Below, piece by piece: positions 1-64,000 of a DNA stretch of 64,000 nucleotides (position 1 is the first letter of the stretch; every line of letters begins with the position of its first letter). The stretch spans positions 94,900-158,899 of the forward strand of contig JAFRHL010000037.1 of assembly GCA_017433295.1 (NCBI GenBank), read 5' to 3'. This stretch comes from Eubacterium sp. (lineage in GTDB: Bacteria; Bacillota; Clostridia; Lachnospirales; Lachnospiraceae). Below the pieces are notes generated by a model. That model was not told the DNA's origin. It saw only the letters and a program-made list of their open reading frames with translations, and searched no databases. The position numbers and the translations under genes were made by a program.

Positions 1-193
1 GGACTTAGTACACCTTAACTGTACCATAAATCACTGAGGAGTTGTTTTATTTTCTGACAATAGATAATGTTTATTTAAGCCAGTTTTAGTGTTTTGCAAA
101 CACCTAAATACGGAATGCGCATTGAAAGGAGGAATTACAAGAGAGAAAAGGACGATTGGAACTTATAAGAATCAGTATTCAAGGAGGTACAGT

Positions 194-3100
194 ATGCACA
201 GATATTACAAAGTGGTAATTACGGCGCTTCTTTCTTTAATCATGCTGTTCGGATATGCTTCCTTTCCTTCAGAAGGGGGAGAAGTATATGCGGCAGCAAA
301 GAAAGTGATGGCGGATAAAGTTACTTTGAATCACGCAAATTACACACTGAAAAAGGGTAAGGTTATCCAGTTGAAGGCGAAAGTCTTCCCTGTAAAAGCA
401 GCTAAGAACGCCAAGCTGGTATGGAAGTCTGGTAACAAGAAGGTTGCCTTAGTATCGGCAAAGGGGAAGGTCAAAGCTCTGAAAAATGGTAAGACCAAGA
501 TTACCGTTTCAGTAAAAGGAACAAAGAAAAAAGCTTCCTGCATGATTTATGTGGGTACTCCGCTTAAGCAAGTGAAGCTGAATAAAACATCTCTAACGCT
601 TGAAGTGGGCGAGAGTTTCACACTGAAGCCTGCCTACACTCCAAAGAAATCGACGCTGAAAGGTGTCAAATATACGAGTAGCAATGAGAAAGTCGCTACA
701 GTGACAGCAAAAGGTGTCATTAAAGCGGTTGAAGCGGGCAAGACTGTCATTACAGTCAAGCCTAAGGACGAAGCTGCAAAAGCAGTAAAATGTACCGTTA
801 CTGTTAAGGCAAAGACAATAGAAAAGCCGGAACCTGCGAAAGAGGATGAAACTAAAAAAGTGGTTAGTACTTTGGATTGGACTGGCGACAATGCAGATCT
901 TAAGAGTCTTCTTGACAGTGAAACGAAGAAACTTGAGATCAAAGCGGATCCTAAGGAGGCAGTAGATAAGGTTCTTTGGGAATCTTCGGACAAAGCATTG
1001 ACGGTCTCCCAGGATGGTACACTGACACCGAAATCCGGCACAAACGGAACATTTATTATCACAGTTTCTGTAACGGATAAAGCCGGCAATGTCAAAAAAC
1101 TGACCAAAGAAATTAAAGTTACATGCACAGAGGCGACAGTCGGGACGGAAGAGGCTGTAAAGAAGGCTCTTCAGAACGAGAATCTTTGTAAACTCACGAT
1201 CAGCACAAATGAGAATGTGAATATCAATATTCCTGAGGGAGAATATCCCGATGTCGACCTTGTCATCGATATGCCGAAAGGTCACGTTGAGAATCACGCA
1301 AATTTTAAAAGCGTGACGGTCAAGTCGATTAGTGGATCTACGTATGTGGAATATGCTCTCGGCAATACGATCATCTTCATTGCAGACAACGGGCGCATTC
1401 AGATTGCGACCGGTGCAAATGCTGTTGTCATCATCGAGCAGGGGGCAGGCAATTTAGATCTTGTAAACGATGGTAACATTTCTGCTCTCAATATTGAGAC
1501 GAAGGTTACCATCAATATCAGCGGTGAGTCGAATAATGACATTAAGACCACGGTGGATGAGGCGGCAGCTGCATCAAAGATTGTCACGTCGATCGAACTC
1601 GATATGATTGTGAAGTCGAAGGTTGAACTGGAAGTAAGGGGCGGTGCTGAGCGTACCACTGTAGTTGCTGTGAACCCGGATACGGCTCCTGATGTTAGCG
1701 GGCTTGGAGTGGTCCGTGTCACATATTCTGACGGAACGAAAACAGAGGACTATATCGTTGCAAAGAATGATGGATCTGCTGCAGAGGATAACAGTGTAAT
1801 CATAAATGGCAAGGTGCTCGATACGAATGGTCAGCCTTTACCAGGAGTAGAGATCGCATTGATTCTTTATAATGGTGAGATGTCAGTCGCTGAGGCAGAA
1901 AACAATGCCAATACCGATAGAAAAGTCACCTCATCAAATACAGGTGTTTATAGTATCGAAAATGTGCCAGCCGGCAACTATTATCTGCTCGCACGGTGCG
2001 TTGGATATGTCTCTTCTTTGACAAAAGTAAACATCGAGGGGAATACGTCACAGGAGCACACTGTCTCAGATATCCGGATGATTCAAAAGACCGACGAAGT
2101 AAAAACTGGAAGTCTTAGTGGAAAACTGATTGATGCTGTGTCAGGGAATCCTGCTGTATCCGAACTGACCGTTCTGATTCGCACAGGATCAAATAATGTG
2201 ACCGGCACCGCTTTCAAGGAGACAAGTACAGATAATGCAGGTAATTACACATTTGAGAAGTTGCCCTATGGTCAATACACTGTGCAGGTTCTTGACAAAA
2301 GAGGTGATGAGGAGTTGCTGTATGCCACAGCTTCATTCGGAGTCACCGTTTCACAGGAAAATGTAATAGCACCAGAAACAGGTCTTTCACCAGTTGTGAG
2401 TTCCGACCAGGTGCGATTTGTCCTGAGTTGGGGAAATGAGGCGAGCGGAGCTTCCTCAGACCTTGATTCGCATCTCGTGGGACCATCAGCCAACGGCAAA
2501 TTCAGATTCCACACATGGTATAGTGATAAGAAATATTATGAAGGAGATATCCTCCAGGCTGATCTCGACCTGGATGACACTGAATGGGAGGGACCGGAGA
2601 CAACCACTATCCGTATCAAGGCACCCGGAGTATATAGTTTTTATGTGCATGATTACACCAACCGTGGAAATAATAAGAGTACACAGATGGCGGCTTCTTC
2701 CGCAGTAGTCAATGTGTATTCAGGTACCAAGACAATTGGGACATTTACCATGCCCAATAAAGCGGGTGTACTCTGGTATGTTTGTGATTTCGATGCCAGA
2801 TCCAATAAAATCATTCCCAGGAATGAGATCAAGTTAATGAGTGGCAAAGAGGATGATATCGGACTCAGTGATGAAGATATCCTTAACCGGGCCATCACAA
2901 GGCTTGAGGACCTCGTGGAAGAGGCTGAAGGGATTTGGAATTGTCTGAGCGATGGTGCTTACAAGACGGAAGGTAAAGGCCTTATCGATACTGCGAAGGC
3001 TACTCTGAATAATAGAGATTTGGCGACGATCACTGACTCTTATGATGCATTATCTGATTGGGTTAATAAGACCAGGAATGCATTAAGTATTGACAACGTA

Positions 3101-4525
3101 TATACAGGCTCTGGAGAAGAAGATAATATTATCACCGACTATGACACGAATTCTGTTTGGGACGATGATGACACGAGTGTATTGTATAAGGTCCTTTACC
3201 TGAAGGGAACACAAGCACAGCTCCCGGATGATCTGCATATTGTATTTAGAAATGAAGAAGCGGAATATACGATCGACGGATCTGACCGGACGGGATTTGA
3301 TAAGATGGTCAGAGCCTCCTTTGGAGGAAAGGTGGAGACATATTACATCAGCTATGGAGTTGATGAGGAATACCTGCTTGGAATAGGAGAAGTCAGAGCC
3401 ACCGTTGCAGCCCAGTCAGAAGATGAAGGAGACATCAACCAGGTTACCAGCTGGTGGACCAGCAGTAAATGGATCGGAGAAGGGGAAGACGAAACCCAGA
3501 TCCACACGCTCGAAGTCGAGGGAATGACAGCAGACATTCCGGAGCAGTTAGAGGTGACCGCCGCAAGAGAAGGAGCGACAGCAGAACTGAAAGCGTCAGA
3601 CCGGGATGGATATGACAAGATGGCAGTTGTGACAAACGGCAATCTAAGCAGGAACTACTATGTCAACTATAGGGCTGATGAGGGATACCTGCTTGGAATA
3701 GGAGAAGTCAGAGCCACCGTTGCAGCCCAGTCAGAAGATGAAGGAGACATCAACCAGGTTACCAGCTGGTGGACTAACAGTGAATGGATAGGAGAAGGGG
3801 AAGACGAAACCCAGATCCACACGCTCGAAGTCGAGGGAATGACGGCAGACATTCCTGAGCAGTTAGAGGTGACCGCCGCAAGAGAAGGAGCGACAGCGGA
3901 ACTGAAAGCGTCAGACCGGGATGGATATGACAAGATGGCAGTTGTGACAAACGGCAATCTAAGCAGGAACTACTATGTTAAGTATTGCGCCGATCCTAAC
4001 TATATGGCTGATTACGAAGATCAGGATAATTCGCCAGAAGACCTGGCCAATCCGTCAGAAGATCCAGAAGACCTGGCCAATCCGTCAGAAGATCCAGAAG
4101 ACCCGGCTAATCCGTCAGAAGATCCAGAAGATCAAAGGGATCTTTTAGAAGAGGCTGAAGATCTGGGAACGATAGAGTCAATCGATTGTGAGGGTATCGA
4201 GGTTCCTTCAGGAGGTATTGCATTTAAGTTCTATCCCAAGACGACTGCAACTTATCGACTCTCTAGTAGCGGAGTTGAAGATTGTGTTGGTGAATTATAT
4301 GATAGCAACAGAAACTTGATTAATCAAAATAATGGGGAGAATTTTGAAATCATTCAAGAATTGAACATCAATGAAGAATACTTCATTTTGATGCGAGCTT
4401 CTGATAGCGAGGCACCTTTAACAGCTGATCTCCATATCGCTTTATATGAGACTCCTGATGATTCCCTAGAAGATCCTGCGGAAGTTCTCTCAGAAGATCC
4501 GAAAGAACCAGCAGATGAGGGTTAA
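194..4525 (+). CDS. Large secreted Ig-like (BIG2) repeat surface protein
   Basis: A protein of about 1443 residues with an N-terminal signal peptide (roughly residues 1-34, hydrophobic core followed by AAA). I chose the ATG at 194 because AAGGAGG sits 7 nt upstream; an open frame reaches back to 89 but has no signal-peptide logic. Visible modules: two bacterial Ig-like type 2 domains (about 40-210), two carboxypeptidase-regulatory-like beta domains (about 535-735, GKVLDTNGQPLPG type), a YfaP/DUF2135-like stretch (about 735-870), then two nearly identical 105-residue units preceded by a diverged third, and a Pro/Glu/Asp-rich tail with a ten-residue tandem repeat. No LPXTG motif or transmembrane tail is seen, so how it stays on the surface is unclear. 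Adhesion or cell-surface display is an inference from the domain types. Base usage looks different from the housekeeping genes, which suggests an accessory gene. Confidence 0.8.
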   Translation: MHRYYKVVITALLSLIMLFGYASFPSEGGEVYAAAKKVMADKVTLNHANYTLKKGKVIQLKAKVFPVKAAKNAKLVWKSGNKKVALVSAKGKVKALKNGKTKITVSVKGTKKKASCMIYVGTPLKQVKLNKTSLTLEVGESFTLKPAYTPKKSTLKGVKYTSSNEKVATVTAKGVIKAVEAGKTVITVKPKDEAAKAVKCTVTVKAKTIEKPEPAKEDETKKVVSTLDWTGDNADLKSLLDSETKKLEIKADPKEAVDKVLWESSDKALTVSQDGTLTPKSGTNGTFIITVSVTDKAGNVKKLTKEIKVTCTEATVGTEEAVKKALQNENLCKLTISTNENVNINIPEGEYPDVDLVIDMPKGHVENHANFKSVTVKSISGSTYVEYALGNTIIFIADNGRIQIATGANAVVIIEQGAGNLDLVNDGNISALNIETKVTINISGESNNDIKTTVDEAAAASKIVTSIELDMIVKSKVELEVRGGAERTTVVAVNPDTAPDVSGLGVVRVTYSDGTKTEDYIVAKNDGSAAEDNSVIINGKVLDTNGQPLPGVEIALILYNGEMSVAEAENNANTDRKVTSSNTGVYSIENVPAGNYYLLARCVGYVSSLTKVNIEGNTSQEHTVSDIRMIQKTDEVKTGSLSGKLIDAVSGNPAVSELTVLIRTGSNNVTGTAFKETSTDNAGNYTFEKLPYGQYTVQVLDKRGDEELLYATASFGVTVSQENVIAPETGLSPVVSSDQVRFVLSWGNEASGASSDLDSHLVGPSANGKFRFHTWYSDKKYYEGDILQADLDLDDTEWEGPETTTIRIKAPGVYSFYVHDYTNRGNNKSTQMAASSAVVNVYSGTKTIGTFTMPNKAGVLWYVCDFDARSNKIIPRNEIKLMSGKEDDIGLSDEDILNRAITRLEDLVEEAEGIWNCLSDGAYKTEGKGLIDTAKATLNNRDLATITDSYDALSDWVNKTRNALSIDNVYTGSGEEDNIITDYDTNSVWDDDDTSVLYKVLYLKGTQAQLPDDLHIVFRNEEAEYTIDGSDRTGFDKMVRASFGGKVETYYISYGVDEEYLLGIGEVRATVAAQSEDEGDINQVTSWWTSSKWIGEGEDETQIHTLEVEGMTADIPEQLEVTAAREGATAELKASDRDGYDKMAVVTNGNLSRNYYVNYRADEGYLLGIGEVRATVAAQSEDEGDINQVTSWWTNSEWIGEGEDETQIHTLEVEGMTADIPEQLEVTAAREGATAELKASDRDGYDKMAVVTNGNLSRNYYVKYCADPNYMADYEDQDNSPEDLANPSEDPEDLANPSEDPEDPANPSEDPEDQRDLLEEAEDLGTIESIDCEGIEVPSGGIAFKFYPKTTATYRLSSSGVEDCVGELYDSNRNLINQNNGENFEIIQELNINEEYFILMRASDSEAPLTADLHIALYETPDDSLEDPAEVLSEDPKEPADEG
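3361..3990 (+). repeat. Two tandem 315-bp in-frame copies inside the surface protein gene
   Basis: The copies start at 3361 (TGATGAGGAATACC) and 3676 (TGATGAGGGATACC) with a period of exactly 315 bp, which is 105 codons. They differ at only a few positions, so the duplication is recent or is kept uniform by recombination. Residues about 1000-1055 just upstream are a diverged partial third copy: they share a D-R-x-G-[FY]-D-K-M motif and the [YN]Y[IV]xY strand. Confidence 0.95.
4041..4130 (+). repeat. Three 30-bp tandem repeats, acidic Pro/Ser tail
   Basis: Three consecutive 30-bp units, each opening with ACC[TC]GGC[CT]AA, encode the ten-residue motif DLANPSEDPE or a close variant. It looks like a flexible acidic linker between the 105-residue units and the last beta-rich stretch. 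Confidence 0.95.
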
Positions 4526-4883
4526 CAGCTTGAGGTTTTAGAAGTATACGCTCTTCTAAACTATTTCCGTGCTGACGTGAATGAATGCTGGTACTGGTAT
4601 GAAGACAACGAGACGAAAACAGAAGTCAGAAATCTTGAGGCTCTCGCATATGATGCGTATTTTTAAGAAACTGCGAAGCTTCGAGCTCAGGAAGCTAAAT
4701 TCAGTATCGATTTGCGACAACACATAATGGAATACTCAGCATTCGGTCATCGCATCGGATGCTGAGTATGGGTATCATTCAATCTCAGACGCAGGAATCT
4801 CGTGATCTTCAGTCATGAGAGGAATACGCAAAGTTCGCTTCTCTCTGATGTGGGACACAAACCCGCGTCTGAGCCCCCGCCTC

Positions 4884-4914
4884 GCGCGAAATCGTCGAGG
4901 CAATTTCGATTGAT
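4884..4914 (+). repeat. Dispersed TTTCGATTGAT element, copy 1
   Basis: GCGCGAAATCG ... CAATTTCGATTGAT; the two halves can pair imperfectly (CGAAATCG with CAATTTCG). It matches the elements near 29476, 31565, 53444, 57019 and 59034. A CTCAGACGC / GCGTCTGAG pair flanks it upstream. Confidence 0.7.
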
Positions 4915-4992
4915 AAATGAGGCATAGTCATAAATGGATAAGTTTTATGCTGATATTCTGATGCATGGTAACTATTATGACCCGCACATTGT

Positions 4993-5032
4993 CCCATGGA
5001 GAGATTTCCTTCTCTCCATGGGATTATTTTTC
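4993..5032 (+). terminator. Rho-independent terminator-like hairpin
   Basis: CCCATGGAGA ... TCTCCATGGG forms a strong stem (4993-5022) followed by ATTATTTTT. It reads as a plus-strand terminator, but no gene of normal size ends just before it. Confidence 0.6.
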
Positions 5033-5141
5033 CCTCCAGCCTGACCCTGACAGGGATTCCACCTTGATTCCAAATCAGCCAGGCTGTATAATTCAGGTAA
5101 GTAGGAAGGAATCCTATAAATGAAGAGAACAGGACAAAAGA

Positions 5142-5771
5142 ATGATGAAAACCAGACAGGAAGCATTAGCATACGGACTTTCCTTTCCGGATACCCGGCA
5201 GGATGCCCCATTTCATGATGAAAACTGGCAGCTTGTCCGATATAACGGGAATAATAAGGCTTTTCTCTGGACCTATGAGAAGGACGGCTTTATCAATCTG
5301 AATGTCAAGACGGACCCGGATAAGGCATGGTTCTGGAGAGACATCTACAAGTCAGTTATACCGGGGTATCACCAGAATAAGAGACACTGGAACACCATTA
5401 TCCTTGACGGGACTGTGCCCGATAAAGACGTGAAAATGATGATTGCCGAGAGTTATGACCTGATCAGCGACAGTCCTTCAAAACGAATCTATGAAGCAGT
5501 AAAAAAGATACCATATGGTCACGTCGCCACCTACGGACAGGTGGCAGCCCTGGCCGGTGACAGGAAAATGGCCCGGGCAGTGGGAAACGCCCTGCATAAA
5601 AATCCAGATCCCGAGCATATCCCCTGTTATCGGGTGGTGAATGCAAAGGGAGAGCTTGCCGGAGCATTTGCTTTTGGAGGCGCAGGCGTCCAGGCCGGAT
5701 TACTGGAGGCCGAGGGAATTGAAGTAAAAAACGGAAAGGTGGATCTGGACAGGTACCAGTGGAAGGAATGA
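5142..5771 (+). CDS. MmcQ/YjbR - MGMT-like fusion protein
   Basis: A 209-residue fusion. Residues about 1-110 are an MmcQ/YjbR (DUF419) fold, with a GYHxNKRHWNTI-type segment. Residues about 112-200 are the DNA-binding domain of O6-methylguanine-DNA methyltransferases. The acceptor Cys is present (Cys162, in P-C-Y-R-V-V), but the His that normally follows it is Tyr. Alkyltransferase-like proteins replace the Cys, so this protein keeps the residue needed for alkyl acceptance, though activity with Cys-Tyr is not certain. ATG codons at 5142 and 5145 are both possible starts; the Shine-Dalgarno is weak (AGGAC). The gene ends inside an 18-bp tandem duplication that leads into the next gene. Probable role: alkyl-lesion recognition or repair. 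Confidence 0.8.
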   Translation: MMKTRQEALAYGLSFPDTRQDAPFHDENWQLVRYNGNNKAFLWTYEKDGFINLNVKTDPDKAWFWRDIYKSVIPGYHQNKRHWNTIILDGTVPDKDVKMMIAESYDLISDSPSKRIYEAVKKIPYGHVATYGQVAALAGDRKMARAVGNALHKNPDPEHIPCYRVVNAKGELAGAFAFGGAGVQAGLLEAEGIEVKNGKVDLDRYQWKE

Positions 5772-5788
5772 TACCAGTGGAAGGAATT
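5754..5788 (+). repeat. 18-bp tandem duplication at a gene junction
   Basis: TACCAGTGGAAGGAATGA at 5754-5771 is followed at once by a second copy (TACCAGTGGAAGGAAT, 5772-5787). The first copy supplies the last codons and stop of the upstream gene; the second supplies the only purine-rich ribosome-binding stretch ahead of the acetyltransferase ATG at 5789. Confidence 0.9.
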
Positions 5789-6313
5789 ATGAATATCAGA
5801 AAAGCAGATAAAGATGATCTGGACCAGATCATCAGAATATATGAGCACATCCATGATGAGGAGGAGTCGGGAAATGTATCCATCGGATGGATCAGGGATG
5901 TTTATCCGACAAAAGGAACAGCTGAAGAATCCCTGAAAAGGGGAGACCTTTTTGTGTTGGAGGAGAACGGCCGCATCCTCGCCGCCGCAATCATTAACCG
6001 GATACAGGTTCCCGAATACCGGTATGCCGGCTGGAAACACGAGGCAGGGGAAGACGAGGCCATGATACTTCATACCCTGGTTGTGGATCCCCGGCAGAGC
6101 GCAAGGGGATATGGGAAGGCATTTGTTTTCTTTTATGAAGACTATGCCGGCAGGCAGGGCTGTCATGAATTGCGTATGGATACTAATGCTACTAATATAA
6201 GAGCCAGAAAGATGTATCAGAGGCTTGGCTATGAAGAAGTCGGTATTGTTCCCTGTATATTTAATGGGATTCCCGATGTAAAGCTTGTTTGTCTGGAGAA
6301 ATACCTGGGTTGA
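5789..6313 (+). CDS. GNAT family N-acetyltransferase
   Basis: A 174-residue single-domain GNAT protein. Motif A, the acetyl-CoA pyrophosphate loop, is visible as L-V-V-D-P-R-Q-S-A-R-G-Y-G-K (about residues 91-105). A typical motif B follows (N-I-R-A-R-K-M-Y-Q-R-L-G-Y). I prefer the ATG at 5789 (MNIRKAD) over the in-frame ATG at 5759, because family proteins begin this way and the earlier start would overlap the upstream gene. The acceptor substrate cannot be read from the sequence. It is probably co-transcribed with the fusion protein before it, and a strong hairpin follows. Confidence 0.82.
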   Translation: MNIRKADKDDLDQIIRIYEHIHDEEESGNVSIGWIRDVYPTKGTAEESLKRGDLFVLEENGRILAAAIINRIQVPEYRYAGWKHEAGEDEAMILHTLVVDPRQSARGYGKAFVFFYEDYAGRQGCHELRMDTNATNIRARKMYQRLGYEEVGIVPCIFNGIPDVKLVCLEKYLG

Positions 6314-6342
6314 GTTAAATAGTAGTCGAGAAGTAGAAAAGT

Positions 6343-6374
6343 GGAGCCGTGCCAATGTGATTTGGAACGGCTCC
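6343..6374. terminator. Convergent terminator hairpin
   Basis: GGAGCCGTGCCAA / TTGGAACGGCTCC form a 13-nt near-perfect stem with a small loop between the plus-strand acetyltransferase and the minus-strand alcohol dehydrogenase. It could serve both genes; the T-runs are weak. Confidence 0.6.
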
Positions 6375-6394
6375 GCATTGCGTTGTAATATATT

Positions 6395-7498
6395 CTATTC
6401 CACTACAAGTGATTTTGTAAGGATTCGTATTAATCCATCCCGTCCTATCTCAAAGGGATAAGTTGCGAGCTTTCCTGCATTTGCAGCCATTTTTTCAGCA
6501 ATGTCTGTAAGCTTTCCGGCTTCAATGGACTGCGGACCCAGCAGGTCTTTAAGCAGGGCACCGAATTCATCCGTTCCGGGAAGTCCAAGCAGGGAAAGGA
6601 TCCTGTTTACGTCTTCCGGTTTATTCTTTGCATATTCTTCCATATAAGCTGCCAGAGTCAGGCCGCAGGCCCGTCCATGGGGAACATCATAGGTCAGAGT
6701 GATCGGATAGCTCAGTGCGTGTGGCAGGGAGGTTCCGGTCTGGGCGATGGCCATGCCGGCCACAGTGGATGTCAGCATGAGATGTTCATATGCTATCTCG
6801 TCCGCTTCTTTCTCCCCCCGCAGGTAAGGAATTACACCTGCCCAGAGCTTGATGCCATATTCCGAAAACATCTGATTATAAATATTTGATTTGCGGTGCA
6901 GGCGGCTTTCCACCAGGTGGGCCAGGGCATCCACAGCAGTATTGATCAGGAGCTTCCTGCTGGCGGATGCCAGATATTTGCCATCCACCAGGGCCAGTCT
7001 GGGATAGATGTTGTAGCTGATACTTCCTTTAGCTCCGATGGCATGCCTGGTAAGAACGGCATTGGGAGTAACCTCGGAACCTGTACCACAGGTGGTGGGT
7101 ACAGCCGCAAAAGGCAGTGGAGCCGCGAGATCTTTTTTCTTATAGAGACATTCTTCTGTCTCAGCGGGGTTGGCCACCAGCAAGGCGATGGCTTTGCCCG
7201 CATCCAAAGGAGACCCGCCTCCGATTCCGATAACAAAATCAACCTGTTCATCTATTCCGGTTTTTGCCGCTCTGGCAACTGTTTCTGTGGAAGGATTCTC
7301 CTCTATTTCATTGAATATTACATAGGGTACGGACGCTTCAGCAAGAACTGCAGTGACATCATCCAGAGAACCGTTGGCAGCCGCCGAATGTCTGCCGGTG
7401 ATAATGAAAGCCTTTGTTCCCAGGGAAGTCAGTTCCTGTTTGTGTGATTTGACACAATCCTTTTCTATATATACGTTTGTAGGGGCGAAAAATCGCAT
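6395..7498 (-). CDS. Iron-containing alcohol dehydrogenase
   Basis: A 367-residue group III (iron-dependent) alcohol dehydrogenase, the usual length. The NAD-binding G-G-G-S-P-L-D-A-G-K motif lies at about residues 93-102. The metal ligands are visible in AVDALAHLVES (Asp and His), SLPHALSYP (His) and DVPHGRACGL (His). The start is set by GAAAGGAG about 8 nt upstream of the ATG. It probably reduces an aldehyde to an alcohol, or the reverse, with NAD(P)H during fermentation; the substrate is unknown. It stands alone, with a convergent acetyltransferase on one side and a 675-bp spacer upstream. Confidence 0.88.
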   Translation of the reverse strand: MRFFAPTNVYIEKDCVKSHKQELTSLGTKAFIITGRHSAAANGSLDDVTAVLAEASVPYVIFNEIEENPSTETVARAAKTGIDEQVDFVIGIGGGSPLDAGKAIALLVANPAETEECLYKKKDLAAPLPFAAVPTTCGTGSEVTPNAVLTRHAIGAKGSISYNIYPRLALVDGKYLASASRKLLINTAVDALAHLVESRLHRKSNIYNQMFSEYGIKLWAGVIPYLRGEKEADEIAYEHLMLTSTVAGMAIAQTGTSLPHALSYPITLTYDVPHGRACGLTLAAYMEEYAKNKPEDVNRILSLLGLPGTDEFGALLKDLLGPQSIEAGKLTDIAEKMAANAGKLATYPFEIGRDGLIRILTKSLVVE

Positions 7499-7839
7499 AT
7501 TAAATACTCCTTTCTTATATTGTAAATGTTAGGTTGTGGGGCTGTGTTTTGTATGGTCCGTCTCTTCTGATGTTTACTGGAAGTAAAGGAAACCCATCCC
7601 GATTTTCCCATTTTGGTAAACAGGGGTAAATATGGTTCATGTGGTTCGTAAATTCCGGATGCAGGCAGATATATTTATAAGTTTGCTGATTTTATCTGCC
7701 CAAAGCCAGAATTATGAGTAAACCTTACGGATAAAAAAGGATAATTAGTAATTATATCTGCTATGATTCATTATCTTTTTCCAGATGCTTACAAAAATGA
7801 AAAAATCGGTCTGGGTTTCCCTGTGACAGCCGATAAACA

Positions 7840-7968
7840 GCAGAGAACGAGGGGGACTATGTCTGAAAGTGACTTTGCACCGCAGGAAATCACGGACAAA
7901 AAATGCCAAATAACTCCAATTTCCGAGGAGGAACGGAACTTGCAGCCATAGTCCCCCTCGTTCTCTGC
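7840..7968. repeat. Long palindromic intergenic element (22-nt perfect arms)
   Basis: The arms at 7840-7861 (GCAGAGAACGAGGGGGACTA plus TG) and 7947-7968 are perfect reverse complements over 22 nt and are separated by 85 nt. Pairing continues imperfectly outside the arms (CCGATAAACA with GTCTATCCGG). The architecture suggests a MITE-like or REP-like mobile element or a large RNA hairpin. The arm composition resembles the element inside ftsH (GAGAACCGTCCCCT) but is not the same. Confidence 0.85.
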
Positions 7969-8101
7969 GTCTATCCGGTCAAACAAACACACCCCCACAA
8001 ACCAACATTTAGTAAACAGCCGATACAAATTAAGTATATCTTTTTTCTCCCTTTATGTAAACAGCACCTGTGAATATTTTGTTACTTACTGTATTTTCCA
8101 C

Positions 8102-8129
8102 TTGAAGTCTTACACTTTTGTGTTATGAT
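8102..8129 (+). promoter_or_regulatory. Sigma-A-type promoter of rpe
   Basis: TTGAAG (8102-8107), a 16-bp spacer, then TATGAT (8124-8129). Transcription would start near 8136, about 40 nt before the rpe start. Confidence 0.6.
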
Positions 8130-8173
8130 ATTAAAGCGAAAGTGTCTGAAATTATAGAAAGATTAAGGAGAAT

Positions 8174-8833
8174 ATGAGAATGAAGATGATAGCCCCGTCT
8201 ATTTTATCGGCTGATTTTACAAGGCTGGGAGAAGATGTGCTGACTGCTGTACGGGCCGGAGTACGTTATATTCATCTTGATGTGATGGATGGAATGTTTG
8301 TGCCGCAGATTTCCTTCGGGAACCCGGTGATCGGGTCACTTCGTCCTATTACGGATGCGATTTTTGATGTTCACATGATGGTGGAGGAACCCGGACGCTA
8401 TGTGGATGAGATTGCTGAACTGGGTGCGGATATTATCACCGTTCACACGGAAGCCTGCACCCATCTTGACCGTGTAGTGCAGCAGATCAAAAGCTGTGGC
8501 AAGAAAGCCGGCGTGGTGCTGAACCCTGCCACCCCCCTGGAGACTCTTGAATATGTGCTGGATGATCTGGATATGGTCCTGCTCATGTCGGTGAATCCGG
8601 GTTATGGAGGACAGAAGTATATCCCCTATATTGACGAAAAGATCCGGCGTCTCCGGAAGATGATCGATGAAAAGGGACTTTCCACCCTGATTGAAGTGGA
8701 CGGTGGTGTAAATGTATCCAATATCCGGCGTATTGCCGACTGCGGAGCAGATGTCCTGGTCTGCGGCTCTGCCGCTTTTAAGGGGGATATTACCCGCAAT
8801 ATTACAGAGCTCCAGGAGCAGCTGATGAAGTAG
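8174..8833 (+). CDS. rpe: Ribulose-phosphate 3-epimerase
   Basis: A 219-residue TIM-barrel enzyme that interconverts ribulose-5-phosphate and xylulose-5-phosphate in the pentose phosphate pathway. Family signatures are clear: APSILSADF at the N-terminus, H-L-D-V-M-D-G (metal-binding His and Asp), MSVNPGYGGQ and the final EVDGGV. Two starts compete: ATG 8174 is only 3 nt from AAGGAG, while ATG 8180 (MKMIAPS) is 9 nt away and is the better spaced, giving 217 residues. In many Firmicutes rpe follows rsgA; here it has its own promoter and stands alone ahead of the Mrp-type ATPase. Confidence 0.93.
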   Translation: MRMKMIAPSILSADFTRLGEDVLTAVRAGVRYIHLDVMDGMFVPQISFGNPVIGSLRPITDAIFDVHMMVEEPGRYVDEIAELGADIITVHTEACTHLDRVVQQIKSCGKKAGVVLNPATPLETLEYVLDDLDMVLLMSVNPGYGGQKYIPYIDEKIRRLRKMIDEKGLSTLIEVDGGVNVSNIRRIADCGADVLVCGSAAFKGDITRNITELQEQLMK

Positions 8834-8908
8834 ATAATAGAGTTGTAAAGGAATTAAATGTCCAAAATATACTGTAAAATTATAAATTTGAAAGTGAGGA
8901 TTTAAGAA

Positions 8909-9754
8909 ATGAGTGAATGTACACAGGATTGCAGCACATGTAGTGAAAATTGTGCAGAAAGAAGAACAAATCCGGAGGATTTCAGAGTTGCATTAAGTGC
9001 CGGCAGCTCTGTAAAAAAGTTGATTGGCGTTGTTTCTGGTAAAGGCGGCGTGGGTAAGTCCCTGGTGACATCTCTCCTGGCCTGCGCTTCCATGCGGGAA
9101 GGATATAAAACAGCCATTCTGGATGGGGATATCACAGGACCTTCTATTCCCAAAGCCTTCGGAGTAAAGGAAAACCTGGTGGGTAATATTGACGGGTTAA
9201 TCCTGCCGGCCACCACGACCATGGGAATTGATATGGTATCAGTAAACCTGATGCTGGCCAATGAAACGGACCCTGTGATCTGGAGAGGCCCGGTCCTTGG
9301 CGGCGTTATAAAGCAGTTCTGGGGTGAGACCCTCTGGAAGAATATTGATTATATGTTTGTGGATATGCCGCCCGGAACCGGCGATGTGCCGCTGACCATT
9401 TTCCAGTCCCTTCCCCTGGACGGTATTATTATAGTAGCTTCTCCTCAGGAGCTGGTGGGCATGATCGTGGAGAAGGCGGCCAATATGGCCCGCATGATGC
9501 AGGTCCCCATTCTCGGTCTGGTGGAGAATATGAGTTACGTGGAATGTCCTGACTGCGGCAGAAAGATTGAGATTTTCGGCAAGAGCCATATAGAAGAGAT
9601 TGCTGCCCAGTACCAGGTGCCCGTGCTGGCCAGAATTCCCGTTGACCCGAAGCTGGCGGCTGCCTGCGATGAAGGCAAGATAGAATTCACAGAGAATGAT
9701 TATATGAAAGATGCAATGGAAGCATTAATAGACAATGGAGAAATGAATGGATAA
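8909..9754 (+). CDS. Mrp/NBP35-type P-loop ATPase (Fe-S carrier)
   Basis: A 281-residue Mrp/ApbC family protein. It has the deviant Walker A G-K-G-G-V-G-K-S (residues 44-51), the D-M-P-P-G-T-G-D-V segment and the C-P-D-C pair near residue 212 that holds a bridging Fe-S cluster in the dimer. A Cys-rich N-terminus (C-x3-C-x2-C-x3-C, residues 4-15) adds a second potential cluster site, as in NBP35-like members. Family role: assembly or transfer of Fe-S clusters to client proteins in the cytoplasm. The 3' end overlaps the ftsH start by 8 nt, so the two are translationally linked. Confidence 0.88.
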   Translation: MSECTQDCSTCSENCAERRTNPEDFRVALSAGSSVKKLIGVVSGKGGVGKSLVTSLLACASMREGYKTAILDGDITGPSIPKAFGVKENLVGNIDGLILPATTTMGIDMVSVNLMLANETDPVIWRGPVLGGVIKQFWGETLWKNIDYMFVDMPPGTGDVPLTIFQSLPLDGIIIVASPQELVGMIVEKAANMARMMQVPILGLVENMSYVECPDCGRKIEIFGKSHIEEIAAQYQVPVLARIPVDPKLAAACDEGKIEFTENDYMKDAMEALIDNGEMNG

Positions 9755-11693
9755 TAATAATCAGAATAAAGATCCGAACAAAAGAAAAAGGATTCAGTCA
9801 GCGATTATCATGCTGGTAATCTGTCTGGGACTTACTGTTCTTTTTACTCAGGTGATGAACCATTATAAGAATGGAGAGCAGAAAGAAATCGGGTATGATG
9901 AGTTTTTAACCATGCTGGATAAGAAGCAGGTGAAGAAAATTACTCTGACGGATAATAAGATTCTCATTGAGCCGAAGGAGCAGAGCAATCCTCTGATGAA
10001 GACGGTCTATTATACGGTGATGATCTCTGATTACAAGCTGGTGGACCGCCTGAATGATGCCGGGGTCGAGTTCGGCAAGGAGGATAACAGCGGTTCCTCC
10101 ATGCTGATATCCGTCCTGGCCGGGTATGTCCTTCCCTTTGCGCTGATCTATGGCATGGGTTATTTCATCATGCGCAATATCGGAAGAGGAGGTGGCATGC
10201 TGGGCAGCGTGGGTAAAAGCAATGCCAAGGTTTATGTGGAGAAGAAAACCGGTGTGACATTTGCTGATGTTGCGGGTCAGGATGAGGCCAAGGAAACTCT
10301 GACCGAGATGGTGGATTTCCTCCATAACCCCGACAAATATGTAAAGATCGGCGCCAAGCTTCCCAAGGGAGCCCTCCTGGTGGGGCCTCCCGGCACGGGA
10401 AAAACGCTGCTGGCCAAGGCCGTAGCAGGAGAGGCAAATGTACCGTTCTTTTCCCTGAGCGGATCCGATTTTGTTGAAATGTTTGTGGGTGTCGGCGCTT
10501 CCAGAGTTCGTGACCTGTTCAAGCAGGCCCAGTCCATGGCGCCATGTATCATTTTTATTGATGAAGTGGATGCCATCGGAAAAAGCCGTGACAGCCGTTA
10601 TGGCGGCGGTAATGATGAAAGAGAACAGACCCTCAATGCCCTGCTGGCGGAGATGGATGGTTTCGATTCCTCAAAGGGTCTTATCATTCTGGCGGCAACC
10701 AACCGGCCGGATGTTCTGGATAAAGCATTGCTCAGGCCCGGACGTTTTGACCGCCGTGTTATCGTGGAGCGTCCTGACCTGAAAGGCCGGATAGAGACCC
10801 TCAAGGTTCATGCAAAGAATGTTCTTATGGATGACTCGGTGGATTTCGAAGAGATCGCTCTGGCAACATCAGGAGCCGTCGGATCGGATCTTGCCAATAT
10901 GATCAATGAAGCTGCCCTGGGCGCCGTTAAGGCCGGCCGTAAGGTGGTGACCCAGAAGGACCTGCTGGAGGCAGTGGAGGTAGTTATTGCCGGTAAAGAG
11001 AAGAAGGACCGGATCCTGGGAGACGAGGAGAAAAGGATCGTGGCCTATCATGAAGTGGGTCACGCCATCTGTACTGCTGTCCAGAAGCATACGGATCCTG
11101 TTCAAAAGATCACCATTGTGCCCAGGACCATGGGTGCTCTGGGATATACCATGCAGGTTCCCGAAGAAGAGCGGTACCTGATGAGCAAGGATCAGATCAA
11201 GAATGACCTGATAACATTTTTCGGAGGAAGGGCTGCCGAGGAAGTGGTCTTCAATTCGGTTACCACCGGTGCTTCCAATGATATAGAAAGAGCGACCAAG
11301 CTGGCAAGGGCCATGGTCACCCAGTATGGCATGTCCGACACCTTCGGGCTTATGGGACTGGAGTCCATTGAGAGCCGCTACCTGGACGGCAGACCGGTGC
11401 TTAACTGCTCCGACGCCACCGGCGCCATGATCGATAATGAGGTAAAGAACATCCTTAAGGATGCCTATGACAAAGCAGTATCCATTATCCGGGACAACCG
11501 CGGGGCCATGGACGAGATCGCAGACTTTCTGATTGAACGGGAAACGATAACCGGGAAAGAATTTATGGAAATATACAATAAGTATCAGAAGCCTCAGGAG
11601 GAGGAGACAGGGGACGGTTCTCTGTCTCCTCTGGAGGCGGAACTCCCAGGAGGAGACAGAGAACCGTCCCCTGTCTCCTCGGGGGATAGTTAA
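9747..11693 (+). CDS. ftsH: ATP-dependent zinc metalloprotease FtsH
   Basis: A 648-residue membrane AAA+ protease that removes damaged membrane and short-lived proteins. Order: cytoplasmic start, TM1 (about residues 17-35), short external domain, TM2 (about 115-140), AAA domain with Walker A G-P-P-G-T-G-K-T (about 213-220) and Walker [12 protein letters not shown], second region of homology ([20 protein letters not shown]), and the zinc site H-E-V-G-H (about 435-439; most family members have HEAGH). The last about 30 codons ([10 protein letters not shown] onward) are unrelated to FtsH and come from a perfect 31-nt inverted repeat. It overlaps the Mrp gene by 8 nt and uvrC by one base (TAATG). 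Confidence 0.96.
11601..11680. repeat. Perfect 31-nt inverted repeat forming the ftsH C-terminus
   Basis: The arms at 11601-11631 and 11650-11680 are exact reverse complements, separated by 18 nt. Each arm begins GAGGAGACAG and ends with its complement CTGTCTCCTC or a variant, so each arm is itself palindromic. The core GGGGACGGTTCTCTGTCT resembles a short repeat that I recall as widespread in Clostridia; that is memory, not a search result. The element stays in frame and encodes the Gly/Ser/Pro/Glu-rich tail of FtsH. Confidence 0.92.
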
Positions 11694-13564
11694 TGTTCGA
11701 TTTTCAGGAAGAACTGAAGAAGCTGCCGGCAAAGCCGGGGGTGTACCTCATGCATAATGAGCGGGATGAGATCATTTATGTGGGAAAGGCCCGGGTACTC
11801 AAGAACAGGGTGAGGTCTTATTTTCAAAAGGGATATAAGCGAAGTGTCAAGATAGAGCATATGGTTTCTCATATCGCATATTTTGAATATATTATCACCG
11901 ACTCGGAAATGGAGGCCCTTGTTCTGGAGTGCAACCTGATTAAAGAGCACCGGCCCCATTATAATACAATGCTCAAGGATGACAAGAGTTATCCTTATAT
12001 CCGCGTGACCATGCAGGAGGATTATCCCAGGGTCCTTTTCTGCCGCAATGATAAACGGGACAAATCCAGATATTTCGGGCCCTATACCAGTGCGGGTGCT
12101 GTAAAAGAAACTCTTGAGCTGATGCATAAGATTTACAGGATCCGCAACTGCAACCGTATTCTTCCCAGAGATATGGGCAAGGAAAGGCCCTGCCTTTATC
12201 ATCAGATCCACCAGTGCGATGCCCCCTGCCAGGGCTGGATCAGCAGGGAGGATTACAGGAAACATATCGATGATGCCATTGATTTCCTGAATGGAAATAA
12301 CAAAAAGATCCTTGAGGAGCTGGAATCCAGGATGATGGCAGCGGCAGCGGAGATGGAGTTTGAGGAAGCTGCCCTCTACCGGGACCTGATGGAAAGCGTA
12401 AGAAGGATAGAAGAGAAGCAGAAGATAAATCAGGGAGACGGTGACGACAGAGATATCATAGCCATTGCCAAAGAAAATGATGAGGCAATCATCTCAGTCT
12501 TTTTTGTCCGGAACGGAAAAATGCTGGGCAGGGACCATTTCCACATGACAGGAATCGGTGACAGCGAGAAGGGTGAGATCATAATGGATTTCATCAAACA
12601 GTTCTACGTCAGCAATCCATTTATCCCAAAGGAGGTCCTGACCCAGGAGGAGGTCCCAGACAGGGAGATCCTGGAAAAATGGCTTTCTGACAAGCGGGGC
12701 GGGAGGGTTTCCTTCCTGGTTCCCAAAAAGGGAAGCAAATACCGGATGATGCAGCTGGCCTACCAGAATGCCAGTAATGTTCTGATCAAGGACACCGAGA
12801 AGATAAAGAGGGAGGAACAGCGGACGACAGGTGCGGTCCGTGAACTGGAGCAGCTTCTGGGGATCAGAGACCTTACCCGGATGGAAGCCTTCGATATCTC
12901 CAATACAAATGGATACCAGAATGTTGCGTCCATGGTAGTGTTCGAGAAGGGAAAGGCCAAAAGAAGCGATTACAGGAAGTTTAAGATCCGGACCGTGGCC
13001 GGCCCTGATGATTACCGCTGCATGGAAGAGGCACTTACAAGGCGGTTTACTCATGGTTTAAAAGAGCGGGAGGAGAGAAAGCAAAAAGGGGAGGATCCTT
13101 CCCTGGGCAGTTTTACAAGATTTCCTGATATCCTTATGATGGATGGAGGAAAGGGGCAGGTGAACGTGGCCCTTAAGGTTCTTGGTGACCTGGGACTGTC
13201 TGTTCCGGTCTGCGGTATGGTCAAAGATGATTTCCACAGAACGAGGGGGCTGTATTATAATAATGAAATAATTCACTTCCCCAGAAACTCAGAAGCCTTC
13301 CGGATGATCACCAGGCTTCAGGATGAAGCCCACCGTTTTGCCATTGAGTACCATAAGAGTCTGAGAACCAAAGGCCAGGTCCATTCGGTTCTCGATGATA
13401 TTAAAGGAGTCGGCCCCGCCCGCCGCAAAGCTCTGATGAAGCATTTTAAGGATATCGGGATGATACGGGATGCAGATGTGGAGGAGCTGGTTTCAGTTCC
13501 CGGTATAACAGAAGGTGTCGCGAAAGAAATCTATGCCTTTTTTCACAGGGATGACGAAAAGTAG
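11693..13564 (+). CDS. uvrC: UvrABC excinuclease subunit C
   Basis: A 623-residue nucleotide-excision repair nuclease that cuts on both sides of a lesion after UvrA and UvrB load. GIY-YIG nuclease domain at residues about 12-95 (PGVYLMHN ... IIYVGKAR), Cys-rich stretch, UVR/UvrB-binding segment about 200-240, the RNase H-like 5' nuclease domain about 385-545 ([30 protein letters not shown]), and a C-terminal helix-hairpin-helix pair (about 560-620). The start ATG shares one base with the ftsH stop, so the genes are coupled. The length is normal. Confidence 0.96.
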
Positions 13565-13639
13565 TTTTTGTTTCCTGAAAAGTATGATAGAATATAGCTG
13601 TCATTATTGGGGGATTAACAGCATAAAGGAGCGGCACTT

Positions 13640-14572
13640 ATGTATAAAGTGAAACTAACCAAGTTTATAAATAAGATGGAGCTCAGGAGCCTTCTGCCGG
13701 ACCTGGACATTGATGATATAAATATCAACAAGTCCGGGGTAAACAGACTGGCCTTGCAGCTTACGGGATTTTTTGAGCATTTTGACGCAGACCGTATCCA
13801 GGTCATCGGGAAGGTGGAGTATGCCTACTGCCAGCAGATAGATAAGAAGCGCATGAAGCCCATCCTGGAGAATATTTTTGACAGGAAGATTCCCTGTATT
13901 GTATATTGCTGGGGACTTGAGCCGTCGGAGCTGATTCTGGATCTGGCGGAAGAATATGGCATTCCCATTTTTTCCACCAGTATCAGGACATCTGATTTTA
14001 TCGCTGAATCTGTACGCTGGCTCAGCGAGGAGCTGGCGCCCCGCATCTCGATCCATGGCGTTCTGGTAGATATCTATGGTGAGGGCGTCCTGATTATGGG
14101 CGAGAGCGGAATAGGGAAAAGCGAGGCGGCCCTGGAGCTTATTCGAAGGGGGCACCGGCTTGTGTCGGATGATGTGGTGGAGATCCGGAAGGTGAGCCAC
14201 GACACCCTGATCGGTACATCGCCGGATATTACCAGGCATTTTATTGAACTGCGCGGAATCGGGATCGTCGACGTAAAAAGTCTCTTTGGTGTTGAGAGTG
14301 TTATGATCAACCAGACCATAGACATGGTGATCAGGCTGGAGGACTGGAACCGGGAAGGAAATTACGACAGGCTGGGTCTGGACGAAGAATATATCGAATT
14401 TCTTGGAACTAAAGTGGTCTGCTTCTCCATTCCGATCCGGCCGGGCCGGAACCTGGCGGTCATCGCGGAATCAGCAGCCATCAATTATCGTGCCAAAAAG
14501 ATGGGATATAATGCAGCCCAGGAATTATATAACAGGGTAACCGGCAACCTGCAGCAGAAGGAGGAAGTTTAG
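13640..14572 (+). CDS. hprK: HPr kinase/phosphorylase
   Basis: A 310-residue bifunctional sensor that phosphorylates HPr on Ser46 and removes that phosphate, the switch for carbon catabolite repression in Firmicutes. The N-terminal domain (about 1-130) leads to Walker A G-E-S-G-I-G-K-S (about 154-161); the HprK signature follows at HFIELRGIGIVDVKSLFG. AAAGGAG lies 8-10 nt upstream of the ATG. It starts a run of closely spaced genes (glucokinase, then murB, whiA and an HPr-like gene) that fits its role. A target Ser46 is present in the HPr-like protein encoded at 17595. Confidence 0.95.
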   Translation: MYKVKLTKFINKMELRSLLPDLDIDDININKSGVNRLALQLTGFFEHFDADRIQVIGKVEYAYCQQIDKKRMKPILENIFDRKIPCIVYCWGLEPSELILDLAEEYGIPIFSTSIRTSDFIAESVRWLSEELAPRISIHGVLVDIYGEGVLIMGESGIGKSEAALELIRRGHRLVSDDVVEIRKVSHDTLIGTSPDITRHFIELRGIGIVDVKSLFGVESVMINQTIDMVIRLEDWNREGNYDRLGLDEEYIEFLGTKVVCFSIPIRPGRNLAVIAESAAINYRAKKMGYNAAQELYNRVTGNLQQKEEV

Positions 14573-14574
14573 TC

Positions 14575-15510
14575 ATGAAGAAATATGTAATAGGAGCAGA
14601 TGTGGGAGGAACAACAGTAAAGCTTGGTTTTTTCACTTCTGAGGGAGAGCTTCTGGATAAATGGGAGATTCCCACGGACACAGCTCCCGGCGGCAATATC
14701 CTGAAGGATATCTCAGATTCCTGCCGGGAGAAGATGCAGTCCATGAAACTGGCCGTGGAGGATTTTGCCGGGATAGGGATCGGAGTGCCCGGTCCCGTGC
14801 TGCAGGACGGCTCGGTGGATACCTGTGTGAACCTCGGCTGGGGCAGGAAGCAGGTCAGGAAGGAGATGGAAGAGATCCTGGGGATTCCGGCAGCCGTTGG
14901 AAATGACGCGAATATGGCGGCCCTCGGTGAAGCCTGGAAGGGCAGCGCCGGCGGTTATAAAGACGTGGTCATGGTCACCCTCGGCACAGGAGTCGGAGGC
15001 GGAATCATCATTAACGGGAAAATGGTTTCAGGCGCCCACGGTTATGGCGGCGAGATCGGCCATATGGTGGTGAACTCCCATGAAACGGTAAAATGCAACT
15101 GTGGAAAATCGGGATGTCTTGAACAGTACTGCTCTGCCACAGGCATAGTAAATGAAACCAAAAAAGCCCTGGAAAGATGTGATTCATGGACCACTCTGAA
15201 AGGATGCAGGCCTCTTACCTCCAAGTATATATTCGACGCTGCCAAGGCGGGAGATACATTTTCCAAAACCCAGGTGGATGTCTTCTGTAAACGCCTGGCC
15301 AAAGCCTTATCCCATATCTCGGCTGTTGTGGATCCTGAGGTGTTTGTAATCGGAGGAGGAGTCTCCAAAGCCGGTGAGATCATTACTGAAAATGTGTCAA
15401 AACATTTTGATGAATTTTCCTTCGGAGCCCAGAAAAATACCAGGTTCGTACTGGCATCTCTGGGGAACGATGCGGGCATCTACGGCTGCGCGAAAGCCGT
15501 CCTGGAATGA
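14575..15510 (+). CDS. glcK: ROK family glucokinase
   Basis: A 311-residue ROK-fold sugar kinase, most likely glucokinase (glucose + ATP to glucose-6-phosphate). The ATP phosphate loop D-V-G-G-T-T-V-K is at residues 9-16. The sugar-binding E-I-G-H and the zinc motif C-N-C-G-K-S-G-C-L-E (about 176-186) are intact. It starts 2 nt after the hprK stop with GGAGGAAG in the hprK tail as ribosome-binding site, so it is in the same operon. This hprK-glucokinase pairing fits glucose entry feeding the HprK signal. A terminator follows. Confidence 0.9.
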   Translation: MKKYVIGADVGGTTVKLGFFTSEGELLDKWEIPTDTAPGGNILKDISDSCREKMQSMKLAVEDFAGIGIGVPGPVLQDGSVDTCVNLGWGRKQVRKEMEEILGIPAAVGNDANMAALGEAWKGSAGGYKDVVMVTLGTGVGGGIIINGKMVSGAHGYGGEIGHMVVNSHETVKCNCGKSGCLEQYCSATGIVNETKKALERCDSWTTLKGCRPLTSKYIFDAAKAGDTFSKTQVDVFCKRLAKALSHISAVVDPEVFVIGGGVSKAGEIITENVSKHFDEFSFGAQKNTRFVLASLGNDAGIYGCAKAVLE

Positions 15511-15539
15511 ACAAAATTTAATTTTGACGATTTCCCTAA

Positions 15540-15570
15540 AAGGAAGCACAAAGCTTCCTTTTTTTTTGTT
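15540..15570 (+). terminator. Intrinsic terminator after glucokinase
   Basis: AAGGAAGC, a 5-nt loop and GCTTCCTT, then a run of nine T and later T8. It is a strong plus-strand terminator that separates hprK-glcK from murB. Confidence 0.85.
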
Positions 15571-15581
15571 TTTTTTCAATA

Positions 15582-15610
15582 TTGTGCTTCTTACAAAAGT
15601 AGGGTATTAT
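15582..15610 (+). promoter_or_regulatory. Promoter of murB-whiA-HPr-like operon
   Basis: TTGTGC (15582-15587), a 17-bp spacer, then TATTAT (15605-15610), just after the preceding terminator and about 65 nt before murB. Confidence 0.6.
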
Positions 15611-15677
15611 ATGAAATATATTGCAACAGACTTGAAATCGATAGGTTTTTTTAATCGTTGTATCAGCAGGAGTTAAC

Positions 15678-16586
15678 ATGAAACAGGATTTTATCCGGAA
15701 ATTGAAAGAACATATCACAGAGGGAGTTGTTTTGGAACTTGAGCCTATGGGCAGGCATACCACCTTCCAGGTTGGCGGTCCGGCGGATCTATTCGTTGAG
15801 CCGGCCGGCAGAGAAGAGTTACAATATGCTGTTGAGACCGCCCGGGGAGATCATGTTCCATTTTTTGTGGCAGGCAACGGAAGCAATCTGCTTGTTTCCG
15901 ACGACGGATACAGGGGAATGATCCTCCATATCGGAAAGGGAATGTCACAAATTGTTGTCACAGACACAGTAGTTGAAGCTGAAGCAGGAGCTTCTCTTGC
16001 CAGGATCGCCAAAGCGGCATTGGAGAAGGGACTTACAGGTATGGAGTTCGCGGCCGGGATTCCCGGATCTCTGGGGGGAGCCGTAGTCATGAACGCCGGG
16101 GCATACGGAGGAGAGATGAAGGATATTCTTACCGAGGTGGATGTGCTGACGGCGGACGGAAGGTTTCTTACCATAGCGGCATGCGACCTGGATCTGTCAT
16201 ACAGGCACAGCTGTATCCCCCATAAGGATTATATCGTCCTGGGAGCCAGGATGCTTCTTGACAGGGGAGACCCGGAAAAGATCAGGGCCAGGATGAATGA
16301 ACTCGCTCTCTTAAGAAGGCAGAAGCAGCCTCTGGAGTATCCCAGCGCCGGCAGCACCTTTAAGCGCCCGGAAGGATATTTTGCGGGAAAGCTGGTGCAG
16401 GATGCCGGGTTAAAGGGATATACGGTGGGAGATGCCCAGGTCTCGGAAAAGCACAGCGGTTTTGTCATCAACCGGGGTCATGCCGATGCGGCGGAGATTT
16501 ATTTCCTGATTCAGCAGGTTCAGAAAAAGGTCAATAAGAAGTTTGGAGTGATGTTGGAGCCGGAAGTACGGTTTATAGGTTTTTAG
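15678..16586 (+). CDS. murB: UDP-N-acetylenolpyruvoylglucosamine reductase
   Basis: A 302-residue FAD enzyme that reduces UDP-GlcNAc-enolpyruvate to UDP-MurNAc with NADPH, the second committed step of peptidoglycan synthesis. FAD-binding motifs are clear (GNGSNLLVSD, AGIPGSLGGAVVMNAGAYGGE). The catalytic Ser lies in YPSAGSTFKRP and the Glu in LEPEVR, typical of type IIa MurB. It stands 11 nt ahead of whiA; rapZ, often found between these genes in Lachnospiraceae, is not here. Confidence 0.95.
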   Translation: MKQDFIRKLKEHITEGVVLELEPMGRHTTFQVGGPADLFVEPAGREELQYAVETARGDHVPFFVAGNGSNLLVSDDGYRGMILHIGKGMSQIVVTDTVVEAEAGASLARIAKAALEKGLTGMEFAAGIPGSLGGAVVMNAGAYGGEMKDILTEVDVLTADGRFLTIAACDLDLSYRHSCIPHKDYIVLGARMLLDRGDPEKIRARMNELALLRRQKQPLEYPSAGSTFKRPEGYFAGKLVQDAGLKGYTVGDAQVSEKHSGFVINRGHADAAEIYFLIQQVQKKVNKKFGVMLEPEVRFIGF

Positions 16587-16596
16587 GAGTTTTTTT

Positions 16597-17553
16597 ATGT
16601 CTTTTTCTTCTGAGGTAAAAGAAGAATTGTCCCACCTTTCATGTCAGGAGGAGCATTGCCTGAAGGCTGAGCTGGCCGCCATCATATGTCTTTGCAGCGA
16701 CATTACCCGGTTTGCCCGGGGAGAATACAGTCTGGACCTGCGGACAGAGAACGCGGCTGTGGCAAGAAGGTTTTATACTCTGATAAAGACAGCCTTTGAT
16801 ATCCAGCCCGGAGTATCCTCCGGGAAACATAATTACCTGAAGAAATCCAGATCCTTCTGTATTTCTTTAAACCGGTCTTCAGATGTACTGACAGTATTAA
16901 GAGCAGTGGGACTGATCAATAATCTTGGTCAGATAGACGAATACAACAGCAGGATCTATCATCCTCTGTTACAGAGGACATGCTGCAGAAGAGCCTTCCT
17001 TCGGGGTGCCTTTCTCGCCTCCGGTTCCGTGACAGATCCGGAGAAGAATTATCATTTTGAGATCACATGCGCTGACGATGAGACAGCACAGCAGATCTGC
17101 GGGTTGCTCCAGTATTTCGGACTCGAAGCAAAATGCGTCCTGCGTAAGAAATATTATGTGGTATATTTGAAAGAAGGCACGATGATCTCAGACGCGCTGA
17201 ATATCATCGGTGCCCATGTTTCCATGATGAAGTTTGAGAATGTCCGGATCGTAAAGGACGTCCGGAACTCTGTAAACAGACGCGTAAACTGTGAAACTGC
17301 CAATATCAGCAAGACAGTTTCCGCAGCCCGGAAACAGATAGAAGATATTGAATATATTAAAAAGACCATCGGACTTGATAAATTGCCGGATAACCTCAGG
17401 GACGTGGCGGGAGCCAGACTTGAGGAGCCGGAGGCTTCTTTAAAGGAGCTAGGCCAGATGTTGAGTCCGCCGGTCGGAAAGTCGGGTGTGAACCATCGGC
17501 TTAGAAAGCTTTCCCAGATGGCCCAGCAACTAAAGGACCATGGACGCATCTGA
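16597..17553 (+). CDS. whiA: DNA-binding protein WhiA
   Basis: A 318-residue WhiA protein: an N-terminal LAGLIDADG homing-endonuclease-like fold (about 1-190) and a C-terminal helix-turn-helix (about 230-310) with the family motif S-P-P-V-G-K-S-G-V-N-H-R-L. In Bacillus it affects cell division and chromosome segregation; in Streptomyces it controls sporulation. AGGAG lies upstream of the ATG, only 11 nt after murB. Its presence marks the organism as Gram-positive. Confidence 0.94.
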   Translation: MSFSSEVKEELSHLSCQEEHCLKAELAAIICLCSDITRFARGEYSLDLRTENAAVARRFYTLIKTAFDIQPGVSSGKHNYLKKSRSFCISLNRSSDVLTVLRAVGLINNLGQIDEYNSRIYHPLLQRTCCRRAFLRGAFLASGSVTDPEKNYHFEITCADDETAQQICGLLQYFGLEAKCVLRKKYYVVYLKEGTMISDALNIIGAHVSMMKFENVRIVKDVRNSVNRRVNCETANISKTVSAARKQIEDIEYIKKTIGLDKLPDNLRDVAGARLEEPEASLKELGQMLSPPVGKSGVNHRLRKLSQMAQQLKDHGRI

Positions 17554-17594
17554 GATTGATATTATTTAAATATTTATAATAAACGGAGGTTATT

Positions 17595-17852
17595 ATGATA
17601 TCGAAGTCAATGGAGATAAGAATTCCTGCAGGGCTTGACCCCAGTACCATCGCATTGTTCATACAGACAGCCAGCCAATATGACAGCAGAGTGTATGTTC
17701 AGTCTGAGAATAAAAGGGTGAATGCGAAAAGTCTTATGGGTATGATGTCCCTGGGACTTCCCAAAGGAGCCAGCCTTACCATCGTTGCCGAAGGAAGTGA
17801 CGAGGACGAGGCAATAGAAGAAATTGAGAAATATTTAAATAATGAGAAATAA
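17595..17852 (+). CDS. HPr-like protein with Asp at position 15 (Crh-like)
   Basis: An 85-residue HPr-fold protein. Aligned without gaps to Bacillus HPr, the PTS phosphorylation site His15 is Asp15 and the ARP that normally follows is P-S-T. It therefore cannot relay phosphate from enzyme I. Ser46, the HprK target, is present in N-A-K-S-L-M-G-M-M-S-L-G. This pattern is the one seen in Crh, which acts only as a Ser46-phosphorylated corepressor of CcpA. Its place behind whiA is where crh sits in Bacillus. CGGAGG lies about 8 nt upstream of the ATG. An element-A hairpin follows directly. Confidence 0.88.
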   Translation: MISKSMEIRIPAGLDPSTIALFIQTASQYDSRVYVQSENKRVNAKSLMGMMSLGLPKGASLTIVAEGSDEDEAIEEIEKYLNNEK

Positions 17853-17923
17853 AACAAAGCGTCACAGTTACGATCCGCCCATTCTTTTATAAACAGGCAG
17901 GAAGGTTACTGTGACGCTTGTTT
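17851..17923. terminator. Nested hairpin element, copy A
   Basis: AAAACAAAGCGTCACAGTTAC pairs, with one bulge, with GGTTACTGTGACGCTTGTTTT; the centre carries GCCCATTC. It lies between the HPr-like gene and the convergent zinc-ribbon gene, so it can end both. It is one of four related copies in the window. Confidence 0.8.
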
Positions 17924-17987
17924 TGTGCGCATTTTTAACAATCGACACGATAACACACGCGCGGCTCGCTGCGCCGGGATCCGCTGA

Positions 17988-18821
17988 TCACTGGTCCACC
18001 AGATTGCTGATGCCGTAAAAGGCCAGGAACAATTCTTCATCCATATCCGTTATTGTCCAGGAACCACCTTTAAAAGCGAATGTGATGCTGCCTGTGGCAG
18101 TCACTTTGTCAGCGTCCGCCTTTGCTTCTTTGTAGATTTCCTCAATCTGCTCGGAGAGTCCCGAATTCTCATCGTCATCCTCTCCGCCGATCAGGGAGGA
18201 AAAGAAAGAGCCGATGGATTCCCATATGCTTTTATCGTCTGTCAGTTGGCTGTACAGGTTCTGATAGATAGAATCCGCCACCTGGGCAAAGTCTGTATTT
18301 TCAGTGCGGACAGTAACTTTGCAGGTATGGTAATCAGCCTCCACATCAATGATCTCATAGGAAGCTGATTCTGTTATGTCATCGCAGAGCTTATCCACAT
18401 CCAGGATATCGCCGAGAAATTCGGAGCTGATCTCTTCGACCTGCTCGTATCCGGGGATTTCCTGAAGTCTGCTTTTAATATAATCCCGAATATTCGGATT
18501 TTCCCGGATCTCTTCCGGAAGATATTCCGGGTCCACCTCGGAGAAATCCAGTTTCCGGGCCATTTCAAATATCTGATCCGTCGCCTGCCGGCATTGAGTC
18601 TTTATAACCTGTATATAAGCATAATATCCTGCAAAGGCAGCCATAATAAGTACAAAGCATATGGAAAGGGCAATGATGATAATATGGGCCGGCTTTTTTT
18701 CTTTATGACGCCTGCCGGGCAAAGATTTATAATCCGCATTGCCCAGAGGATGACCGCACTCCGGACAATAGAGCCTGTCCGGATCGTGATCATAGTTTGT
18801 ATTGCAATTAGGACACTTCAT
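17988..18821 (-). CDS. Zinc-ribbon membrane-anchored protein of unknown function
   Basis: A 277-residue protein with an N-terminal zinc ribbon (C-P-N-C at residues 3-6, C-P-E-C-G about 21-25), a basic linker, a single transmembrane helix (about 50-72, IIIIALSICFVLIMAAFAGY) and a mostly acidic extracytoplasmic part of about 200 residues. I chose the ATG at 18821 because AAAGGAGG precedes it; an open frame runs 23 codons further up without support. The outer part looks like tandem small alpha/beta domains of the kind found in zinc-ribbon lipoproteins of Clostridia. Function unknown. Confidence 0.75.
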   Translation of the reverse strand: MKCPNCNTNYDHDPDRLYCPECGHPLGNADYKSLPGRRHKEKKPAHIIIIALSICFVLIMAAFAGYYAYIQVIKTQCRQATDQIFEMARKLDFSEVDPEYLPEEIRENPNIRDYIKSRLQEIPGYEQVEEISSEFLGDILDVDKLCDDITESASYEIIDVEADYHTCKVTVRTENTDFAQVADSIYQNLYSQLTDDKSIWESIGSFFSSLIGGEDDDENSGLSEQIEEIYKEAKADADKVTATGSITFAFKGGSWTITDMDEELFLAFYGISNLVDQ

Positions 18822-18957
18822 ATGATAACCTCCTTTCACAACTCCATATCTTAGACTGAGTATAATAGCATTATTGAAAAGTGTCAACATTTGGGGTTTT
18901 TCAATTTTTCCGGCCGCCGACCATGCTATATATTTTTTGACATTTTCTTAAAATTTA

Positions 18958-18986
18958 TTGTCATTTTTGAAAAGATAAGGTATACT
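18958..18986 (+). promoter_or_regulatory. Promoter of the fructose operon
   Basis: TTGTCA (18958-18963), a 17-bp spacer, then TATACT (18981-18986), close to consensus. TTTTTGACA at 18934-18942 and TTGTCATTTTT at 18958-18968 are related half-sites in opposite orientation and could bind a fructose regulator; none is encoded nearby. Confidence 0.65.
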
Positions 18987-19029
18987 TATAAATACAAATT
19001 TTATAATACTAAAAAAGGAGGATTGCGCA

Positions 19030-19932
19030 ATGATCTACACAGTGACCTTTAATCCGGCCCTGGATTATGTGGTGTTTCTGGACGAGTTCAAGGCAGGCGA
19101 TATTAACCGCGCCACCCGGGAATCCATTTACTACGGCGGCAAAGGTATCAACGTATCGAATGTTTTGAATACGCTTGGTTTTGAGACCACCGCCCTCGGT
19201 TTCCTTGCAGGATTTACCGGAAAAGCCATTGAAGAAGGCCTGGCTGCCATGGGGATCAAAGCAGAGTTTGTACATCTGCCGGAAGGGAATTCCCGGATCA
19301 ATGTCAAGCTGAAACATGGTGATGAAACTGAGATCAACGGCCAGGGACCGGTGATTACAAAAGAGGCTATTGACGAGCTGTTTGCTAAACTGGATACTCT
19401 GACATCCGAGGATATCCTGGTTCTGGCAGGAAGTATTCCCAATACCCTTCCGGATGATATCTATGAGAAGATCATGGCCAGACTGGAAGGCAAGGGGATA
19501 AAGATCGTGGTGGATGCAACAAAGGATCTGCTGTTGAATGTGCTGAAATATCATCCCTTCCTGATCAAACCCAATAACCACGAGCTGGGCGAGATGTTCG
19601 GTACCGTATGCAAGACCAGAGAAGAGATCGAGTATTATGCAAAAGAGCTTCAGAAGAAGGGTGCCGGGAATGTCCTGATCTCCATGGCGGGAGATGGAGC
19701 TATCCTGATTCCGGAGGGTGGAGATGCCATCCAGATCGGAACACCGAAGGGCAAGGTAGTTAATTCCGTAGGAGCAGGCGACTCCATGGTTGCCGGATTT
19801 GTGGCCGGCTACCTGAAGAGCGGAAGCTATGAAGAAGCCTTAAGAAGCGGAACAGCAGCCGGAAGCGCCACGGCGTTTTCCGAGGGACTGGCATCTTTGG
19901 AAATGTACAATGCAATGCTGGAACAGATTTAG
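19030..19932 (+). CDS. fruK: 1-phosphofructokinase
   Basis: A 300-residue PfkB-family kinase that converts fructose-1-phosphate, the product of the fructose PTS, into fructose-1,6-bisphosphate. The N-terminal T-F-N-P-A-L-D, the G-G-K-G-I-N-V-S substrate segment and the C-terminal anion hole and base G-A-G-D-S-M-V-A-G-F are all intact. AAAGGAGG lies 8 nt before the ATG. It is 12 nt upstream of the fructose PTS gene, forming a two-gene fruK-fruA operon. The usual fruR/deoR-type regulator gene is missing. Confidence 0.95.
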   Translation: MIYTVTFNPALDYVVFLDEFKAGDINRATRESIYYGGKGINVSNVLNTLGFETTALGFLAGFTGKAIEEGLAAMGIKAEFVHLPEGNSRINVKLKHGDETEINGQGPVITKEAIDELFAKLDTLTSEDILVLAGSIPNTLPDDIYEKIMARLEGKGIKIVVDATKDLLLNVLKYHPFLIKPNNHELGEMFGTVCKTREEIEYYAKELQKKGAGNVLISMAGDGAILIPEGGDAIQIGTPKGKVVNSVGAGDSMVAGFVAGYLKSGSYEEALRSGTAAGSATAFSEGLASLEMYNAMLEQI

Positions 19933-19944
19933 AGAGGAAAAGAA

Positions 19945-21906
19945 ATGAGAATAGTTGATTTACTGAAAAAAGATGCGGTCATCTTAAATGCCGGTGTCAG
20001 CAGCAAGGAAGAGATGCTGGACACTCTGATCGACCTGCATGAGAAGGTTGGAAATATTTCCGACAGAGCTGAATTTAAGAAGGGTATTCTTCAAAGGGAA
20101 TCAGAAGGTGCCACTGCCATCGCAGAGGGAATCTGTATTCCTCACTCCAAGAATGCAGCAGTTAAAACACCCGGAATTGCCTCCATTACAGTTCCCGCGG
20201 GAATTGACTGTAACGCCCTGGACGGCCAGCCGTCTAACCTGTTTTTCATGATCGCCGCTCCGGCTACAGGGGCAGACCTTCATCTGGAAGCACTTGCCAG
20301 ATTGTCCTCCATCCTGATGGACGGAAGCTTCAGGGAAAAGCTTTTTGCCGCTAAAAATGTGGATGAGTATCTGAAAGCCATCGACGAGAAAGAGACAGAG
20401 AAGTTCGGAAAAGAAGACGCCGCACAAGAGGCAGCTCCTGCTCCGGCAGCTTCCGGATCAGGCTACCGCATCCTGGCAGTTACTGCCTGTCCCACAGGTA
20501 TAGCCCATACCTACATGGCTGCCGAGGCGCTTGAAGAAAAGGGTAAGGAACTGGGGATTCCCGTAAAGGTTGAAACCAATGGATCCGGCGGTGCCAAGAA
20601 TGTGCTTACAGCGGAAGAAATCGCCAACTGCGAAGGTATCATCATCGCAGCCGACAAGAATGTCGAGATGGCCCGTTTTGACGGAAAGCCCCTGATCAAG
20701 ACCAAGGTTCAGGACGGTATCCATAAATCACAGGAACTGATCGAAAAGGTTGTCAATGGTGAAGCCCCGATCTACCATCATACCGGTGAAGTTGCCGCGG
20801 ACGAGGGCGGAGATGAGTCCTTCGGACATCAGCTCTACAAGCACCTGATGAACGGTGTATCCCACATGCTTCCCTTCGTAATCGGTGGAGGTATCCTTAT
20901 CGCCCTGGCTTTCCTGTTTGATGATTATAGTATTGATCCATCAAACTTCGGTATGAACACACCCCTTGCTGCAGTGCTTAAGACTGCCGGCGGTGTTGCC
21001 TTCGGCTTTATGCTTCCCATCCTTGCCGGATACATTGCCATGAGTATTGCTGACCGTCCCGGTCTGATGCCCGGTTTCGTCGGCGGAGCCATCGCTGCTT
21101 CCGGTACTTCCTTCAGCAGTATCATCGCTCCCTTTAACGGAGTAGAGCCCAACGTGGTTTCCGGTGGTTTCATCGGTGCCCTGTTTGCAGGTTTTGCTGC
21201 AGGTTATATGGTGCTCTTCCTTAAGAAGATCACTGAGAAGATGCCAGCTGCCATGGATGGTTTAAGGCCCATGCTGATCTATCCGGTAGGCGGTCTTGCC
21301 CTTATCATGGTTGTAATGTTTGCCGTTAACCCCTTCTTCGCATGGCTGAACACCCTCCTTGCCAACGCCCTCGGCTCCCTCGGCGGTGCCAACGCTGTGG
21401 TACTCGGAGCAGTGGTAGGCGGTATGATGTCCATCGATATGGGTGGCCCCTTCAACAAGGCATCCTATGTATTCGGAACAGCAGCTCTTGCAACTGCCAC
21501 AGAGGCAAGTCCCCAGGGCTTCATGATCATGGCTGCTGTTATGGTCGGCGGAATGGTTCCTCCGATTGCCATCGCTATTTCATCCTGGGCATTTAAAACC
21601 AAGTTTACAGATAATGACCGGGCAAATGCTCCTGTAAATGCCATCATGGGATTATGCTTCATTTCTGAGGCTGCCATTCCTTATGCGGCAGGAGATCCGG
21701 GACACGTTATCCCATCCTGTGTTGTCGGTTCCGCAGTGGCCGGAGCACTTTCCATGGCATTCAAATGTACCCTCAGAGCACCCCACGGCGGAGTATTCGT
21801 TATTCCTACCATCGGTAATCCGTTCATGTATCTTGTAGCTCTTCTTGTGGGCTCCGTGGTCGGAGCGGTTCTTCTGGGCGTACTCAGAAAGCCTGTAGCC
21901 AAATAA
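19945..21906 (+). CDS. fruA: Fructose-specific PTS transporter EIIABC
   Basis: A 653-residue three-domain PTS permease that imports fructose as fructose-1-phosphate. EIIA at residues 1-150 with active His67 (I-P-H-S-K-N); Ala/Pro-rich linker; EIIB about 170-270 with the phospho-Cys in T-A-C-P-T-G-I-A-H-T; EIIC about 300-653 with about eight to ten membrane segments. GAGAGGAAAAG is the ribosome-binding region. It follows fruK. Its phosphate donor must be a true HPr encoded elsewhere, since the HPr-like protein at 17595 lacks His15. Element-B hairpin follows. Confidence 0.95.
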   Translation: MRIVDLLKKDAVILNAGVSSKEEMLDTLIDLHEKVGNISDRAEFKKGILQRESEGATAIAEGICIPHSKNAAVKTPGIASITVPAGIDCNALDGQPSNLFFMIAAPATGADLHLEALARLSSILMDGSFREKLFAAKNVDEYLKAIDEKETEKFGKEDAAQEAAPAPAASGSGYRILAVTACPTGIAHTYMAAEALEEKGKELGIPVKVETNGSGGAKNVLTAEEIANCEGIIIAADKNVEMARFDGKPLIKTKVQDGIHKSQELIEKVVNGEAPIYHHTGEVAADEGGDESFGHQLYKHLMNGVSHMLPFVIGGGILIALAFLFDDYSIDPSNFGMNTPLAAVLKTAGGVAFGFMLPILAGYIAMSIADRPGLMPGFVGGAIAASGTSFSSIIAPFNGVEPNVVSGGFIGALFAGFAAGYMVLFLKKITEKMPAAMDGLRPMLIYPVGGLALIMVVMFAVNPFFAWLNTLLANALGSLGGANAVVLGAVVGGMMSIDMGGPFNKASYVFGTAALATATEASPQGFMIMAAVMVGGMVPPIAIAISSWAFKTKFTDNDRANAPVNAIMGLCFISEAAIPYAAGDPGHVIPSCVVGSAVAGALSMAFKCTLRAPHGGVFVIPTIGNPFMYLVALLVGSVVGAVLLGVLRKPVAK

Positions 21907-21934
21907 TTGCATAATCATTAGGATTCTTTTGAAA

Positions 21935-22000
21935 GGCGTCTCAGTAACGCTTTTGCCCATTCAGGTTTGAATGGGCAGATCGTAACTGCGACGCGTTTTT
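21935..22000. terminator. Nested hairpin element, copy B
   Basis: GGCGTCTCAGTAACG ... CGTAACTGCGACGCG outer stem, with GCCCATTC / GAATGGGC as a perfect inner stem, then five T. It ends the fructose operon. Confidence 0.82.
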
Positions 22001-22167
22001 ATGCGTATTTTCAGCAGGATCCGCTGTCCCCGGCTTACATTTATGGCCATCGCACTGCTGAAAAAGCGCACCCGGCCTTGCTTTCACTTTTTGATTGACA
22101 ATCTCTGTCAGAAAATTTATAATTATTAACAGATAATTATTACAACAATCACAGGAGATGGGAGTAT

Positions 22168-23043
22168 ATGAGCAGCAGATTACCATTGACCGGAATGCCC
22201 AATACCAGGGACCTGGGAGGGATCAGGACCCGGGACGGACACACGATCCGGAATAAAAAGCTTATCAAGAGCGGTATGTTATACCGGGCTACAGAGGAGG
22301 ACCTCTGTATATTGAAGGATGATTACAATGTAAAGATGATCGTTGACCTTCGTACCAGGAAGGAACGTATGATGATGCCCAATCCCCGCATCAAGGGTAT
22401 TTCCGAGATCTGGAACCCATTGTTTATGGAGGACATTCACGGCCTTGGTGTCTTCAAGCCCGACGAGAGGGATGTTCTGGAGAACAGACTTAAGTCTCTC
22501 TTCATTTTAAACCACAGGGCGGATGAGAAGACCGATGATGCCATGGACCAGATCCGGGATATGATCAGGACAGAGGATCTTAATCCCGAGCGCTACATGA
22601 AGCGTCTGTATCAGAAGTTCATTAATAATCAGATCATTCAGAAGCAGGTTAAGCAGTTCTTCTCCCTCCTGGCCAACAACAGGGACGGGGCCATCCTCTG
22701 GCACTGCGCTGCCGGCAAGGACAGGGCCGGAATGTGTGCTGCCCTTCTCCTTTATGCCCTGGGAGTCGATAAGGCAGCCATCATAGATAATTACATGGAA
22801 TCTGCCGAATCATCCGAGGATGCCGTGGAGTATCTTCTTAATAAGCTGTTCCCGGGCTGCAGCGAAGAGAGCGAGAAGTACCGCAGCCTGGCCAGAAGAT
22901 TTTTCGATGTTAAGCCTTGTTACATTGAAACCTTCTTTGATGCCATTGAGAGGGACTATGTCAGTGTGGACAATTATCTCCAGAAAGCCCTGGAGCTCCA
23001 CGTAGATAATATTGTCCGGCTTAAAACCTTATATCTTGCCTGA
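22168..23043 (+). CDS. Tyrosine-protein phosphatase family protein
   Basis: A 291-residue protein of the bacterial Tyr_phosphatase3 (dual-specificity-like) family. The P-loop H-C-A-A-G-K-D-R-A-G (about residues 179-188) has the nucleophilic Cys and the invariant Arg. The start LPLTGMPNTRDLGG is typical of the family. Members act on phosphotyrosine or phosphoinositides; the substrate here is unknown. ACAGGAGATGGGAG precedes the ATG. It lies after the fructose operon, but its own terminator and spacing make it a separate unit. Confidence 0.85.
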   Translation: MSSRLPLTGMPNTRDLGGIRTRDGHTIRNKKLIKSGMLYRATEEDLCILKDDYNVKMIVDLRTRKERMMMPNPRIKGISEIWNPLFMEDIHGLGVFKPDERDVLENRLKSLFILNHRADEKTDDAMDQIRDMIRTEDLNPERYMKRLYQKFINNQIIQKQVKQFFSLLANNRDGAILWHCAAGKDRAGMCAALLLYALGVDKAAIIDNYMESAESSEDAVEYLLNKLFPGCSEESEKYRSLARRFFDVKPCYIETFFDAIERDYVSVDNYLQKALELHVDNIVRLKTLYLA

Positions 23044-23141
23044 CACAGCAGGACACAGGTGATTCTGGCCGGTAGAACAGTCAGGATCATAAACCATATC
23101 AGATGAGATATTATAACAGACGAGAGTATAAATCATTATTT

Positions 23142-23178
23142 ACAAAAGCCGGGATCAATCTGTTTTCCTGGCTTTTGT
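23142..23178 (+). terminator. Hairpin after the phosphatase gene
   Basis: ACAAAAGCCGGG / CCTGGCTTTTGT form a stem interrupted by one mismatch, followed by an AT-rich but not T-pure run. It could be a weak terminator or a leader hairpin of the next gene. Confidence 0.4.
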
Positions 23179-23205
23179 TATATATCTATTAGGAGGCTTT
23201 GTTTT

Positions 23206-25320
23206 ATGCGGTTTGAGATAAGCGAGATCATAAAACAGGACCAGGTGATGGATCTGGTATATGGGAATAACAGTGTGCCAAAACAGATACTGGGCCGCCA
23301 TTATGTAAAGACCGGACAGGTGATCACGGCCTATCATCCGGAGGCTGTCAATATGGAGATAGTTCTGGACAGCGGAGAATGCTTTCCCATGGACCAGATA
23401 GAAAGACAGCCTCTTTACGCCGTGTATCTTCAGGATAAGGAACCCTTTCATTACCTTTTGCGGATGTCTTTCCTCGATGGCAATAGCTTTATTACAGAAG
23501 ACCCCTACAGCTTCCCCTGTCAGATCACGGCAGATGAGGAGAAGAGCTTTACGGAGGGTGAATGGGTAAATGCTTATCAAAAGATAGGATGTCACCAGAT
23601 GACCATCAACGGTATCCCCGGCATGTATTTTGCGGTTTGGGCCCCTTCTGCCAGGCGGGTCAGCCTGGTGGGGGATTTTAACTACTGGAACGGTCTGATA
23701 TATCCCATGAACCGTCTTGACAAGTCCGGAATATATGAGCTCTTTCTTCCGGGTCTTACTTCTGACTACAATTACAAGTTTGAGGTCAAGACAATGCAGG
23801 GGGACATCTCCCTGAGATCAGACCCCTTCGGCCGTATGGAGGAGGATGGGAAGGGAGACGCATCTAAAACAATAGATATAAATGCTTTCCGCTGGACCGA
23901 CCAGACCTGGATGGAGAACAGAAGCAGCAAAAAGATCATTGATCTTCCTATGGCAGTATGCAGCGTGGGGGACGGTGAGCAGCTGTCCGACGATACGATC
24001 TATGACGGGAACTTCACTCACCTTCTGTTTGGCAGGCACATTGACCGGAGATTTTCGGGAGTAAGTGATTACAGCGACCACAGGTTCAACTTCCAGCCGC
24101 CCTTCTGCGGTGGAGGGGCGGACAGCTTCCGTTCGGTCATCGATAATGCCCACCGCCACGGTATTGGAGTGCTCATGGAGATCTCCCTGGGATTTCACGG
24201 GGCGGATGGGAATAATCTTGGGTATTTTGACGGGACGGTTCTATACGGATATTCTGACAGAAGGATCGGTTTCGATTCTGAAAGAGGTATGTGGCGGTTC
24301 TGCTTTGAGAAACCGGAGGTCAGGAGCCTGATCCTGTCATCTCTGGTATTCTGGATACAGAGATACCATATAGACGGCTTTGTCTTTGAGGGTATCACAG
24401 ACATGATCTGCCCTGATATCAATACATCTAATAATTTAGATTCATATATTATGGAGGAAACAGGGAAGCTTTCTTATGCCAATACGGAGTTTCTTAAGCA
24501 GGCTGTTGTGACGGTCCGCAATGAGGACAGGAGTGTTATGCTGATCGCGGATGAGCGTCCCGGACCCGGCTCTGTTAAGGGAGGAATGTTCTCACTTCAG
24601 CATGGATTTGATCTCTACTGGGACTATAAGGTCAGGAAGAACATAAATAAGTATTATAACCGGGATGCAAAGAAGAGGTGGAAGGATCATTTCAGGATCA
24701 CATCTCCCATTCAGGACCGGCAGATGGAGTCTTCCCTGCTCCTGATCAATCCTGTGAAAACAGAAGACCTCTATCATGGAGACATAGATAACGGTATGAC
24801 GCCTGAAGAGCAGGCTGAAAAGAAGATGGCATTAGTCAGGATGACGGCTGCCTATCTTTTGGGTGTGCCGGGGAAAAAAGCCTGGTCCATCAGGGATAAC
24901 ACCAGGGAGACGGGAATATACATCAGGAGACTTTTGGATATTTACAGTAAATATCCGGCCCTGTATGATATGAACGAGGAGAATATGTCCTTTGAATGGA
25001 TCAACTGTGTTGACGCCGCAAGCTCCGTGGTGAGCTTTATCAGGAAACCGGCCGGAGATGGCGCTGCACTGGTTTTCGCAGCCAATTTCAGTGATAAGGA
25101 AAAGGAAAACTGGCGGCTGGGTGTTTCGGCGCCGGGACGTTACCGGCTGATCTTCAGCAGCGATGACAGGGAATTCGGGGGAAAAGGTCTCTACCGGGAC
25201 CAGGATATCATAGCCGAAAGGAAACGATGTGATTTCCGTCCCTATTCCATAAAGATATCATTGCCCCCCGGGGCAACCCTGATATTTGAATACATTACAG
25301 AAAGAGGTGCAAAAAGATGA
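23206..25320 (+). CDS. Branching-enzyme-like GH13 protein lacking catalytic residues
   Basis: A 704-residue protein with the layout of GlgB: N-terminal domain, CBM48 (about 140-235, YFAVWAPSARRVSLVGDFNYWNG), TIM-barrel (about 260-590) and C-terminal beta domain. The barrel clearly aligns with GlgB (LGYFDGTVLYGYSDRR; RYHIDGFVFEG). Yet the conserved sites are changed: region I Asp is Glu (LMEISLGFHG), the nucleophile segment R-V-D is V-F-E, the acid/base A-E-E-S is A-D-E-R, and the S-H-D of region IV reads I-N-P. It is probably not an active branching enzyme; it may bind glycogen or act as a regulator or partner. AGGAGG precedes the ATG. It overlaps the HIT gene by 4 nt. Confidence 0.85.
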   Translation: MRFEISEIIKQDQVMDLVYGNNSVPKQILGRHYVKTGQVITAYHPEAVNMEIVLDSGECFPMDQIERQPLYAVYLQDKEPFHYLLRMSFLDGNSFITEDPYSFPCQITADEEKSFTEGEWVNAYQKIGCHQMTINGIPGMYFAVWAPSARRVSLVGDFNYWNGLIYPMNRLDKSGIYELFLPGLTSDYNYKFEVKTMQGDISLRSDPFGRMEEDGKGDASKTIDINAFRWTDQTWMENRSSKKIIDLPMAVCSVGDGEQLSDDTIYDGNFTHLLFGRHIDRRFSGVSDYSDHRFNFQPPFCGGGADSFRSVIDNAHRHGIGVLMEISLGFHGADGNNLGYFDGTVLYGYSDRRIGFDSERGMWRFCFEKPEVRSLILSSLVFWIQRYHIDGFVFEGITDMICPDINTSNNLDSYIMEETGKLSYANTEFLKQAVVTVRNEDRSVMLIADERPGPGSVKGGMFSLQHGFDLYWDYKVRKNINKYYNRDAKKRWKDHFRITSPIQDRQMESSLLLINPVKTEDLYHGDIDNGMTPEEQAEKKMALVRMTAAYLLGVPGKKAWSIRDNTRETGIYIRRLLDIYSKYPALYDMNEENMSFEWINCVDAASSVVSFIRKPAGDGAALVFAANFSDKEKENWRLGVSAPGRYRLIFSSDDREFGGKGLYRDQDIIAERKRCDFRPYSIKISLPPGATLIFEYITERGAKR

Positions 25321-25733
25321 GCAAGGATAATTGTATTTTCTGCAAAATCGCCAAAGGGGAGATCCCATCAGCTACGATTTACGAAGATAGTCATTTCCGG
25401 GTTATGATGGACATCAACCCCGCCACAAAGGGACATTGTCTCATCATTCCCAGGGAGCATTTTGATAATATTTATGATCTGGACGGGGAGACTGCCGGAA
25501 AGATCTTCTCCCTGGCCACATGCATTGCCAGGGCCCTTAAGGACGCACTGGGATGCGAAGGAATGAACATCGTGCAGAACAACGGGGAGATAGCCGGCCA
25601 GACAGTCATGCATTTTCACCTGCACCTGATTCCCAGGTATAAGGATGATGAAGTGAAAGTGGGCTGGGTGCCCCATGCGTCCGATGAGAAGGAGCTTGAG
25701 GAGCTTAGAAGAGCCATAAAGGCGGCAATCTGA
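25317..25733 (+). CDS. HIT family nucleotide-binding hydrolase
   Basis: A 138-residue Hint/HIT protein. The histidine triad H-F-H-L-H-L (about residues 98-103) and the N-terminal C-I-F-C-K-I-A zinc or structural motif are intact. Family members hydrolyse AMP-lysine, AMP-NH2 or aminoacyl-adenylates. Its ATGA start overlaps the stop of the branching-enzyme homologue, so the two are translationally coupled; a shared function is not implied. Normal length. Confidence 0.92.
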   Translation: MSKDNCIFCKIAKGEIPSATIYEDSHFRVMMDINPATKGHCLIIPREHFDNIYDLDGETAGKIFSLATCIARALKDALGCEGMNIVQNNGEIAGQTVMHFHLHLIPRYKDDEVKVGWVPHASDEKELEELRRAIKAAI

Positions 25734-25795
25734 TCCTGATGGAGCAACCGGCCGCATTAGTCAGACATAATCATTGGTTTATAGAGGAGTAAAAG

Positions 25796-26386
25796 GTGAG
25801 CATGGGTAAGATTGATTTTAAACCGGGGAATATGCTGTATCCCCTGCCGGCAGTCCTGGTGACAGTCAGAACGCCAGGCGGAGAGGACAATATCATTACC
25901 GTGGCATGGACGGGGACGGTATGTACCAATCCACCCATGCTCTATATTTCTGTCCGGCCTGAAAGATATTCCTATCAGGCCCTGAAGGAAACAGGTGAGT
26001 TCGTGATAAACCTGACCACCGGCCCGATGGCAAAGGCTGTTGATTATTGCGGTGTCCGGTCCGGAAGAGATGTGGATAAATTTGCCCGGACGGGTCTTAC
26101 GAAGATGGAAGCCTCGAAGGTTCGGGCTGCCCTCATCTGTGAAAGCCCCGTCAATATTGAATGCAGAGTTAAGGAAGTTCTTCCGCTGGGATCCCATCAT
26201 ATGTTCCTGGCTGAGGTGGTTCACGTTACCGTTGATGAGCGCTACATGGATGAAAAGGGGACCTTCCATCTGGAAGGCTCTGATCCCATTGTCTACTCTC
26301 ATGGGACTTATTTTAACCTTGGAAATGCAATAGGAACATTTGGATATTCAGTAAGAAAAAAGAAGAAAAGAAAAAAGAAAACCTGA
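25796..26386 (+). CDS. Flavin reductase (flavoredoxin) family protein
   Basis: A 196-residue protein of the flavin reductase-like, FMN-binding split-barrel family. Seen: T-V-A-W-T-G-T-V-C-T-N-P-P-M-L-Y-I-S-V-R-P near residues 34-54 and EFVINL, typical of flavoredoxins from anaerobes. I use the GTG at 25796, 7 nt after GAGGAG; the ATG at 25802 is also possible. The last residues are an unusual Lys/Arg run (KKKKRKKKT). Probable role: FMN-dependent reduction of ferredoxin-like partners or small quinones. Confidence 0.83.
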   Translation: MSMGKIDFKPGNMLYPLPAVLVTVRTPGGEDNIITVAWTGTVCTNPPMLYISVRPERYSYQALKETGEFVINLTTGPMAKAVDYCGVRSGRDVDKFARTGLTKMEASKVRAALICESPVNIECRVKEVLPLGSHHMFLAEVVHVTVDERYMDEKGTFHLEGSDPIVYSHGTYFNLGNAIGTFGYSVRKKKKRKKKT

Positions 26387-26789
26387 AGGAAGAAAGAATT
26401 CATACATTTTTTGATTTTTTTATTTTACAAACGGAAAGTTTCTTGTTATAATGAAATGACTGTTCAGTCATGCTGAACACCTGCGAAAAAAGAGCATATA
26501 ATATTTAGATATTGAGAGGTTTCTCCACGGTTTTTATATCCTTTATCCTGCGGTAAATCATTCTGATGTGATTCCGGAGGATATTTGCCTGAGGTCCCGC
26601 GCGGGGCTTTTCAGCTGCATATATGTGAAAGAATATCGGGGGATATATGGCCTGTCCTGAAGTCCGTACTATGAACTTCATGATTGTCTGGTTTGAATAT
26701 TTTGAGGTGAGAGACCTGTTTTAGTGGGATAATTTGTCTTGTATGATCGTCGCGGGCGGTCATACTCTTGTTTGATATAGAGGTGCAAT
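26387..26789 (+). other. 403-bp intergenic region with the long murA leader
   Basis: It contains a strong promoter (26424-26452) and then about 330 nt before murA. The predicted transcript begins with a 7-bp hairpin (TGTTCAG / CTGAACA, 26461-26479), then an interrupted hairpin (ATCCTGCGG..AAATCA / TGATTCCGGAGGAT, about 26545-26583) and a last one (GTATGA / TCATAC, 26741-26765) near the ribosome-binding site. This could be a regulatory leader or a separate structured RNA. I cannot assign it to a known class. Confidence 0.4.
26424..26452 (+). promoter_or_regulatory. Strong promoter upstream of murA leader
   Basis: TTTACA (26424-26429), a 17-bp spacer, then perfect TATAAT (26447-26452). Confidence 0.75.
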
Positions 26790-28103
26790 ATGGAACAGTA
26801 TATTATGAAGGGCGGCAGTCCTCTGGTTGGCGAGGTAGTTATTGGCGGCGCGAAGAATGCGGCTTTGGGTATTCTGGCATCTGCCATCATGACGGATGGA
26901 GAGTGTCTTATTGATAATATGCCCGATGTCAGAGATATTAACGTTCTCCTTCATGCCATGGAGGGAATCGGAGCGCGGGTCGTAAGGAAAGGACTCCATG
27001 AAGTACTGATCAGCGGAAAGAGTATTGACTCCGGCGGCGGCCTGGTGGTCGATAATGAGTATATAAGAAAGATAAGAGCTTCCTATTACCTGATAGGAGC
27101 TTTGCTTGGAAAGTATAAGAAGGCCCAGGTGGTCCTCCCCGGAGGCTGTGATATCGGAAGCAGACCCATAGACCAGCATCTGAAGGGATTTCGGGCTCTG
27201 GGAGCCAATGTTAAGATCGAACATGGAATGATCATTGCCCAGGCAGACCACCTGAGGGGAAACCACATATATCTGGATGTAGTCTCCGTAGGTGCCACCA
27301 TCAACATCATGATGGCGGCTTCCATGGCGGACGGGAATACCATCATTGAGAATGCCGCCAAGGAGCCCCATATCGTTGACGTGGCCAACTTTTTGAACAG
27401 CATGGGGGCCAATATCAAGGGCGCCGGTACAGATGTTATCCGGATCAAAGGGGTTACCCGTTTCCACAACACGGAGTATTCGATTATTCCGGACCAGATC
27501 GAGGCGGGAACCTTTATGATGGCTGCGGCGGCTACTCATGGAGATATTCTTGTGAAGAATGTCATTCCCAAGCATCTTGAGGCCATTTCTGCCAAGCTCA
27601 CTGAGATCGGGGCAGAGGTGGAGGAATCGGACGACGCTGTCCGGGTCGTGGCCACCAGAAGGCTCAAGCACACCCAGATCAAGACCCTTCCCTATCCGGG
27701 ATTTCCTACGGATATGCAGCCCCAGATGGCCATAACTCTGGGCCTGTCCAAGGGCACAAGTATTATTACCGAGAGCATCTTTGAGAACCGATTCCGCTAT
27801 GTGGAGGAGCTTCGGCGCATGGGTGCGAATTTTAAAGTGACCGACGGCAACACGGCCATTATTACGGGCGTGGAGAGATATACAGGCGCCGTGGTGGCGG
27901 CACCGGATCTGCGGGCCGGAGCAGCCCTGGTAATCGCGGGACTTGCCGCGGAAGGCTATACCACCGTAACCCAGATCGGTTATATTCAAAGAGGCTATGA
28001 GCGCTTTGATGAGAAGCTCAGGGAACTGGGGGGCATGATCGAGAAGGTCGATTCCGAGAAGGATGCCAACAAGTTCCGTTTTAAAACAGGAACAGCCAAC
28101 TGA
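26790..28103 (+). CDS. murA: UDP-N-acetylglucosamine 1-carboxyvinyltransferase
   Basis: A 437-residue MurA that transfers enolpyruvate from PEP to UDP-GlcNAc, the first step of peptidoglycan synthesis and the fosfomycin target. The catalytic Cys is kept in L-P-G-G-C-D-I-G-S-R-P (about residue 119), so it should be fosfomycin-sensitive at this site. K-N-A-A-L (about 22) and D-Q-I-E-A-G-T-F-M (about 235) also match. AGAGGTG precedes the ATG. It is preceded by an unusually long leader and followed by metK after 73 nt. Confidence 0.95.
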   Translation: MEQYIMKGGSPLVGEVVIGGAKNAALGILASAIMTDGECLIDNMPDVRDINVLLHAMEGIGARVVRKGLHEVLISGKSIDSGGGLVVDNEYIRKIRASYYLIGALLGKYKKAQVVLPGGCDIGSRPIDQHLKGFRALGANVKIEHGMIIAQADHLRGNHIYLDVVSVGATINIMMAASMADGNTIIENAAKEPHIVDVANFLNSMGANIKGAGTDVIRIKGVTRFHNTEYSIIPDQIEAGTFMMAAAATHGDILVKNVIPKHLEAISAKLTEIGAEVEESDDAVRVVATRRLKHTQIKTLPYPGFPTDMQPQMAITLGLSKGTSIITESIFENRFRYVEELRRMGANFKVTDGNTAIITGVERYTGAVVAAPDLRAGAALVIAGLAAEGYTTVTQIGYIQRGYERFDEKLRELGGMIEKVDSEKDANKFRFKTGTAN

Positions 28104-28176
28104 TCCATAAGAGGATTGCCGGACTGTTCCCAAGGATAAGAAACTATGTCACCGCCGGTGACGGATTGGAGAATAA

Positions 28177-29364
28177 ATGGAAAGAAAGTTATTTACATCA
28201 GAGTCTGTAACAGAGGGACATCCGGATAAGATGTGTGATCAGATCTCTGATGCCATATTAGATGCCCTGATGGAGAAGGACCCCATGAGCCGGGTTGCCT
28301 GTGAGACTTCCGTTACAACAGGCCTTGTCCTGGTCATGGGAGAAATCACCACCGATGCTTATGTGGATATTCAGAAGATCGTCCGGGATACAGTCCGGGA
28401 CATTGGATATACCAGAGGCAAGTTCGGATTTGACGCGGACACCTGCGGCGTTCTGGTGGCTCTGGACGAACAGTCCTCGGATATTGCCATGGGCGTGGAT
28501 AAGGCCCTGGAGGCAAAGGAAAACAAGATGTCAGATGAGGAGCTGGAGGCCATCGGAGCCGGTGACCAGGGAATGATGTTCGGATATGCCACCAACGAGA
28601 CCCAGGAGTATATGCCCTATCCCATCTGGCTGGCCCATAAGCTGTCAAGGCAGCTTACAAAGGTCAGAAAGGACGGCACGCTGCCCTATCTCCGTCCCGA
28701 CGGCAAAACCCAGGTCACCGTTGAGTATGACGTGGAAGGAAGACCCTCAAGGCTTGATGCCGTGGTCCTTTCCACCCAGCATGACCCGGATGTGACCCAG
28801 GAGCAGATCCGCCGGGATATAAAGAAGTATGTATTTGATGTCATCCTTCCTCCGGATATGGTGGATGAGGAGACCAGCTTTTTCATCAACCCCACAGGCC
28901 GGTTTGTCATCGGCGGCCCCCACGGGGACAGCGGCCTGACAGGCCGTAAGATCATTGTCGACACCTACGGCGGATATGCCCGCCACGGCGGCGGAGCCTT
29001 CTCGGGCAAGGACTGTACCAAGGTGGACAGAAGCGCTGCCTATGCAGCAAGATACGTTGCCAAGAACATTGTGGCGGCAGGACTTGCCGACAAGTGTGAG
29101 ATCCAGTTATCCTACGCCATAGGCGTTGCCCGTCCCACCTCCATCATGGTGGATACCTTCGGCACGGGAAAGATCTCTGAGGAAGATCTGGTAGCCATGA
29201 TCCGGGAACAGTTTGACCTGCGCCCGGCAGGCATCATAAAGATGCTTGACCTGCGCCGGCCCATCTATAAACAGACCGCAGCCTACGGACATTTCGGAAG
29301 AGACGATCTGGATCTTCCCTGGGAGAAGACCGATAAAGCGGAAGACCTGAAAAAGTATTTATAA
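28177..29364 (+). CDS. metK: S-adenosylmethionine synthetase
   Basis: A 395-residue enzyme that makes SAM from methionine and ATP. All family signatures are present: [12 protein letters not shown] at the start, [12 protein letters not shown] (about 126-137) and G-G-G-A-F-S-G-K-D-x-T-K-V-D (about 271-284). No SAM riboswitch fits in the 73-nt space upstream of it, so it may be expressed from the murA promoter. Confidence 0.97.
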
Positions 29365-29475
29365 TCAGATAGCTTCGATGGGGCTTGAAGATCCCTGTTG
29401 AATTTGCTTAAAAGATGTATCCTGGCGGCACAGCTGCCAGGATTCTTCGATTATAGAAGGATTAAAAGCTGCCGG

Positions 29476-29504
29476 GCAATCGCCGGGAGGATTTCGATTG
29501 ATTG
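29476..29504 (+). repeat. Dispersed TTTCGATTGAT element, copy 2
   Basis: GCAATCGCCGGGAGG followed by ATTTCGATTGATT, 26 nt upstream of the coaBC start codon. Confidence 0.65.
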
Positions 29505-29529
29505 GAATAAGGAAGGTGGAGAAAAGATT

Positions 29530-30741
29530 ATGTTAAAGGGAAAGACCGTTGTCCTGGGTGTGACAGGAAGTATCGCGGCTTATAAGATTGCAGGTCTTGC
29601 CAGCATGCTGGTCAAGGCCCACGCTGATGTACATGTCATTATGACCAAAAACGCTGTGAATTTCATCAATCCCATTACCTTTGAGACATTGACCAGTCAT
29701 AAATGTCTAGTGGATACATTTGACCGCAATTTTGAATTTCATGTAAGCCATGTGTCACTGGCCCAGAAGGCGGATATCATGATGATCGCCCCCGCCTCGG
29801 CCAATGTGATCGGAAAGGTGGCCCACGGGATCGCGGATGATATGCTCACCACAACCATTATGGCCTGTTCCGGCAAGGTGATGTTTTCCCCGGCCATGAA
29901 TGTGCATATGTACGAAAATCCCATATTACAGGATAACCTGAATACACTGCGCAGGTACGGCTATGAGGTCATTGAGCCGGCCGTGGGCTACCTGGCCTGC
30001 GGAGATACAGGAGCCGGAAAGATGCCCGAGCCGGAAGTCCTCTTCCAGTACATTTTAAGAGAGATTGCCTGTGAGAAGGATATGCAGGGCATCAGGCTGA
30101 TGGTGACCGCCGGACCCACCAGGGAGTCTCTGGACCCCGTCCGTTTTATCACAAATCATTCCACAGGGAAGATGGGATATGCCATCGCCAGGAGGGCCAT
30201 GCTCAGGGGGGCGGAGGTCACCCTAATCTCCGGGCCCGTTTCCCTGGATCCGGTTCCCTTTGTAAAGATGGTGCCGATTGTCACGGCGGAGGACATGTTC
30301 CGGGCCGTGAGCGAGGATTTTGAAAAGCAGGATATACTGATCAAGTCAGCGGCGGTGGCCGATTACCGGCCGGCGGTGGTCAGTGATGAAAAGGTAAAGA
30401 AAAAAGATGGCGATATGTCCATCGCTCTTGAGAGGACAAAGGATATTCTCGGATACATCGGACAGAATCGCAGAGACGATCAGGTGATCTGCGGCTTCTC
30501 CATGGAAACTCAGAACATGCTGGAGAATTCCCGTAAAAAACTCAAAAAGAAGAATTTAGATATGATCATCGCCAACAATCTGAAAGAGCAAGGCGCCGGA
30601 TTCGGTACGGACACCAACCGGGTGACCATCATCTCAGAAAAGGAAGAGAAGACCCCGGGCCTTCTGTCCAAGGAGGAAGTGGCGGATGTGATCCTTGATG
30701 AGATCCTGCTGCTGCTGAAAAAGAAACAGAGTTCTGAATAA
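29530..30741 (+). CDS. coaBC: Phosphopantothenoylcysteine decarboxylase / phosphopantothenate-cysteine ligase
   Basis: A 403-residue bifunctional enzyme of coenzyme A synthesis. CoaC (about 1-185) is a flavoprotein with G-V-T-G-S-I-A-A-Y-K, the P-A-M-N substrate motif and the flexible flap A-C-G-D-T-G-A-G-K-M. CoaB (about 190-400) starts M-V-T-A-G-P-T-R-E-S-L-D-P-V-R-F-I-T-N and includes the K-K-K-D..I-A-L-E-R-T-K-D-I-L stretch. I place the start at the ATG 29530 (MLKGKTV), because AAGGTGGAG precedes it and homologues start here; an open frame goes back to 29398 across a dispersed repeat. Confidence 0.93.
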   Translation: MLKGKTVVLGVTGSIAAYKIAGLASMLVKAHADVHVIMTKNAVNFINPITFETLTSHKCLVDTFDRNFEFHVSHVSLAQKADIMMIAPASANVIGKVAHGIADDMLTTTIMACSGKVMFSPAMNVHMYENPILQDNLNTLRRYGYEVIEPAVGYLACGDTGAGKMPEPEVLFQYILREIACEKDMQGIRLMVTAGPTRESLDPVRFITNHSTGKMGYAIARRAMLRGAEVTLISGPVSLDPVPFVKMVPIVTAEDMFRAVSEDFEKQDILIKSAAVADYRPAVVSDEKVKKKDGDMSIALERTKDILGYIGQNRRDDQVICGFSMETQNMLENSRKKLKKKNLDMIIANNLKEQGAGFGTDTNRVTIISEKEEKTPGLLSKEEVADVILDEILLLLKKKQSSE

Positions 30742-30787
30742 GAGCTATGATCATCTTGATCATTCCGATTAAAGAAGGAATACTATA

Positions 30788-31501
30788 ATGGTTAAAAATA
30801 AGAAAATATCAGTTGTTTATGAAGACGAAGCTGTCATAGTGTGTGAGAAACCCGCCGGTATGCCTGTGCAGTCTGATAAAAGCAGGGATATGGATCTGCA
30901 GACTTATCTGAAGCATAAGATCTATGAAAGGCAGGACTCCGGAGAGGAACCTTTCCTGGAGGCGGTCCACCGTCTTGACCGGCCTGTGGGGGGACTTATG
31001 GTATTTGCCAGGTCTAAAGAGGCGGCTGCGGCCCTGGGAAAACAGATCGAAAATAATGAATTTGAAAAGTGTTATCAGGCTGTGGTCTGCGGAAGTCCTG
31101 CTTCTGAAAGTGGAAGCATGGAGGACTACCTGAAGAGGGACGGCGCGAAAAATATCACAGAGATTGTGGACAGAGATACTCCGGGCGCGAAATACGCTGT
31201 ACTGGATTATGAGCTGATCGACCAGATCGAGACAAAGGAGGGAACCTTCTCCTGGCTGCTGATCATTCTTCATACTGGCAGGCATCATCAGATACGGGTA
31301 CAGTGTGCCGGCAGAAATATGCCCTTATATGGGGACACCAAGTATAATCCCAGGTATAGAAATATGAAGAAAAAGTATATGCAGCTGGGCCTGTATTCGA
31401 CCCGTCTTGCTTTTGATCATCCGCTGACGGGAGAAAGATTGACTTTTAAGACGGAACCCCGGGGAGAGGCCTTTGAGATGATGGATGTGGAGGCCTATTG
31501 A
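30788..31501 (+). CDS. RluD/RluA-type pseudouridine synthase
   Basis: A 237-residue RNA pseudouridine synthase. The catalytic Asp is in V-H-R-L-D-R-P-V-G-G (about residues 59-68) and the family R-H-H-Q-I-R-V-Q motif follows. It has no S4 domain at the N-terminus, so it is the short form; the RNA target is not predictable from sequence. AAGGAA lies before the ATG at 30788, 46 nt after coaBC. Confidence 0.9.
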   Translation: MVKNKKISVVYEDEAVIVCEKPAGMPVQSDKSRDMDLQTYLKHKIYERQDSGEEPFLEAVHRLDRPVGGLMVFARSKEAAAALGKQIENNEFEKCYQAVVCGSPASESGSMEDYLKRDGAKNITEIVDRDTPGAKYAVLDYELIDQIETKEGTFSWLLIILHTGRHHQIRVQCAGRNMPLYGDTKYNPRYRNMKKKYMQLGLYSTRLAFDHPLTGERLTFKTEPRGEAFEMMDVEAY

Positions 31502-31564
31502 TGCCTTGACAAAAGAGGGTGCTTCCTTTAGAATAAAATGCGGCCAAAAGCTGATGCGCGGCTT

Positions 31565-31595
31565 GCGCGAAATCGCCGGGGCGATTTCGATTGAT
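31565..31595 (+). repeat. Dispersed TTTCGATTGAT element, copy 3
   Basis: The best-formed copy: CGAAATCG and CGATTTCG are perfect reverse complements around a CCGGGG-type loop, followed by ATTGAT. It lies 37 nt upstream of proS. GCGCGGCTTGC just upstream is partly shared with the flank at 17956-17972. Confidence 0.75.
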
Positions 31596-31632
31596 GAAAA
31601 GATAATATTTTAAGAATAGAAAGGGTTAGATC

Positions 31633-33069
31633 ATGGCAAAAGAAAAGAAGCTGGTAGAACAGATCACTGCGATGGATCAGGATTTTGCCCAGTGGTACAC
31701 AGATGTGGTAATAAGGGCTGACCTGATCGCCTATTCCAATATAAGGGGATGTATGGTTATCCGCCCCAGAGGATATGCACTCTGGGAGAATATTCAGAGA
31801 GAACTGGACAGAAGGTTTAAGGAGACAGGTGTGGAGAACGTCTATCTGCCCATGCTGATCCCGGAGCATCTGCTTCAGATGGAGAAGGATCATGTGGAAG
31901 GTTTCGCGCCTGAGGTTGCCTGGGTAACCATGGGCGGCGAGGAGGAGCTGACTGAGCGTCTCTGCATTCGCCCCACATCCGAGACACTTTTCTGTGACCA
32001 TGTGAAGGATATCGTACACTCCTACAGAGACCTTCCGGTGGTTTATAATCAGTGGTGCTCCGTTCTTCGCTGGGAGAAGACTACCCGTCCTTTCCTCAGG
32101 TCCGCGGAATTTTTATGGCAGGAAGGGCATACCTTCCACGCCACTCCCGAGGAGGCCGAGGAGAGAACCATTCAGATGCTGAACGTATACGCAGATTTCT
32201 GCGAGGAGATCCTGGCCATCCCGCTGGTGAAGGGAAAGAAAACGGATAAGGAGAAGTTTGCCGGTGCGGAAGCTACCTATACCATCGAAGCTCTGATGCA
32301 CGACGGCAAGGCACTCCAGTCCGGCACCAGCCACAACTTCGGTTCAGGATTTGCGGATGCCTACGGTATCCAGTATACGAATAAAGATAATAAGTTATCT
32401 TCTGTATATGAGACCTCCTGGGGCCTGTCCACCCGTATTATCGGTGCCATCATTATGGTTCACGGTGATGACAGCGGACTGGTACTTCCGCCCCGGATCG
32501 CTCCCGTACAGTCCATGATCATTCCCATCCAGCAGAAAAAGGCGGGTGTTCTGGATAAAGCTTACGAACTTCGTGATATGCTGAAGGACCGGTTCGCCGT
32601 GAAGGTGGATGCCACAGATAAGTCTCCCGGCTGGAAATTCGCCGAGCAGGAGATCCAGGGTATTCCCACCCGTATTGAGATCGGACCCAAGGATATGGAA
32701 AAGAATCAGGCAGTGATCGTAAGGCGTGACACAAGGGAGAAGATCATTACACCTATTAATGAGCTTCCGGAGACACTGGACAGGGTGCTTGAAGAGATGC
32801 AGAAGGATATGTACGACAGGGCAAAGGCCCATCTGACTGCCAATACCCGCGTTGCCGGCAGCTGGGAGGAATTCCAGGATATCCTTAATACTAAGCAGGG
32901 ATTCATCCGGGCCATGTGGTGCGGCGACCAGGAGTGTGAGGAGGCCATTAAGGAAGAGACCGGTGCCACCACACGCTGTATGCCTTTTAAGCAGACGAAG
33001 CATGGTGATGTCTGCGTTCATTGCGGAAAACCGGCTAAAGCGGAAGTATACTTCGGAAAGGCATACTAA
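31633..33069 (+). CDS. proS: Prolyl-tRNA synthetase, short (archaeal/eukaryotic-type)
   Basis: A 478-residue class II synthetase that charges tRNA-Pro. The length and sequence (no inserted editing domain; [29 protein letters not shown]) place it in the archaeal/eukaryotic-type ProRS that many Clostridia use. The C-terminal zinc-like region (C..C-M-P-F..C-V-H-C-G-K-P) and the terminal Tyr fit that type. GAAAGGG lies before the ATG. No T-box fits in the 131-nt gap. A clear terminator follows. Confidence 0.95.
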
Positions 33070-33113
33070 TAATAACGCAGGCAGCAGATCTTAAGCTGCC
33101 TGCGTTATTATTT
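33070..33113 (+). terminator. Terminator after proS
   Basis: AATAACGCAGGCAGC / GCTGCCTGCGTTATT, a perfect 15-bp stem with a 9-nt loop (33071-33109), then ATTT. Confidence 0.8.
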
Positions 33114-33329
33114 GGGAAGAGAACATATCTAAGAATATGTATATGAAGATGCCGGTTCGCTTTTTTAAGTACCGATACCGCAGATATTTGATGTATTTCT
33201 GGTAATCTTGAATATTAAGCAATTATTCAGAAGTTTTGGGGGGCTATTAACATATAATTTCCTTTAAAAGGTAGATGTTTATTCTTTTAATTATGTAAAC
33301 ATCGTAAAAAGTGGGTATTTTACTTCTAA
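33114..33329. other. AT-rich spacer with no visible feature
   Basis: I see no open frame, RNA or clear promoter here. It is more AT-rich than the surrounding genes and leads into a gene remnant. Confidence 0.5.
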
Positions 33330-34349
33330 AATCAGAAATGTATTCACCATATCTTTACCTTTAAGAATTATCCGTTAGGGCTTTTCGGCCTGTCATTTCT
33401 GATGACGCTTATCTATATCTATTTCTGGCGTAAGCAGTTTGATGTTCATATGACGGTGTTTTCTGCCCTGGCTCATGACAATGTGTGTACTGAGGCTGTG
33501 TCAGATACAGGTCAGCCGCCGGGGCAGACTTGTGACCCTCCTATGTAATGCGGCTGTTTATCCCGCAGTCCTGACCATAGGTCATACGACCCTGTTTTAC
33601 AGGAAGCTGACTCTGGAGAAGGCCGGAGATATCTGGATTCAGCATAAGGTCTACGGCCCCTTCCACAGCTTATATTATATCTGTATCCTGTTATTCCTGG
33701 CGGCAGACCTGATAGCCATCTTCTACAGTTACCGGGTAAAGAGACAGGTGTCCAGGAGGATCCTGTTTCTTCTCTTTATTCCTATCCCCGTGTCGATGAT
33801 GGGATATTTTGCAAACCGCCATTTTCTTCAGATCGGCTATGAGCTGATGCCCCTAACCTATGCGCTTGCCCAGTTTGTGTATCTGCTGATCGCCCACAGG
33901 ATGGCCCTCTATAATGTCAGTGAGATGGTCATCGATTCGGAGGTGCAGTTCTCAGAAAGGCCGGTCTCTTTACGCCGGAAGAAAGAGAGAAGATGCAGAA
34001 GTATGCCGAAGAAGGGGCCAGGATGGTACATGAGATCCTCAGGGATATGGATAACGAAGCCTTTCGCCGCATCGCTGAAAATGTGGCCCATTACCACCAC
34101 GAGCGGGTGGACGGATCCGGCTATCCCGAGGGGTTAAAGGGCGGCCAGATCCCTCTGGAGGCCCGGATCATGGCCATCGCCGATGTGTATGATGCCCTGG
34201 TGAGCAAACGTGTCTATAAGGAGAAGTTTTCCTTCGAAAAGGCCGACCGCATTATCCTGGAGGGGATGGGCACCCGGTTTGATATGGGTTTGAAGGAGTA
34301 TTATGAGGAGGCAAGGCCCAGGCTGGAAGCATACTATGAATCAGAATAG
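33330..34349 (+). pseudogene. Decayed 7TM / HD-GYP signalling protein gene
   Basis: Three reading frames join to make parts of one protein. Part 1 (33330 to about 33480) encodes the first membrane helix of a His-kinase-type 7TM domain (GLFGLSFLMTLIYIYFW) and has no start codon. Part 2 (about 33480-33955) encodes later helices (PAVLTIGHTTLFYRKLTLE ... VYLLIAHRMALYNVSEM) in another frame; TM2-TM3 are missing. Part 3 (about 33960-34349) encodes the end of an HD-GYP phosphodiesterase domain (L-F-T-P-E-E-R-E-K-M, H-H-E-R-V-D-G-S-G-Y-P, A-R-I-M-A-I-A-D-V-Y-D-A-L). The sequence between membrane and HD-GYP parts, with the first HD pair, is deleted. The ancestor probably degraded cyclic di-GMP. Confidence 0.85.
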
Positions 34350-34414
34350 CGTGTCAGAGAAGAATAGAATGTCTGAGCAGAATAGCAGTGATTAACAGAT
34401 GAGAGGTGAACATA

Positions 34415-34900
34415 TTGATAAAATTTACATTGATGAAACAACTCTATTATGCCCTGGATCCCCGTGACATTCCACAGGTGCGGGAGAAGAGAGCTTCGGA
34501 TATATTCCACAGAACCCTGGATGTGACCCACCTGGGTCTTCCGGGGATTCGGGAGATGACGGTCCAGGAAAGATATCTGCCCTATTCACAGCTGTACCGT
34601 CTTTACATCAATGATGAAAAAGAAGAAGCAGATATCGGGGAGGACCGGGTCAGGGCACTGGTGCTGGCATTCTACAGATATTATCATCCGGATTACCTGA
34701 AGGAAGGGGTCGATCTTTCAAATATCGATTTACTTGAATGTTTTGAGGTGGACAGGATGCCGGGATATCATGACCGAAAATATGCCTATCGAGACCTGAT
34801 CACTATGGAGGATATCCGCAATGGAAAGCCGGATAAATGGAAGCAGAAACATGGGTTTCCGGGCCTGTCCTTCGCGAAGAAATATCAGGACAGAGAATGA
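34415..34900 (+). CDS. Uncharacterised protein next to a DUF89 protein
   Basis: About 161 residues. I do not recognise the family. It is a soluble, charged protein rich in Tyr, Asp and Arg, without signal peptide or membrane segment; R-D-I-P-Q-V-R-E-K-R near the start and a Lys-rich C-terminus are visible. The start is uncertain: TTG 34415 follows GAGAGGTG at good spacing, while GTG 34406 and ATG 34433 are alternatives. It ends 23 nt before the DUF89 gene, so the two are probably co-transcribed. Confidence 0.6.
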   Translation: MIKFTLMKQLYYALDPRDIPQVREKRASDIFHRTLDVTHLGLPGIREMTVQERYLPYSQLYRLYINDEKEEADIGEDRVRALVLAFYRYYHPDYLKEGVDLSNIDLLECFEVDRMPGYHDRKYAYRDLITMEDIRNGKPDKWKQKHGFPGLSFAKKYQDRE

Positions 34901-34923
34901 CATCTGGTGAGAGAGGGGAAGAA

Positions 34924-35835
34924 ATGATAAAACGGATCAAACAGATAGAACACCTGCAGCCTGAATGTATTACCTGTGTTCTGAATAAATATATCACAAA
35001 ATATCCAGAAGATATTTCAAAATCAGAAAAGATTGATTTTATGCAGGGAGTCATGACTCTTATGGCCAATGCTGAAAAATCGACAGCCATACCGGTGATC
35101 GTCAGAGATATCGATAAACTTAGAATTAAAATGTTCGGGGCTTCAGATGATTTCACAGAGATAAAAAAACATTTTAACTCCATACTGATGGACCAGCTTT
35201 CCAGCTTCCGTTCAAAAATAACAGAAGCAGAGGATCCGTTAATGTTTGCCATACAGCTGGCCCTGGCGGGTAACTATATTGATTTCGGCGCCCTGGATCA
35301 TGTGGATGAGGAGTATTTAAATCACTTGATCCTCGAAGCGCAGACATGGGCCCTTGATGAAGCTGCTTATTTGAAGCTAAAACAGGATCTGTCCAAGGGC
35401 AGACATCTGGTATACCTTACTGACAACTGTGGCGAGATCGTGATGGACAGGCTTCTTATCGAGCAGATCAAGCAGTTGTATCCAAAGATCACGGTTTTCG
35501 TCATTGTGAGGGGTAAGGATACTTTAAATGATGCCACCATGGATGATGCTGATCAGGTGGGGCTTACTGCCATGGAAGAAATTGCTCAGGTGACGGGAAA
35601 TGGGAACGACATCATGGGAACCTGGCTCCCCGAAGTATCGGCAGAAGCCATGGACATAATCAGAGGCGCAGATGTTTTGATCGCCAAGGGCCAGGCAAAC
35701 TTTGAGACCCTTCGCAAATGTGGACTGAATATTTATTATCTGTTCCTGTGCAAATGTGATCTTTACTCCAGCATGTTTCATGTACCCAGGCTGTCGGGTA
35801 TGCTGATCCATGAAATGGATATAAGAAATATTTAA
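34924..35835 (+). CDS. DUF89 / ARMT1-like damage-control phosphatase family protein
   Basis: A 303-residue DUF89 protein. The N-terminal C-I-T-C, the metal site D-N-C-G-E-I-V-M-D (about 162-170), and G-Q-A-N-F-E-T-L and L-C-K-C-D near the C-terminus are the marks of the family. Known members are metal-dependent phosphatases that remove damaged sugar phosphates or metabolites. I set the start at ATG 34924, behind GAGAGGGGAAG; an open frame runs up to 34837 inside the neighbour. It forms an operon with the unknown gene before it, and element C follows. Confidence 0.83.
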   Translation: MIKRIKQIEHLQPECITCVLNKYITKYPEDISKSEKIDFMQGVMTLMANAEKSTAIPVIVRDIDKLRIKMFGASDDFTEIKKHFNSILMDQLSSFRSKITEAEDPLMFAIQLALAGNYIDFGALDHVDEEYLNHLILEAQTWALDEAAYLKLKQDLSKGRHLVYLTDNCGEIVMDRLLIEQIKQLYPKITVFVIVRGKDTLNDATMDDADQVGLTAMEEIAQVTGNGNDIMGTWLPEVSAEAMDIIRGADVLIAKGQANFETLRKCGLNIYYLFLCKCDLYSSMFHVPRLSGMLIHEMDIRNI

Positions 35836-35912
35836 AAAAGGAGGCGTTACAGTTACAATCTGCCCATTCTTTAACGAATGGGCGAGAGCGTTACTGTAAC
35901 GCCTCCTTTTTC
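35834..35912. terminator. Nested hairpin element, copy C
   Basis: AAAAAGGAGGCGTTACAGTTAC pairs with GTTACTGTAACGCCTCCTTTTT around an inner CCCATTC / GAATGGG stem. With A-run and T-run at either end it reads as a bidirectional terminator between the DUF89 gene and the AIM24 gene. Confidence 0.88.
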
Positions 35913-35953
35913 ATAAAATACAACGATATCAGAATGTGCAGGCAGGATTGCCC

Positions 35954-36715
35954 TTACCGGATCGGTGCCATCCAGATGGTTCCCGTGCCGCGGTAGACAT
36001 TGACAAGGCCTTCTCCGCTGGCGGCTGATCCCACCAGGCTCTTTGTTGTTTTTTCCACAGTGAATTTCAGAGACGGACTCCAGGCGATGGCATAGGAGCC
36101 GTCTATTTTTATCACGTCGTTATTCAGGCGGATTTCTATAAGCTCGTCCCGGGGAACGGGGGACTCTATGGCAAAGGAGCCGGATCCGTTGAGGGAGAGG
36201 TTGAAAAGGCCTTCGCCGCCGAGCACAGCGGATGACATGGATTTACGGGATACGATCTTCATGTTGATGGTGGAATCGCAGGCCAGGAAGAGACCGTCTT
36301 CCAGTACAACGCCTTCGTTCCATTCATCGGTATTGGAAACGATCAGGTGCTTGTAGGTGGGTTCAAGGACCAGCAGGCCGGTACCCTGGTATTTGGGCTT
36401 TACGGCAGTTTCGCCGGATACCTTGCTGCCGATCAGCTTTTTGGCCAGATCTCCTGCCCCCTTGATGTCGGTGCCTGCTTTGAGATCCCCGGCAAACCAC
36501 TGCATTGCTCCTGACTGGATCACGGCGGCACTGTCGTTGAGGTTGATGGCCAGCTGCTTTTTGTGGATGTTCATCTGGGACATGAAGTAGGTCAGCTCGG
36601 CTGCGGAGGGGTCTACGCTGATATCGCGCAGATACTCTACAACATAATACTTTCCGTTTTCAAAAGAATGGACTTTTTTGGTTTCTGTTGATTCTAAAAA
36701 ATCTGTGGTCATCAT
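35954..36715 (-). CDS. AIM24 family protein
   Basis: A 253-residue AIM24/TIGR00266-type beta-rich protein (double-psi-like repeats; G-T-G-L-L-V-L-E-P, G-G-E-G-L-F-N-L..G-S-G and a final G-T-G-x-I-W-M-A-P). Bacterial members are uncharacterised; the yeast relative is mitochondrial. Two consecutive ATG codons (36715 and 36712) follow GAGGAGG. It has its own divergent promoter and is a single-gene unit. Confidence 0.85.
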   Translation of the reverse strand: MMTTDFLESTETKKVHSFENGKYYVVEYLRDISVDPSAAELTYFMSQMNIHKKQLAINLNDSAAVIQSGAMQWFAGDLKAGTDIKGAGDLAKKLIGSKVSGETAVKPKYQGTGLLVLEPTYKHLIVSNTDEWNEGVVLEDGLFLACDSTINMKIVSRKSMSSAVLGGEGLFNLSLNGSGSFAIESPVPRDELIEIRLNNDVIKIDGSYAIAWSPSLKFTVEKTTKSLVGSAASGEGLVNVYRGTGTIWMAPIR

Positions 36716-36804
36716 AATAGATTCCTCCTCATAAAATTTTTATCTTCATTTCTTTATCATGTCCGTCAGTATTTAAACCCGTGATAGCTATTTTTCTTCT
36801 TATT

Positions 36805-36834
36805 ATTATATAGCATATCTACAATATTGTCCAA
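36805..36834 (-). promoter_or_regulatory. Promoter of the AIM24 gene
   Basis: On the minus strand: TTGGAC (36834-36829), an 18-bp spacer, then TATAAT (36810-36805). Confidence 0.6.
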
Positions 36835-36857
36835 ATATTTTTCTGTATCAGAATCAG

Positions 36858-36886
36858 TTACATTATTTTGTTGAATGTGATATAAA
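36858..36886 (+). promoter_or_regulatory. Promoter of the clostripain-like gene
   Basis: TTACAT (36858-36863), a 17-bp spacer, then TATAAA (36881-36886), about 70 nt before the start codon and divergent from the AIM24 promoter. Confidence 0.5.
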
Positions 36887-36957
36887 TGTGTTAGAAACTG
36901 AGTTTATCTGGACTAAGACGGGATATTTACAGATGGGCCGGAGATAGGAGAGTATAT

Positions 36958-39156
36958 ATGGACCATGATCTTTGCAAACCATATCTGAGAAATAGTGCAG
37001 CGGGAATGTTAATAATGAGGTGGCTTTTATGGATCGTCCTGATTGCTGCCCTGGCATGCCTTGGCGGGTGCGAGAGCGAGACCGGCGGCGAAGGCGGCAG
37101 CGGCAGTGGCAGCCATGGAAGTATGAAGAAGAAGGCGGACGGGATGTCCATGCGGGTGGATGAGGCCAGTGGACGCCTGGAGATCAGCCGGCCCGGGATT
37201 AAGAATCCGGTGCCCATGGGAGAGGAGGGTACCTGGACCATACTGGTCTATCTTTGTGGTTCTGACCTGGAATCAAAGATCCTCTTTGGCGGTATGGGCT
37301 CTGCTGATATTGAGGAGATGTGTGCCGCGACGGCCAGCAGCAAGGTGCGCTTTGCGATCGAGACCGGGGGCAGTGGATACTGGCATAATGATAAGATCGA
37401 CAGTGATGTGATCGGACGATATGTCATCGAAAAGGGAAAAATGAAGGCTGTGGATAAAAGTAAAAAGGCCTCCATGGGGAAGGCCTCCACCTTAAGCAGC
37501 TTTCTGGACTGGGGGATCAGGACTTACCCGGCAGGGAAGATGGGTCTGGTTTTCTGGGATCACGGCGGCGGCAGTTTAAGCGGTGTCTGCTTTGATGAGC
37601 TGGCGGATAATGATTCCCTGTCCCTGCGGGAAATCGACGCTGCCATGCTCAGCACGCTGAAGAAAGGTCGTATGACGGATCATTTTGAGTTTATCGGTTT
37701 TGACGCCTGCCTGATGGGGACTGTGGAGACGGCCAATATTGCGGCCTCTTATGCGGATTACATGATTGCCTCCGAGGAGAGTGAGCCCGGTTCCGGCTGG
37801 GATTATACCGCCATCGGCAATTATCTGGCGGAAAATCCTCAGGCCGGCGGAGCCGATGTGGGCAAGGTGATCTGCGATAGCTACAAGGAGCAGTGCGAGA
37901 AGGCGGGAGATGGTCAGATCGCCACCATGTCGGTGGTTGATCTGTCAAAAGTAGACGGGCTCCTGGCGGATTTCAATACATTTGCCCGGGAAATGTATAA
38001 AAAGAGTGAGAAGAAGGACAAACTGGCTTCCATGGTCAGGCAGATCCGGGCTGTGGATAATTTCGGTGGCAATAATAAGGCCGAGGGCTATACCAATATG
38101 GTGGATCTGGGCGGGCTGATCTCTTCCGCAAAGGACTGGGCAAAAAGCGCGAAGGCTGCTGCAGGCGCTCTGGATCAGGCAGTGGTCTACAAGATTTCCG
38201 GATCTGACCATAAGAAGGCCTCAGGGCTTTCGGTTTATTATCCCCTTTCCATCGGGGATTCCTGGGAACTGGATACTTTTGAAAGCGTCTGTGTGAGCCC
38301 CTACTACCTGTCCTTTGTGGGGCGGCAGGGCTATGGAAGTGTTCATGAGGGAAATACGGAGGATTATGATGAGGATGAGACTGTATTTGAGGACGGCTTC
38401 TGGTCCTGGATCGACAGCTTCCTTTTTGATGAGGAGACCGGGAATTATGATTATGACACGGAGGAGAGCTGCGGCAACTGGGATTACCTTGATGACCATG
38501 ACAGCTCCGCCCAGAGCAGCCTGATCACCTTTGAGGAAGAACCCGGCATGAATGAGGACGGAGAATTTTACCTTGTCCTGGACGAGGAGGGAGAGGAGAA
38601 CACCTCGGATGTCCTTGCCCTGGTTTATCAGGAGCAGGAGGACGGGACCATGATCGAGCTGGGCGAGACCTGGGATCTGAATGTTGACTGGGATACAGGC
38701 TATGTAAGCGACCAGTTTGACGGCTACTGGCTGTCCCTGCCTGACGGCCAGAATCTGGCCACCTATATCGTGGATGTGACCGATGATTATGTGATCTATA
38801 CTTCCCCTGTTCTGCTCAATGACCAGGAGACCTATCTTCGTTTCCGGAAATATCATAAAAACGGGAAGATCAAGGTGGAGGGAGCCTGGGACGGCATCGA
38901 TGAGGAGGGCGCCTCTGCCAGGGACATCATCAAACTGAAGAAAGGCGACGTGATCACGCCCACATATTATTGTATTGATGAGAAAGGCAAGGACCAGGAA
39001 GAATACGAAGGCCAGTCCTACACCATCAAAGAGAAGAGTGGAAAGCCGGCCATCAGATATGATTACATTTATGAAGGCGATTATGCCTACGCCTTTTGCA
39101 TTACGGATGTGTACGGGGATGACTATATAACCGATCCGGCAGAGTTTAATGTATAA
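36958..39156 (+). CDS. Clostripain-family (C11) cysteine peptidase lipoprotein
   Basis: A 732-residue secreted peptidase of family C11. The N-terminus has a membrane segment ending in a lipobox (L-G-G-C, Cys about residue 37), so it is probably lipid-anchored on the outer face of the membrane. Catalytic dyad: His in F-W-D-H-G-G-G (about 199-205) and Cys in G-F-D-A-C-L-M-G (about 246-253). C11 enzymes cut after Arg or Lys. The C-terminal half is very acidic. GGAG before ATG 36958 supports this start; MRWLLW at 37015 is a shorter alternative. Its last 11 nt overlap the convergent HAD gene. Confidence 0.87.
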   Translation: MDHDLCKPYLRNSAAGMLIMRWLLWIVLIAALACLGGCESETGGEGGSGSGSHGSMKKKADGMSMRVDEASGRLEISRPGIKNPVPMGEEGTWTILVYLCGSDLESKILFGGMGSADIEEMCAATASSKVRFAIETGGSGYWHNDKIDSDVIGRYVIEKGKMKAVDKSKKASMGKASTLSSFLDWGIRTYPAGKMGLVFWDHGGGSLSGVCFDELADNDSLSLREIDAAMLSTLKKGRMTDHFEFIGFDACLMGTVETANIAASYADYMIASEESEPGSGWDYTAIGNYLAENPQAGGADVGKVICDSYKEQCEKAGDGQIATMSVVDLSKVDGLLADFNTFAREMYKKSEKKDKLASMVRQIRAVDNFGGNNKAEGYTNMVDLGGLISSAKDWAKSAKAAAGALDQAVVYKISGSDHKKASGLSVYYPLSIGDSWELDTFESVCVSPYYLSFVGRQGYGSVHEGNTEDYDEDETVFEDGFWSWIDSFLFDEETGNYDYDTEESCGNWDYLDDHDSSAQSSLITFEEEPGMNEDGEFYLVLDEEGEENTSDVLALVYQEQEDGTMIELGETWDLNVDWDTGYVSDQFDGYWLSLPDGQNLATYIVDVTDDYVIYTSPVLLNDQETYLRFRKYHKNGKIKVEGAWDGIDEEGASARDIIKLKKGDVITPTYYCIDEKGKDQEEYEGQSYTIKEKSGKPAIRYDYIYEGDYAYAFCITDVYGDDYITDPAEFNV

Positions 39157-39805
39157 TTCTCTCTGCCAGTTCCAGCGGTGTATGGATGATGGTCTTTGCC
39201 CCCAGGCTTTTGAGATATTCTTCATCCCGGAAGCCCCAGGAGCAGAGGACCAGATCCATGCCCGCATTGGCAGCGGTTTTGATATCCACCTCGGAATCCC
39301 CCACATAGACAGAATCCCCGGCCCGGCTGCCCAGGAGCTCCAGAGCTTTAAAGACGGTATCCGGGGCGGGTTTTTTTCTGATACCCTGACTCTCCATCTC
39401 CCCGATGGCAACGGGGATACTGCCCTTAAAATAGATCCTTGCCAGTTCTTTTACGGCAAAGTCAGCCTTGTTGGACACGATGGCCATTTTGATATTTTTC
39501 TCAAGGAGCAGGTCGGTGAGCTCCTGGATCCCATCGTAGGGTCTGGTGAGGTCGTTGCAGTGGGCACCGTAATGCTCCTTGAATATGGCCAGGGTCTTTT
39601 CAAAGCTCTCCCGGTCTGTCCCCTCAGGAAGGCATCTGGTGATAAGATTCGCAATGCCATTGCCCACGAAGCTCCTGACCTCGGACCTGGTCCGGGGAGG
39701 ATAGCCCATCTGTTCCAGGGCATAGTTGGCGCTGCCTGCCAGATCATCCAGGGTGTCCAGCAGGGTGCCGTCCAGATCGAAGATTACTGTATCTTTTGTA
39801 TTCAT
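39146..39805 (-). CDS. HAD hydrolase, phosphoglycolate phosphatase-like
   Basis: About 219 residues with all HAD motifs: D-L-D-G-T-L-L-D-T (nucleophile Asp), S-N-K (motif II), K (motif III, R-K-K-P-A-P) and G-D-S-E-V-D (motif IV). The cap type fits the Gph/PGMB group. The substrate is a small phosphate ester, unknown. The ATG at 39805 has AAAGGA 10 nt upstream; the in-frame GTG at 39811 is closer. The 3' end overlaps the convergent peptidase gene by 11 bp. Confidence 0.85.
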   Translation of the reverse strand: MNTKDTVIFDLDGTLLDTLDDLAGSANYALEQMGYPPRTRSEVRSFVGNGIANLITRCLPEGTDRESFEKTLAIFKEHYGAHCNDLTRPYDGIQELTDLLLEKNIKMAIVSNKADFAVKELARIYFKGSIPVAIGEMESQGIRKKPAPDTVFKALELLGSRAGDSVYVGDSEVDIKTAANAGMDLVLCSWGFRDEEYLKSLGAKTIIHTPLELAERIIH

Positions 39806-39933
39806 TATCACATTATCCTTTCAACTATGAGAATTAGTAATTATATCTGCCCGGTTTTGGAGAATTTCTTTCGGTTGTTGAAAAGTATATCATAGATTGT
39901 GGTTTTTTGCACTGGTTTAACCGGGTTATTTAC

Positions 39934-39976
39934 AACCTTTTTAACTTTATTATTTACAAATGAAGTTAAAAAGGTT
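39934..39976. promoter_or_regulatory. Perfect 14-nt inverted repeat upstream of the AAA ATPase gene
   Basis: AACCTTTTTAACTT (39934-39947) and AAGTTAAAAAGGTT (39963-39976) are exact reverse complements with 15 nt between. It lies 27 nt before the ATPase ATG, where an operator or a translation-blocking hairpin would act. Confidence 0.65.
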
Positions 39977-40003
39977 AAAATCATTTTTAAGGGAGGTGCT
40001 GAC

Positions 40004-41788
40004 ATGAATGAACAAGAAAGAAAAGAAATCGAAGAACAAATACAAAGCCTGCCGAAAGGCTCTATTACGATAAAACATATTAATGGCAAAGAATATGAGT
40101 ATTGGCAGTTCCGTGAAAACGGTAAGCAGATCACCCGGCGTGTCAAAGGACAGGAACTGGAAGTTCTGCGTCTACAGATCGGTGAACGAAAACGGCTGGA
40201 AAAGCTGCTGAAAGAAGCCGCTGTTAAGGACGCGCCTGTGATTACAAGTGTTTCTGTAAAAACGGAGATTTACAAAGGTCTGATTCGAATAGGGTCTGAT
40301 CTGCTGCGTTTTGCTGAGCCTGTGAGACAGTATAAGCACCGTGAGATCTATATGCATCTGCACGATTATATTTACGGGCCCGGGAATGACCGGGTTTTTA
40401 TCCTGTATGGGCTCAGGAGGACCGGCAAAACAACCATGATCCGCCAGACGGTCCTGGATATGTCCCCTGCAATGCAGGAGAAGGCAGCGTTCATTCAGAT
40501 CTATCCGAACGAATCCCTGGCTACTTTAAATCAGGACCTGAAGCTTCTGGAAAAGCAGGGTTTCCGTTATGTGTTTATTGATGAAGTGACTTTACTGGCG
40601 GACTTTATTGAAGGTGCCGCTTTATTTTCGGATATCTTTGCGGCGAGCGGGATGAAGATCGTATTGTCCGGAACGGATTCCCTCGGCTTTCTGTTTGCTG
40701 AGGATGAGCAGCTTTATGACCGGTGCTTTATGCTGCACACAACCTTCATCCCTTACCGGGAGTTTGAACAGGTACTTGGAATAAAAGGTATCGATGAATA
40801 TATACGTTATGGCGGAACCATGAGCCTTGGAGGTCTCGAATACAATAAAAAGCAGATGCCGTTTGCTTCCGGTCAGCGTACGAATGAATATATAAACAGC
40901 GCTATCGCCAGGAATATTCAGCATTCCCTGAAGAACTATCAGCATGAAGGACACTTTCGGGAACTATACGATCTTTATGAAAAGAACGAACTGACAAGTG
41001 CCATTAACCGTGTGATCGAGGATATGAATCACCGTTTCACCCTGGATGTCATGACCCGAGCGTTTATATCCCATGATCTGGGCGTATCAAAAGCCAACCT
41101 TAGACGTGACAGGGAAGCTCCGACAGATGTTCTCGATACGATCGATGAAGAAGCTGTTACTAAACGGCTGAAAATCCTGCTGGAGATCCGGGAACGGGAA
41201 GAACAAAAAGTACCGCTGACCGAAGAACATATCCGGGAAATTCGGGAATATCTCGAGATGCTGGATCTGATTTATGATATTGATATCGTGATCTCCGGCA
41301 ACAAAAGAAAAAGAACGGTCTTTACTCAGCCGGGACTTCGCTATGCGCAGGCAGAGGCCCTTGTAGTTTCTCTTATGCAGGATGAAATGTTACTGGAACT
41401 TGGCATTAAGGAGAGGATGCGGATTACGGAGCGGATCCTCAGCGAAATCCGCGGCAGGATGATGGAAGATATCGTCTTGCTGGAGACAATACTGGCAGAG
41501 CCGGAGAAACAGGTCTTTGTCCTTCAATTCGCAGTGGGAGAATTTGATATGGTCACCTTTGATCCCGCCAGTATTAGCTGCAAGCTTTACGAGATTAAAC
41601 ACAGTCAGGAGATATTCCCTGGGCAATACAGACATCTGACAGACGAGAAAAAACTGCGGGAAACCCGGAAGCAGTACGGAGAGATAGCAGGCCGCTTCGT
41701 AATCTATAACGGAGAAGCGTCAGTCCGGGATGATATACAGTATTTGAATGTGGAAGAATATTTGACCGCCAGGATTCACATGTCTTAA
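40004..41788 (+). CDS. AAA ATPase with DUF6788-like N-terminus and DUF4143-like end
   Basis: A 594-residue AAA_14/DUF4143-type ATPase. The N-terminal about 65 residues (G-S-I-T-I-K-H-I-N-G-K-E-Y-E-Y-W-Q-F) resemble DUF6788. P-loop G-L-R-R-T-G-K-T-T-M (about 133-142), Walker B Y-V-F-I-D-E-V (about 189-195), and C-terminal residues of the nuclease-like DUF4143 type (E-F-D-M-V-T ... Y-E-I-K-H-S). These proteins are common in accessory regions; their role is mostly unknown. I chose ATG 40004 behind GGGAGG; the open frame to 39899 would include the inverted repeat and has no support. Signs of transfer are the decayed neighbour region and the isolated, single-gene unit. Confidence 0.78.
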   Translation: MNEQERKEIEEQIQSLPKGSITIKHINGKEYEYWQFRENGKQITRRVKGQELEVLRLQIGERKRLEKLLKEAAVKDAPVITSVSVKTEIYKGLIRIGSDLLRFAEPVRQYKHREIYMHLHDYIYGPGNDRVFILYGLRRTGKTTMIRQTVLDMSPAMQEKAAFIQIYPNESLATLNQDLKLLEKQGFRYVFIDEVTLLADFIEGAALFSDIFAASGMKIVLSGTDSLGFLFAEDEQLYDRCFMLHTTFIPYREFEQVLGIKGIDEYIRYGGTMSLGGLEYNKKQMPFASGQRTNEYINSAIARNIQHSLKNYQHEGHFRELYDLYEKNELTSAINRVIEDMNHRFTLDVMTRAFISHDLGVSKANLRRDREAPTDVLDTIDEEAVTKRLKILLEIREREEQKVPLTEEHIREIREYLEMLDLIYDIDIVISGNKRKRTVFTQPGLRYAQAEALVVSLMQDEMLLELGIKERMRITERILSEIRGRMMEDIVLLETILAEPEKQVFVLQFAVGEFDMVTFDPASISCKLYEIKHSQEIFPGQYRHLTDEKKLRETRKQYGEIAGRFVIYNGEASVRDDIQYLNVEEYLTARIHMS

Positions 41789-41796
41789 ATATCAAA

Positions 41797-41820
41797 CCTG
41801 ACGGTCAGGATTATTTTTTA
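41797..41820 (+). terminator. Short terminator after the AAA ATPase
   Basis: CCTGACGGTCAGG (5-bp stem, tight loop) followed by ATTATTTTTTA. Confidence 0.5.
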
Positions 41821-41872
41821 TCTGCTGGAATTTAGTCCCTTAACCGGGACAGGGCAGAGAGGAATCGGTAAT

Positions 41873-42802
41873 TTATATCCCCAGCTCGAATTTAAGCTGT
41901 GGTCTTATGGGTTCGTAGTTTAATATCTCGAAGTCGTCGATGGACATGGAGAAGAAATCCTTAGCCGTGTCCTTCAGCAGGACCACCGGACCGGGTCCGG
42001 ATTTGCTGCCCGAATCAGTGTCATAGCCGGGTCCGGATTTGCTGCCCGAATCAGTGTCGCAGCCGGAGCCGGATTCTGCTGCCTCCTCCTTCTTTTTAAG
42101 CTCTTCGTATCGGCGGACCAGCTCGTCGGCCTGCTCATAATGGCGGTCGTAGATCTGCTCGTTCTGGACAAAGTGGGCGAATACGCCGGGCCTGTACCCG
42201 GTGTGCCTGGCTGTCATCAGAAGGAGACAGGCATACTGGACCTCGTTGATGCCGCCCGCCCCGGAGGCCGTTAGCATGTCGCCGGATCTTTGTACCAGGG
42301 TCATATCCAGGTATTCTCCCCTGACATTCCACATGGTCAGGAATGCGCAGGGTGCCAGCCCCGGGGTTTCCCGCAGGTTTTCCTCCTGCCAGAGGGACAT
42401 GACCTTCCGCCGTCCGTAGGGGTCTTTTTTTATGTCGTCCAGGAGGCGGTTCATCAGATCATACTGGTTTACGGTATAGCCGTAGCGATGGCCGATGGTG
42501 CCGTCTCCGATATCCCAGTCATCCCACCAGCCGATTCCCAGGTCCCTCATTTCAGAGAGGATATGGGTACCCTTCTGGTAGATGGCAAAGATTTCCCGGA
42601 TGCCGGTCTTGATGGCGATGGGACGCAGGGTGAGCAGGGGAAATTCCCCTGCTGCCAGGTCGTATTTGCGAAGGACCTGGTTTACCGAGATGGTGTAGGC
42701 AGGTGTTCCGTCAGCGTATCTGGGTCTGGGATCCACGTCCTTGTAGCCGTTTTTCAGAATATTATGTATATCGTAATATAAATAAGTGTCAGCCTTTGTC
42801 AT
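41873..42802 (-). CDS. thyA: Divergent thymidylate synthase with an in-frame repeat insertion
   Basis: A 309-residue ThyA-type enzyme (dUMP to dTMP with methylene-THF). Kept: Arg pair in Y-G-R-R-K-V-M-S, catalytic Cys in A-P-C-A-F-L, Q-R-S-x-D, Asn in G-I-N-E-V-Q-Y, W-D-D-W-D-I-G-D-G and Tyr in Q-I-Y-D. The usual D-H-I-Y reads E-Q-I-Y, and P-C-H/P-C-A differ. Between about residues 244 and 276 a Ser/Gly/Asp/Lys low-complexity insert breaks the normal domain. It is encoded by 36-bp tandem repeats, so this copy may be recent or tolerated on a surface loop. The gene is not in an operon with folA here. Confidence 0.85.
   Translation of the reverse strand: MTKADTYLYYDIHNILKNGYKDVDPRPRYADGTPAYTISVNQVLRKYDLAAGEFPLLTLRPIAIKTGIREIFAIYQKGTHILSEMRDLGIGWWDDWDIGDGTIGHRYGYTVNQYDLMNRLLDDIKKDPYGRRKVMSLWQEENLRETPGLAPCAFLTMWNVRGEYLDMTLVQRSGDMLTASGAGGINEVQYACLLLMTARHTGYRPGVFAHFVQNEQIYDRHYEQADELVRRYEELKKKEEAAESGSGCDTDSGSKSGPGYDTDSGSKSGPGPVVLLKDTAKDFFSMSIDDFEILNYEPIRPQLKFELGI
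41991..42083. repeat. 36-bp tandem repeats inside thyA
   Basis: Two units of 36 bp start at 41991 and 42027 (CCGGGTCCGGATTTGCTGCC onward), with a partial third from 42063 (CCGGAGCCGGATTCTGCTGCC). They encode D-T-D-S-G-S-K-S-G-P-G-Y type units. The reading frame is kept. Confidence 0.92.
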
Positions 42803-42822
42803 GGCATGGTCCTCCTGGAAAG

Positions 42823-44466
42823 TTATCCTGCGAAATAGAGTTTTTCAAATAGTTCTTCGGCGTTGACTCCGTCTATGTACTGGGGGTAGTCGCCGGTTAT
42901 TTCAAGCCGCACCATGCTGCCGTCTTTCAGGAGGGCATCCACATGGTTCTTTCCATCAGTATACTTGAGGGTGAAGCTGCTCTTCGCCGGGATCTTTACA
43001 GGATCGCCGGTGACATTCCCTTCCTTGTCCACCGGGGTAGCTTTGATTTCCTTAACGGATACCAGTGTGATATCTGCTTTGATGGTGAAGACCTTGTCAT
43101 CGCTTACCGGAACCGGCCCGTCTTCCAGATGGTAGCTTCTGCAGCCGGTGTAGGTGCTGAGAATATCAAACCGGGAGGTTAGAAGCATACTGGAGGGGTC
43201 TGTGATCTGGGTCTCCCAGGAAATGTAATCGGCTTTTTCCTCCTCTGTATAAGTCCAGTCTTCCGAGAGGTTCATGGGATCATAGGAGACCGGGGCACCG
43301 GAGCTTAAATCAAATATATACATTTGCACATAATCGTTATCTCCTCTGCACCAGGCATACAGGTATACATGTCCGTCCTCTGTCAGCAGGGCTTTAGGCT
43401 CGACGCTGTAACAGTACATATCATTGATGGAAAGATCTTTATCATTTACGCCTACCGTAAGCTTCTGGATGCTGTCCCCGTTCTCGTCCATCTCGCAGGA
43501 GACCCGGATGTGGTCTGCTTTTCCGTCTTTATCCAGATCTGCATTAAAGTCGGTGTCGGTGGGGAAGGCGCAGACCTGTCCGCTTCCTTCCACCGGCCGG
43601 TAGTTGTCCGTAAAGAGCCCGTCCTCCTGATCATACAGAATAGTCGTTGTAAAGGCGCCCGCGGCCCAGGGGCCGATGTCATAGGGGTTAAAATAGAAGG
43701 TGACGCCCTGGGGGTCCAGAGTCCAGGTCAGTTTCCAGTCGATGCCGTCTTCGCTGATTTCGTTTATCTCCTTGTCGATGGTTTCTTCCATCCATTCAAA
43801 GAAGGAATTCTCGGAATTCTCCTCTTTGAGCTGTTTTTTCAGAATGGTGCCCAGGCGTTCTTTGTCAGTCACGATATCGTCCAGGGAAATGTCCTTTCCG
43901 GTCTCGGCATCCAGATTAAGGGTACTGTAAGAGAAGTAGCCGTGGACTCCTCCGCCGTAACCCGAGTTGCTTTCCAGGATGCTTAATACGCGTTTGTCTG
44001 CCCGGCGCACAAAAAGCTTATCTGTTATTTCGCAGCCATTTGGGGCAAACTCTTTCAGGCTGTCGTCTGTTTTGTAATTGTCTGCATAGTCTCTTTTCAG
44101 CTTCTTAACCTCTTCGGTCTCCTTGTTCATGTACTGGTCAAGGGCCGCCGACAGGGCAGGAAACTGCTTCCCGCTTTCCTCGGAAAGACGCAGGGTATCG
44201 TGGCTCCCATGGACATAAACGGTTTTATTCTCGCTGTCTGATTCATAAATATACATGGAAGAAAGCTGAGGCTCGGGCCGGGCAGCCACAGTCTCCTCAT
44301 TGGCTGCTGCCTTTTCGGCCTCTGCTTTTTCGTCTCCTGTTTTCTCAGCCGCGGAGACTGTTTCCCCGGAAACTCCTGTTGTTTCTGCAGTCCCTGACGA
44401 GCCGCAGCCTGCCAGGTTGAATAATAATAGAATGATACAAAGAATAGCAGGAAATCTGTGTTTCAT
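42823..44466 (-). CDS. DUF3298-type secreted lipoprotein
   Basis: A 547-residue lipoprotein. Signal peptide with lipobox L-A-G-C at about residue 21, then a low-complexity Glu/Ala/Lys linker (about 25-65). A central DUF3298-like beta/alpha domain, YSTLNLDAETGKDISLDDIV, resembles RsiV-type domains; an EF-hand-like or VCBS-like stretch (D-T-D-F-N-A-D-L-D-K-D-G-K-A-D) follows. I start at ATG 44466, behind AAAGGAG; a longer frame reaches 44595. Function unknown; by analogy it may sense lysozyme or another cell-wall stress, but no sigma factor gene is near. Confidence 0.75.
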   Translation of the reverse strand: MKHRFPAILCIILLLFNLAGCGSSGTAETTGVSGETVSAAEKTGDEKAEAEKAAANEETVAARPEPQLSSMYIYESDSENKTVYVHGSHDTLRLSEESGKQFPALSAALDQYMNKETEEVKKLKRDYADNYKTDDSLKEFAPNGCEITDKLFVRRADKRVLSILESNSGYGGGVHGYFSYSTLNLDAETGKDISLDDIVTDKERLGTILKKQLKEENSENSFFEWMEETIDKEINEISEDGIDWKLTWTLDPQGVTFYFNPYDIGPWAAGAFTTTILYDQEDGLFTDNYRPVEGSGQVCAFPTDTDFNADLDKDGKADHIRVSCEMDENGDSIQKLTVGVNDKDLSINDMYCYSVEPKALLTEDGHVYLYAWCRGDNDYVQMYIFDLSSGAPVSYDPMNLSEDWTYTEEEKADYISWETQITDPSSMLLTSRFDILSTYTGCRSYHLEDGPVPVSDDKVFTIKADITLVSVKEIKATPVDKEGNVTGDPVKIPAKSSFTLKYTDGKNHVDALLKDGSMVRLEITGDYPQYIDGVNAEELFEKLYFAG

Positions 44467-44515
44467 TTTGTTCTCCTTTCTGGAAAATTTGATATGTACT
44501 ATTTGTCTGATTCCT

Positions 44516-44544
44516 ATTATACTTATAGCAGAATAATAACTCAA
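44516..44544 (-). promoter_or_regulatory. Promoter of the DUF3298 lipoprotein gene
   Basis: Minus strand: TTGAGT (44544-44539), a 17-bp spacer, then TATAAT (44521-44516). Confidence 0.6.
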
Positions 44545-44582
44545 GTTAAGATTTCGATACAAAATGTTACAGGAGGATTGAA

Positions 44583-46301
44583 ATGAACACATCAAAATAT
44601 CCCTGGTGGCTGTCGGAGGTGGTCTACCAGATTTATCCCAGAAGCTTTCAGGACAGTAACGGGGACGGGATCGGTGATCTGCCGGGTATCATTTCCCGGC
44701 TGGACTATCTGAAGGACCTGGGTGTGACCATGCTGTGGCTGTCTCCCTGTTTCCTGTCCCCCATGGCAGACAACGGATATGATATTTCCGATTACAGGGC
44801 CATCGCCCCGGAATTCGGCAGCATGGAGGATATGGACCGGCTGATCGCCGAGGCGGGTAAACGCTCCATAAAGATCATGCTGGACCTGGTGGTAAATCAC
44901 AGCTCCGATGAACATATCTGGTTTCAGAGGGCCCTTAAGGATCCGGAGGGGCCCTGGGGGGATTATTACATTTTCCGGAAGACGGACAGGCCCCTTGCCA
45001 ACTGGCGGTCTATTTTCGGGGGAAATGTCTGGGAGAAGGCCGGTGATTATTACTATTATCATACCTTCCACAGGAAGCAGCCGGATCTCAACTGGGATAA
45101 TGAGAAGCTGAGGGAGGAAGTCATTTCCATTGTCCGCTGGTGGCTGGATAAAGGTGTGTCCGGATTCAGGGTGGATGCCATCACATTTCTTAAGAAGGAG
45201 GATTTTTCCAGAAATTATCCGCCGGACGGAGCCGACGGCCTGGCAAATGTGGGAGCCTTCGGCCAGGATGTGGAGGGGATCGGCGGCTATCTGACGGAGC
45301 TTAAGAGAGAAGCCTTTGATTATAAACCCTGCCTCACCGTGGCGGAGGCCTTTGGTGTCAAGGATGAAAATGTTGCACATTATGTGGGGGAGGATGGTTA
45401 TTTTGACATTATCTTTGACTTTAAAGCCGCCGACCTTGATTATGCGGGGGAGTGGTATCACCGGACATCCTGGACCGTGAAGGACTGGGAGGATAAGATC
45501 ATGCATGACCAGCTGCGGACCCAGAACTATGGCTGGTGTGCCAACTTCATTGAAAACCATGACCAGCCCAGAGCCGCCAGTAAGTATCTCAAAGAATATG
45601 CGGACCGGCCCGAGGCGGTAAAGACCCTGGGGGCCATGTACTTTTTCCTGCGGGGCGTTCCCTTCATCTATCAGGGCCAGGAGCTGGGTATGGTCAACTT
45701 TAAAAGGGATCATATCGGACAGTTTGATGATCTTTCCAGTATAGATGTTTTTCAGAGGGGACTGGCAGAGGGCAGGTCGGCAGAAGAGATGACAGGGGTT
45801 CTCAACCTGCGCAGCCGCGACCACGGCAGGACACCCTATCCCTGGGATAAAAGCCGTTATGGCGGTTTTTCGGACCATAAGCCCTGGCTTGAGATGACGG
45901 AGGAATACCCTGCCATCAATCTTAAGGATCAGATACAGGATCCGGACAGTATTTATTCTTTCTATAAGGAACTCATCTGTTTCAGGCAGAAGGGGAAGTG
46001 GAAGGACTGCCTGCGTTACGGCAGTATTGAAAGGTATACGTCAGATAATGCCGGAGACAGCCGGGGAGCCGGTATGGACCAGGTAATCTCTTATGTGAGA
46101 AAATACGGGGATGTTAAGCTTTACTGCTGGTTTAATTTCAGTAACCGGCCGGTGACTGTCCGTTTGCCGTGTGATGTGGCGGCGGAGAATGAGGCAGAGC
46201 TGGCAGAGATCAGCTGGCATACTCAGGATAAGGTTGATATCGCCGGAGATGTGCTTTGTCTGCGGCCCTGGCAGTCAGTGGTCCTGCGGGCAGGTATATA
46301 A
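44583..46301 (+). CDS. GH13 alpha-glucosidase (oligo-1,6-glucosidase type)
   Basis: A 572-residue intracellular glycoside hydrolase of family 13, subfamily 31-like. Catalytic residues are intact: nucleophile Asp in G-F-R-V-D-A-I (about 198), acid/base Glu in T-V-A-E-A-F (about 256) and the transition-state Asp in E-N-H-D-Q-P (about 328). The calcium site D-x-N-x-D-G-x-G-D (about 23-31) is present. It would split alpha-1,6 or alpha-1,4 linked glucose oligomers. The ATG follows AGGAGG at 8 nt. Confidence 0.92.
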   Translation: MNTSKYPWWLSEVVYQIYPRSFQDSNGDGIGDLPGIISRLDYLKDLGVTMLWLSPCFLSPMADNGYDISDYRAIAPEFGSMEDMDRLIAEAGKRSIKIMLDLVVNHSSDEHIWFQRALKDPEGPWGDYYIFRKTDRPLANWRSIFGGNVWEKAGDYYYYHTFHRKQPDLNWDNEKLREEVISIVRWWLDKGVSGFRVDAITFLKKEDFSRNYPPDGADGLANVGAFGQDVEGIGGYLTELKREAFDYKPCLTVAEAFGVKDENVAHYVGEDGYFDIIFDFKAADLDYAGEWYHRTSWTVKDWEDKIMHDQLRTQNYGWCANFIENHDQPRAASKYLKEYADRPEAVKTLGAMYFFLRGVPFIYQGQELGMVNFKRDHIGQFDDLSSIDVFQRGLAEGRSAEEMTGVLNLRSRDHGRTPYPWDKSRYGGFSDHKPWLEMTEEYPAINLKDQIQDPDSIYSFYKELICFRQKGKWKDCLRYGSIERYTSDNAGDSRGAGMDQVISYVRKYGDVKLYCWFNFSNRPVTVRLPCDVAAENEAELAEISWHTQDKVDIAGDVLCLRPWQSVVLRAGI

Positions 46302-46366
46302 TTCCGGAGACAGGAAATGAGGAGATTTTTTTAATTGTAAATAACCTTCAGGAAAGGAAGATAGTG

Positions 46367-47026
46367 ATGACAGCAGATTTTAAGAAGAAAGTAACAATGG
46401 ATCCCTCAGGCTTTGTCCTGCTGGCAGACCAGGTACCGGGGATCATTCAGGAGATCCGTTATTATTCCACCTATAATTTTATCGGAGACCGGATCGACGG
46501 CTATGAGGAGCCCTGTGCGATCCTTACCAGAGAGGCCGCCAGAGCCCTGAAGGTAGTCAGCAATGAAATGAATGTGCAGGGCTACCGGCTCAAGGTGTTT
46601 GATGCCTACCGGCCGGCAGGAGCAGTGAAGCATTTTGTGCTGTGGGGGATCGAGGACCTGGATCTTCGGATGAAGCCTTTCTTTTATCCGGACCTGGCCA
46701 AACAGGAGCTTTTTGCCAAGGGCTATATCGCAAGCCAGTCCAGCCACAGCCGGGGAAGCACGGTGGACCTGACCCTTTTAGATATGAGAACCGGGAAAGA
46801 AGTGGATATGGGAAGCCCCTTTGATATGTTCAGCCAGATCTCCCACCCGGATTACAAAGGAGTTACGGAGGAGCAATATGAAAACCGGATGCTCCTTCAG
46901 AGTGTTATGGTGCGGAACGGTTTTGTGCCCATTGATTGTGAATGGTGGCATTTTACCCTGGATAACGAACCCTATCCGGATACATATTTTGAGTTTCCGG
47001 TTTCTTCAGAGTATCTGAGAAGGTAA
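46367..47026 (+). CDS. D-alanyl-D-alanine dipeptidase, VanX type (M15D)
   Basis: A 219-residue zinc dipeptidase. The zinc ligands are in S-H-S-R-G-S-T-V-D (His and Asp) and E-W-W-H-F (Glu and His); the catalytic Arg is in F-D-A-Y-R-P-A. The protein has no signal peptide, in keeping with cytoplasmic VanX or DdpX, which hydrolyse D-Ala-D-Ala. I place the start at ATG 46367 after GGAAAGGAAG; a longer frame reaches into the glucosidase gene. No vanH, vanA/B or vanS/R genes are near, so recycling of peptidoglycan D-Ala-D-Ala is more likely than vancomycin resistance. Confidence 0.88.
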   Translation: MTADFKKKVTMDPSGFVLLADQVPGIIQEIRYYSTYNFIGDRIDGYEEPCAILTREAARALKVVSNEMNVQGYRLKVFDAYRPAGAVKHFVLWGIEDLDLRMKPFFYPDLAKQELFAKGYIASQSSHSRGSTVDLTLLDMRTGKEVDMGSPFDMFSQISHPDYKGVTEEQYENRMLLQSVMVRNGFVPIDCEWWHFTLDNEPYPDTYFEFPVSSEYLRR

Positions 47027-47120
47027 GGGAATGCGTCTCCTTAAATGTAAACAAATGTTGACAAAATGTTACAGAAATGTTACCATATTGTCCAGAAATA
47101 ATTAAAAAGGAGACCAACAC

Positions 47121-47768
47121 ATGTTGTTTTACAGAGAGAACAGACACAGCTTAATGATAACATTGATAATCGCCATGGCGGTTCTGATGATATTTTCCTG
47201 TTCAGTCGGGACCCAAGCCAGGGCCATTTATACCAATAATACCAAGATCGACGCGGCGGCTGAAAAGGTTATCCGCAGATGTACCACGGATAAAATGACC
47301 AGTGAACAGAAGCTGAAGGCAGTGTATCTTTACCTTGTTAAAAATATGCATTATTCCCACAGCAGGGGACATGTAAGAATTAAGGTGACCGCCAAAGATA
47401 TAAAGATCATGAAGGAGCAGAAGAAGCTGCTCAGGCAGAAAAGGAATATCACCTATAAGTCTTCTTTTAAAAGACGGTACCGTAATTTACTGACCATGCA
47501 GGGGACCTGCTATGATATGTCGGCCGTTATGTGTATTCTGGCAAATCATCTCGGATACAGGGCGGGTCTTAACAGTGGTGAATATGTCAGAAGGAACGGT
47601 TCCACCTGTGAGCACTGGTGGAATCATGTGGTAATTAAAGGTCACAAAAAATATTTTGATGTTCAGGCAGCCAATCATAACTGGAAGAAACATCACTCCA
47701 TGAAGAACGCCCTTAATTATTATTGCAAAGGAAAAGGTAGCCGCATCTGGAGAAAGCATCATCGTTAG
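47121..47768 (+). CDS. Secreted transglutaminase-like protein
   Basis: A 215-residue protein with an uncleaved or cleavable signal sequence (about residues 8-33, L-I-I-A-M-A-V-L-M-I-F). The transglutaminase-core triad is visible: Cys in Q-G-T-C-Y-D-M-S, His in W-W-N-H-V-V-I and Asp in Y-F-D-V-Q-A. The C-terminus is rich in basic residues and His. Such proteins are cysteine peptidases or cross-linking enzymes at the cell surface; the exact role is unknown. GGAG lies 11-14 nt before the ATG. Confidence 0.82.
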   Translation: MLFYRENRHSLMITLIIAMAVLMIFSCSVGTQARAIYTNNTKIDAAAEKVIRRCTTDKMTSEQKLKAVYLYLVKNMHYSHSRGHVRIKVTAKDIKIMKEQKKLLRQKRNITYKSSFKRRYRNLLTMQGTCYDMSAVMCILANHLGYRAGLNSGEYVRRNGSTCEHWWNHVVIKGHKKYFDVQAANHNWKKHHSMKNALNYYCKGKGSRIWRKHHR

Positions 47769-47814
47769 CCCATCTATACCGGATGGGATGTTGCCCTTTC
47801 CTGATGAAAAAAAT

Positions 47815-47844
47815 GGGATCCCATGTTTTGTTACATGGGATCCC
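47815..47844 (-). terminator. Terminator after phosphoglucomutase
   Basis: GGGATCCCATGT / ACATGGGATCCC is a perfect 12-bp stem; on the minus strand it is followed by a run of T (ATTTTTTTCATC). It ends the minus-strand pgm; on the plus strand there is no T-run. Confidence 0.8.
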
Positions 47845-47866
47845 GTTGATTTCTAGCGGGTCTGAA

Positions 47867-49549
47867 TTATGCAAACAGTGGAGCCAGTGCAGCGGCCAGC
47901 TTGTCTTTCTGGTCCTGGGCTTCTCCAAGATCCTTACCTAATGTGGTGAAATAAGTTTTGATCTTGGGCTCTGTTCCTGATGGACGTACGATTACGGAAG
48001 CGCCGCCCTCAAGATTGTATCTTAATACATTGGAACCCGGAAGTCCGGTGGAGGCGGTATCCTTATAGTCGATGGAGCCTGTTACCTTATAGCCGCCAAA
48101 GGCAGCCGGGGGATCCTTTCTTAAGGATTCCATGATGCCGGCCATCTTGTCCATGCCGGTCAGGCCCGGGAATTCAAAGCTGTCGACCTTGTTGAGATAA
48201 CGTCCGTACTCGGCATAGATCTCTTCAAGACGCTGCTTGATGGAGCTGCCGATGCTTCTGTAGTAGGCGGCCATCTCGCAGATCAGCATGGATCCCACAA
48301 CGGCGTCCTTATCTCTTACATAAGGTCCTGCCAGATATCCGTAGCTCTCCTCGAAACCGAAGATGAAGCGCTCTACTTCTCCGTCTGCTTCCAGTCTGGC
48401 GATCTGGTCGCCGATCCACTTGAAGCCGGTTAATGTGTTGCGCATTTCAACACCGTAATGCTCGGCGATGGCGTCTGCCAGAGGAGTGGAAACGATGGAC
48501 TTTACAGCTACGGGGTTCTTCGGCATGGTGCCGTTCTCGATACGTCCTGCACAGATATAATCCAGCAGCAGGGCGCCCATTTCATTACCGCTTACCAGTT
48601 CATAGGAGCCGTCGGCGCACTTCATGGCGATGCCCACACGGTCCGCGTCGGGGTCAGTTGCCAGCATCAGGTCCGCCCCTGTCTTCTTGGCCCATTCAAG
48701 TCCCAGCTTTAAGGCTTCAAATATCTCCGGATTCGGATAACTGCAGGTAGTAAAGTAACCGTTGGGATATTCCTGTTCGGGAACGATGGTGATATCCTCA
48801 ATGCCCATATGTTTTAATACGGTAGTTACCGGAACAAGACCTGTACCGTTAAGCGGGCTGTATACAAGCTGAAGGCCTGCGGTCTTACAGAGACCCGGAC
48901 GAACCTGGCATGCCTCGATGGAGCTGTAAAGGCCGTCTTTACACTCGTCATCCACAAACTTGATGATGCCTTCATTCACTGCCTTGCCAAAGGACATATA
49001 TTTTGCGCCGGTGAGGACGTCTGTTTTCTGGATCTCTTCATATACGATGGCGGCCGCGTCATCGGTCATCTGGCAGCCGTCGGGGCCATAGGCCTTGTAG
49101 CCGTTATACTTGGCCGGATTATGGGAAGCTGTTACCATGATACCGGCGTTGCATTTATAATAGCGGGTTGCGAAGGATAATGCGGGAACGGGCATCAGGG
49201 CATCATAGATACGGACATTGATGCCGTTGGCAGCCAGAACGCCGGCCGCGGTCTTGGCGAAAACATCGCTCTTTAAACGGCTGTCATAGGCAATGGCAAC
49301 TGTCTGGGTGCCGCCCTGCGTCTTAACCCAGTTGGCAAGGCCCTGGGTTGCCTGGCGTACTACATAGATATTCATACGGTTGGTTCCGGCTCCCAGAACA
49401 CCGCGAAGTCCGGCAGTTCCGAACTGGAGGGAAACAGCGAAACGGTCAGCAATTTCATCGTCATTGCCTTCAATTTTCATCAGTTCGGGTTTTAGATCGC
49501 AGTCCTCGAGATCAGCGGCGAGCCAGCGTTTATATTCATCTTGGTACAT
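47867..49549 (-). CDS. pgm: Phosphoglucomutase / phosphomannomutase family enzyme
   Basis: A 560-residue alpha-D-phosphohexomutase. The phospho-Ser is in T-A-S-H-N-P-A-K-Y-N-G-Y-K-A-Y; the magnesium loop D-P-D-A-D-R (about 308), the sugar-binding G-F-E-E-S-Y-G-Y (about 400) and the phosphate-binding R-P-S-G-T-E-P-K near the end are intact. Length and order fit PgcA-type enzymes of Firmicutes, which make glucose-1-phosphate for glycan and glycogen synthesis. AAAGGAG precedes the ATG. Confidence 0.94.
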   Translation of the reverse strand: MYQDEYKRWLAADLEDCDLKPELMKIEGNDDEIADRFAVSLQFGTAGLRGVLGAGTNRMNIYVVRQATQGLANWVKTQGGTQTVAIAYDSRLKSDVFAKTAAGVLAANGINVRIYDALMPVPALSFATRYYKCNAGIMVTASHNPAKYNGYKAYGPDGCQMTDDAAAIVYEEIQKTDVLTGAKYMSFGKAVNEGIIKFVDDECKDGLYSSIEACQVRPGLCKTAGLQLVYSPLNGTGLVPVTTVLKHMGIEDITIVPEQEYPNGYFTTCSYPNPEIFEALKLGLEWAKKTGADLMLATDPDADRVGIAMKCADGSYELVSGNEMGALLLDYICAGRIENGTMPKNPVAVKSIVSTPLADAIAEHYGVEMRNTLTGFKWIGDQIARLEADGEVERFIFGFEESYGYLAGPYVRDKDAVVGSMLICEMAAYYRSIGSSIKQRLEEIYAEYGRYLNKVDSFEFPGLTGMDKMAGIMESLRKDPPAAFGGYKVTGSIDYKDTASTGLPGSNVLRYNLEGGASVIVRPSGTEPKIKTYFTTLGKDLGEAQDQKDKLAAALAPLFA

Positions 49550-49605
49550 TGTTGTAATCTCCTTTCGTTTTAATGGTTTTTTCTATATAATAGTACCATA
49601 ATAGT

Positions 49606-49634
49606 ATCATAAAGGATTGCTTTTATCAATTCAA
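49606..49634 (-). promoter_or_regulatory. Promoter of pgm
   Basis: Minus strand: TTGAAT (49634-49629), a 17-bp spacer, then TATGAT (49611-49606). Confidence 0.6.
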
Positions 49635-49672
49635 AAGACGTAAATTTTTACATAACAGGAGGTCATGATCTA

Positions 49673-50662
49673 ATGAGAAATGATTTTTATTTTCCCTCAT
49701 CAGATGGGGAGACGAGGATTCATGGAACAGAGTGGATCCCGGAAGGAGAGGTCCGGGCTGTTCTGCAGATCTGTCACGGCATGTCTGAGTATATTCTGCG
49801 TTATGATCATTTTGCCCGCTTCCTGAATCAGCGCGGCATCTATGTAACCGGCCATGATCATCTGGGGCACGGGGAGTCTGTATCTGTGGAGACTGCCCAT
49901 ATGGAGACTGCCCCTGTGGAGCATGAGGCCGGCCAAAAACATGGGTATTTCCATCATCCCGACGGAAACGAGTGTCTTATCAGAGATATTCACAGGCTTC
50001 GCTGTATAACACAGGATAAATATCCCGGTCTGCCTTATTTTCTTCTGGGACACAGCATGGGGTCCTTTCTGGTTCGCCAGTATATGATGCTCCATGGGGA
50101 AGGGATGAATGGAGTCATCATCATGGGCACCGGCAGTCCGGCTCCGGCTTCGGTTGCTGCGGGGGTGATCCTGTGCAGATTGCTGGCTGCCCTGAAGGGT
50201 TGGGGATATCGGTGTAATTTAGTAGACAGCATTGTTTCATCTTCCTATAATGATAAATTTAAACCTGTCCGTACCCCTTATGACTGGCTCAGTAAGGATA
50301 AGGAGATGGTAGATGCTTTTGCCGCGGATCCCTGGTGTTCCTTCATATTTACCCTGAACGGGTTTTACCAGATGTTCCGGGGCATCCGCTTTATCCAGAA
50401 AAGGAAGAATATCCGTCGTTTTCCCGTGGACTGTCCGGTGCTTCTGGTGTCAGGGGCAGATGACCCCGTGGGAGAATCCGGGAGGGGTGTCAGGAAAGTT
50501 TTTCGGGATTACCGGCGGATGAGAAAGGAGCCTGAACTTAAAAAACTGGTGAAAATGAGATTATATCCGGGAGACCGTCATGAGATATTGAATGAAACAG
50601 ATCGGTCAAAGGTTTTTTGCGACCTGGGTTTATGGCTGGATCATTATATCGGTATCATTTAG
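49673..50662 (+). CDS. Alpha/beta hydrolase, lysophospholipase-like
   Basis: A 329-residue serine hydrolase of the PldB/monoglyceride-lipase group. The nucleophile elbow G-H-S-M-G-S (about residues 125-130), an oxyanion-type R-V-L-Q-I-C-H-G start (here VLQICHGMSEYI) and the final D..H pair (GADDPVG and GDRHEIL) are present. Predicted substrates are lysophospholipids or monoacylglycerols. AGGAGGT lies 9 nt before the ATG. There is no signal peptide, so it acts inside the cell or at the membrane inner face. Confidence 0.85.
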   Translation: MRNDFYFPSSDGETRIHGTEWIPEGEVRAVLQICHGMSEYILRYDHFARFLNQRGIYVTGHDHLGHGESVSVETAHMETAPVEHEAGQKHGYFHHPDGNECLIRDIHRLRCITQDKYPGLPYFLLGHSMGSFLVRQYMMLHGEGMNGVIIMGTGSPAPASVAAGVILCRLLAALKGWGYRCNLVDSIVSSSYNDKFKPVRTPYDWLSKDKEMVDAFAADPWCSFIFTLNGFYQMFRGIRFIQKRKNIRRFPVDCPVLLVSGADDPVGESGRGVRKVFRDYRRMRKEPELKKLVKMRLYPGDRHEILNETDRSKVFCDLGLWLDHYIGII

Positions 50663-50672
50663 TGCGACTCAT

Positions 50673-50745
50673 AAAAAAACGGCGCCGCAGTTACGATTTG
50701 CCCATTCAGGTTTGAAAGAGCAAAGCTGCTGCGACGCCTGTTTTA
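50673..50745. terminator. Nested hairpin element, copy D
   Basis: AAAAAACGGCGCCGCAG / CTGCTGCGACGCCTGTTTT with an inner GCCCATTCA. It is the least regular copy: the inner right arm (GAAAGAGCA) has mutated. It lies between the plus-strand hydrolase and minus-strand fba. Confidence 0.7.
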
Positions 50746-50787
50746 GTCAGACTGTTTTATTTCAGAAACAAGTTCGGCCGGTCAGCT

Positions 50788-51654
50788 TCATGCCTTGCCT
50801 ACAGAACCGAATACTTCCATCTTTTCTTTTACTTTAGCCTTGATAGCCTCTGTGCCGGGAGCGAGGAGCTTACGGGGGTCAAATCCCTTGCCTGCCAGAT
50901 CCTTTCCTGCTTCGATATACTTACGTGTAGCTTCTGCAAAGACAAGCTGGCACTCTGTGTTAACATTGATCTTGGAAACACCAAGGCTGATGGCCTTCTT
51001 GATCATGTCATCCGGAATACCTGTGCCGCCGTGTAATACTAAAGGCATATCGCCTGTCTTCTGCTGGATGGCATCCAGTACGTCAAACTGTAAACCTGCC
51101 CAGTTGTCCGGATACTTGCCGTGGATGTTACCGATACCGGCTGCCAGCATTGTGATGCCGAGATCAGCGATGGTCTTGCACTCTTCCGGATCTGCACATT
51201 CGCCTAAACCTACAACACCGTCTTCTTCGCCGCCGATGGAGCCAACCTCTGCCTCGATGGAAATACCCTTCTCGTTGCAGATTGCTACAAGCTCTTTTGT
51301 CTTCTCAACATTCTCTTCGAATGGAAGAGAGGAGCCGTCGAACATGATACTGGAGAATCCGGCTTCGATACAGGCCTTGGCACCTTCATAGGAACCATGG
51401 TCAAGATGAAGAGCTACGGGAACTGTGATCTTCAGCTCTTCCAGCATACCGTTAACCATGCCTACAATTGTCTTATAACCTGCCATATACTTGCCGGCGC
51501 CTTCGGATACACCGAGCATTACAGGAGAGTTCAATTCCTGGGCTGTTAAAAGGATAGCCTTTGTCCACTCAAGGTTGTTGATATTAAATGCACCTACTGC
51601 ATAGTGTCCGGCTTTGGCCTTCTGTAACATTTCTTTTGCTGATACTAATGCCAT
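50788..51654 (-). CDS. fba: Class II fructose-1,6-bisphosphate aldolase
   Basis: A 288-residue zinc-dependent aldolase that splits fructose-1,6-bisphosphate into DHAP and glyceraldehyde-3-phosphate. Metal ligands in L-H-L-D-H-G (about 81-86), then M-F-D-G-S-S, E-A-E-V-G-S-I-G-G, H-G-K-Y, H-G-G-T-G-I-P and the DHAP-phosphate K-I-N-V-N-T-E. It is of the main glycolytic type and has its own leader. A second class II aldolase at 54707 is more divergent. Confidence 0.95.
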   Translation of the reverse strand: MALVSAKEMLQKAKAGHYAVGAFNINNLEWTKAILLTAQELNSPVMLGVSEGAGKYMAGYKTIVGMVNGMLEELKITVPVALHLDHGSYEGAKACIEAGFSSIMFDGSSLPFEENVEKTKELVAICNEKGISIEAEVGSIGGEEDGVVGLGECADPEECKTIADLGITMLAAGIGNIHGKYPDNWAGLQFDVLDAIQQKTGDMPLVLHGGTGIPDDMIKKAISLGVSKINVNTECQLVFAEATRKYIEAGKDLAGKGFDPRKLLAPGTEAIKAKVKEKMEVFGSVGKA

Positions 51655-51861
51655 GATGAGTACCTCCTAAATTAAAGATTATTGCGTATAGCACAGGTAT
51701 TGAAACGCAATCCCGCGCGTTTCAAAAACCATTAATATTATAACGTTTTTATTATAACCTTTTCCGGGGAAAAAATAAAGGGATATTTTTGGTTTTTATT
51801 TCATAATCTCAGAGGATGGTCCCCGTTTGGAAACCATGTCCGGACGTTGGAGGTTGTTTTT

Positions 51862-52656
51862 TCAGTGCCGGCGGGAAAGAAATCTTTTTTCCACCAGGCT
51901 GATGCCCAGGTAGAGCAGGCCGGCGATGAGGCACAAGAGGATGATGGAGAGCATGACCCAGTCCATCTTAAATACCTGGGATCCATAGATGATCAGATAA
52001 CCCAGTCCCCTTTTTGCCGACAGGAATTCTCCGATGACCACGCCGATCAGGCATAATCCGATATCCACCTTCATAATACTGATGATGGAGGGAAGGTTTA
52101 CCGGCAGGACTACCTTGGTCAGACAGTGGAGGCGGGTGCCGCCCAGTGTTCTGATGAGCTTAAGCTTATCCGGATCTGTTGAAGCAAAATCTGTAAAAAG
52201 ATTCAGTATGCTCCCGAAAACGGCCACCGAGATGGCTGTGACAATAATTGTTTTCATATTATTACCCAGCCATACAATAAAAATCGGAGCCATGGCGGAT
52301 TTGGGGAGACTGTTGAGGATGACCAGGTAGGGCTCCAGTATTTCGCACAGGGTCCGGTTCCACCAGAGCGCGACAGCGGCCAGCAGGCTGATTCCCGCCA
52401 CAAGAAGGAAACTGGAGAGTACCTCCAGCACAGTGATCGTGATGTGGGACTGCAGACTGCCGTCCCTGCCCAGGTCCGCCGCGCACCGGAGGATCCTTAT
52501 GGGGCTGCTGAATATAAAAGCGTTGATCAGGCCGGCATATGCCGCAAGCTGCCATCCTGCCAGGATAAGAAACAGAATGGACAATCTTACTGCTCTGATT
52601 CCCAAATTGTGCCGCTTGAGCTTTTTTTGATAAAGTAATTGCTCAGGACTCATCAC
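51862..52656 (-). CDS. ABC transporter permease (SsuC/TauC/ThiX-like)
   Basis: A 264-residue permease with about six membrane helices. The EAA loop (R-T-L-G-G-T-R-L-H-C-L-T-K-V-V-L-P) is visible. It belongs to the nitrate/taurine/sulfonate/thiamine-precursor type. It overlaps the ATPase gene by 14 nt, so they are translated together. Its minus-strand 3' side shows no substrate-binding protein. Two ATG codons, 52656 and 52653, are possible. Confidence 0.82.
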   Translation of the reverse strand: MMSPEQLLYQKKLKRHNLGIRAVRLSILFLILAGWQLAAYAGLINAFIFSSPIRILRCAADLGRDGSLQSHITITVLEVLSSFLLVAGISLLAAVALWWNRTLCEILEPYLVILNSLPKSAMAPIFIVWLGNNMKTIIVTAISVAVFGSILNLFTDFASTDPDKLKLIRTLGGTRLHCLTKVVLPVNLPSIISIMKVDIGLCLIGVVIGEFLSAKRGLGYLIIYGSQVFKMDWVMLSIILLCLIAGLLYLGISLVEKRFLSRRH

Positions 52657-53413
52657 ATAGCTCCTTCCACAGTTTGTTAAAATAATAGGGGAAGCGCGGA
52701 TGGAGCCGTGCTTCCTGAGGTGACAGGGGATGGTCTTCCCCGAAATCTATGGGGATAACAGCCTTGATATGTCCGGGACGTTTTCCGAGAACTATGACCC
52801 TCTCCGCAGTGCTTATGGCTTCTGACAGATCATGGGTCACCAGAAGGGTCGTGATGCCTTCACCCCGGATGATCTTTATTATATCCTCCGTGACCTTAAG
52901 CCTCGTCTGATAATCCAGGGCGCTGAAGGGTTCGTCTAACAGGAGGAGATCGGGCTTTAAGGCAAGGGTCCTTATCAGGGCAGCCCGCTGGCGCATGCCT
53001 CCGGAAAGCTCCCGCGGGAATGCATGGGCAAATTCCAGAATGCCGTATTGTTCCATGAGGTGGCGGACATAGGAGATATTGTCCTCGGTGAGCTGATGCC
53101 GGATTTCCAGTCCCAGCAGGACATTCCGGTAAACCGTCCTGTGCTCCAGCAGATGATCCTTCTGCAGCATATAGCCTATGGACGGCCGGTTTTTTGCATC
53201 AGGAAATAAAAGCTCTCCCTTCTGAACGGGAAGCAGACCGGCAATCAGATCCAGTAGAGTGGATTTTCCGCAGCCGGAAGCCCCTACAATAGCCGAGAAT
53301 TCACCGGCAGACAGATTAAAGTTTATATGATCAAGGGCGACTGTCTCACCCTTTTTCCCGTGGTAGCTGTGGGAAAGATCGTGAAGTGACAGTAAGACCT
53401 TTTCATTATTCAA
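52643..53413 (-). CDS. ABC transporter ATP-binding protein (SsuB/TauB-like)
   Basis: A 256-residue ATPase with Walker A G-A-S-G-C-G-K-S-T (about 43-51), signature L-S-G-G-M-R-Q-R-A, Walker B L-L-L-L-D-E-P-F and the H-loop T-H-D. It pairs with the permease that follows; the family imports taurine, sulfonates, nitrate or thiamine precursors. There is no periplasmic-type binding protein gene here, so a partner elsewhere or an alternative solute is needed. Upstream is the DnaA-box region. Confidence 0.88.
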   Translation of the reverse strand: MNNEKVLLSLHDLSHSYHGKKGETVALDHINFNLSAGEFSAIVGASGCGKSTLLDLIAGLLPVQKGELLFPDAKNRPSIGYMLQKDHLLEHRTVYRNVLLGLEIRHQLTEDNISYVRHLMEQYGILEFAHAFPRELSGGMRQRAALIRTLALKPDLLLLDEPFSALDYQTRLKVTEDIIKIIRGEGITTLLVTHDLSEAISTAERVIVLGKRPGHIKAVIPIDFGEDHPLSPQEARLHPRFPYYFNKLWKELCDES

Positions 53414-53430
53414 ATCAGATCGCTCCTTTC

Positions 53431-53459
53431 TTCAATCTCAGACGCGATTTCGATTGATT
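53431..53459 (+). repeat. Dispersed TTTCGATTGAT element, copy 4
   Basis: TTCAATCTCAGACGCGATTT followed by CGATTGATT. The CAATCTCAGACGC part recurs at 4777-4792, next to copy 1. Here the element lies just upstream of the minus-strand ATPase gene. Confidence 0.6.
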
Positions 53460-53631
53460 CTGCTATAAGATATGCATACGGAAAAGGGTTGTTGTCAAAC
53501 AAAAGTCAGAATTTAAATGCAATTTCACATTATTTAATTATTACGAATTTATTATATTTTATTTTGTTTTTGTGCAAAGTACATAATAATTGTTGCCTTC
53601 CGATGGAAGAAAAGACCAGTAAAAATATGTT

Positions 53632-53739
53632 TGTGAACAATTCAGCCCGTTTGTCCACAAAGAATAAAGGCAAAAAAGCTTGAAAAATGGACTTATCCAC
53701 AAAGTTATCCACATTATCCACCGGATATGGTGTGGATGG
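53632..53739. promoter_or_regulatory. DnaA-box cluster
   Basis: Two perfect TTATCCACA boxes (53693-53701 and 53705-53713), TTATCCACC (53714-53722), TTGTCCACA (53651-53659), and the reverse-strand boxes TTGTTCACA (53640-53632) and CCATCCACA (53739-53731). With the flanking AT-rich stretch this is oriC-like, but no dnaA, dnaN or rpmH gene is near. It may be a DnaA-titrating or regulatory cluster as known for Bacillus. Confidence 0.7.
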
Positions 53740-53925
53740 TGAAAGTGAATGGATTCGTCAAGATGAAACATCCGTTTTGTTGAAGTTTATTAATTGTAAG
53801 ATATTGTAAGGGAAAAATGATCTAAAATTGTATAATAACTCACCAACGATTCGCATAAATCAGAAAAAAATATGGATTTGCAAGGGATAATTTTATAAGG
53901 AATTACTTTCCAATAAATGAAAATG

Positions 53926-53934
53926 TGGTATAAT
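53926..53934 (+). promoter_or_regulatory. Extended -10 promoter of hpf
   Basis: TGGTATAAT, with TG one base before a perfect TATAAT (53929-53934); no good -35 is seen. The leader forms a TCGGAA / TTCCGA hairpin (about 53942-53974) before AAAGGAG. Confidence 0.5.
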
Positions 53935-54002
53935 ATATTCAATCGGAAGAAAGAGTTCATAAATGAGTATTCCGAGAAGAAATATTAAAGGAGTGTGATC
54001 CT

Positions 54003-54530
54003 ATGCGTTACATTATTTACGGAAAGAATTTAAAGGTATCAGACAGTTTAAAGCAGGCGGTCAATACAAAGTTTGGCAAGCTGGATAAGTTTTTCACCCC
54101 GGATACAGAAGTTCAGATCACGATGAGCATGCAGAAAAACAGACAGATCGTTGAGGCTACTATTCCCATGAAGGGCAATATCCTCCGGGCAGAGCAGTCC
54201 AGCGATGATATGTATGTTTCCATCGACCAGACCGTGGATGTACTTGAAAGGATGATTCGTAAATATAAGACAAAGATTACTGCTCATGGAAAAGGAGCCG
54301 GAACCTTTACGGATGAATTTATGGAAGAAGATGTGGATAATCCGGGAACCATCACCATTAAGCGAAGCAAACGGTTTGCCATCAAACCCATGGATGCTGA
54401 GGAGGCCTGTGTGCAGATGGAGCTTCTCGGACATGACTTCTATGTATTCCGTAATTCAAGAAGCTTTGAAGTGAATGTGGTTTACAGGAGAAAAGACGGC
54501 ACATACGGCCTGATTGAGCCGGAGTTTTAG
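54003..54530 (+). CDS. hpf: Ribosome hibernation-promoting factor, long form
   Basis: A 175-residue long HPF. The N-terminal YfiA/RaiA domain (about 1-100) blocks the A/P sites of 30S; the C-terminal dimer domain (about 120-175, R-S-K-R-F-A-I-K-P-M-D..E-E-A..Q-M-E-L-L-G-H-D-F-Y-V-F) joins two ribosomes into a 100S particle. AAAGGAG lies 8 nt before the ATG. It is a single-gene unit, as usual, with a leader hairpin and terminator. Expression in stationary phase is expected from the family. Confidence 0.95.
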   Translation: MRYIIYGKNLKVSDSLKQAVNTKFGKLDKFFTPDTEVQITMSMQKNRQIVEATIPMKGNILRAEQSSDDMYVSIDQTVDVLERMIRKYKTKITAHGKGAGTFTDEFMEEDVDNPGTITIKRSKRFAIKPMDAEEACVQMELLGHDFYVFRNSRSFEVNVVYRRKDGTYGLIEPEF

Positions 54531-54613
54531 AACAGGATTTTAAACGGTTATAAATAATGATTAGAGGTCAGACAGCCTTTTGAATCAGGAGGCTGCCGGC
54601 CGGATATAAATAC

Positions 54614-54671
54614 AGGCTGCGAAAGAATGAGAATTTAAAACCTCAGGCTTTCACAGCCTCTTCTTTTTTCC
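54614..54671 (+). terminator. Terminator after hpf
   Basis: AGGCTGCGAAAG / CTTTCACAGCCT with a 22-nt loop and one mismatch, then TCTTCTTTTTT. Confidence 0.65.
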
Positions 54672-54706
54672 GGCTATCATTGATGCCGATGTCTGCAGGA
54701 CCGGAT

Positions 54707-55543
54707 CTATTTTGTCTCGAATACTTTATAGTAGTGCTTTAAGCAGTCATTCATACCCTTCTGTACTGCGGCCCGGAGAGTGATGTAATCTGCGGCGCCG
54801 GTTCCTTCAACCTGCTTTGCCTCCTTCATGGCGGCGAGATAGAGGTCTGTGTATACGTTAATCTTGCAGATTCCTTCTCTTGCGCAGCGGTTTAAGTTCT
54901 CGTCTCCTGAGCCGGATCCGCCGTGGAGAACCAGCGGAACATCTGTGGCCCGGCGGATGGAGGCGAGGGCCTCAAAGCTGATCTCCGGGATCGCTTTTGC
55001 CTTATATACGCCATGGGCTGTTCCGATGGATATAGCCAGGGAGTCACAGCCGGACTGTTTTGCAAACTCGGCGGCTTCTTCCGCAGTTGTATACAGGGTC
55101 TCGGTGTCGTTTGCGTTGAAATTGCTGGCCACATGGCCGATCTCGGCTTCCACAACAACACCCCGGGCATGGGCATATTCAACTACTTCCTTTGTGGTGG
55201 CCACATTCTCTTCAAAACTCTTCATGGAAGCATCGATCATAACGGAAGTAAATCCCAGGTCGATGGCCTTCTTGCAGGTCTCAACGCTCTCGCCATGGTC
55301 AAGATGAAGAACGATGGGCACGCTTGCTTCTTTTGCGTATTTTCTTCCCACCAGGGCAGCGTCTTCCAGGTTGATGTTGTCACCCAGATGGCTTTCTGCC
55401 AGGGCGATGATCAGGGGGAGTCCCATCTCTTCGGCGCACTGAACATGGTTCTTGATTCCTTCCATATCGAGAAAGTTGGCGGATGGAATGGCAAAATGTT
55501 CTTCCTGGGCTTTTTTAAACAGCATTTTTGTATTAACTAACAT
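54707..55543 (-). CDS. Class II aldolase, ketose-bisphosphate or tagatose type
   Basis: A 278-residue class II aldolase. Kept: H-L-D-H-G-E (zinc His), M-I-D-A-S-M, E-A-E-I-G-H, G-T-A-H-G-V-Y, H-G-G-S-G-S and K-I-N-V-Y-T-D. It is closer to GatY/KbaY-type (tagatose-bisphosphate, or other ketose-bisphosphate) aldolases than to the glycolytic fba at 50788. It is the last gene of the minus-strand operon TIM-like / YjbQ / aldolase, with 12 nt from YjbQ. Expected role: cleave a ketose phosphate from a PTS-imported polyol into DHAP or a related C3 fragment and an aldehyde. Confidence 0.85.
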   Translation of the reverse strand: MLVNTKMLFKKAQEEHFAIPSANFLDMEGIKNHVQCAEEMGLPLIIALAESHLGDNINLEDAALVGRKYAKEASVPIVLHLDHGESVETCKKAIDLGFTSVMIDASMKSFEENVATTKEVVEYAHARGVVVEAEIGHVASNFNANDTETLYTTAEEAAEFAKQSGCDSLAISIGTAHGVYKAKAIPEISFEALASIRRATDVPLVLHGGSGSGDENLNRCAREGICKINVYTDLYLAAMKEAKQVEGTGAADYITLRAAVQKGMNDCLKHYYKVFETK

Positions 55544-55555
55544 GGATGGTCCTCC

Positions 55556-56086
55556 TTATTCTCCGATCACTATGATCTTACATTTGCGGGCACGTCCCTT
55601 AGCCCTGTCAAAATCTACAAAATAAACATAACCTGTGGAGCCTACGCCAAGCTTTCCATCGTCAACCTCAAGGGTAGCGCTTGATCCGATGAGTGTGGAC
55701 TTAAGATGGGCGTCTGCATTAAGCAGGGCTCTCCTGTCGCCGCCCGGAAGATAGTCTGCCGCGTTGGGCCAGGACTCCACGTCTACAAAATGGGCTTCGC
55801 CCGGATACATATAGGGACCTTCAGGCGGCATCTCGGTCTGGTCGGGGAAGATCCCGGACAGGGCCTTGTTCAGGTCTATCTGAAGGAATTCGGTTCCGTC
55901 CTCGGTCACGTCATGGACATACTCCTCAAAGAATACGGAACAGGTGGTGTGGGGAGAGATGATGGTAACGATACCGTTTTTAATACCGCTGTTCGCGATG
56001 GCTTCCCTTACCTGGGGAGTTACATTGAAAAATGAAGGGGTTCCGCCGTGGGATGTTAATTTCACTGTTTCTTTATACACTGCCAT
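55556..56086 (-). CDS. yjbQ: YjbQ family protein (UPF0047)
   Basis: A 176-residue YjbQ/UPF0047 protein with the family signatures I-S-P-H-T-T-C-S-V-F, E-D-x-x-E-F..D-L, and L-P-G-G-D-R-R-A-L-L-N-A-D-A-H-L-K-S-T-L-I-G. E. coli YjbQ is reported to have a secondary thiamine-phosphate synthase activity, but its true role is not settled. The gene is only 2 nt behind the TIM-like gene and 12 nt before the aldolase. This position inside a sugar operon hints at a role in sugar-phosphate chemistry. Confidence 0.86.
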   Translation of the reverse strand: MAVYKETVKLTSHGGTPSFFNVTPQVREAIANSGIKNGIVTIISPHTTCSVFFEEYVHDVTEDGTEFLQIDLNKALSGIFPDQTEMPPEGPYMYPGEAHFVDVESWPNAADYLPGGDRRALLNADAHLKSTLIGSSATLEVDDGKLGVGSTGYVYFVDFDRAKGRARKCKIIVIGE

Positions 56087-56088
56087 GA

Positions 56089-56787
56089 TTATTTCTCCTC
56101 CTCTAATTCTTTCTGTGCTTTCACGATTGCCTCTGCCATCTCACGGACCCGCTCTGCCGGTGATGGTGCGTTCAGGATGCCTGAAGTGGCTCCTGTGCCG
56201 TCTGCTCCGAGTTTTACTACATTATAGCAGTCCTGGGCGGTGCTGACGCCGGAAGCGATCATAACCAGGACATCGGGGTTTATCTCATGAAGGGCCTTAA
56301 CGGTTTCTGTGGTATAGGAATCATCTGCCACCTGGCCGGTTCCGATCAGGTCGGTGGGCTCGGCCAGAACGATATCGGCACCCATGCATGCCACTGCCTT
56401 AGCCTCTACGGTGCTGTCCGCGCAGACAATGGTGATCATGTCAAGCTCTTTTGCTCTTTTAATGCAGGCATAAAGCTCGACAACCGTCTTCTGGTTCTCG
56501 GCATGATTGAGGAATACGGCGCCTGCACCGGCTTCTTTCAAAGACTCGGGTAAAACGGCTCCCATGCCTCTGCCCGGTACCAGAGAATCAAGAGACTGGG
56601 CACAAACGATAAGATTCTCAGTATTTTCTTTAATAAGTCTGATATCAGCGTAGGGACAGGTGAAATACATGGAAAGACCGGTATCCGCCGCAACCTTGTC
56701 CGCAGCCTTGGCCAGTTCCAGGCTCTTCTTTCCATATAAGTATGACTTGGGGTTAACGATTAAAAAAGGACTTTTTGCTTTTGCCAT
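56089..56787 (-). CDS. Triose-phosphate-isomerase-like enzyme
   Basis: A 232-residue TIM homologue, somewhat short and divergent from glycolytic TpiA. The catalytic Lys is in N-P-K-S-Y (usual N-x-K), His in L-N-H-A-E-N (usual G-H-S-E-R) and Glu in A-E-P-T-D-L-I-G-T-G (usual Y-E-P-V-W-A-I-G-T-G). All three residues are present, so it is likely an active isomerase. In erythritol and threitol pathways, TIM homologues isomerise L-erythrulose-phosphate. It is the first gene of the minus-strand operon and could act on a C3, C4 or similar ketose phosphate. Confidence 0.83.
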   Translation of the reverse strand: MAKAKSPFLIVNPKSYLYGKKSLELAKAADKVAADTGLSMYFTCPYADIRLIKENTENLIVCAQSLDSLVPGRGMGAVLPESLKEAGAGAVFLNHAENQKTVVELYACIKRAKELDMITIVCADSTVEAKAVACMGADIVLAEPTDLIGTGQVADDSYTTETVKALHEINPDVLVMIASGVSTAQDCYNVVKLGADGTGATSGILNAPSPAERVREMAEAIVKAQKELEEEK

Positions 56788-56869
56788 CTCTTTACTCCTC
56801 CCTCTTTAAGCAGTGGGCTTTAAATGGTTACATATGTGCCTTATAACTATTAAAGTGCTTCTTGCCTAC

Positions 56870-56898
56870 ATCATATACCCTATCATAGGGATTGTCAA
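56870..56898 (-). promoter_or_regulatory. Promoter and palindromic operator of the TIM-YjbQ-aldolase operon
   Basis: Minus strand: perfect TTGACA (56898-56893), a 17-bp spacer and TATGAT (56875-56870). The spacer holds the perfect 13-bp palindrome CCCTATCATAGGG (56878-56890). Confidence 0.75.
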
Positions 56899-56920
56899 GG
56901 ATTATTTTAACAAAAGTTTT

Positions 56921-56929
56921 GAACAAATG
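56921..56929 (-). promoter_or_regulatory. CATTTGTTC box upstream of the TIM operon
   Basis: CATTTGTTC on the minus strand (GAACAAATG on the plus strand), about 22 nt upstream of the -35. The same box in the same orientation lies upstream of the gutM promoter (60179-60187). Confidence 0.55.
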
Positions 56930-57018
56930 ATTATTTTGTAACAAGTAACTGGTTCTAATATCGGGAAAAAGATGATAGAATAGTGGTAGCCCCAATCGCA
57001 GCCGGTGTGTGGCCTGAG

Positions 57019-57052
57019 CCAATCGAAAGTGCCTCGGCGGTTTCGATTGATT
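57019..57052 (+). repeat. Dispersed TTTCGATTGAT element, copy 5
   Basis: CCAATCGAAAGTGCCTCGGC then GGTTTCGATTGATT; AATCGAAA pairs with TTTCGATT perfectly. It lies 32 nt upstream of the GDPD gene. Confidence 0.7.
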
Positions 57053-57083
57053 TCAAAAGGTATATATAATAAGGAGAGTTCTT

Positions 57084-57947
57084 TTGATTAATAAAGTGAA
57101 AAGCATTATCCCCGATGATTTGAAAAAAATACTCAGACAGGTGGAAAAGGAAATAAAATACCCATTTCGCAAAGCCAGGGCAGACTGGCTTAGAAACAGG
57201 GTCATTCTGACCTGGGACAGCAGCCGCTTTGTGGCCCATCGGGGCCTGTCGGCAGCGGCGCCGGAGAATACCATGAAAGCATTTGAACTGGCTGCCCGGG
57301 AGGGCTTCGCCGCAATAGAGACGGATATCCGGCGGACTAAGGATCATAAGCTTGTGCTCATGCATGATGAGAATCTGAAACGTATGTGCGGGGTGGACGC
57401 CCTGGTAAGAGATCTTACCTATGAGGAACTGTTAGAAATTCCGGTCAGAGGCAGCAGTACCGAAAGGATTCCTCTTCTTTCCCAATTCCTTCTATTATGC
57501 CGGGACCATGACAAGGTTCCCATGCTGGAATTAAAAGATAGCTGGAATGCCAGGGAAGCGCTGCCGGAGGATTATCTTATGGAGGTCATCAGACAGGTGG
57601 GACAGATCATGGGAAACAGGCCTGTTATCTATGTTTCCTTCAATATAAATACATTACTCGCCCTGCAGGCTCTCCTTTATAAGGAAGATATTGCCCATGT
57701 CAAACTCTTTCATCTGGTCCACCGGATGGACCCCTCAAGATTCTCCTGGTATAAGGACCACCGGATTAATCTGTCTTTTCAGGGAAAAAGGAATAAGCTT
57801 GCCGTCATCAGAAAGGCGAAGGAGGCCGGGCTTGAACTCGTAGTCTGGGTCGTTGATGATCCGGATCAGATCAGGCTGTATGTCAGGGAGAGGATCGACT
57901 GGATTGCTTCCAATGACAGGATAGAGGTGGAACAGGCACATTTGTGA
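57084..57947 (+). CDS. Glycerophosphodiester phosphodiesterase family protein
   Basis: A 287-residue GDPD-domain protein, starting with TTG at 57084 behind AAGGAGAG. About 45 basic residues precede the domain. Active-site residues: H-R-G (about 52-54), E-T-D in A-I-E-T-D-I-R (metal ligands) and H-D in L-M-H-D-E-N. It hydrolyses glycerophosphodiesters to glycerol-3-phosphate and an alcohol, or a related phosphodiester. It stands alone between the TIM operon and the regulator genes. Confidence 0.86.
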   Translation: MINKVKSIIPDDLKKILRQVEKEIKYPFRKARADWLRNRVILTWDSSRFVAHRGLSAAAPENTMKAFELAAREGFAAIETDIRRTKDHKLVLMHDENLKRMCGVDALVRDLTYEELLEIPVRGSSTERIPLLSQFLLLCRDHDKVPMLELKDSWNAREALPEDYLMEVIRQVGQIMGNRPVIYVSFNINTLLALQALLYKEDIAHVKLFHLVHRMDPSRFSWYKDHRINLSFQGKRNKLAVIRKAKEAGLELVVWVVDDPDQIRLYVRERIDWIASNDRIEVEQAHL

Positions 57948-58071
57948 TTAATGTTTGTATTGTTACCATGCATATGTTATTCTTTAATTCAGGATACATC
58001 GAATTATGCCGGACTATACCGGAGCTGCGCCGGCTGCCCGGTACTTTGACGGCTTAGGGGAGGATTGGATC

Positions 58072-59007
58072 ATGAGGGTGGCTTCAGAAGATGTGAATGT
58101 CAGAAAGATGACTCTGGCAGCGGAAATGTACTATATATATGATATGCCCCAGAAGGAGATCGCCAAACGGCTGGGGGTATCCAGGCCCTGGGTCTCCAAG
58201 CTGTTAAAGCGGGCCAGGGAGATGGATATTGTGCGTATTGAGATACAGTCTCCTCTGATGGGCAGCCCGGATATGGAAAAGAAACTGGAGGATACCTATC
58301 ACATCAATCATGTGTCTGTTATCCGGCCGGCGGCGGGCGGAGATTATACCAATATCAGTATGGCGGCGGCTAATTATCTGATTTCCCATGTAAAGCCAAA
58401 GGATACCATAGGCATAAGCTGGGGCATGTCCATCGCCAGGATGATCGACCATGTGGTGGATATGCAGCTTCCCGATGTAACAGTTGTTCCCATTGTGGGC
58501 GGGGCCGGTTCAGATATCGAATGCCTCAGTAATGTCAATGCCAACAGGCTGTCCAATCTGTTGGGAAGCAAATGCCGTCTGCTCCATGCCAATGCCTATT
58601 GTGCGGACCGGAATGAATATCAGGCTGTCATATCCGGTCAGATGACAAAAGAGATCATTGATCAGGGCGAGCATGCGGATATTGCTCTGGTGGGGATCGG
58701 GGCCATGAAACCATCCCGGATACTGGATTATGATTACCTTACCCCTGAGGACCGGGATCACATCATAGACAGCGGGGTGGTGGGTGATATTGCCTTCCGA
58801 TTTGTGGAAGAGAACGGACAAGTTGCGGATATTGACTTTAATAAACGTGTTGTGGCCTGCGATCTGGCTGCCATAAGGAAGAATGCCAGGGAGGTGATTG
58901 CCATAGCCTACGGCAGGGAGAAGGCTGAGATCATCAGGGCGGTGCTTAAGGGGGGGCTCCTTACTACTTTATTTACCGACTATGACACGGCACAGCAGCT
59001 GCTTTAG
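58072..59007 (+). CDS. SorC/DeoR-type sugar-binding transcriptional regulator 1
   Basis: A 311-residue regulator: N-terminal helix-turn-helix (about 20-50, M-P-Q-K-E-I-A-K-R-L-G-V-S-R-P-W-V-S-K-L-L) and a C-terminal sugar-phosphate-binding NagB-like domain (about 65-311, G-I-S-W-G-M-S, V-V-P-I-V-G-G-A-G-S, G-V-V-G-D-I). GGGGAGGA lies 7 nt before ATG 58072, so I prefer it to the in-frame ATG at 58006. A likely ligand is the phosphorylated substrate of the nearby pathway. A second homologue lies directly downstream. Confidence 0.86.
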   Translation: MRVASEDVNVRKMTLAAEMYYIYDMPQKEIAKRLGVSRPWVSKLLKRAREMDIVRIEIQSPLMGSPDMEKKLEDTYHINHVSVIRPAAGGDYTNISMAAANYLISHVKPKDTIGISWGMSIARMIDHVVDMQLPDVTVVPIVGGAGSDIECLSNVNANRLSNLLGSKCRLLHANAYCADRNEYQAVISGQMTKEIIDQGEHADIALVGIGAMKPSRILDYDYLTPEDRDHIIDSGVVGDIAFRFVEENGQVADIDFNKRVVACDLAAIRKNAREVIAIAYGREKAEIIRAVLKGGLLTTLFTDYDTAQQLL

Positions 59008-59033
59008 CCCTGCATTCCCAAAACTCCCCACGA

Positions 59034-59064
59034 GGCGGCCTCAATTGATTATTTCGGTTGATTT
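59034..59064 (+). repeat. Dispersed TTTCGATTGAT element, copy 6 (degenerate)
   Basis: GAGGCGGCCTCAATTGATTA followed by TTTCGGTTGAT: the core has one change (A to G). The TTGATT of this copy doubles as the likely -35 of the next gene. Confidence 0.5.
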
Positions 59065-59100
59065 TCCAGGAAAAAAGAGATAAAATATATACAAATGTTC
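59058..59100 (+). promoter_or_regulatory. Promoter and operator of regulator 2
   Basis: TTGATT (59058-59063), a 17-bp spacer, TAAAAT (59081-59086), then TATACAAATGTTC (59088-59100) right at the expected start of transcription. The same 13-nt sequence recurs at 60097-60109. This suggests autorepression. Confidence 0.65.
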
Positions 59101-59115
59101 TGGGGGATTGATGAA

Positions 59116-60090
59116 ATGAAAAAGATAGTGGATGATGACAGATTAATTTATAAGGTTTGCTGTCTCTATTATGAGGATGGTATGAACCAGAAGGAGATAG
59201 GGGATTATCTGGGAGTTTCCAGGTCTTCTGTACTCCGCATGCTGCAAAATGGCAGGGACCGGGGGATCGTTACCATTGAGCTGCACAATCCTGCTTCCTT
59301 TAACTACGGGGAGCTGGAGAAAAAGCTGGAGGTCAAATATGGTTTTAAAGATGTTGTGATCGTGGAGGAGAGTGTCCTGGATTCCAAGAGTGAGGCTGCC
59401 ACCTATATTTTCGGGCAGGCTGCGGACTATCTTTACAGTCTTCTGCGGGAAGGCTACCGCATCGGTGTTACCATGGGCCACACCCTGGATAATGTTCTCC
59501 AGACCAACAAAACATTCAAAAAGTTCGATAACATTTTATGTGTGCCCATTGTGGGTGGCATCAGCCAGGGTGCCACTGACGGCATGGATGTGCAGGGCAA
59601 TGAGATCGCCCGGAAATTCACTGACAAGTTCGGAGGAAAGTACATCCAGTTTCTGTCTCCGGCCATGTTTTCCGATAAGCGGATTCTCGACACTTTCCTT
59701 CAGGAAAAGGCAGTGAATTTTATTTTTGAGGAGTTTAAGAAAATTAATGTGGCTGTGGTTGGAATCGGTGTGCCAAAGGGGGAAGACCATACCCTCATCA
59801 AGGCAGGATATGCTACGTCGAAAGAACTTAAAGCGCTGGCCGCCCAGGGAGCAGTGGGAGATATCACATTGCAGTTTTTTGATGAGAACGGAAATACGGA
59901 ACGTTTTCATGAGTTTAACGACAGGGTGGCTGCCATTTCCATGGATGTTTTCCGGAAGATCCCCCTGCGGATCGGCATTGCCAGTGGTGAGAAGAAAGCG
60001 GAAGCAGTAAAAGGGGCCATTAAGGGAAAACTGATCAATATTCTGATCACCAATGCGGAATGTGCCAGAAAACTTCTTACTGATGATTAA
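59116..60090 (+). CDS. SorC-type sugar-binding transcriptional regulator 2
   Basis: A 324-residue paralogue of the regulator upstream. Helix-turn-helix about 18-50 (M-N-Q-K-E-I-G-D-Y-L-G-V-S-R-S-S-V-L-R-M-L) and the C-terminal SorC domain (V-P-I-V-G-G-I-S-Q-G, V-V-G-I-G-V-P-K-G, G-A-V-G-D-I-T-L-Q). The in-frame ATG at 59095 lies inside the operator, so ATG 59116 behind GGGGGA is the better start. Located just before the gutM-PTS operon and probably its main regulator. Confidence 0.86.
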   Translation: MKKIVDDDRLIYKVCCLYYEDGMNQKEIGDYLGVSRSSVLRMLQNGRDRGIVTIELHNPASFNYGELEKKLEVKYGFKDVVIVEESVLDSKSEAATYIFGQAADYLYSLLREGYRIGVTMGHTLDNVLQTNKTFKKFDNILCVPIVGGISQGATDGMDVQGNEIARKFTDKFGGKYIQFLSPAMFSDKRILDTFLQEKAVNFIFEEFKKINVAVVGIGVPKGEDHTLIKAGYATSKELKALAAQGAVGDITLQFFDENGNTERFHEFNDRVAAISMDVFRKIPLRIGIASGEKKAEAVKGAIKGKLINILITNAECARKLLTDD

Positions 60091-60096
60091 TTTAAT

Positions 60097-60187
60097 TATA
60101 CAAATGTTCTAATATAAAAGGTTAAATAATTAACTAAAACAAAAGTGCGCATTTGTATAAGAAACAATTCAATTTAAACATTTGTTC
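60097..60187. promoter_or_regulatory. Three SorC-type operator boxes upstream of gutM
   Basis: TATACAAATGTTC (60097-60109, identical to the box at regulator 2), GCATTTGTATA (60149-60159, inverted) and CATTTGTTC (60179-60187). Spacing of about 50 and 30 nt fits cooperative binding or looping. Confidence 0.7.
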
Positions 60188-60199
60188 AGAACATAATAC

Positions 60200-60228
60200 T
60201 TGATAATCAAAAGAGAATTCTGTATAAT
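60200..60228 (+). promoter_or_regulatory. Promoter of the gutM-PTS operon
   Basis: TTGATA (60200-60205), a 17-bp spacer and perfect TATAAT (60223-60228). The nearest CATTTGTTC box ends 12 nt upstream of the -35, a typical activator position. Confidence 0.8.
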
Positions 60229-60270
60229 TTATGTCAGATGAAAGATTATCTTAAGGGAGATTGAAAGAAG

Positions 60271-60732
60271 ATGAAGATCAGTGGACTTTCTATTGCATTT
60301 CTGATTCTCTTTGTGCTGATCGCCGTTCAGTCGGTCGGCGGATATTTACAGATTCAGAATTACAGGAAGGCCGTCAGACGAATGCACAAGCTGGGCAATG
60401 TGGGACTGGGGCAGAGAAGAGGACGGTTTTTAAACGGCCATGTTGCCATTATCGCATGTAACAGCGAGGGAATTATCACCGGAGCCGAGGTGATGGACGG
60501 AATCGGCGTCTGGGCAAGATTTCATCCGGTGGATACATTTCTTGATAAGAAGCTTGTGGGCAGCAGCGTTTTTGATTTTCTGGATATAACAGAAACCTTT
60601 GATAAGAAGAAGTTTAAACGTTACCGGGGATATGTACGGGCTCTGGAGGCTCTGGAAGTGAGACTGACGGACAGGGAGCTTACCAGGGAACAGGAAAAGT
60701 ACATGCAGGAGCGCGGTGGACGAAGGAAATAG
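60271..60732 (+). CDS. gutM: Glucitol operon activator-type protein GutM
   Basis: A 153-residue GutM family protein: N-terminal membrane segment (about 5-25, L-S-I-A-F-L-I-L-F-V-L-I-A-V), then a compact domain with G-Q-R-R-G-R-F-L-N-G-H-V-A-I-I-A and W-A-R-F-H-P-V-D-T-F. In E. coli GutM activates the glucitol operon; here it opens the PTS operon. GGGAGA precedes the ATG. The C-terminus is longer than a minimal GutM and rich in charged residues. Confidence 0.87.
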   Translation: MKISGLSIAFLILFVLIAVQSVGGYLQIQNYRKAVRRMHKLGNVGLGQRRGRFLNGHVAIIACNSEGIITGAEVMDGIGVWARFHPVDTFLDKKLVGSSVFDFLDITETFDKKKFKRYRGYVRALEALEVRLTDRELTREQEKYMQERGGRRK

Positions 60733-60847
60733 GCATCTGGTCCGGTTTTTCCCGGACTATAATATGAACTCTGGTATAAATTGTCTTTGACCGGGACAGA
60801 TAGGGCCCTGATGTCCGGTATGAAGACGTTTTATATAATAACTTATG

Positions 60848-60863
60848 GCAAATGACTATTTGC
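60848..60863. promoter_or_regulatory. Palindromic box ahead of srlA
   Basis: GCAAATGACTATTTGC, a perfect palindrome of two 6-nt arms and a 4-nt centre, followed by GCAAATGTTTTTAGGAGGG. The AAATG/CATTT half-site matches the boxes upstream of gutM; this one may bind the same regulator inside the operon. Confidence 0.5.
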
Positions 60864-60885
60864 AAATGTTTTTAGGAGGGTACTT

Positions 60886-61410
60886 ATGGAATTCATTTCA
60901 AAAGCAGCTGAGGCGTTTATCAGCTTGTTTACCGCTGGTGGCGAGACCTTTGCAGGATGGGTAACAGGAATCATCCCGCAGGTTGTCTGCCTTATGGTAT
61001 TCGTTAACTCAATCATCAAGCTTGTAGGAACAGACAGGGTTGAGAATTTCGCGAAGAAGATCACAAGGTACGCTGTTCTTCGTTACACACTTCTCCCGAT
61101 CCTGGCTGTATTCTTCCTGGCTAACCCGATGTGTTATACATTCGGACGTTTCGTAGATGAGAAGTACAAACCTGCCTACTATGATGCATGTGTAAGCTTT
61201 GTACATCCCATCACAGGCCTTTTCCCCCATGCCAATGCCGGAGAGCTTTTCGTATGGCTCGGTATTGCGGAGGGAGTTCAGAAAGCCGGCTTCTCAACAG
61301 GCGGTCTTGCTGTTCGTTACTTTATCGCCGGTGTTATCGTTATCCTGATCCGTGGTCTTCTGACAGAGAGAATCTATGCCATGATGACCCGTGGAAAAGC
61401 ATCTAAATAA
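60886..61410 (+). CDS. srlA: Glucitol/sorbitol PTS EIIC component
   Basis: A 174-residue membrane protein, EIIC2-type, of the glucitol PTS family with about four to five membrane helices (e.g. V-V-C-L-M-V-F-V-N-S-I-I-K-L-V-G). Family marks: G-W-V-T-G-I-I-P near the start and F-C-C-type conserved aromatic/Gly helix ends. GGAGGG lies 7 nt before the ATG. It is 15 nt upstream of srlE, and together they form the permease. Confidence 0.9.
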   Translation: MEFISKAAEAFISLFTAGGETFAGWVTGIIPQVVCLMVFVNSIIKLVGTDRVENFAKKITRYAVLRYTLLPILAVFFLANPMCYTFGRFVDEKYKPAYYDACVSFVHPITGLFPHANAGELFVWLGIAEGVQKAGFSTGGLAVRYFIAGVIVILIRGLLTERIYAMMTRGKASK

Positions 61411-61425
61411 TAGGAGGGCCCCGAT

Positions 61426-62430
61426 ATGTATAAGACAATTAAAATCAGTAGAGGAAATACTGGATGGGGTGGTCCGTTAGTTATCACTCCCACTGACAAA
61501 TGTCACACTGTATTAAGTGTTACAGGCGGCGGGATCGATCCCGTTTCTGCAAAGATCGCCGAGCTTTCCGGCGCAGAGGCAGTTGACGGATGGAAGACAT
61601 CCCTTCCGGATGATGAAGTTATGGTTGCCGTTGTTGACTGCGGTGGTACTGCAAGATGCGGCGTTTATCCCAAAAAAGGTATCTACACGGTTAACCTGAC
61701 ACCGGTTGGACAGTCCGGACCTCTTGCCCAGTTTATTACAGAGGATATCTATGTATCTGATGTTAAACCGGAGTGCATTGAGGTACTCGGTGAAGCCGGC
61801 GAGTATGTTGCTCCCGAGAAGGTGGCAGCTGCTCCCATATCCGACGGTCCTAAGACAAAAGCTCAGGCCAAGCAGGAGATTGCTGCAGCCAATGAGGGCA
61901 AGAGCGAGAACATTGTTACAAAGATCGGTAAAGGTGTTGGTTATGTGGTAGGCCAGTTCTTCCAGGCAGGTCGTGATACCATCGATATGGTTATCAAGAA
62001 CATCCTTCCCTTCATGGCATTTACTTCCACCATCCTTGGTATCATCAGTGCCAGCGGACTTGGAAATGTTATCGCCAACACGATCGCGCCGTTTTGTTCT
62101 ACCCTTCCGGGTATGTTATTGATCTGTCTGATCTGTTCCTTACCGTTCCTGTCACCGATTCTCGGACCTGGTGCCGTTATCGCTCAGGTAGTAGGAACAC
62201 TTCTTGGCGCCCAGTTCGCCACAGGCGCTATTCCGCCGCAGTATGCTCTTCCGGCTCTGTTCGCCATCGATGGACAGGTTGGTGGTGACTTCGTACCGGT
62301 TGGATTATCTCTGGGTGAAGCTGAGCCTGAGACCATCGAGTTTGGTGTGCCGGCCGTACTGTTCTCCAGGCTGATCACAGGCCCTGTATCCGTTCTTATT
62401 GCATTCGTATTAAGTATCGGACTTTTCTAA
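61426..62430 (+). CDS. srlE: Glucitol/sorbitol PTS EIIBC component
   Basis: A 334-residue protein: soluble EIIB (about 1-130) and a membrane EIIC1-part (about 180-334). The phospho-Cys lies in V-D-C-G-G-T-A-R-C-G-V-Y-P-K; the G-G-I-D-P and F-L-S-P-I-L-G-P-G-A-V-I-A segments are typical of SrlE. AGGAGGG before the ATG. The linker is Ala/Lys/Gln-rich. It imports and phosphorylates a hexitol or related polyol with srlA and srlB. Confidence 0.92.
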   Translation: MYKTIKISRGNTGWGGPLVITPTDKCHTVLSVTGGGIDPVSAKIAELSGAEAVDGWKTSLPDDEVMVAVVDCGGTARCGVYPKKGIYTVNLTPVGQSGPLAQFITEDIYVSDVKPECIEVLGEAGEYVAPEKVAAAPISDGPKTKAQAKQEIAAANEGKSENIVTKIGKGVGYVVGQFFQAGRDTIDMVIKNILPFMAFTSTILGIISASGLGNVIANTIAPFCSTLPGMLLICLICSLPFLSPILGPGAVIAQVVGTLLGAQFATGAIPPQYALPALFAIDGQVGGDFVPVGLSLGEAEPETIEFGVPAVLFSRLITGPVSVLIAFVLSIGLF

Positions 62431-62488
62431 ACTGGCCAGCGGAGCTTTAAAACAACTGTTTTTTCTATAATATGAGGTGGTAAGTACT

Positions 62489-62860
62489 ATGAAATACTCA
62501 TCAGAAATAACCGGATTTGGTCCGGAGGCATTTGAGTTTCTTGAACCGGAGCTTGCCCTGAATTTTGTCATCATTTTTAATGAAGATGCACCGCCGGAGC
62601 TGGCTGAGCTTGCGATCCTTCATAAAAAAGAAAAGCTGATTGCACCTCCTGCCAAGGGCGACATCCTGATGGTAGGAGAGAATGTTTATACTATTACTGC
62701 AGTCGGTGATGAAGTACAACATACTCTTGCCGAGCTAGGCCATTGTACTCTGGCCTTCGGTGGCGGTGAGGAAGCATTCCGTCCGGGTTGCATCATGCTG
62801 GAAGGCCCCATGCTTTCAAAAGACTCCGTTAAGATCGGAGACAGAATAGAAATTTATTAA
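62489..62860 (+). CDS. srlB: Glucitol/sorbitol PTS EIIA component
   Basis: A 123-residue EIIA of the glucitol family; the phospho-His is in A-E-L-G-H-C-T-L (about residue 83). The start is ATG 62489 behind GAGGTGG; GTG 62477 lies in the same frame. It takes phosphate from HPr and passes it to srlE. It completes the set srlA-srlE-srlB. Confidence 0.91.
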   Translation: MKYSSEITGFGPEAFEFLEPELALNFVIIFNEDAPPELAELAILHKKEKLIAPPAKGDILMVGENVYTITAVGDEVQHTLAELGHCTLAFGGGEEAFRPGCIMLEGPMLSKDSVKIGDRIEIY

Positions 62861-62939
62861 ACAGTTTACCATCTGCCCTGCAGATATCGCTGACCCGGAT
62901 TTTGCCGGCGATACCTGCACAGGGAGCAGGTTGGATTTG

Positions 62940-62983
62940 CAGCCTCTCGGAAACATTTTCATGTACGGGTCCCCGGGAGGCTG
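62940..62983 (+). other. Intercistronic hairpin between srlB and the oxidoreductase gene
   Basis: CAGCCTCTCGG / CCGGGAGGCTG form a stem with a 20-nt loop, preceded by a second stem (GCAGATATCG / CGATACCTGC, about 62879-62917). There is no T-run. They may stabilise or process the mRNA rather than terminate. Confidence 0.5.
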
Positions 62984-63014
62984 ATTTAACATATCATTCA
63001 GGGAGGATATCATT

Positions 63015-64000
63015 ATGCTTAACATGAACTGGAAATTGGAACAGAGAGAAAAGGAAGGCAAGATCATTAAGACAGGTATCGTCGGCGCAGGCCAGATGGG
63101 ACGCGGCATGGTTACCCAGATGGTACTGATGAAGGGTATGACACCTGCCATCGTTTCCGATATCAACATTGACAATGCTGTACAGGCCTTCAAGTATGCA
63201 GGGGTTGCCGACGAGGATATCGTTGTTGCAAAAACTCTTGAAGAGGCAAACACAGGCATCGCAGCCGGCAAGTATGTTGCATGTGAGAGCGCTGATTTCA
63301 TCTCCCAGGCAGAGGGCGTTGAGTGTGCCATCGACTGCACAGGTGTTCCGGATGTGGGAGCTAAGGTTGCCACAGACGCCATGAAGAACGGCAAGCATGT
63401 GGTAATGCTCAATGTTGAGACCGACGTGGTGATCGGACCTTACCTTGACAAGTTCGCAAAAGACCACGGCGTGATCTACACAGGCTCCGCAGGAGACGAG
63501 CCCGGCGCCGTTATGGAGCTCTACTGCTTCGCCAAGGCCATGGGCCTCAACGTGGAAGTAATGGGCAAGGGCAAGAACAACAAGCTTGACTATGACTGCA
63601 ATCCCGACACAGTACTTGAGGAGGCAACACGCCGTAAGATGAGCCCCAGAATGCTCTGCGCCTTCAAGGACGGCACAAAGACCATGGTAGAGATGACCGC
63701 CATGTGCAACTATACAGGCCTGGTACCGGATGTGATCGGCGGACACGGCCCGGCAACCGCTCCCGGAACAGAGGGCGTTAAGGAGTTAAACGAGATCTTC
63801 AAACTGAAAAAAGACGGCGGCATCCTCAATAAGCACGGCGTAGTAGAGTATGTAAACGGGATCGCCCCCGGCGTATTCGTGACCGTTTCCACCGACAACG
63901 AAGAGATCGCCTACCAGCTGCAGTACCACAGCATGGGACCCGGACCATTATGGACCCTCTACCGTCCCTATCACCTGTGCAACCTTGAGACTCCCCTTAC
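63015..64000 (+). CDS. Rossmann NAD(P)-dependent oxidoreductase, homoserine-dehydrogenase-like (partial)
   Basis: Starts at ATG 63015 behind GGGAGG and stays open to the window end (about 328 residues seen). N-terminal Rossmann motif G-I-V-G-A-G-Q-M-G-R-G (about 22-32); V-V-M-L-N-V-E-T-D-V-V-I-G and G-S-A-G-D-E-P-G-A segments resemble the COG4091-type predicted homoserine dehydrogenases with a C-terminal SAF domain, which would lie near or beyond the edge. It replaces the short-chain sorbitol-6-phosphate dehydrogenase expected after srlB. I infer it oxidises the polyol phosphate from the PTS. C-ending codons dominate, suggesting strong expression. Confidence 0.75.
   Translation, partial: MLNMNWKLEQREKEGKIIKTGIVGAGQMGRGMVTQMVLMKGMTPAIVSDINIDNAVQAFKYAGVADEDIVVAKTLEEANTGIAAGKYVACESADFISQAEGVECAIDCTGVPDVGAKVATDAMKNGKHVVMLNVETDVVIGPYLDKFAKDHGVIYTGSAGDEPGAVMELYCFAKAMGLNVEVMGKGKNNKLDYDCNPDTVLEEATRRKMSPRMLCAFKDGTKTMVEMTAMCNYTGLVPDVIGGHGPATAPGTEGVKELNEIFKLKKDGGILNKHGVVEYVNGIAPGVFVTVSTDNEEIAYQLQYHSMGPGPLWTLYRPYHLCNLETPL

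Follow-up and report, generated by a model that had tools for sequence, protein, structure and literature searches.

A putative 2-C-methyl-D-erythritol regulon pairing a glucitol-type PTS with a DXR-II family oxidoreductase in a Eubacterium species

On balance, we lean towards reading two neighbouring operons on a contig of a gut Eubacterium sp. as one regulon for the uptake and breakdown of 2-C-methyl-D-erythritol (ME). ME is a branched sugar alcohol, formed in plants as a by-product on the side of isoprenoid synthesis; both ME and ME glucosides are recorded in plants (PMC11192765). The operons lie in the window, by which we mean the whole 64,000-nucleotide stretch that was analysed. The case for ME as the substrate is drawn from the partner genes of the DRL oxidoreductase and from the lack of detectable DXS and DXR-I in this lineage, both host and near kin.

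In the proposed scheme, the PTS would import ME and phosphorylate it to 2-C-methylerythritol 4-phosphate (MEP), which DRL, working in the oxidative direction, would convert with NAD(P)+ to 1-deoxyxylulose 5-phosphate (DXP). YjbQ and the TIM-like isomerase would shift the DXP carbonyl from C2 to C3 and on to C4, yielding a 5-deoxypentulose 1-phosphate that the class II aldolase would split into DHAP and acetaldehyde. Which of the two proteins would perform which isomerisation is the assignment of which we are least sure, and we know of no isomerase activity for YjbQ. A SorC regulator would sense a sugar phosphate of the pathway and control both operons through a shared predicted operator. In some other bacteria, a pyruvate/acetoin-dehydrogenase-like complex would take the place of YjbQ, the TIM-like isomerase and the aldolase, converting DXP to acetyl-CoA and glyceraldehyde 3-phosphate, and in the host lineage, where DXS and DXR-I were not detected, imported ME may also supply isoprenoid synthesis. 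What the sequences show is the genes with their families, co-occurrence, conserved residues and shared motif, and the missing genes; substrate, direction of flux and each reaction are inferred from these, and nothing unique to ME as a substrate was found. No published account of ME catabolism was found among the open-licence papers listed. The DHAP shunt for 5-deoxyribose has the same end, in which 5-deoxypentulose 1-phosphate is split into DHAP and acetaldehyde, but it uses different isomerase and aldolase families and a different starting compound.

Gene content and the predicted operator

Profile searches and open reading frame analysis recovered all the genes at the positions assigned in the initial annotation (Table 1). 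The proposal that the two operons serve one pathway was upheld, as the genes cluster in other genomes and the same predicted operator occurs at both promoters; the six genes whose co-occurrence had been put forward as a check do group together elsewhere. A CTTGACA −35-like box begins 30 nt past the start of the CATTTGTTCAAAAC site, and a CTTGA box begins 20 nt past the start of the CATTTGTTCAGAAC site. SorC regulator 2 likely binds this operator. Of 80 DRL loci (the best 80 of at least 557 relatives), 49 have a relative of this regulator close to DRL, and a protein 72–79% identical to SorC regulator 1 occupies the equivalent place in genomes G005, G019, G014 and G011.

Table 1. Features of the two operons and their surroundings in the window
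Feature	Position	Strand	Basis or remark
Class II (FBA-type) aldolase, pathway paralogue	54707..55543	-	PF01116
Divergent YjbQ/UPF0047 protein, 176 aa	55556..56086	-	PF01894, TIGR00149
TIM-like isomerase, archaeal-type	56089..56787	-	PRK04302 (172 bits), PDB 1hg3
Predicted shared operator CATTTGTTCAAAAC	56916..56929	-	Precedes TIM-YjbQ-aldolase operon
GDPD-like ORF	57084..57947	+	Named by eye
SorC-family regulator 1	58006..59007	+	PF04198
SorC-family regulator 2	59095..60090	+	PF04198
Predicted shared operator CATTTGTTCAGAAC	60179..60192	+	Precedes gutM-PTS-DRL operon
GutM-like protein	60271..60732	+	PF06923
PTS EIIC, glucitol type	60886..61410	+	PF03608 (262 bits)
PTS EIIBC, glucitol type	61426..62430	+	PF03612 + PF07663
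PTS EIIA, glucitol type	62477..62860	+	PF03829
DRL (DXR-II family) oxidoreductase, cut at contig end	63015..64000	+	PF21135, PDB 3upy, residues

The gene order of the window is repeated in G019 as far as DRL, and in G014 and G011 as far as EIIBC, where both contigs end. The GDPD-like ORF is missing between the TIM-like and SorC genes in G014 and G011; it is therefore taken as a bystander and was rejected as a pathway member. The window YjbQ is 60–80% identical to eight pathway relatives. The aldolase passes the general subfamily model TIGR00167 and falls below every equivalog cut-off; the window holds another FBA-type aldolase (50788–51654), with which it shares 33% identity, and its best PDB match is YdjI.

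As the contig stops at the window end, the DRL gene is incomplete. Two other contigs, C13 and C3, end in its final 141 bases and are thus the possible continuations of the gene, and a second DRL copy begins on contig C18, behind an EIIA gene. Inspection by eye of the ORFs after DRL revealed a convergent Fic-like gene on C13 and a metallophosphatase-like gene on C3. A sorbitol operon with srlD beyond the window end was thereby rejected, and the earlier remark that srlD is not seen holds: the ten window proteins searched include no SrlD, and inspection of the ORFs behind DRL on C13 and C3 showed none.

The window operon shares EIIC, EIIBC, EIIA and GutM with the sorbitol (srl/gut) PTS operon, but differs from it in having no SrlD and in its SorC regulators; the regulators of the sorbitol operons in the genus look PRD-type by eye. 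A SrlD-type gene (NF004817) is present in two sorbitol-type operons examined in the same genus, and the window EIIC is only 44–47% identical to five sorbitol-type EIIC proteins of the genus.

Family assignment of the oxidoreductase

The oxidoreductase was initially described as homoserine-dehydrogenase-like. This identity was ruled out by its Pfam and PDB matches, which place it in the DRL/DXR-II family: it scores 208 bits against Pfam DRL_cat (PF21135) and matches PDB 3upy, the Brucella abortus DRL, with an E value of 1e-77, as well as 3upl. The original DRL paper reportedly dates from 2010. Enzymes of this family make MEP from DXP, and a survey describes DXR-II as an alternative biosynthetic enzyme; the complementation assays reported there succeeded with 11 enzymes of the DXR-II clade and failed with four tested relatives outside it (PMC3847144). 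The window DRL shares with the Brucella enzyme its family, its substrate-binding residues and the proposed reaction. In contrast to the biosynthetic direction of the known DXR-II enzymes, from DXP to MEP, it stands in a PTS operon and would run from MEP to DXP.

The window DRL is 45% identical to the Brucella DXR-II over 315 positions. Seven residues to which the survey assigns a part in substrate binding or the dimer were compared (E174, F178, K191, K193, T229, R320 and Y322, Brucella numbering), and all are identical. Table 2 of the survey lists 56 functional-divergence positions; 39 could be aligned, of which 24 are identical, and the other 17 are gaps or not alignable in the cut protein. 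A hand-picked set of positions gave 20 of 21. As only 24 of 39 agree, the residues do not settle membership of the DXR-II clade. This weakens the residue argument but changes neither membership of the DRL family nor our overall estimate. The DRL tree, drawn for DXR-II versus DLO1/DLO2, holds 92 rows after four short ones of 96 were dropped; the G019 copy stands in for the window DRL, long branches were flagged, and the survey's reference sequences are not among the rows.

The outline given in the initial annotation, of import as a polyol phosphate followed by oxidation, isomerisation and aldol cleavage, is supported, with each of its reactions inferred. Its linear C4–C6 polyol substrate did not find support; the DRL family catalyses a reductoisomerisation that involves a branched C5 polyol phosphate, MEP.

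Distribution of DRL, its neighbours and the missing isoprenoid genes

In a phylum sample of 398 genomes, DRL was present in 39, EIIC-GUT in 30 and both in 26, and the two genes lay 1.3–5.6 kb apart in 24 of these 26; thus 24 of the 30 genomes with a glucitol-type PTS carried a DRL gene less than 6 kb away. DXR-I was missing from 17 of the 39 DRL genomes versus 11 of the 359 others, with G412, G455 and G495 counted as lacking it on their absence from the match list and not as listed negatives. DRL stood beside the PTS in 12 of the 17.

In the host genome G000 (draft, 91% complete), family searches detected neither DXS nor DXR-I, while IspG and IspH are retained; both enzymes also went undetected in the drafts of G005 (97% complete) and G019 (75% complete). 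In G000 and G005, the gene after cdsA follows too closely to leave space for dxr, which supports the absence of DXR-I; these are the two genomes that the gene-order check covers, as the G019 contig ends before that place. For DXS, the absence comes from family searches of draft genus genomes. The window-type PTS was found in 5 of the 7 genus genomes without DXS and DXR-I versus 1 of 17 others, a count in which G003, G006 and G012 are sorbitol type by HMM score only, with no DRL_cat match, and in which the losses may be a single event since the genomes are kin. DXS, DXR-I and the window-type PTS all went undetected in G021 (83% complete) and G023 (70%). G016 keeps a DXR-I match with no strong DXS match. 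IspG had no match in G016 or G023.

The neighbours of DRL were tallied in the best 80 of at least 557 relatives, a set that for this reason leans towards window-like proteins and in which L031 and L032 repeat G019 and G005. The counts rest on tblastn because ORF calls missed some DRL genes under longer antisense ORFs, and transketolase and dehydrogenase E1 were counted with separate queries. In 18 of these 80 loci, two or more of aldolase, TIM-like and YjbQ lay no further than 10 kb from DRL, and each of the 18 has a PTS gene in that range too; E1-alpha/E1-beta pairs followed DRL in 11. The two downstream modules occurred together in none of the 80, although this mutual exclusion is statistically weak (P 0.05 over all 80 loci, 0.14 when restricted to the 38 whose flanks are long). 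E1/E2 genes were also found near DRL in 6 of 10 plasmid regions, hand-picked from 40 listed among 111 records. In the aldolase/TIM-like/YjbQ module, no enzyme that consumes acetaldehyde was recognised. Two further genes recur in the neighbourhood of DRL, a cupin and a HAD gene; at the thresholds applied the tally was 3 of 80 for the cupin and 0 of 80 for HAD, and neither was assigned. In L069, the ORF that separates DRL from the aldolase encodes an IS4 transposase. Organisms that carry the operon include Eubacterium callanderi and Pelosinus propionicus, and Thermovorax has a PTS-DRL locus with an E1-E2-E3 complex.

The dehydrogenase complexes are the counterpart module of other DRL loci, with none in the window operons. 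In some lineages, the complex that comes after DRL is pyruvate/acetoin-dehydrogenase-like, and its chemistry would suit DXP, which is an acyloin. Of four E2 proteins tested, those of L172 and L176 passed the acetoin E2 cut-off, while those of L082 and L173 were pyruvate-type and fell below it; the nearest solved structure to E1-alpha is a pyruvate dehydrogenase, and overall the complexes look mostly pyruvate-type. Known members of these families act on pyruvate or acetoin, whereas those of the DRL loci would act on DXP. Mutants of pyruvate dehydrogenase E1 are described that can make DXP (PMC3424233).

Alternative readings and biological implications

A different branched polyol could, by analogy, enter the same chemistry: apiitol (or hamamelitol) would be imported and DRL, by reverse reductoisomerisation, would yield xylulose 5-phosphate (or fructose 6-phosphate) for central metabolism. 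PTS and DRL occur with neither downstream module in 25 of the 80 loci (best 80 of at least 557 relatives). Transketolase or TalC lies beside DRL in L064, L077, L045, L079 and L094, and both do in L171; this is easier to reconcile with xylulose 5-phosphate as the product than with the ME scheme. We nevertheless consider this unlikely, as xylulose 5-phosphate needs neither the dehydrogenase complex nor the aldolase, TIM-like and YjbQ set of the other loci, and the DXR-II enzymes tested so far are described as acting on the methyl compound (PMC3847144).

It is decidedly unlikely, in our estimate, that DRL is a plain dehydrogenase of a linear tetritol or pentitol phosphate, with the TIM-like protein as a tetrulose-phosphate isomerase. 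A glucitol-type PTS and SorC regulators usually accompany the use of linear polyols, erythritol and threitol catabolism uses a TIM-family isomerase on a ketose phosphate as proposed for the window, and agreement with DXR-II at the divergence positions is limited to 24 of 39. However, the RpiB, polyol kinase and tetritol dehydrogenase of those pathways were not found among the ten window proteins searched, the DXR-II substrate-binding residues are retained, DRL is associated with missing DXR-I across the phylum sample, and the acyloin-type dehydrogenase complex would be left without a reason. By eye, an RpiB-like ORF was seen on contig C23, adjoining TalC- and transketolase-like ORFs.

The remaining two readings turn on isoprenoid supply. 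The module could run in reverse, with aldolase, TIM-like, YjbQ and DRL building DXP and MEP from DHAP and acetaldehyde in place of DXS and DXR-I. Aldol reactions are reversible, and the host keeps IspG and IspH with no DXS or DXR-I detected; but the operon is tied to a PTS and SorC regulators, and G005, which lacks both enzymes in the searches, has no aldolase, TIM-like or YjbQ gene in the 20 kb around its PTS-DRL genes, so that we regard it as quite improbable. Improbable too, in our view, is a reversible DXS-free route of this kind that becomes catabolic when ME is present. Highly improbable is a DRL that merely serves as a spare or replacement DXR in an incidental PTS neighbourhood. The lack of DXR-I in 17 of 39 DRL genomes and the published biosynthetic role (PMC3847144) speak for it, but DRL adjoins the PTS in 24 of the 26 genomes with both, and the host lineage is also without detectable DXS. 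DRL-PTS operons occur in addition in Ligilactobacillus, which uses the mevalonate pathway, and in Listeria. The latter is said to rely mainly on mevalonate (PMC13001223), L. monocytogenes being credited with both isoprenoid pathways (PMC11192765). An active enzyme is also reported from Finegoldia, where the survey found neither isoprenoid pathway (PMC3847144).

The reading of the operons as an ME regulon, if true, would add a pathway by which bacteria break down a branched C5 polyol of plant origin and give the puzzling DRL family a natural role, in which the start of the isoprenoid pathway is run backwards. The DXR-II survey leaves unexplained the patchy distribution of the family, its coexistence with DXR-I and the activity in Finegoldia (PMC3847144); all three would be accounted for if the family arose in catabolism, next to a PTS or kinase. 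YjbQ would gain a pathway, and a candidate DXP-cleaving dehydrogenase complex would be named. A DXS-free route, if real, would open a second natural way into the MEP pathway. ME catabolism in this lineage would further suggest that some gut bacteria rely on external ME for their isoprenoids.

Oxidoreductase family and conserved gene neighbourhood

The oxidoreductase encoded at the end of the window matched the Pfam DRL_cat model with 208 bits and the solved Brucella DXR-II enzyme with an E value of 1e-77, 142 of 315 aligned positions (45%) being identical. All seven of the substrate-binding or dimer-contact residues looked up from the DXR-II survey were identical, and of the 39 alignable positions among the 56 functional-divergence ones in survey Table 2, 24 agreed with DXR-II. 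DXR-II converts 1-deoxyxylulose 5-phosphate (DXP) to 2-C-methylerythritol 4-phosphate (MEP); in complementation, 11 clade members were functional and four tested relatives outside the clade were not (excerpt of PMC3847144).

Named genomes were scanned for this DXR-II-like protein (DRL) with an alignment of six DRL proteins, and the neighbours were read in the best 80 loci of 557 relatives. Among these 80, at least two glucitol-PTS genes were located within 10 kb of DRL in 50 loci, and at least two of the aldolase, TIM-like and YjbQ genes in 18; 17 of the latter held all three and all 18 a PTS gene. Eubacterium callanderi has the genes for aldolase, TIM-like protein, YjbQ, GutM, EIIC, EIIBC, EIIA and DRL consecutively on one strand, and in Clostridium psychrophilum the same holds for DRL, aldolase, TIM-like and YjbQ. 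All genes listed in the initial annotation were found, with family matches as expected, and its claim that the two operons are linked is well supported by this clustering in other genomes.

A thiamine-dependent dehydrogenase complex represents a second downstream module. Its E1-alpha/E1-beta pair followed DRL within 6 kb in 11 of the best 80 loci, with E2 in 10 of the 11 and a PTS gene in eight of the 11. The two modules were never found together in the 80 loci (chance probability of zero overlap 0.05, or 0.14 for the 38 long-flank loci), and 25 loci carried PTS genes with neither module, contig ends shortening many loci. In a further setting (L027, L025, L106, L107, L109), DRL is accompanied by a SIS protein, an MDR alcohol dehydrogenase and an FGGY kinase, in most by a FucI-like isomerase and in some by a ribose-type ABC transporter, which probably represents a related branched-sugar pathway. 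A small cupin, alone or HAD-fused, is repeatedly observed downstream of DRL (L023, L064, L066, L077).

A plasmid collection gave 111 records with a DRL match, and E1-alpha, E1-beta and E2 directly followed DRL in five of 10 regions hand-picked among 40 listed. E1/E2-linked DRL occurred with an ABC transporter in Sinorhizobium americanum, S. meliloti Rm41 and Aminobacter, and with a glucitol PTS in Terrarubrum and Pseudoroseomonas. The E2 of the latter two scored above the acetoin-dehydrogenase E2 model cut-off, whereas those of S. americanum and Thermovorax were pyruvate-type and below it; two of four E1-alpha tested passed the pyruvate-dehydrogenase 'y' model. In Priestia, E1-beta, E2 and E3 lie ∼5 kb upstream of DRL; SorC and MFS genes separate them from it, and an FGGY kinase gene is found downstream. 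In Listeria monocytogenes, a record of chromosome size showed SorC, DRL, a GutM-like ORF (by eye), EIIC, EIIBC and EIIA, and Ligilactobacillus salivarius showed DRL, PTS, SorC, fructose-6-phosphate aldolase and transketolase. An ABC transporter was the sole DRL neighbour of note in Phyllobacterium, and Deinococcus held a relative, 34% identical, within a glycan cluster. In a DRL tree (92 rows, midpoint-rooted for drawing only), E1-linked DRLs came from several phyla and the 18 aldolase-linked ones were confined to Bacillota; judged by this distribution, the aldolase module may therefore be the later one. A Clostridioides difficile plasmid (NZ_CP033217.1, 109 kb) carries a SorC, E1-alpha, E1-beta, E2 and E3 cassette with other PTS genes near, its E1-alpha being 71% identical to the DRL-linked one of locus L076; no DRL was found in the 21 kb read there.

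Predicted shared operator and the second gene copy

A predicted operator precedes both operons in the window.

Predicted operator sites and other located features of the host genome
Feature	Position	Strand	Remark
Predicted operator CATTTGTTCNNAAC	window 56916-56929	-	before TIM-YjbQ-aldolase operon
Predicted operator CATTTGTTCNNAAC	window 60179-60192	+	before gutM
GDPD-like ORF	window 57084-57947		between TIM-like gene and first SorC gene
DRL copy piece, contig C18	L007:2-998		assembly broken inside both copies
DRL copy piece, contig C13	L008:13855-14328		assembly broken inside both copies
DRL copy piece, contig C3	L009:9334-9807		assembly broken inside both copies
Sugar gene cluster (L166)	G000:C23:92000-100000		ORFs named by eye

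With at most one mismatch, these were the only two matches in the 64 kb; shuffled sequence gave a mean of 0.36, and at least two in 8 of 100 shuffles. The count alone is weak because the pattern was derived from these same two sites, and conservation of the putative operator across loci is the stronger point. Among the 17 loci looked at (two pairs being from the same genomes), it also preceded the EIIA-DRL pair on host contig C18. Three other genomes of the host genus have it with at most one mismatch: G019 before TIM, GutM and DRL, G014 before TIM and GutM, and G011 before TIM. Under the same limit it also precedes GutM in L038 and L043 and EIIA-DRL in L036 and L037. The distance from the operator start to the start of a CTTG(A) box is 20 nt, or 30–31 nt for TIM (41 in G014). 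Further one-mismatch sites in L007, L036 and L039 were not placed before such genes, and none was found in G005, G007, L034, L035, L049 or L095.

The window lies at the end of C25, one of 56 contigs of the host genome (2.9 Mb, 91% complete), and the contig end interrupts DRL. C13 and C3 each have the last 141 bases of the cut gene at a contig end, and C18 carries the first 180 codons of a second copy (protein 99% identical) behind another EIIA gene; the genome seems to contain this gene twice, with the assembly broken inside it. Behind the DRL end lies a convergent Fic-like gene on C13 and a metallophosphatase-like gene on C3 (both named by eye). The srlD that the initial annotation had considered past the window was not found directly behind DRL on either of these two possible continuations. 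The GDPD-like ORF, not found at the corresponding place in G014 or G011, looks like an insertion. Elsewhere in the host, cluster L166 holds HAD-phosphatase-, RpiB-, TalC- and split-transketolase-like ORFs with an FGGY kinase and an iron-dehydrogenase-like ORF, and is probably a pentose or polyol operon.

DRL in genomes without DXR-I

In an even draw of 398 genomes of the phylum, DRL_cat was found in 39, EIIC-GUT in 30 and both in 26; in 24 of these 26 genomes the distance between the two was 1.3 to 5.6 kb. Ordinary DXR (DXR-I) was absent from 17 of the 39 DRL genomes versus 11 of the 359 others (Fisher P 2e-12, kinship ignored), and DRL stood beside the PTS in 12 of these 17. The plainest reading of these distributions is that PTS-linked DRL may replace DXR-I, and would therefore act on MEP and DXP.

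Among 24 genomes of the host genus, DXR-I had no match in seven (the host, G005, G019, G021, G014, G011 and G023). The gap between cdsA and the next gene, presumably rseP from the usual gene order and by eye, is occupied by dxr in G022, G017 and G007; it measures 30–61 bases in the host, G005, G014 and G011 and 466 in G021, and the G019 contig stops short of this place. No strong DXS match was found in these seven or in G016 (matches of only 47 and 21 bits in the host); IspG was found in six of the seven and IspH-S1 in the host. A glucitol-type PTS like that of the window occurred in five of the seven (host, G005, G019, G014, G011) versus one of the 17 others (G007; Fisher P 0.003), the PTS type of G003, G006 and G012 being set by HMM score alone. 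G021 (83% complete) had the sorbitol-type PTS only, and neither type was found in G023 (70% complete). Any DRL in G014 or G011 would fall off the contig, as these end inside and immediately behind EIIBC, respectively. Since the genus genomes are kin, the absence of DXR-I and DXS may be a single loss event.

Proposed pathway and substrate

In the methylerythritol scheme, every reaction of which is a proposal, the PTS would take up 2-C-methylerythritol as MEP. DXP is an acyloin (CH3-CO-CHOH-R), which the dehydrogenase complex would split to acetyl-CoA and glyceraldehyde 3-phosphate. E. coli aceE mutants produce DXP, which indicates that pyruvate-dehydrogenase E1 can handle that bond (excerpt of PMC3424233). 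DRL loci without the complex often have two isomerases together with an aldolase. Shifting the DXP carbonyl from C2 to C4 would give a 5-deoxypentulose 1-phosphate; its cleavage by an FBA-type aldolase would yield DHAP and acetaldehyde. Compared by eye, the TIM-like protein retains NxK, H and E positions resembling those of TIM, which would fit the shift next to the phosphate carbon, and YjbQ would perform the other.

Against this scheme, G005 is without the aldolase module near its PTS-DRL genes, YjbQ bears the family name 'secondary thiamine-phosphate synthase' only, and DXR-II is matched at only 24 of the 39 divergence positions. The transketolase and TalC genes that adjoin DRL in some loci fit a xylulose 5-phosphate product, and therefore a hydroxymethyl-branched polyol as substrate. 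2-C-methylerythritol and its glucosides are found in plants (excerpt of PMC11192765), and herbivore-gut metagenomes are, by record title, the source of several of the closest loci among the best 80 of 557. With moderate confidence, we propose 2-C-methylerythritol as the substrate, in place of the linear polyol of the initial annotation.
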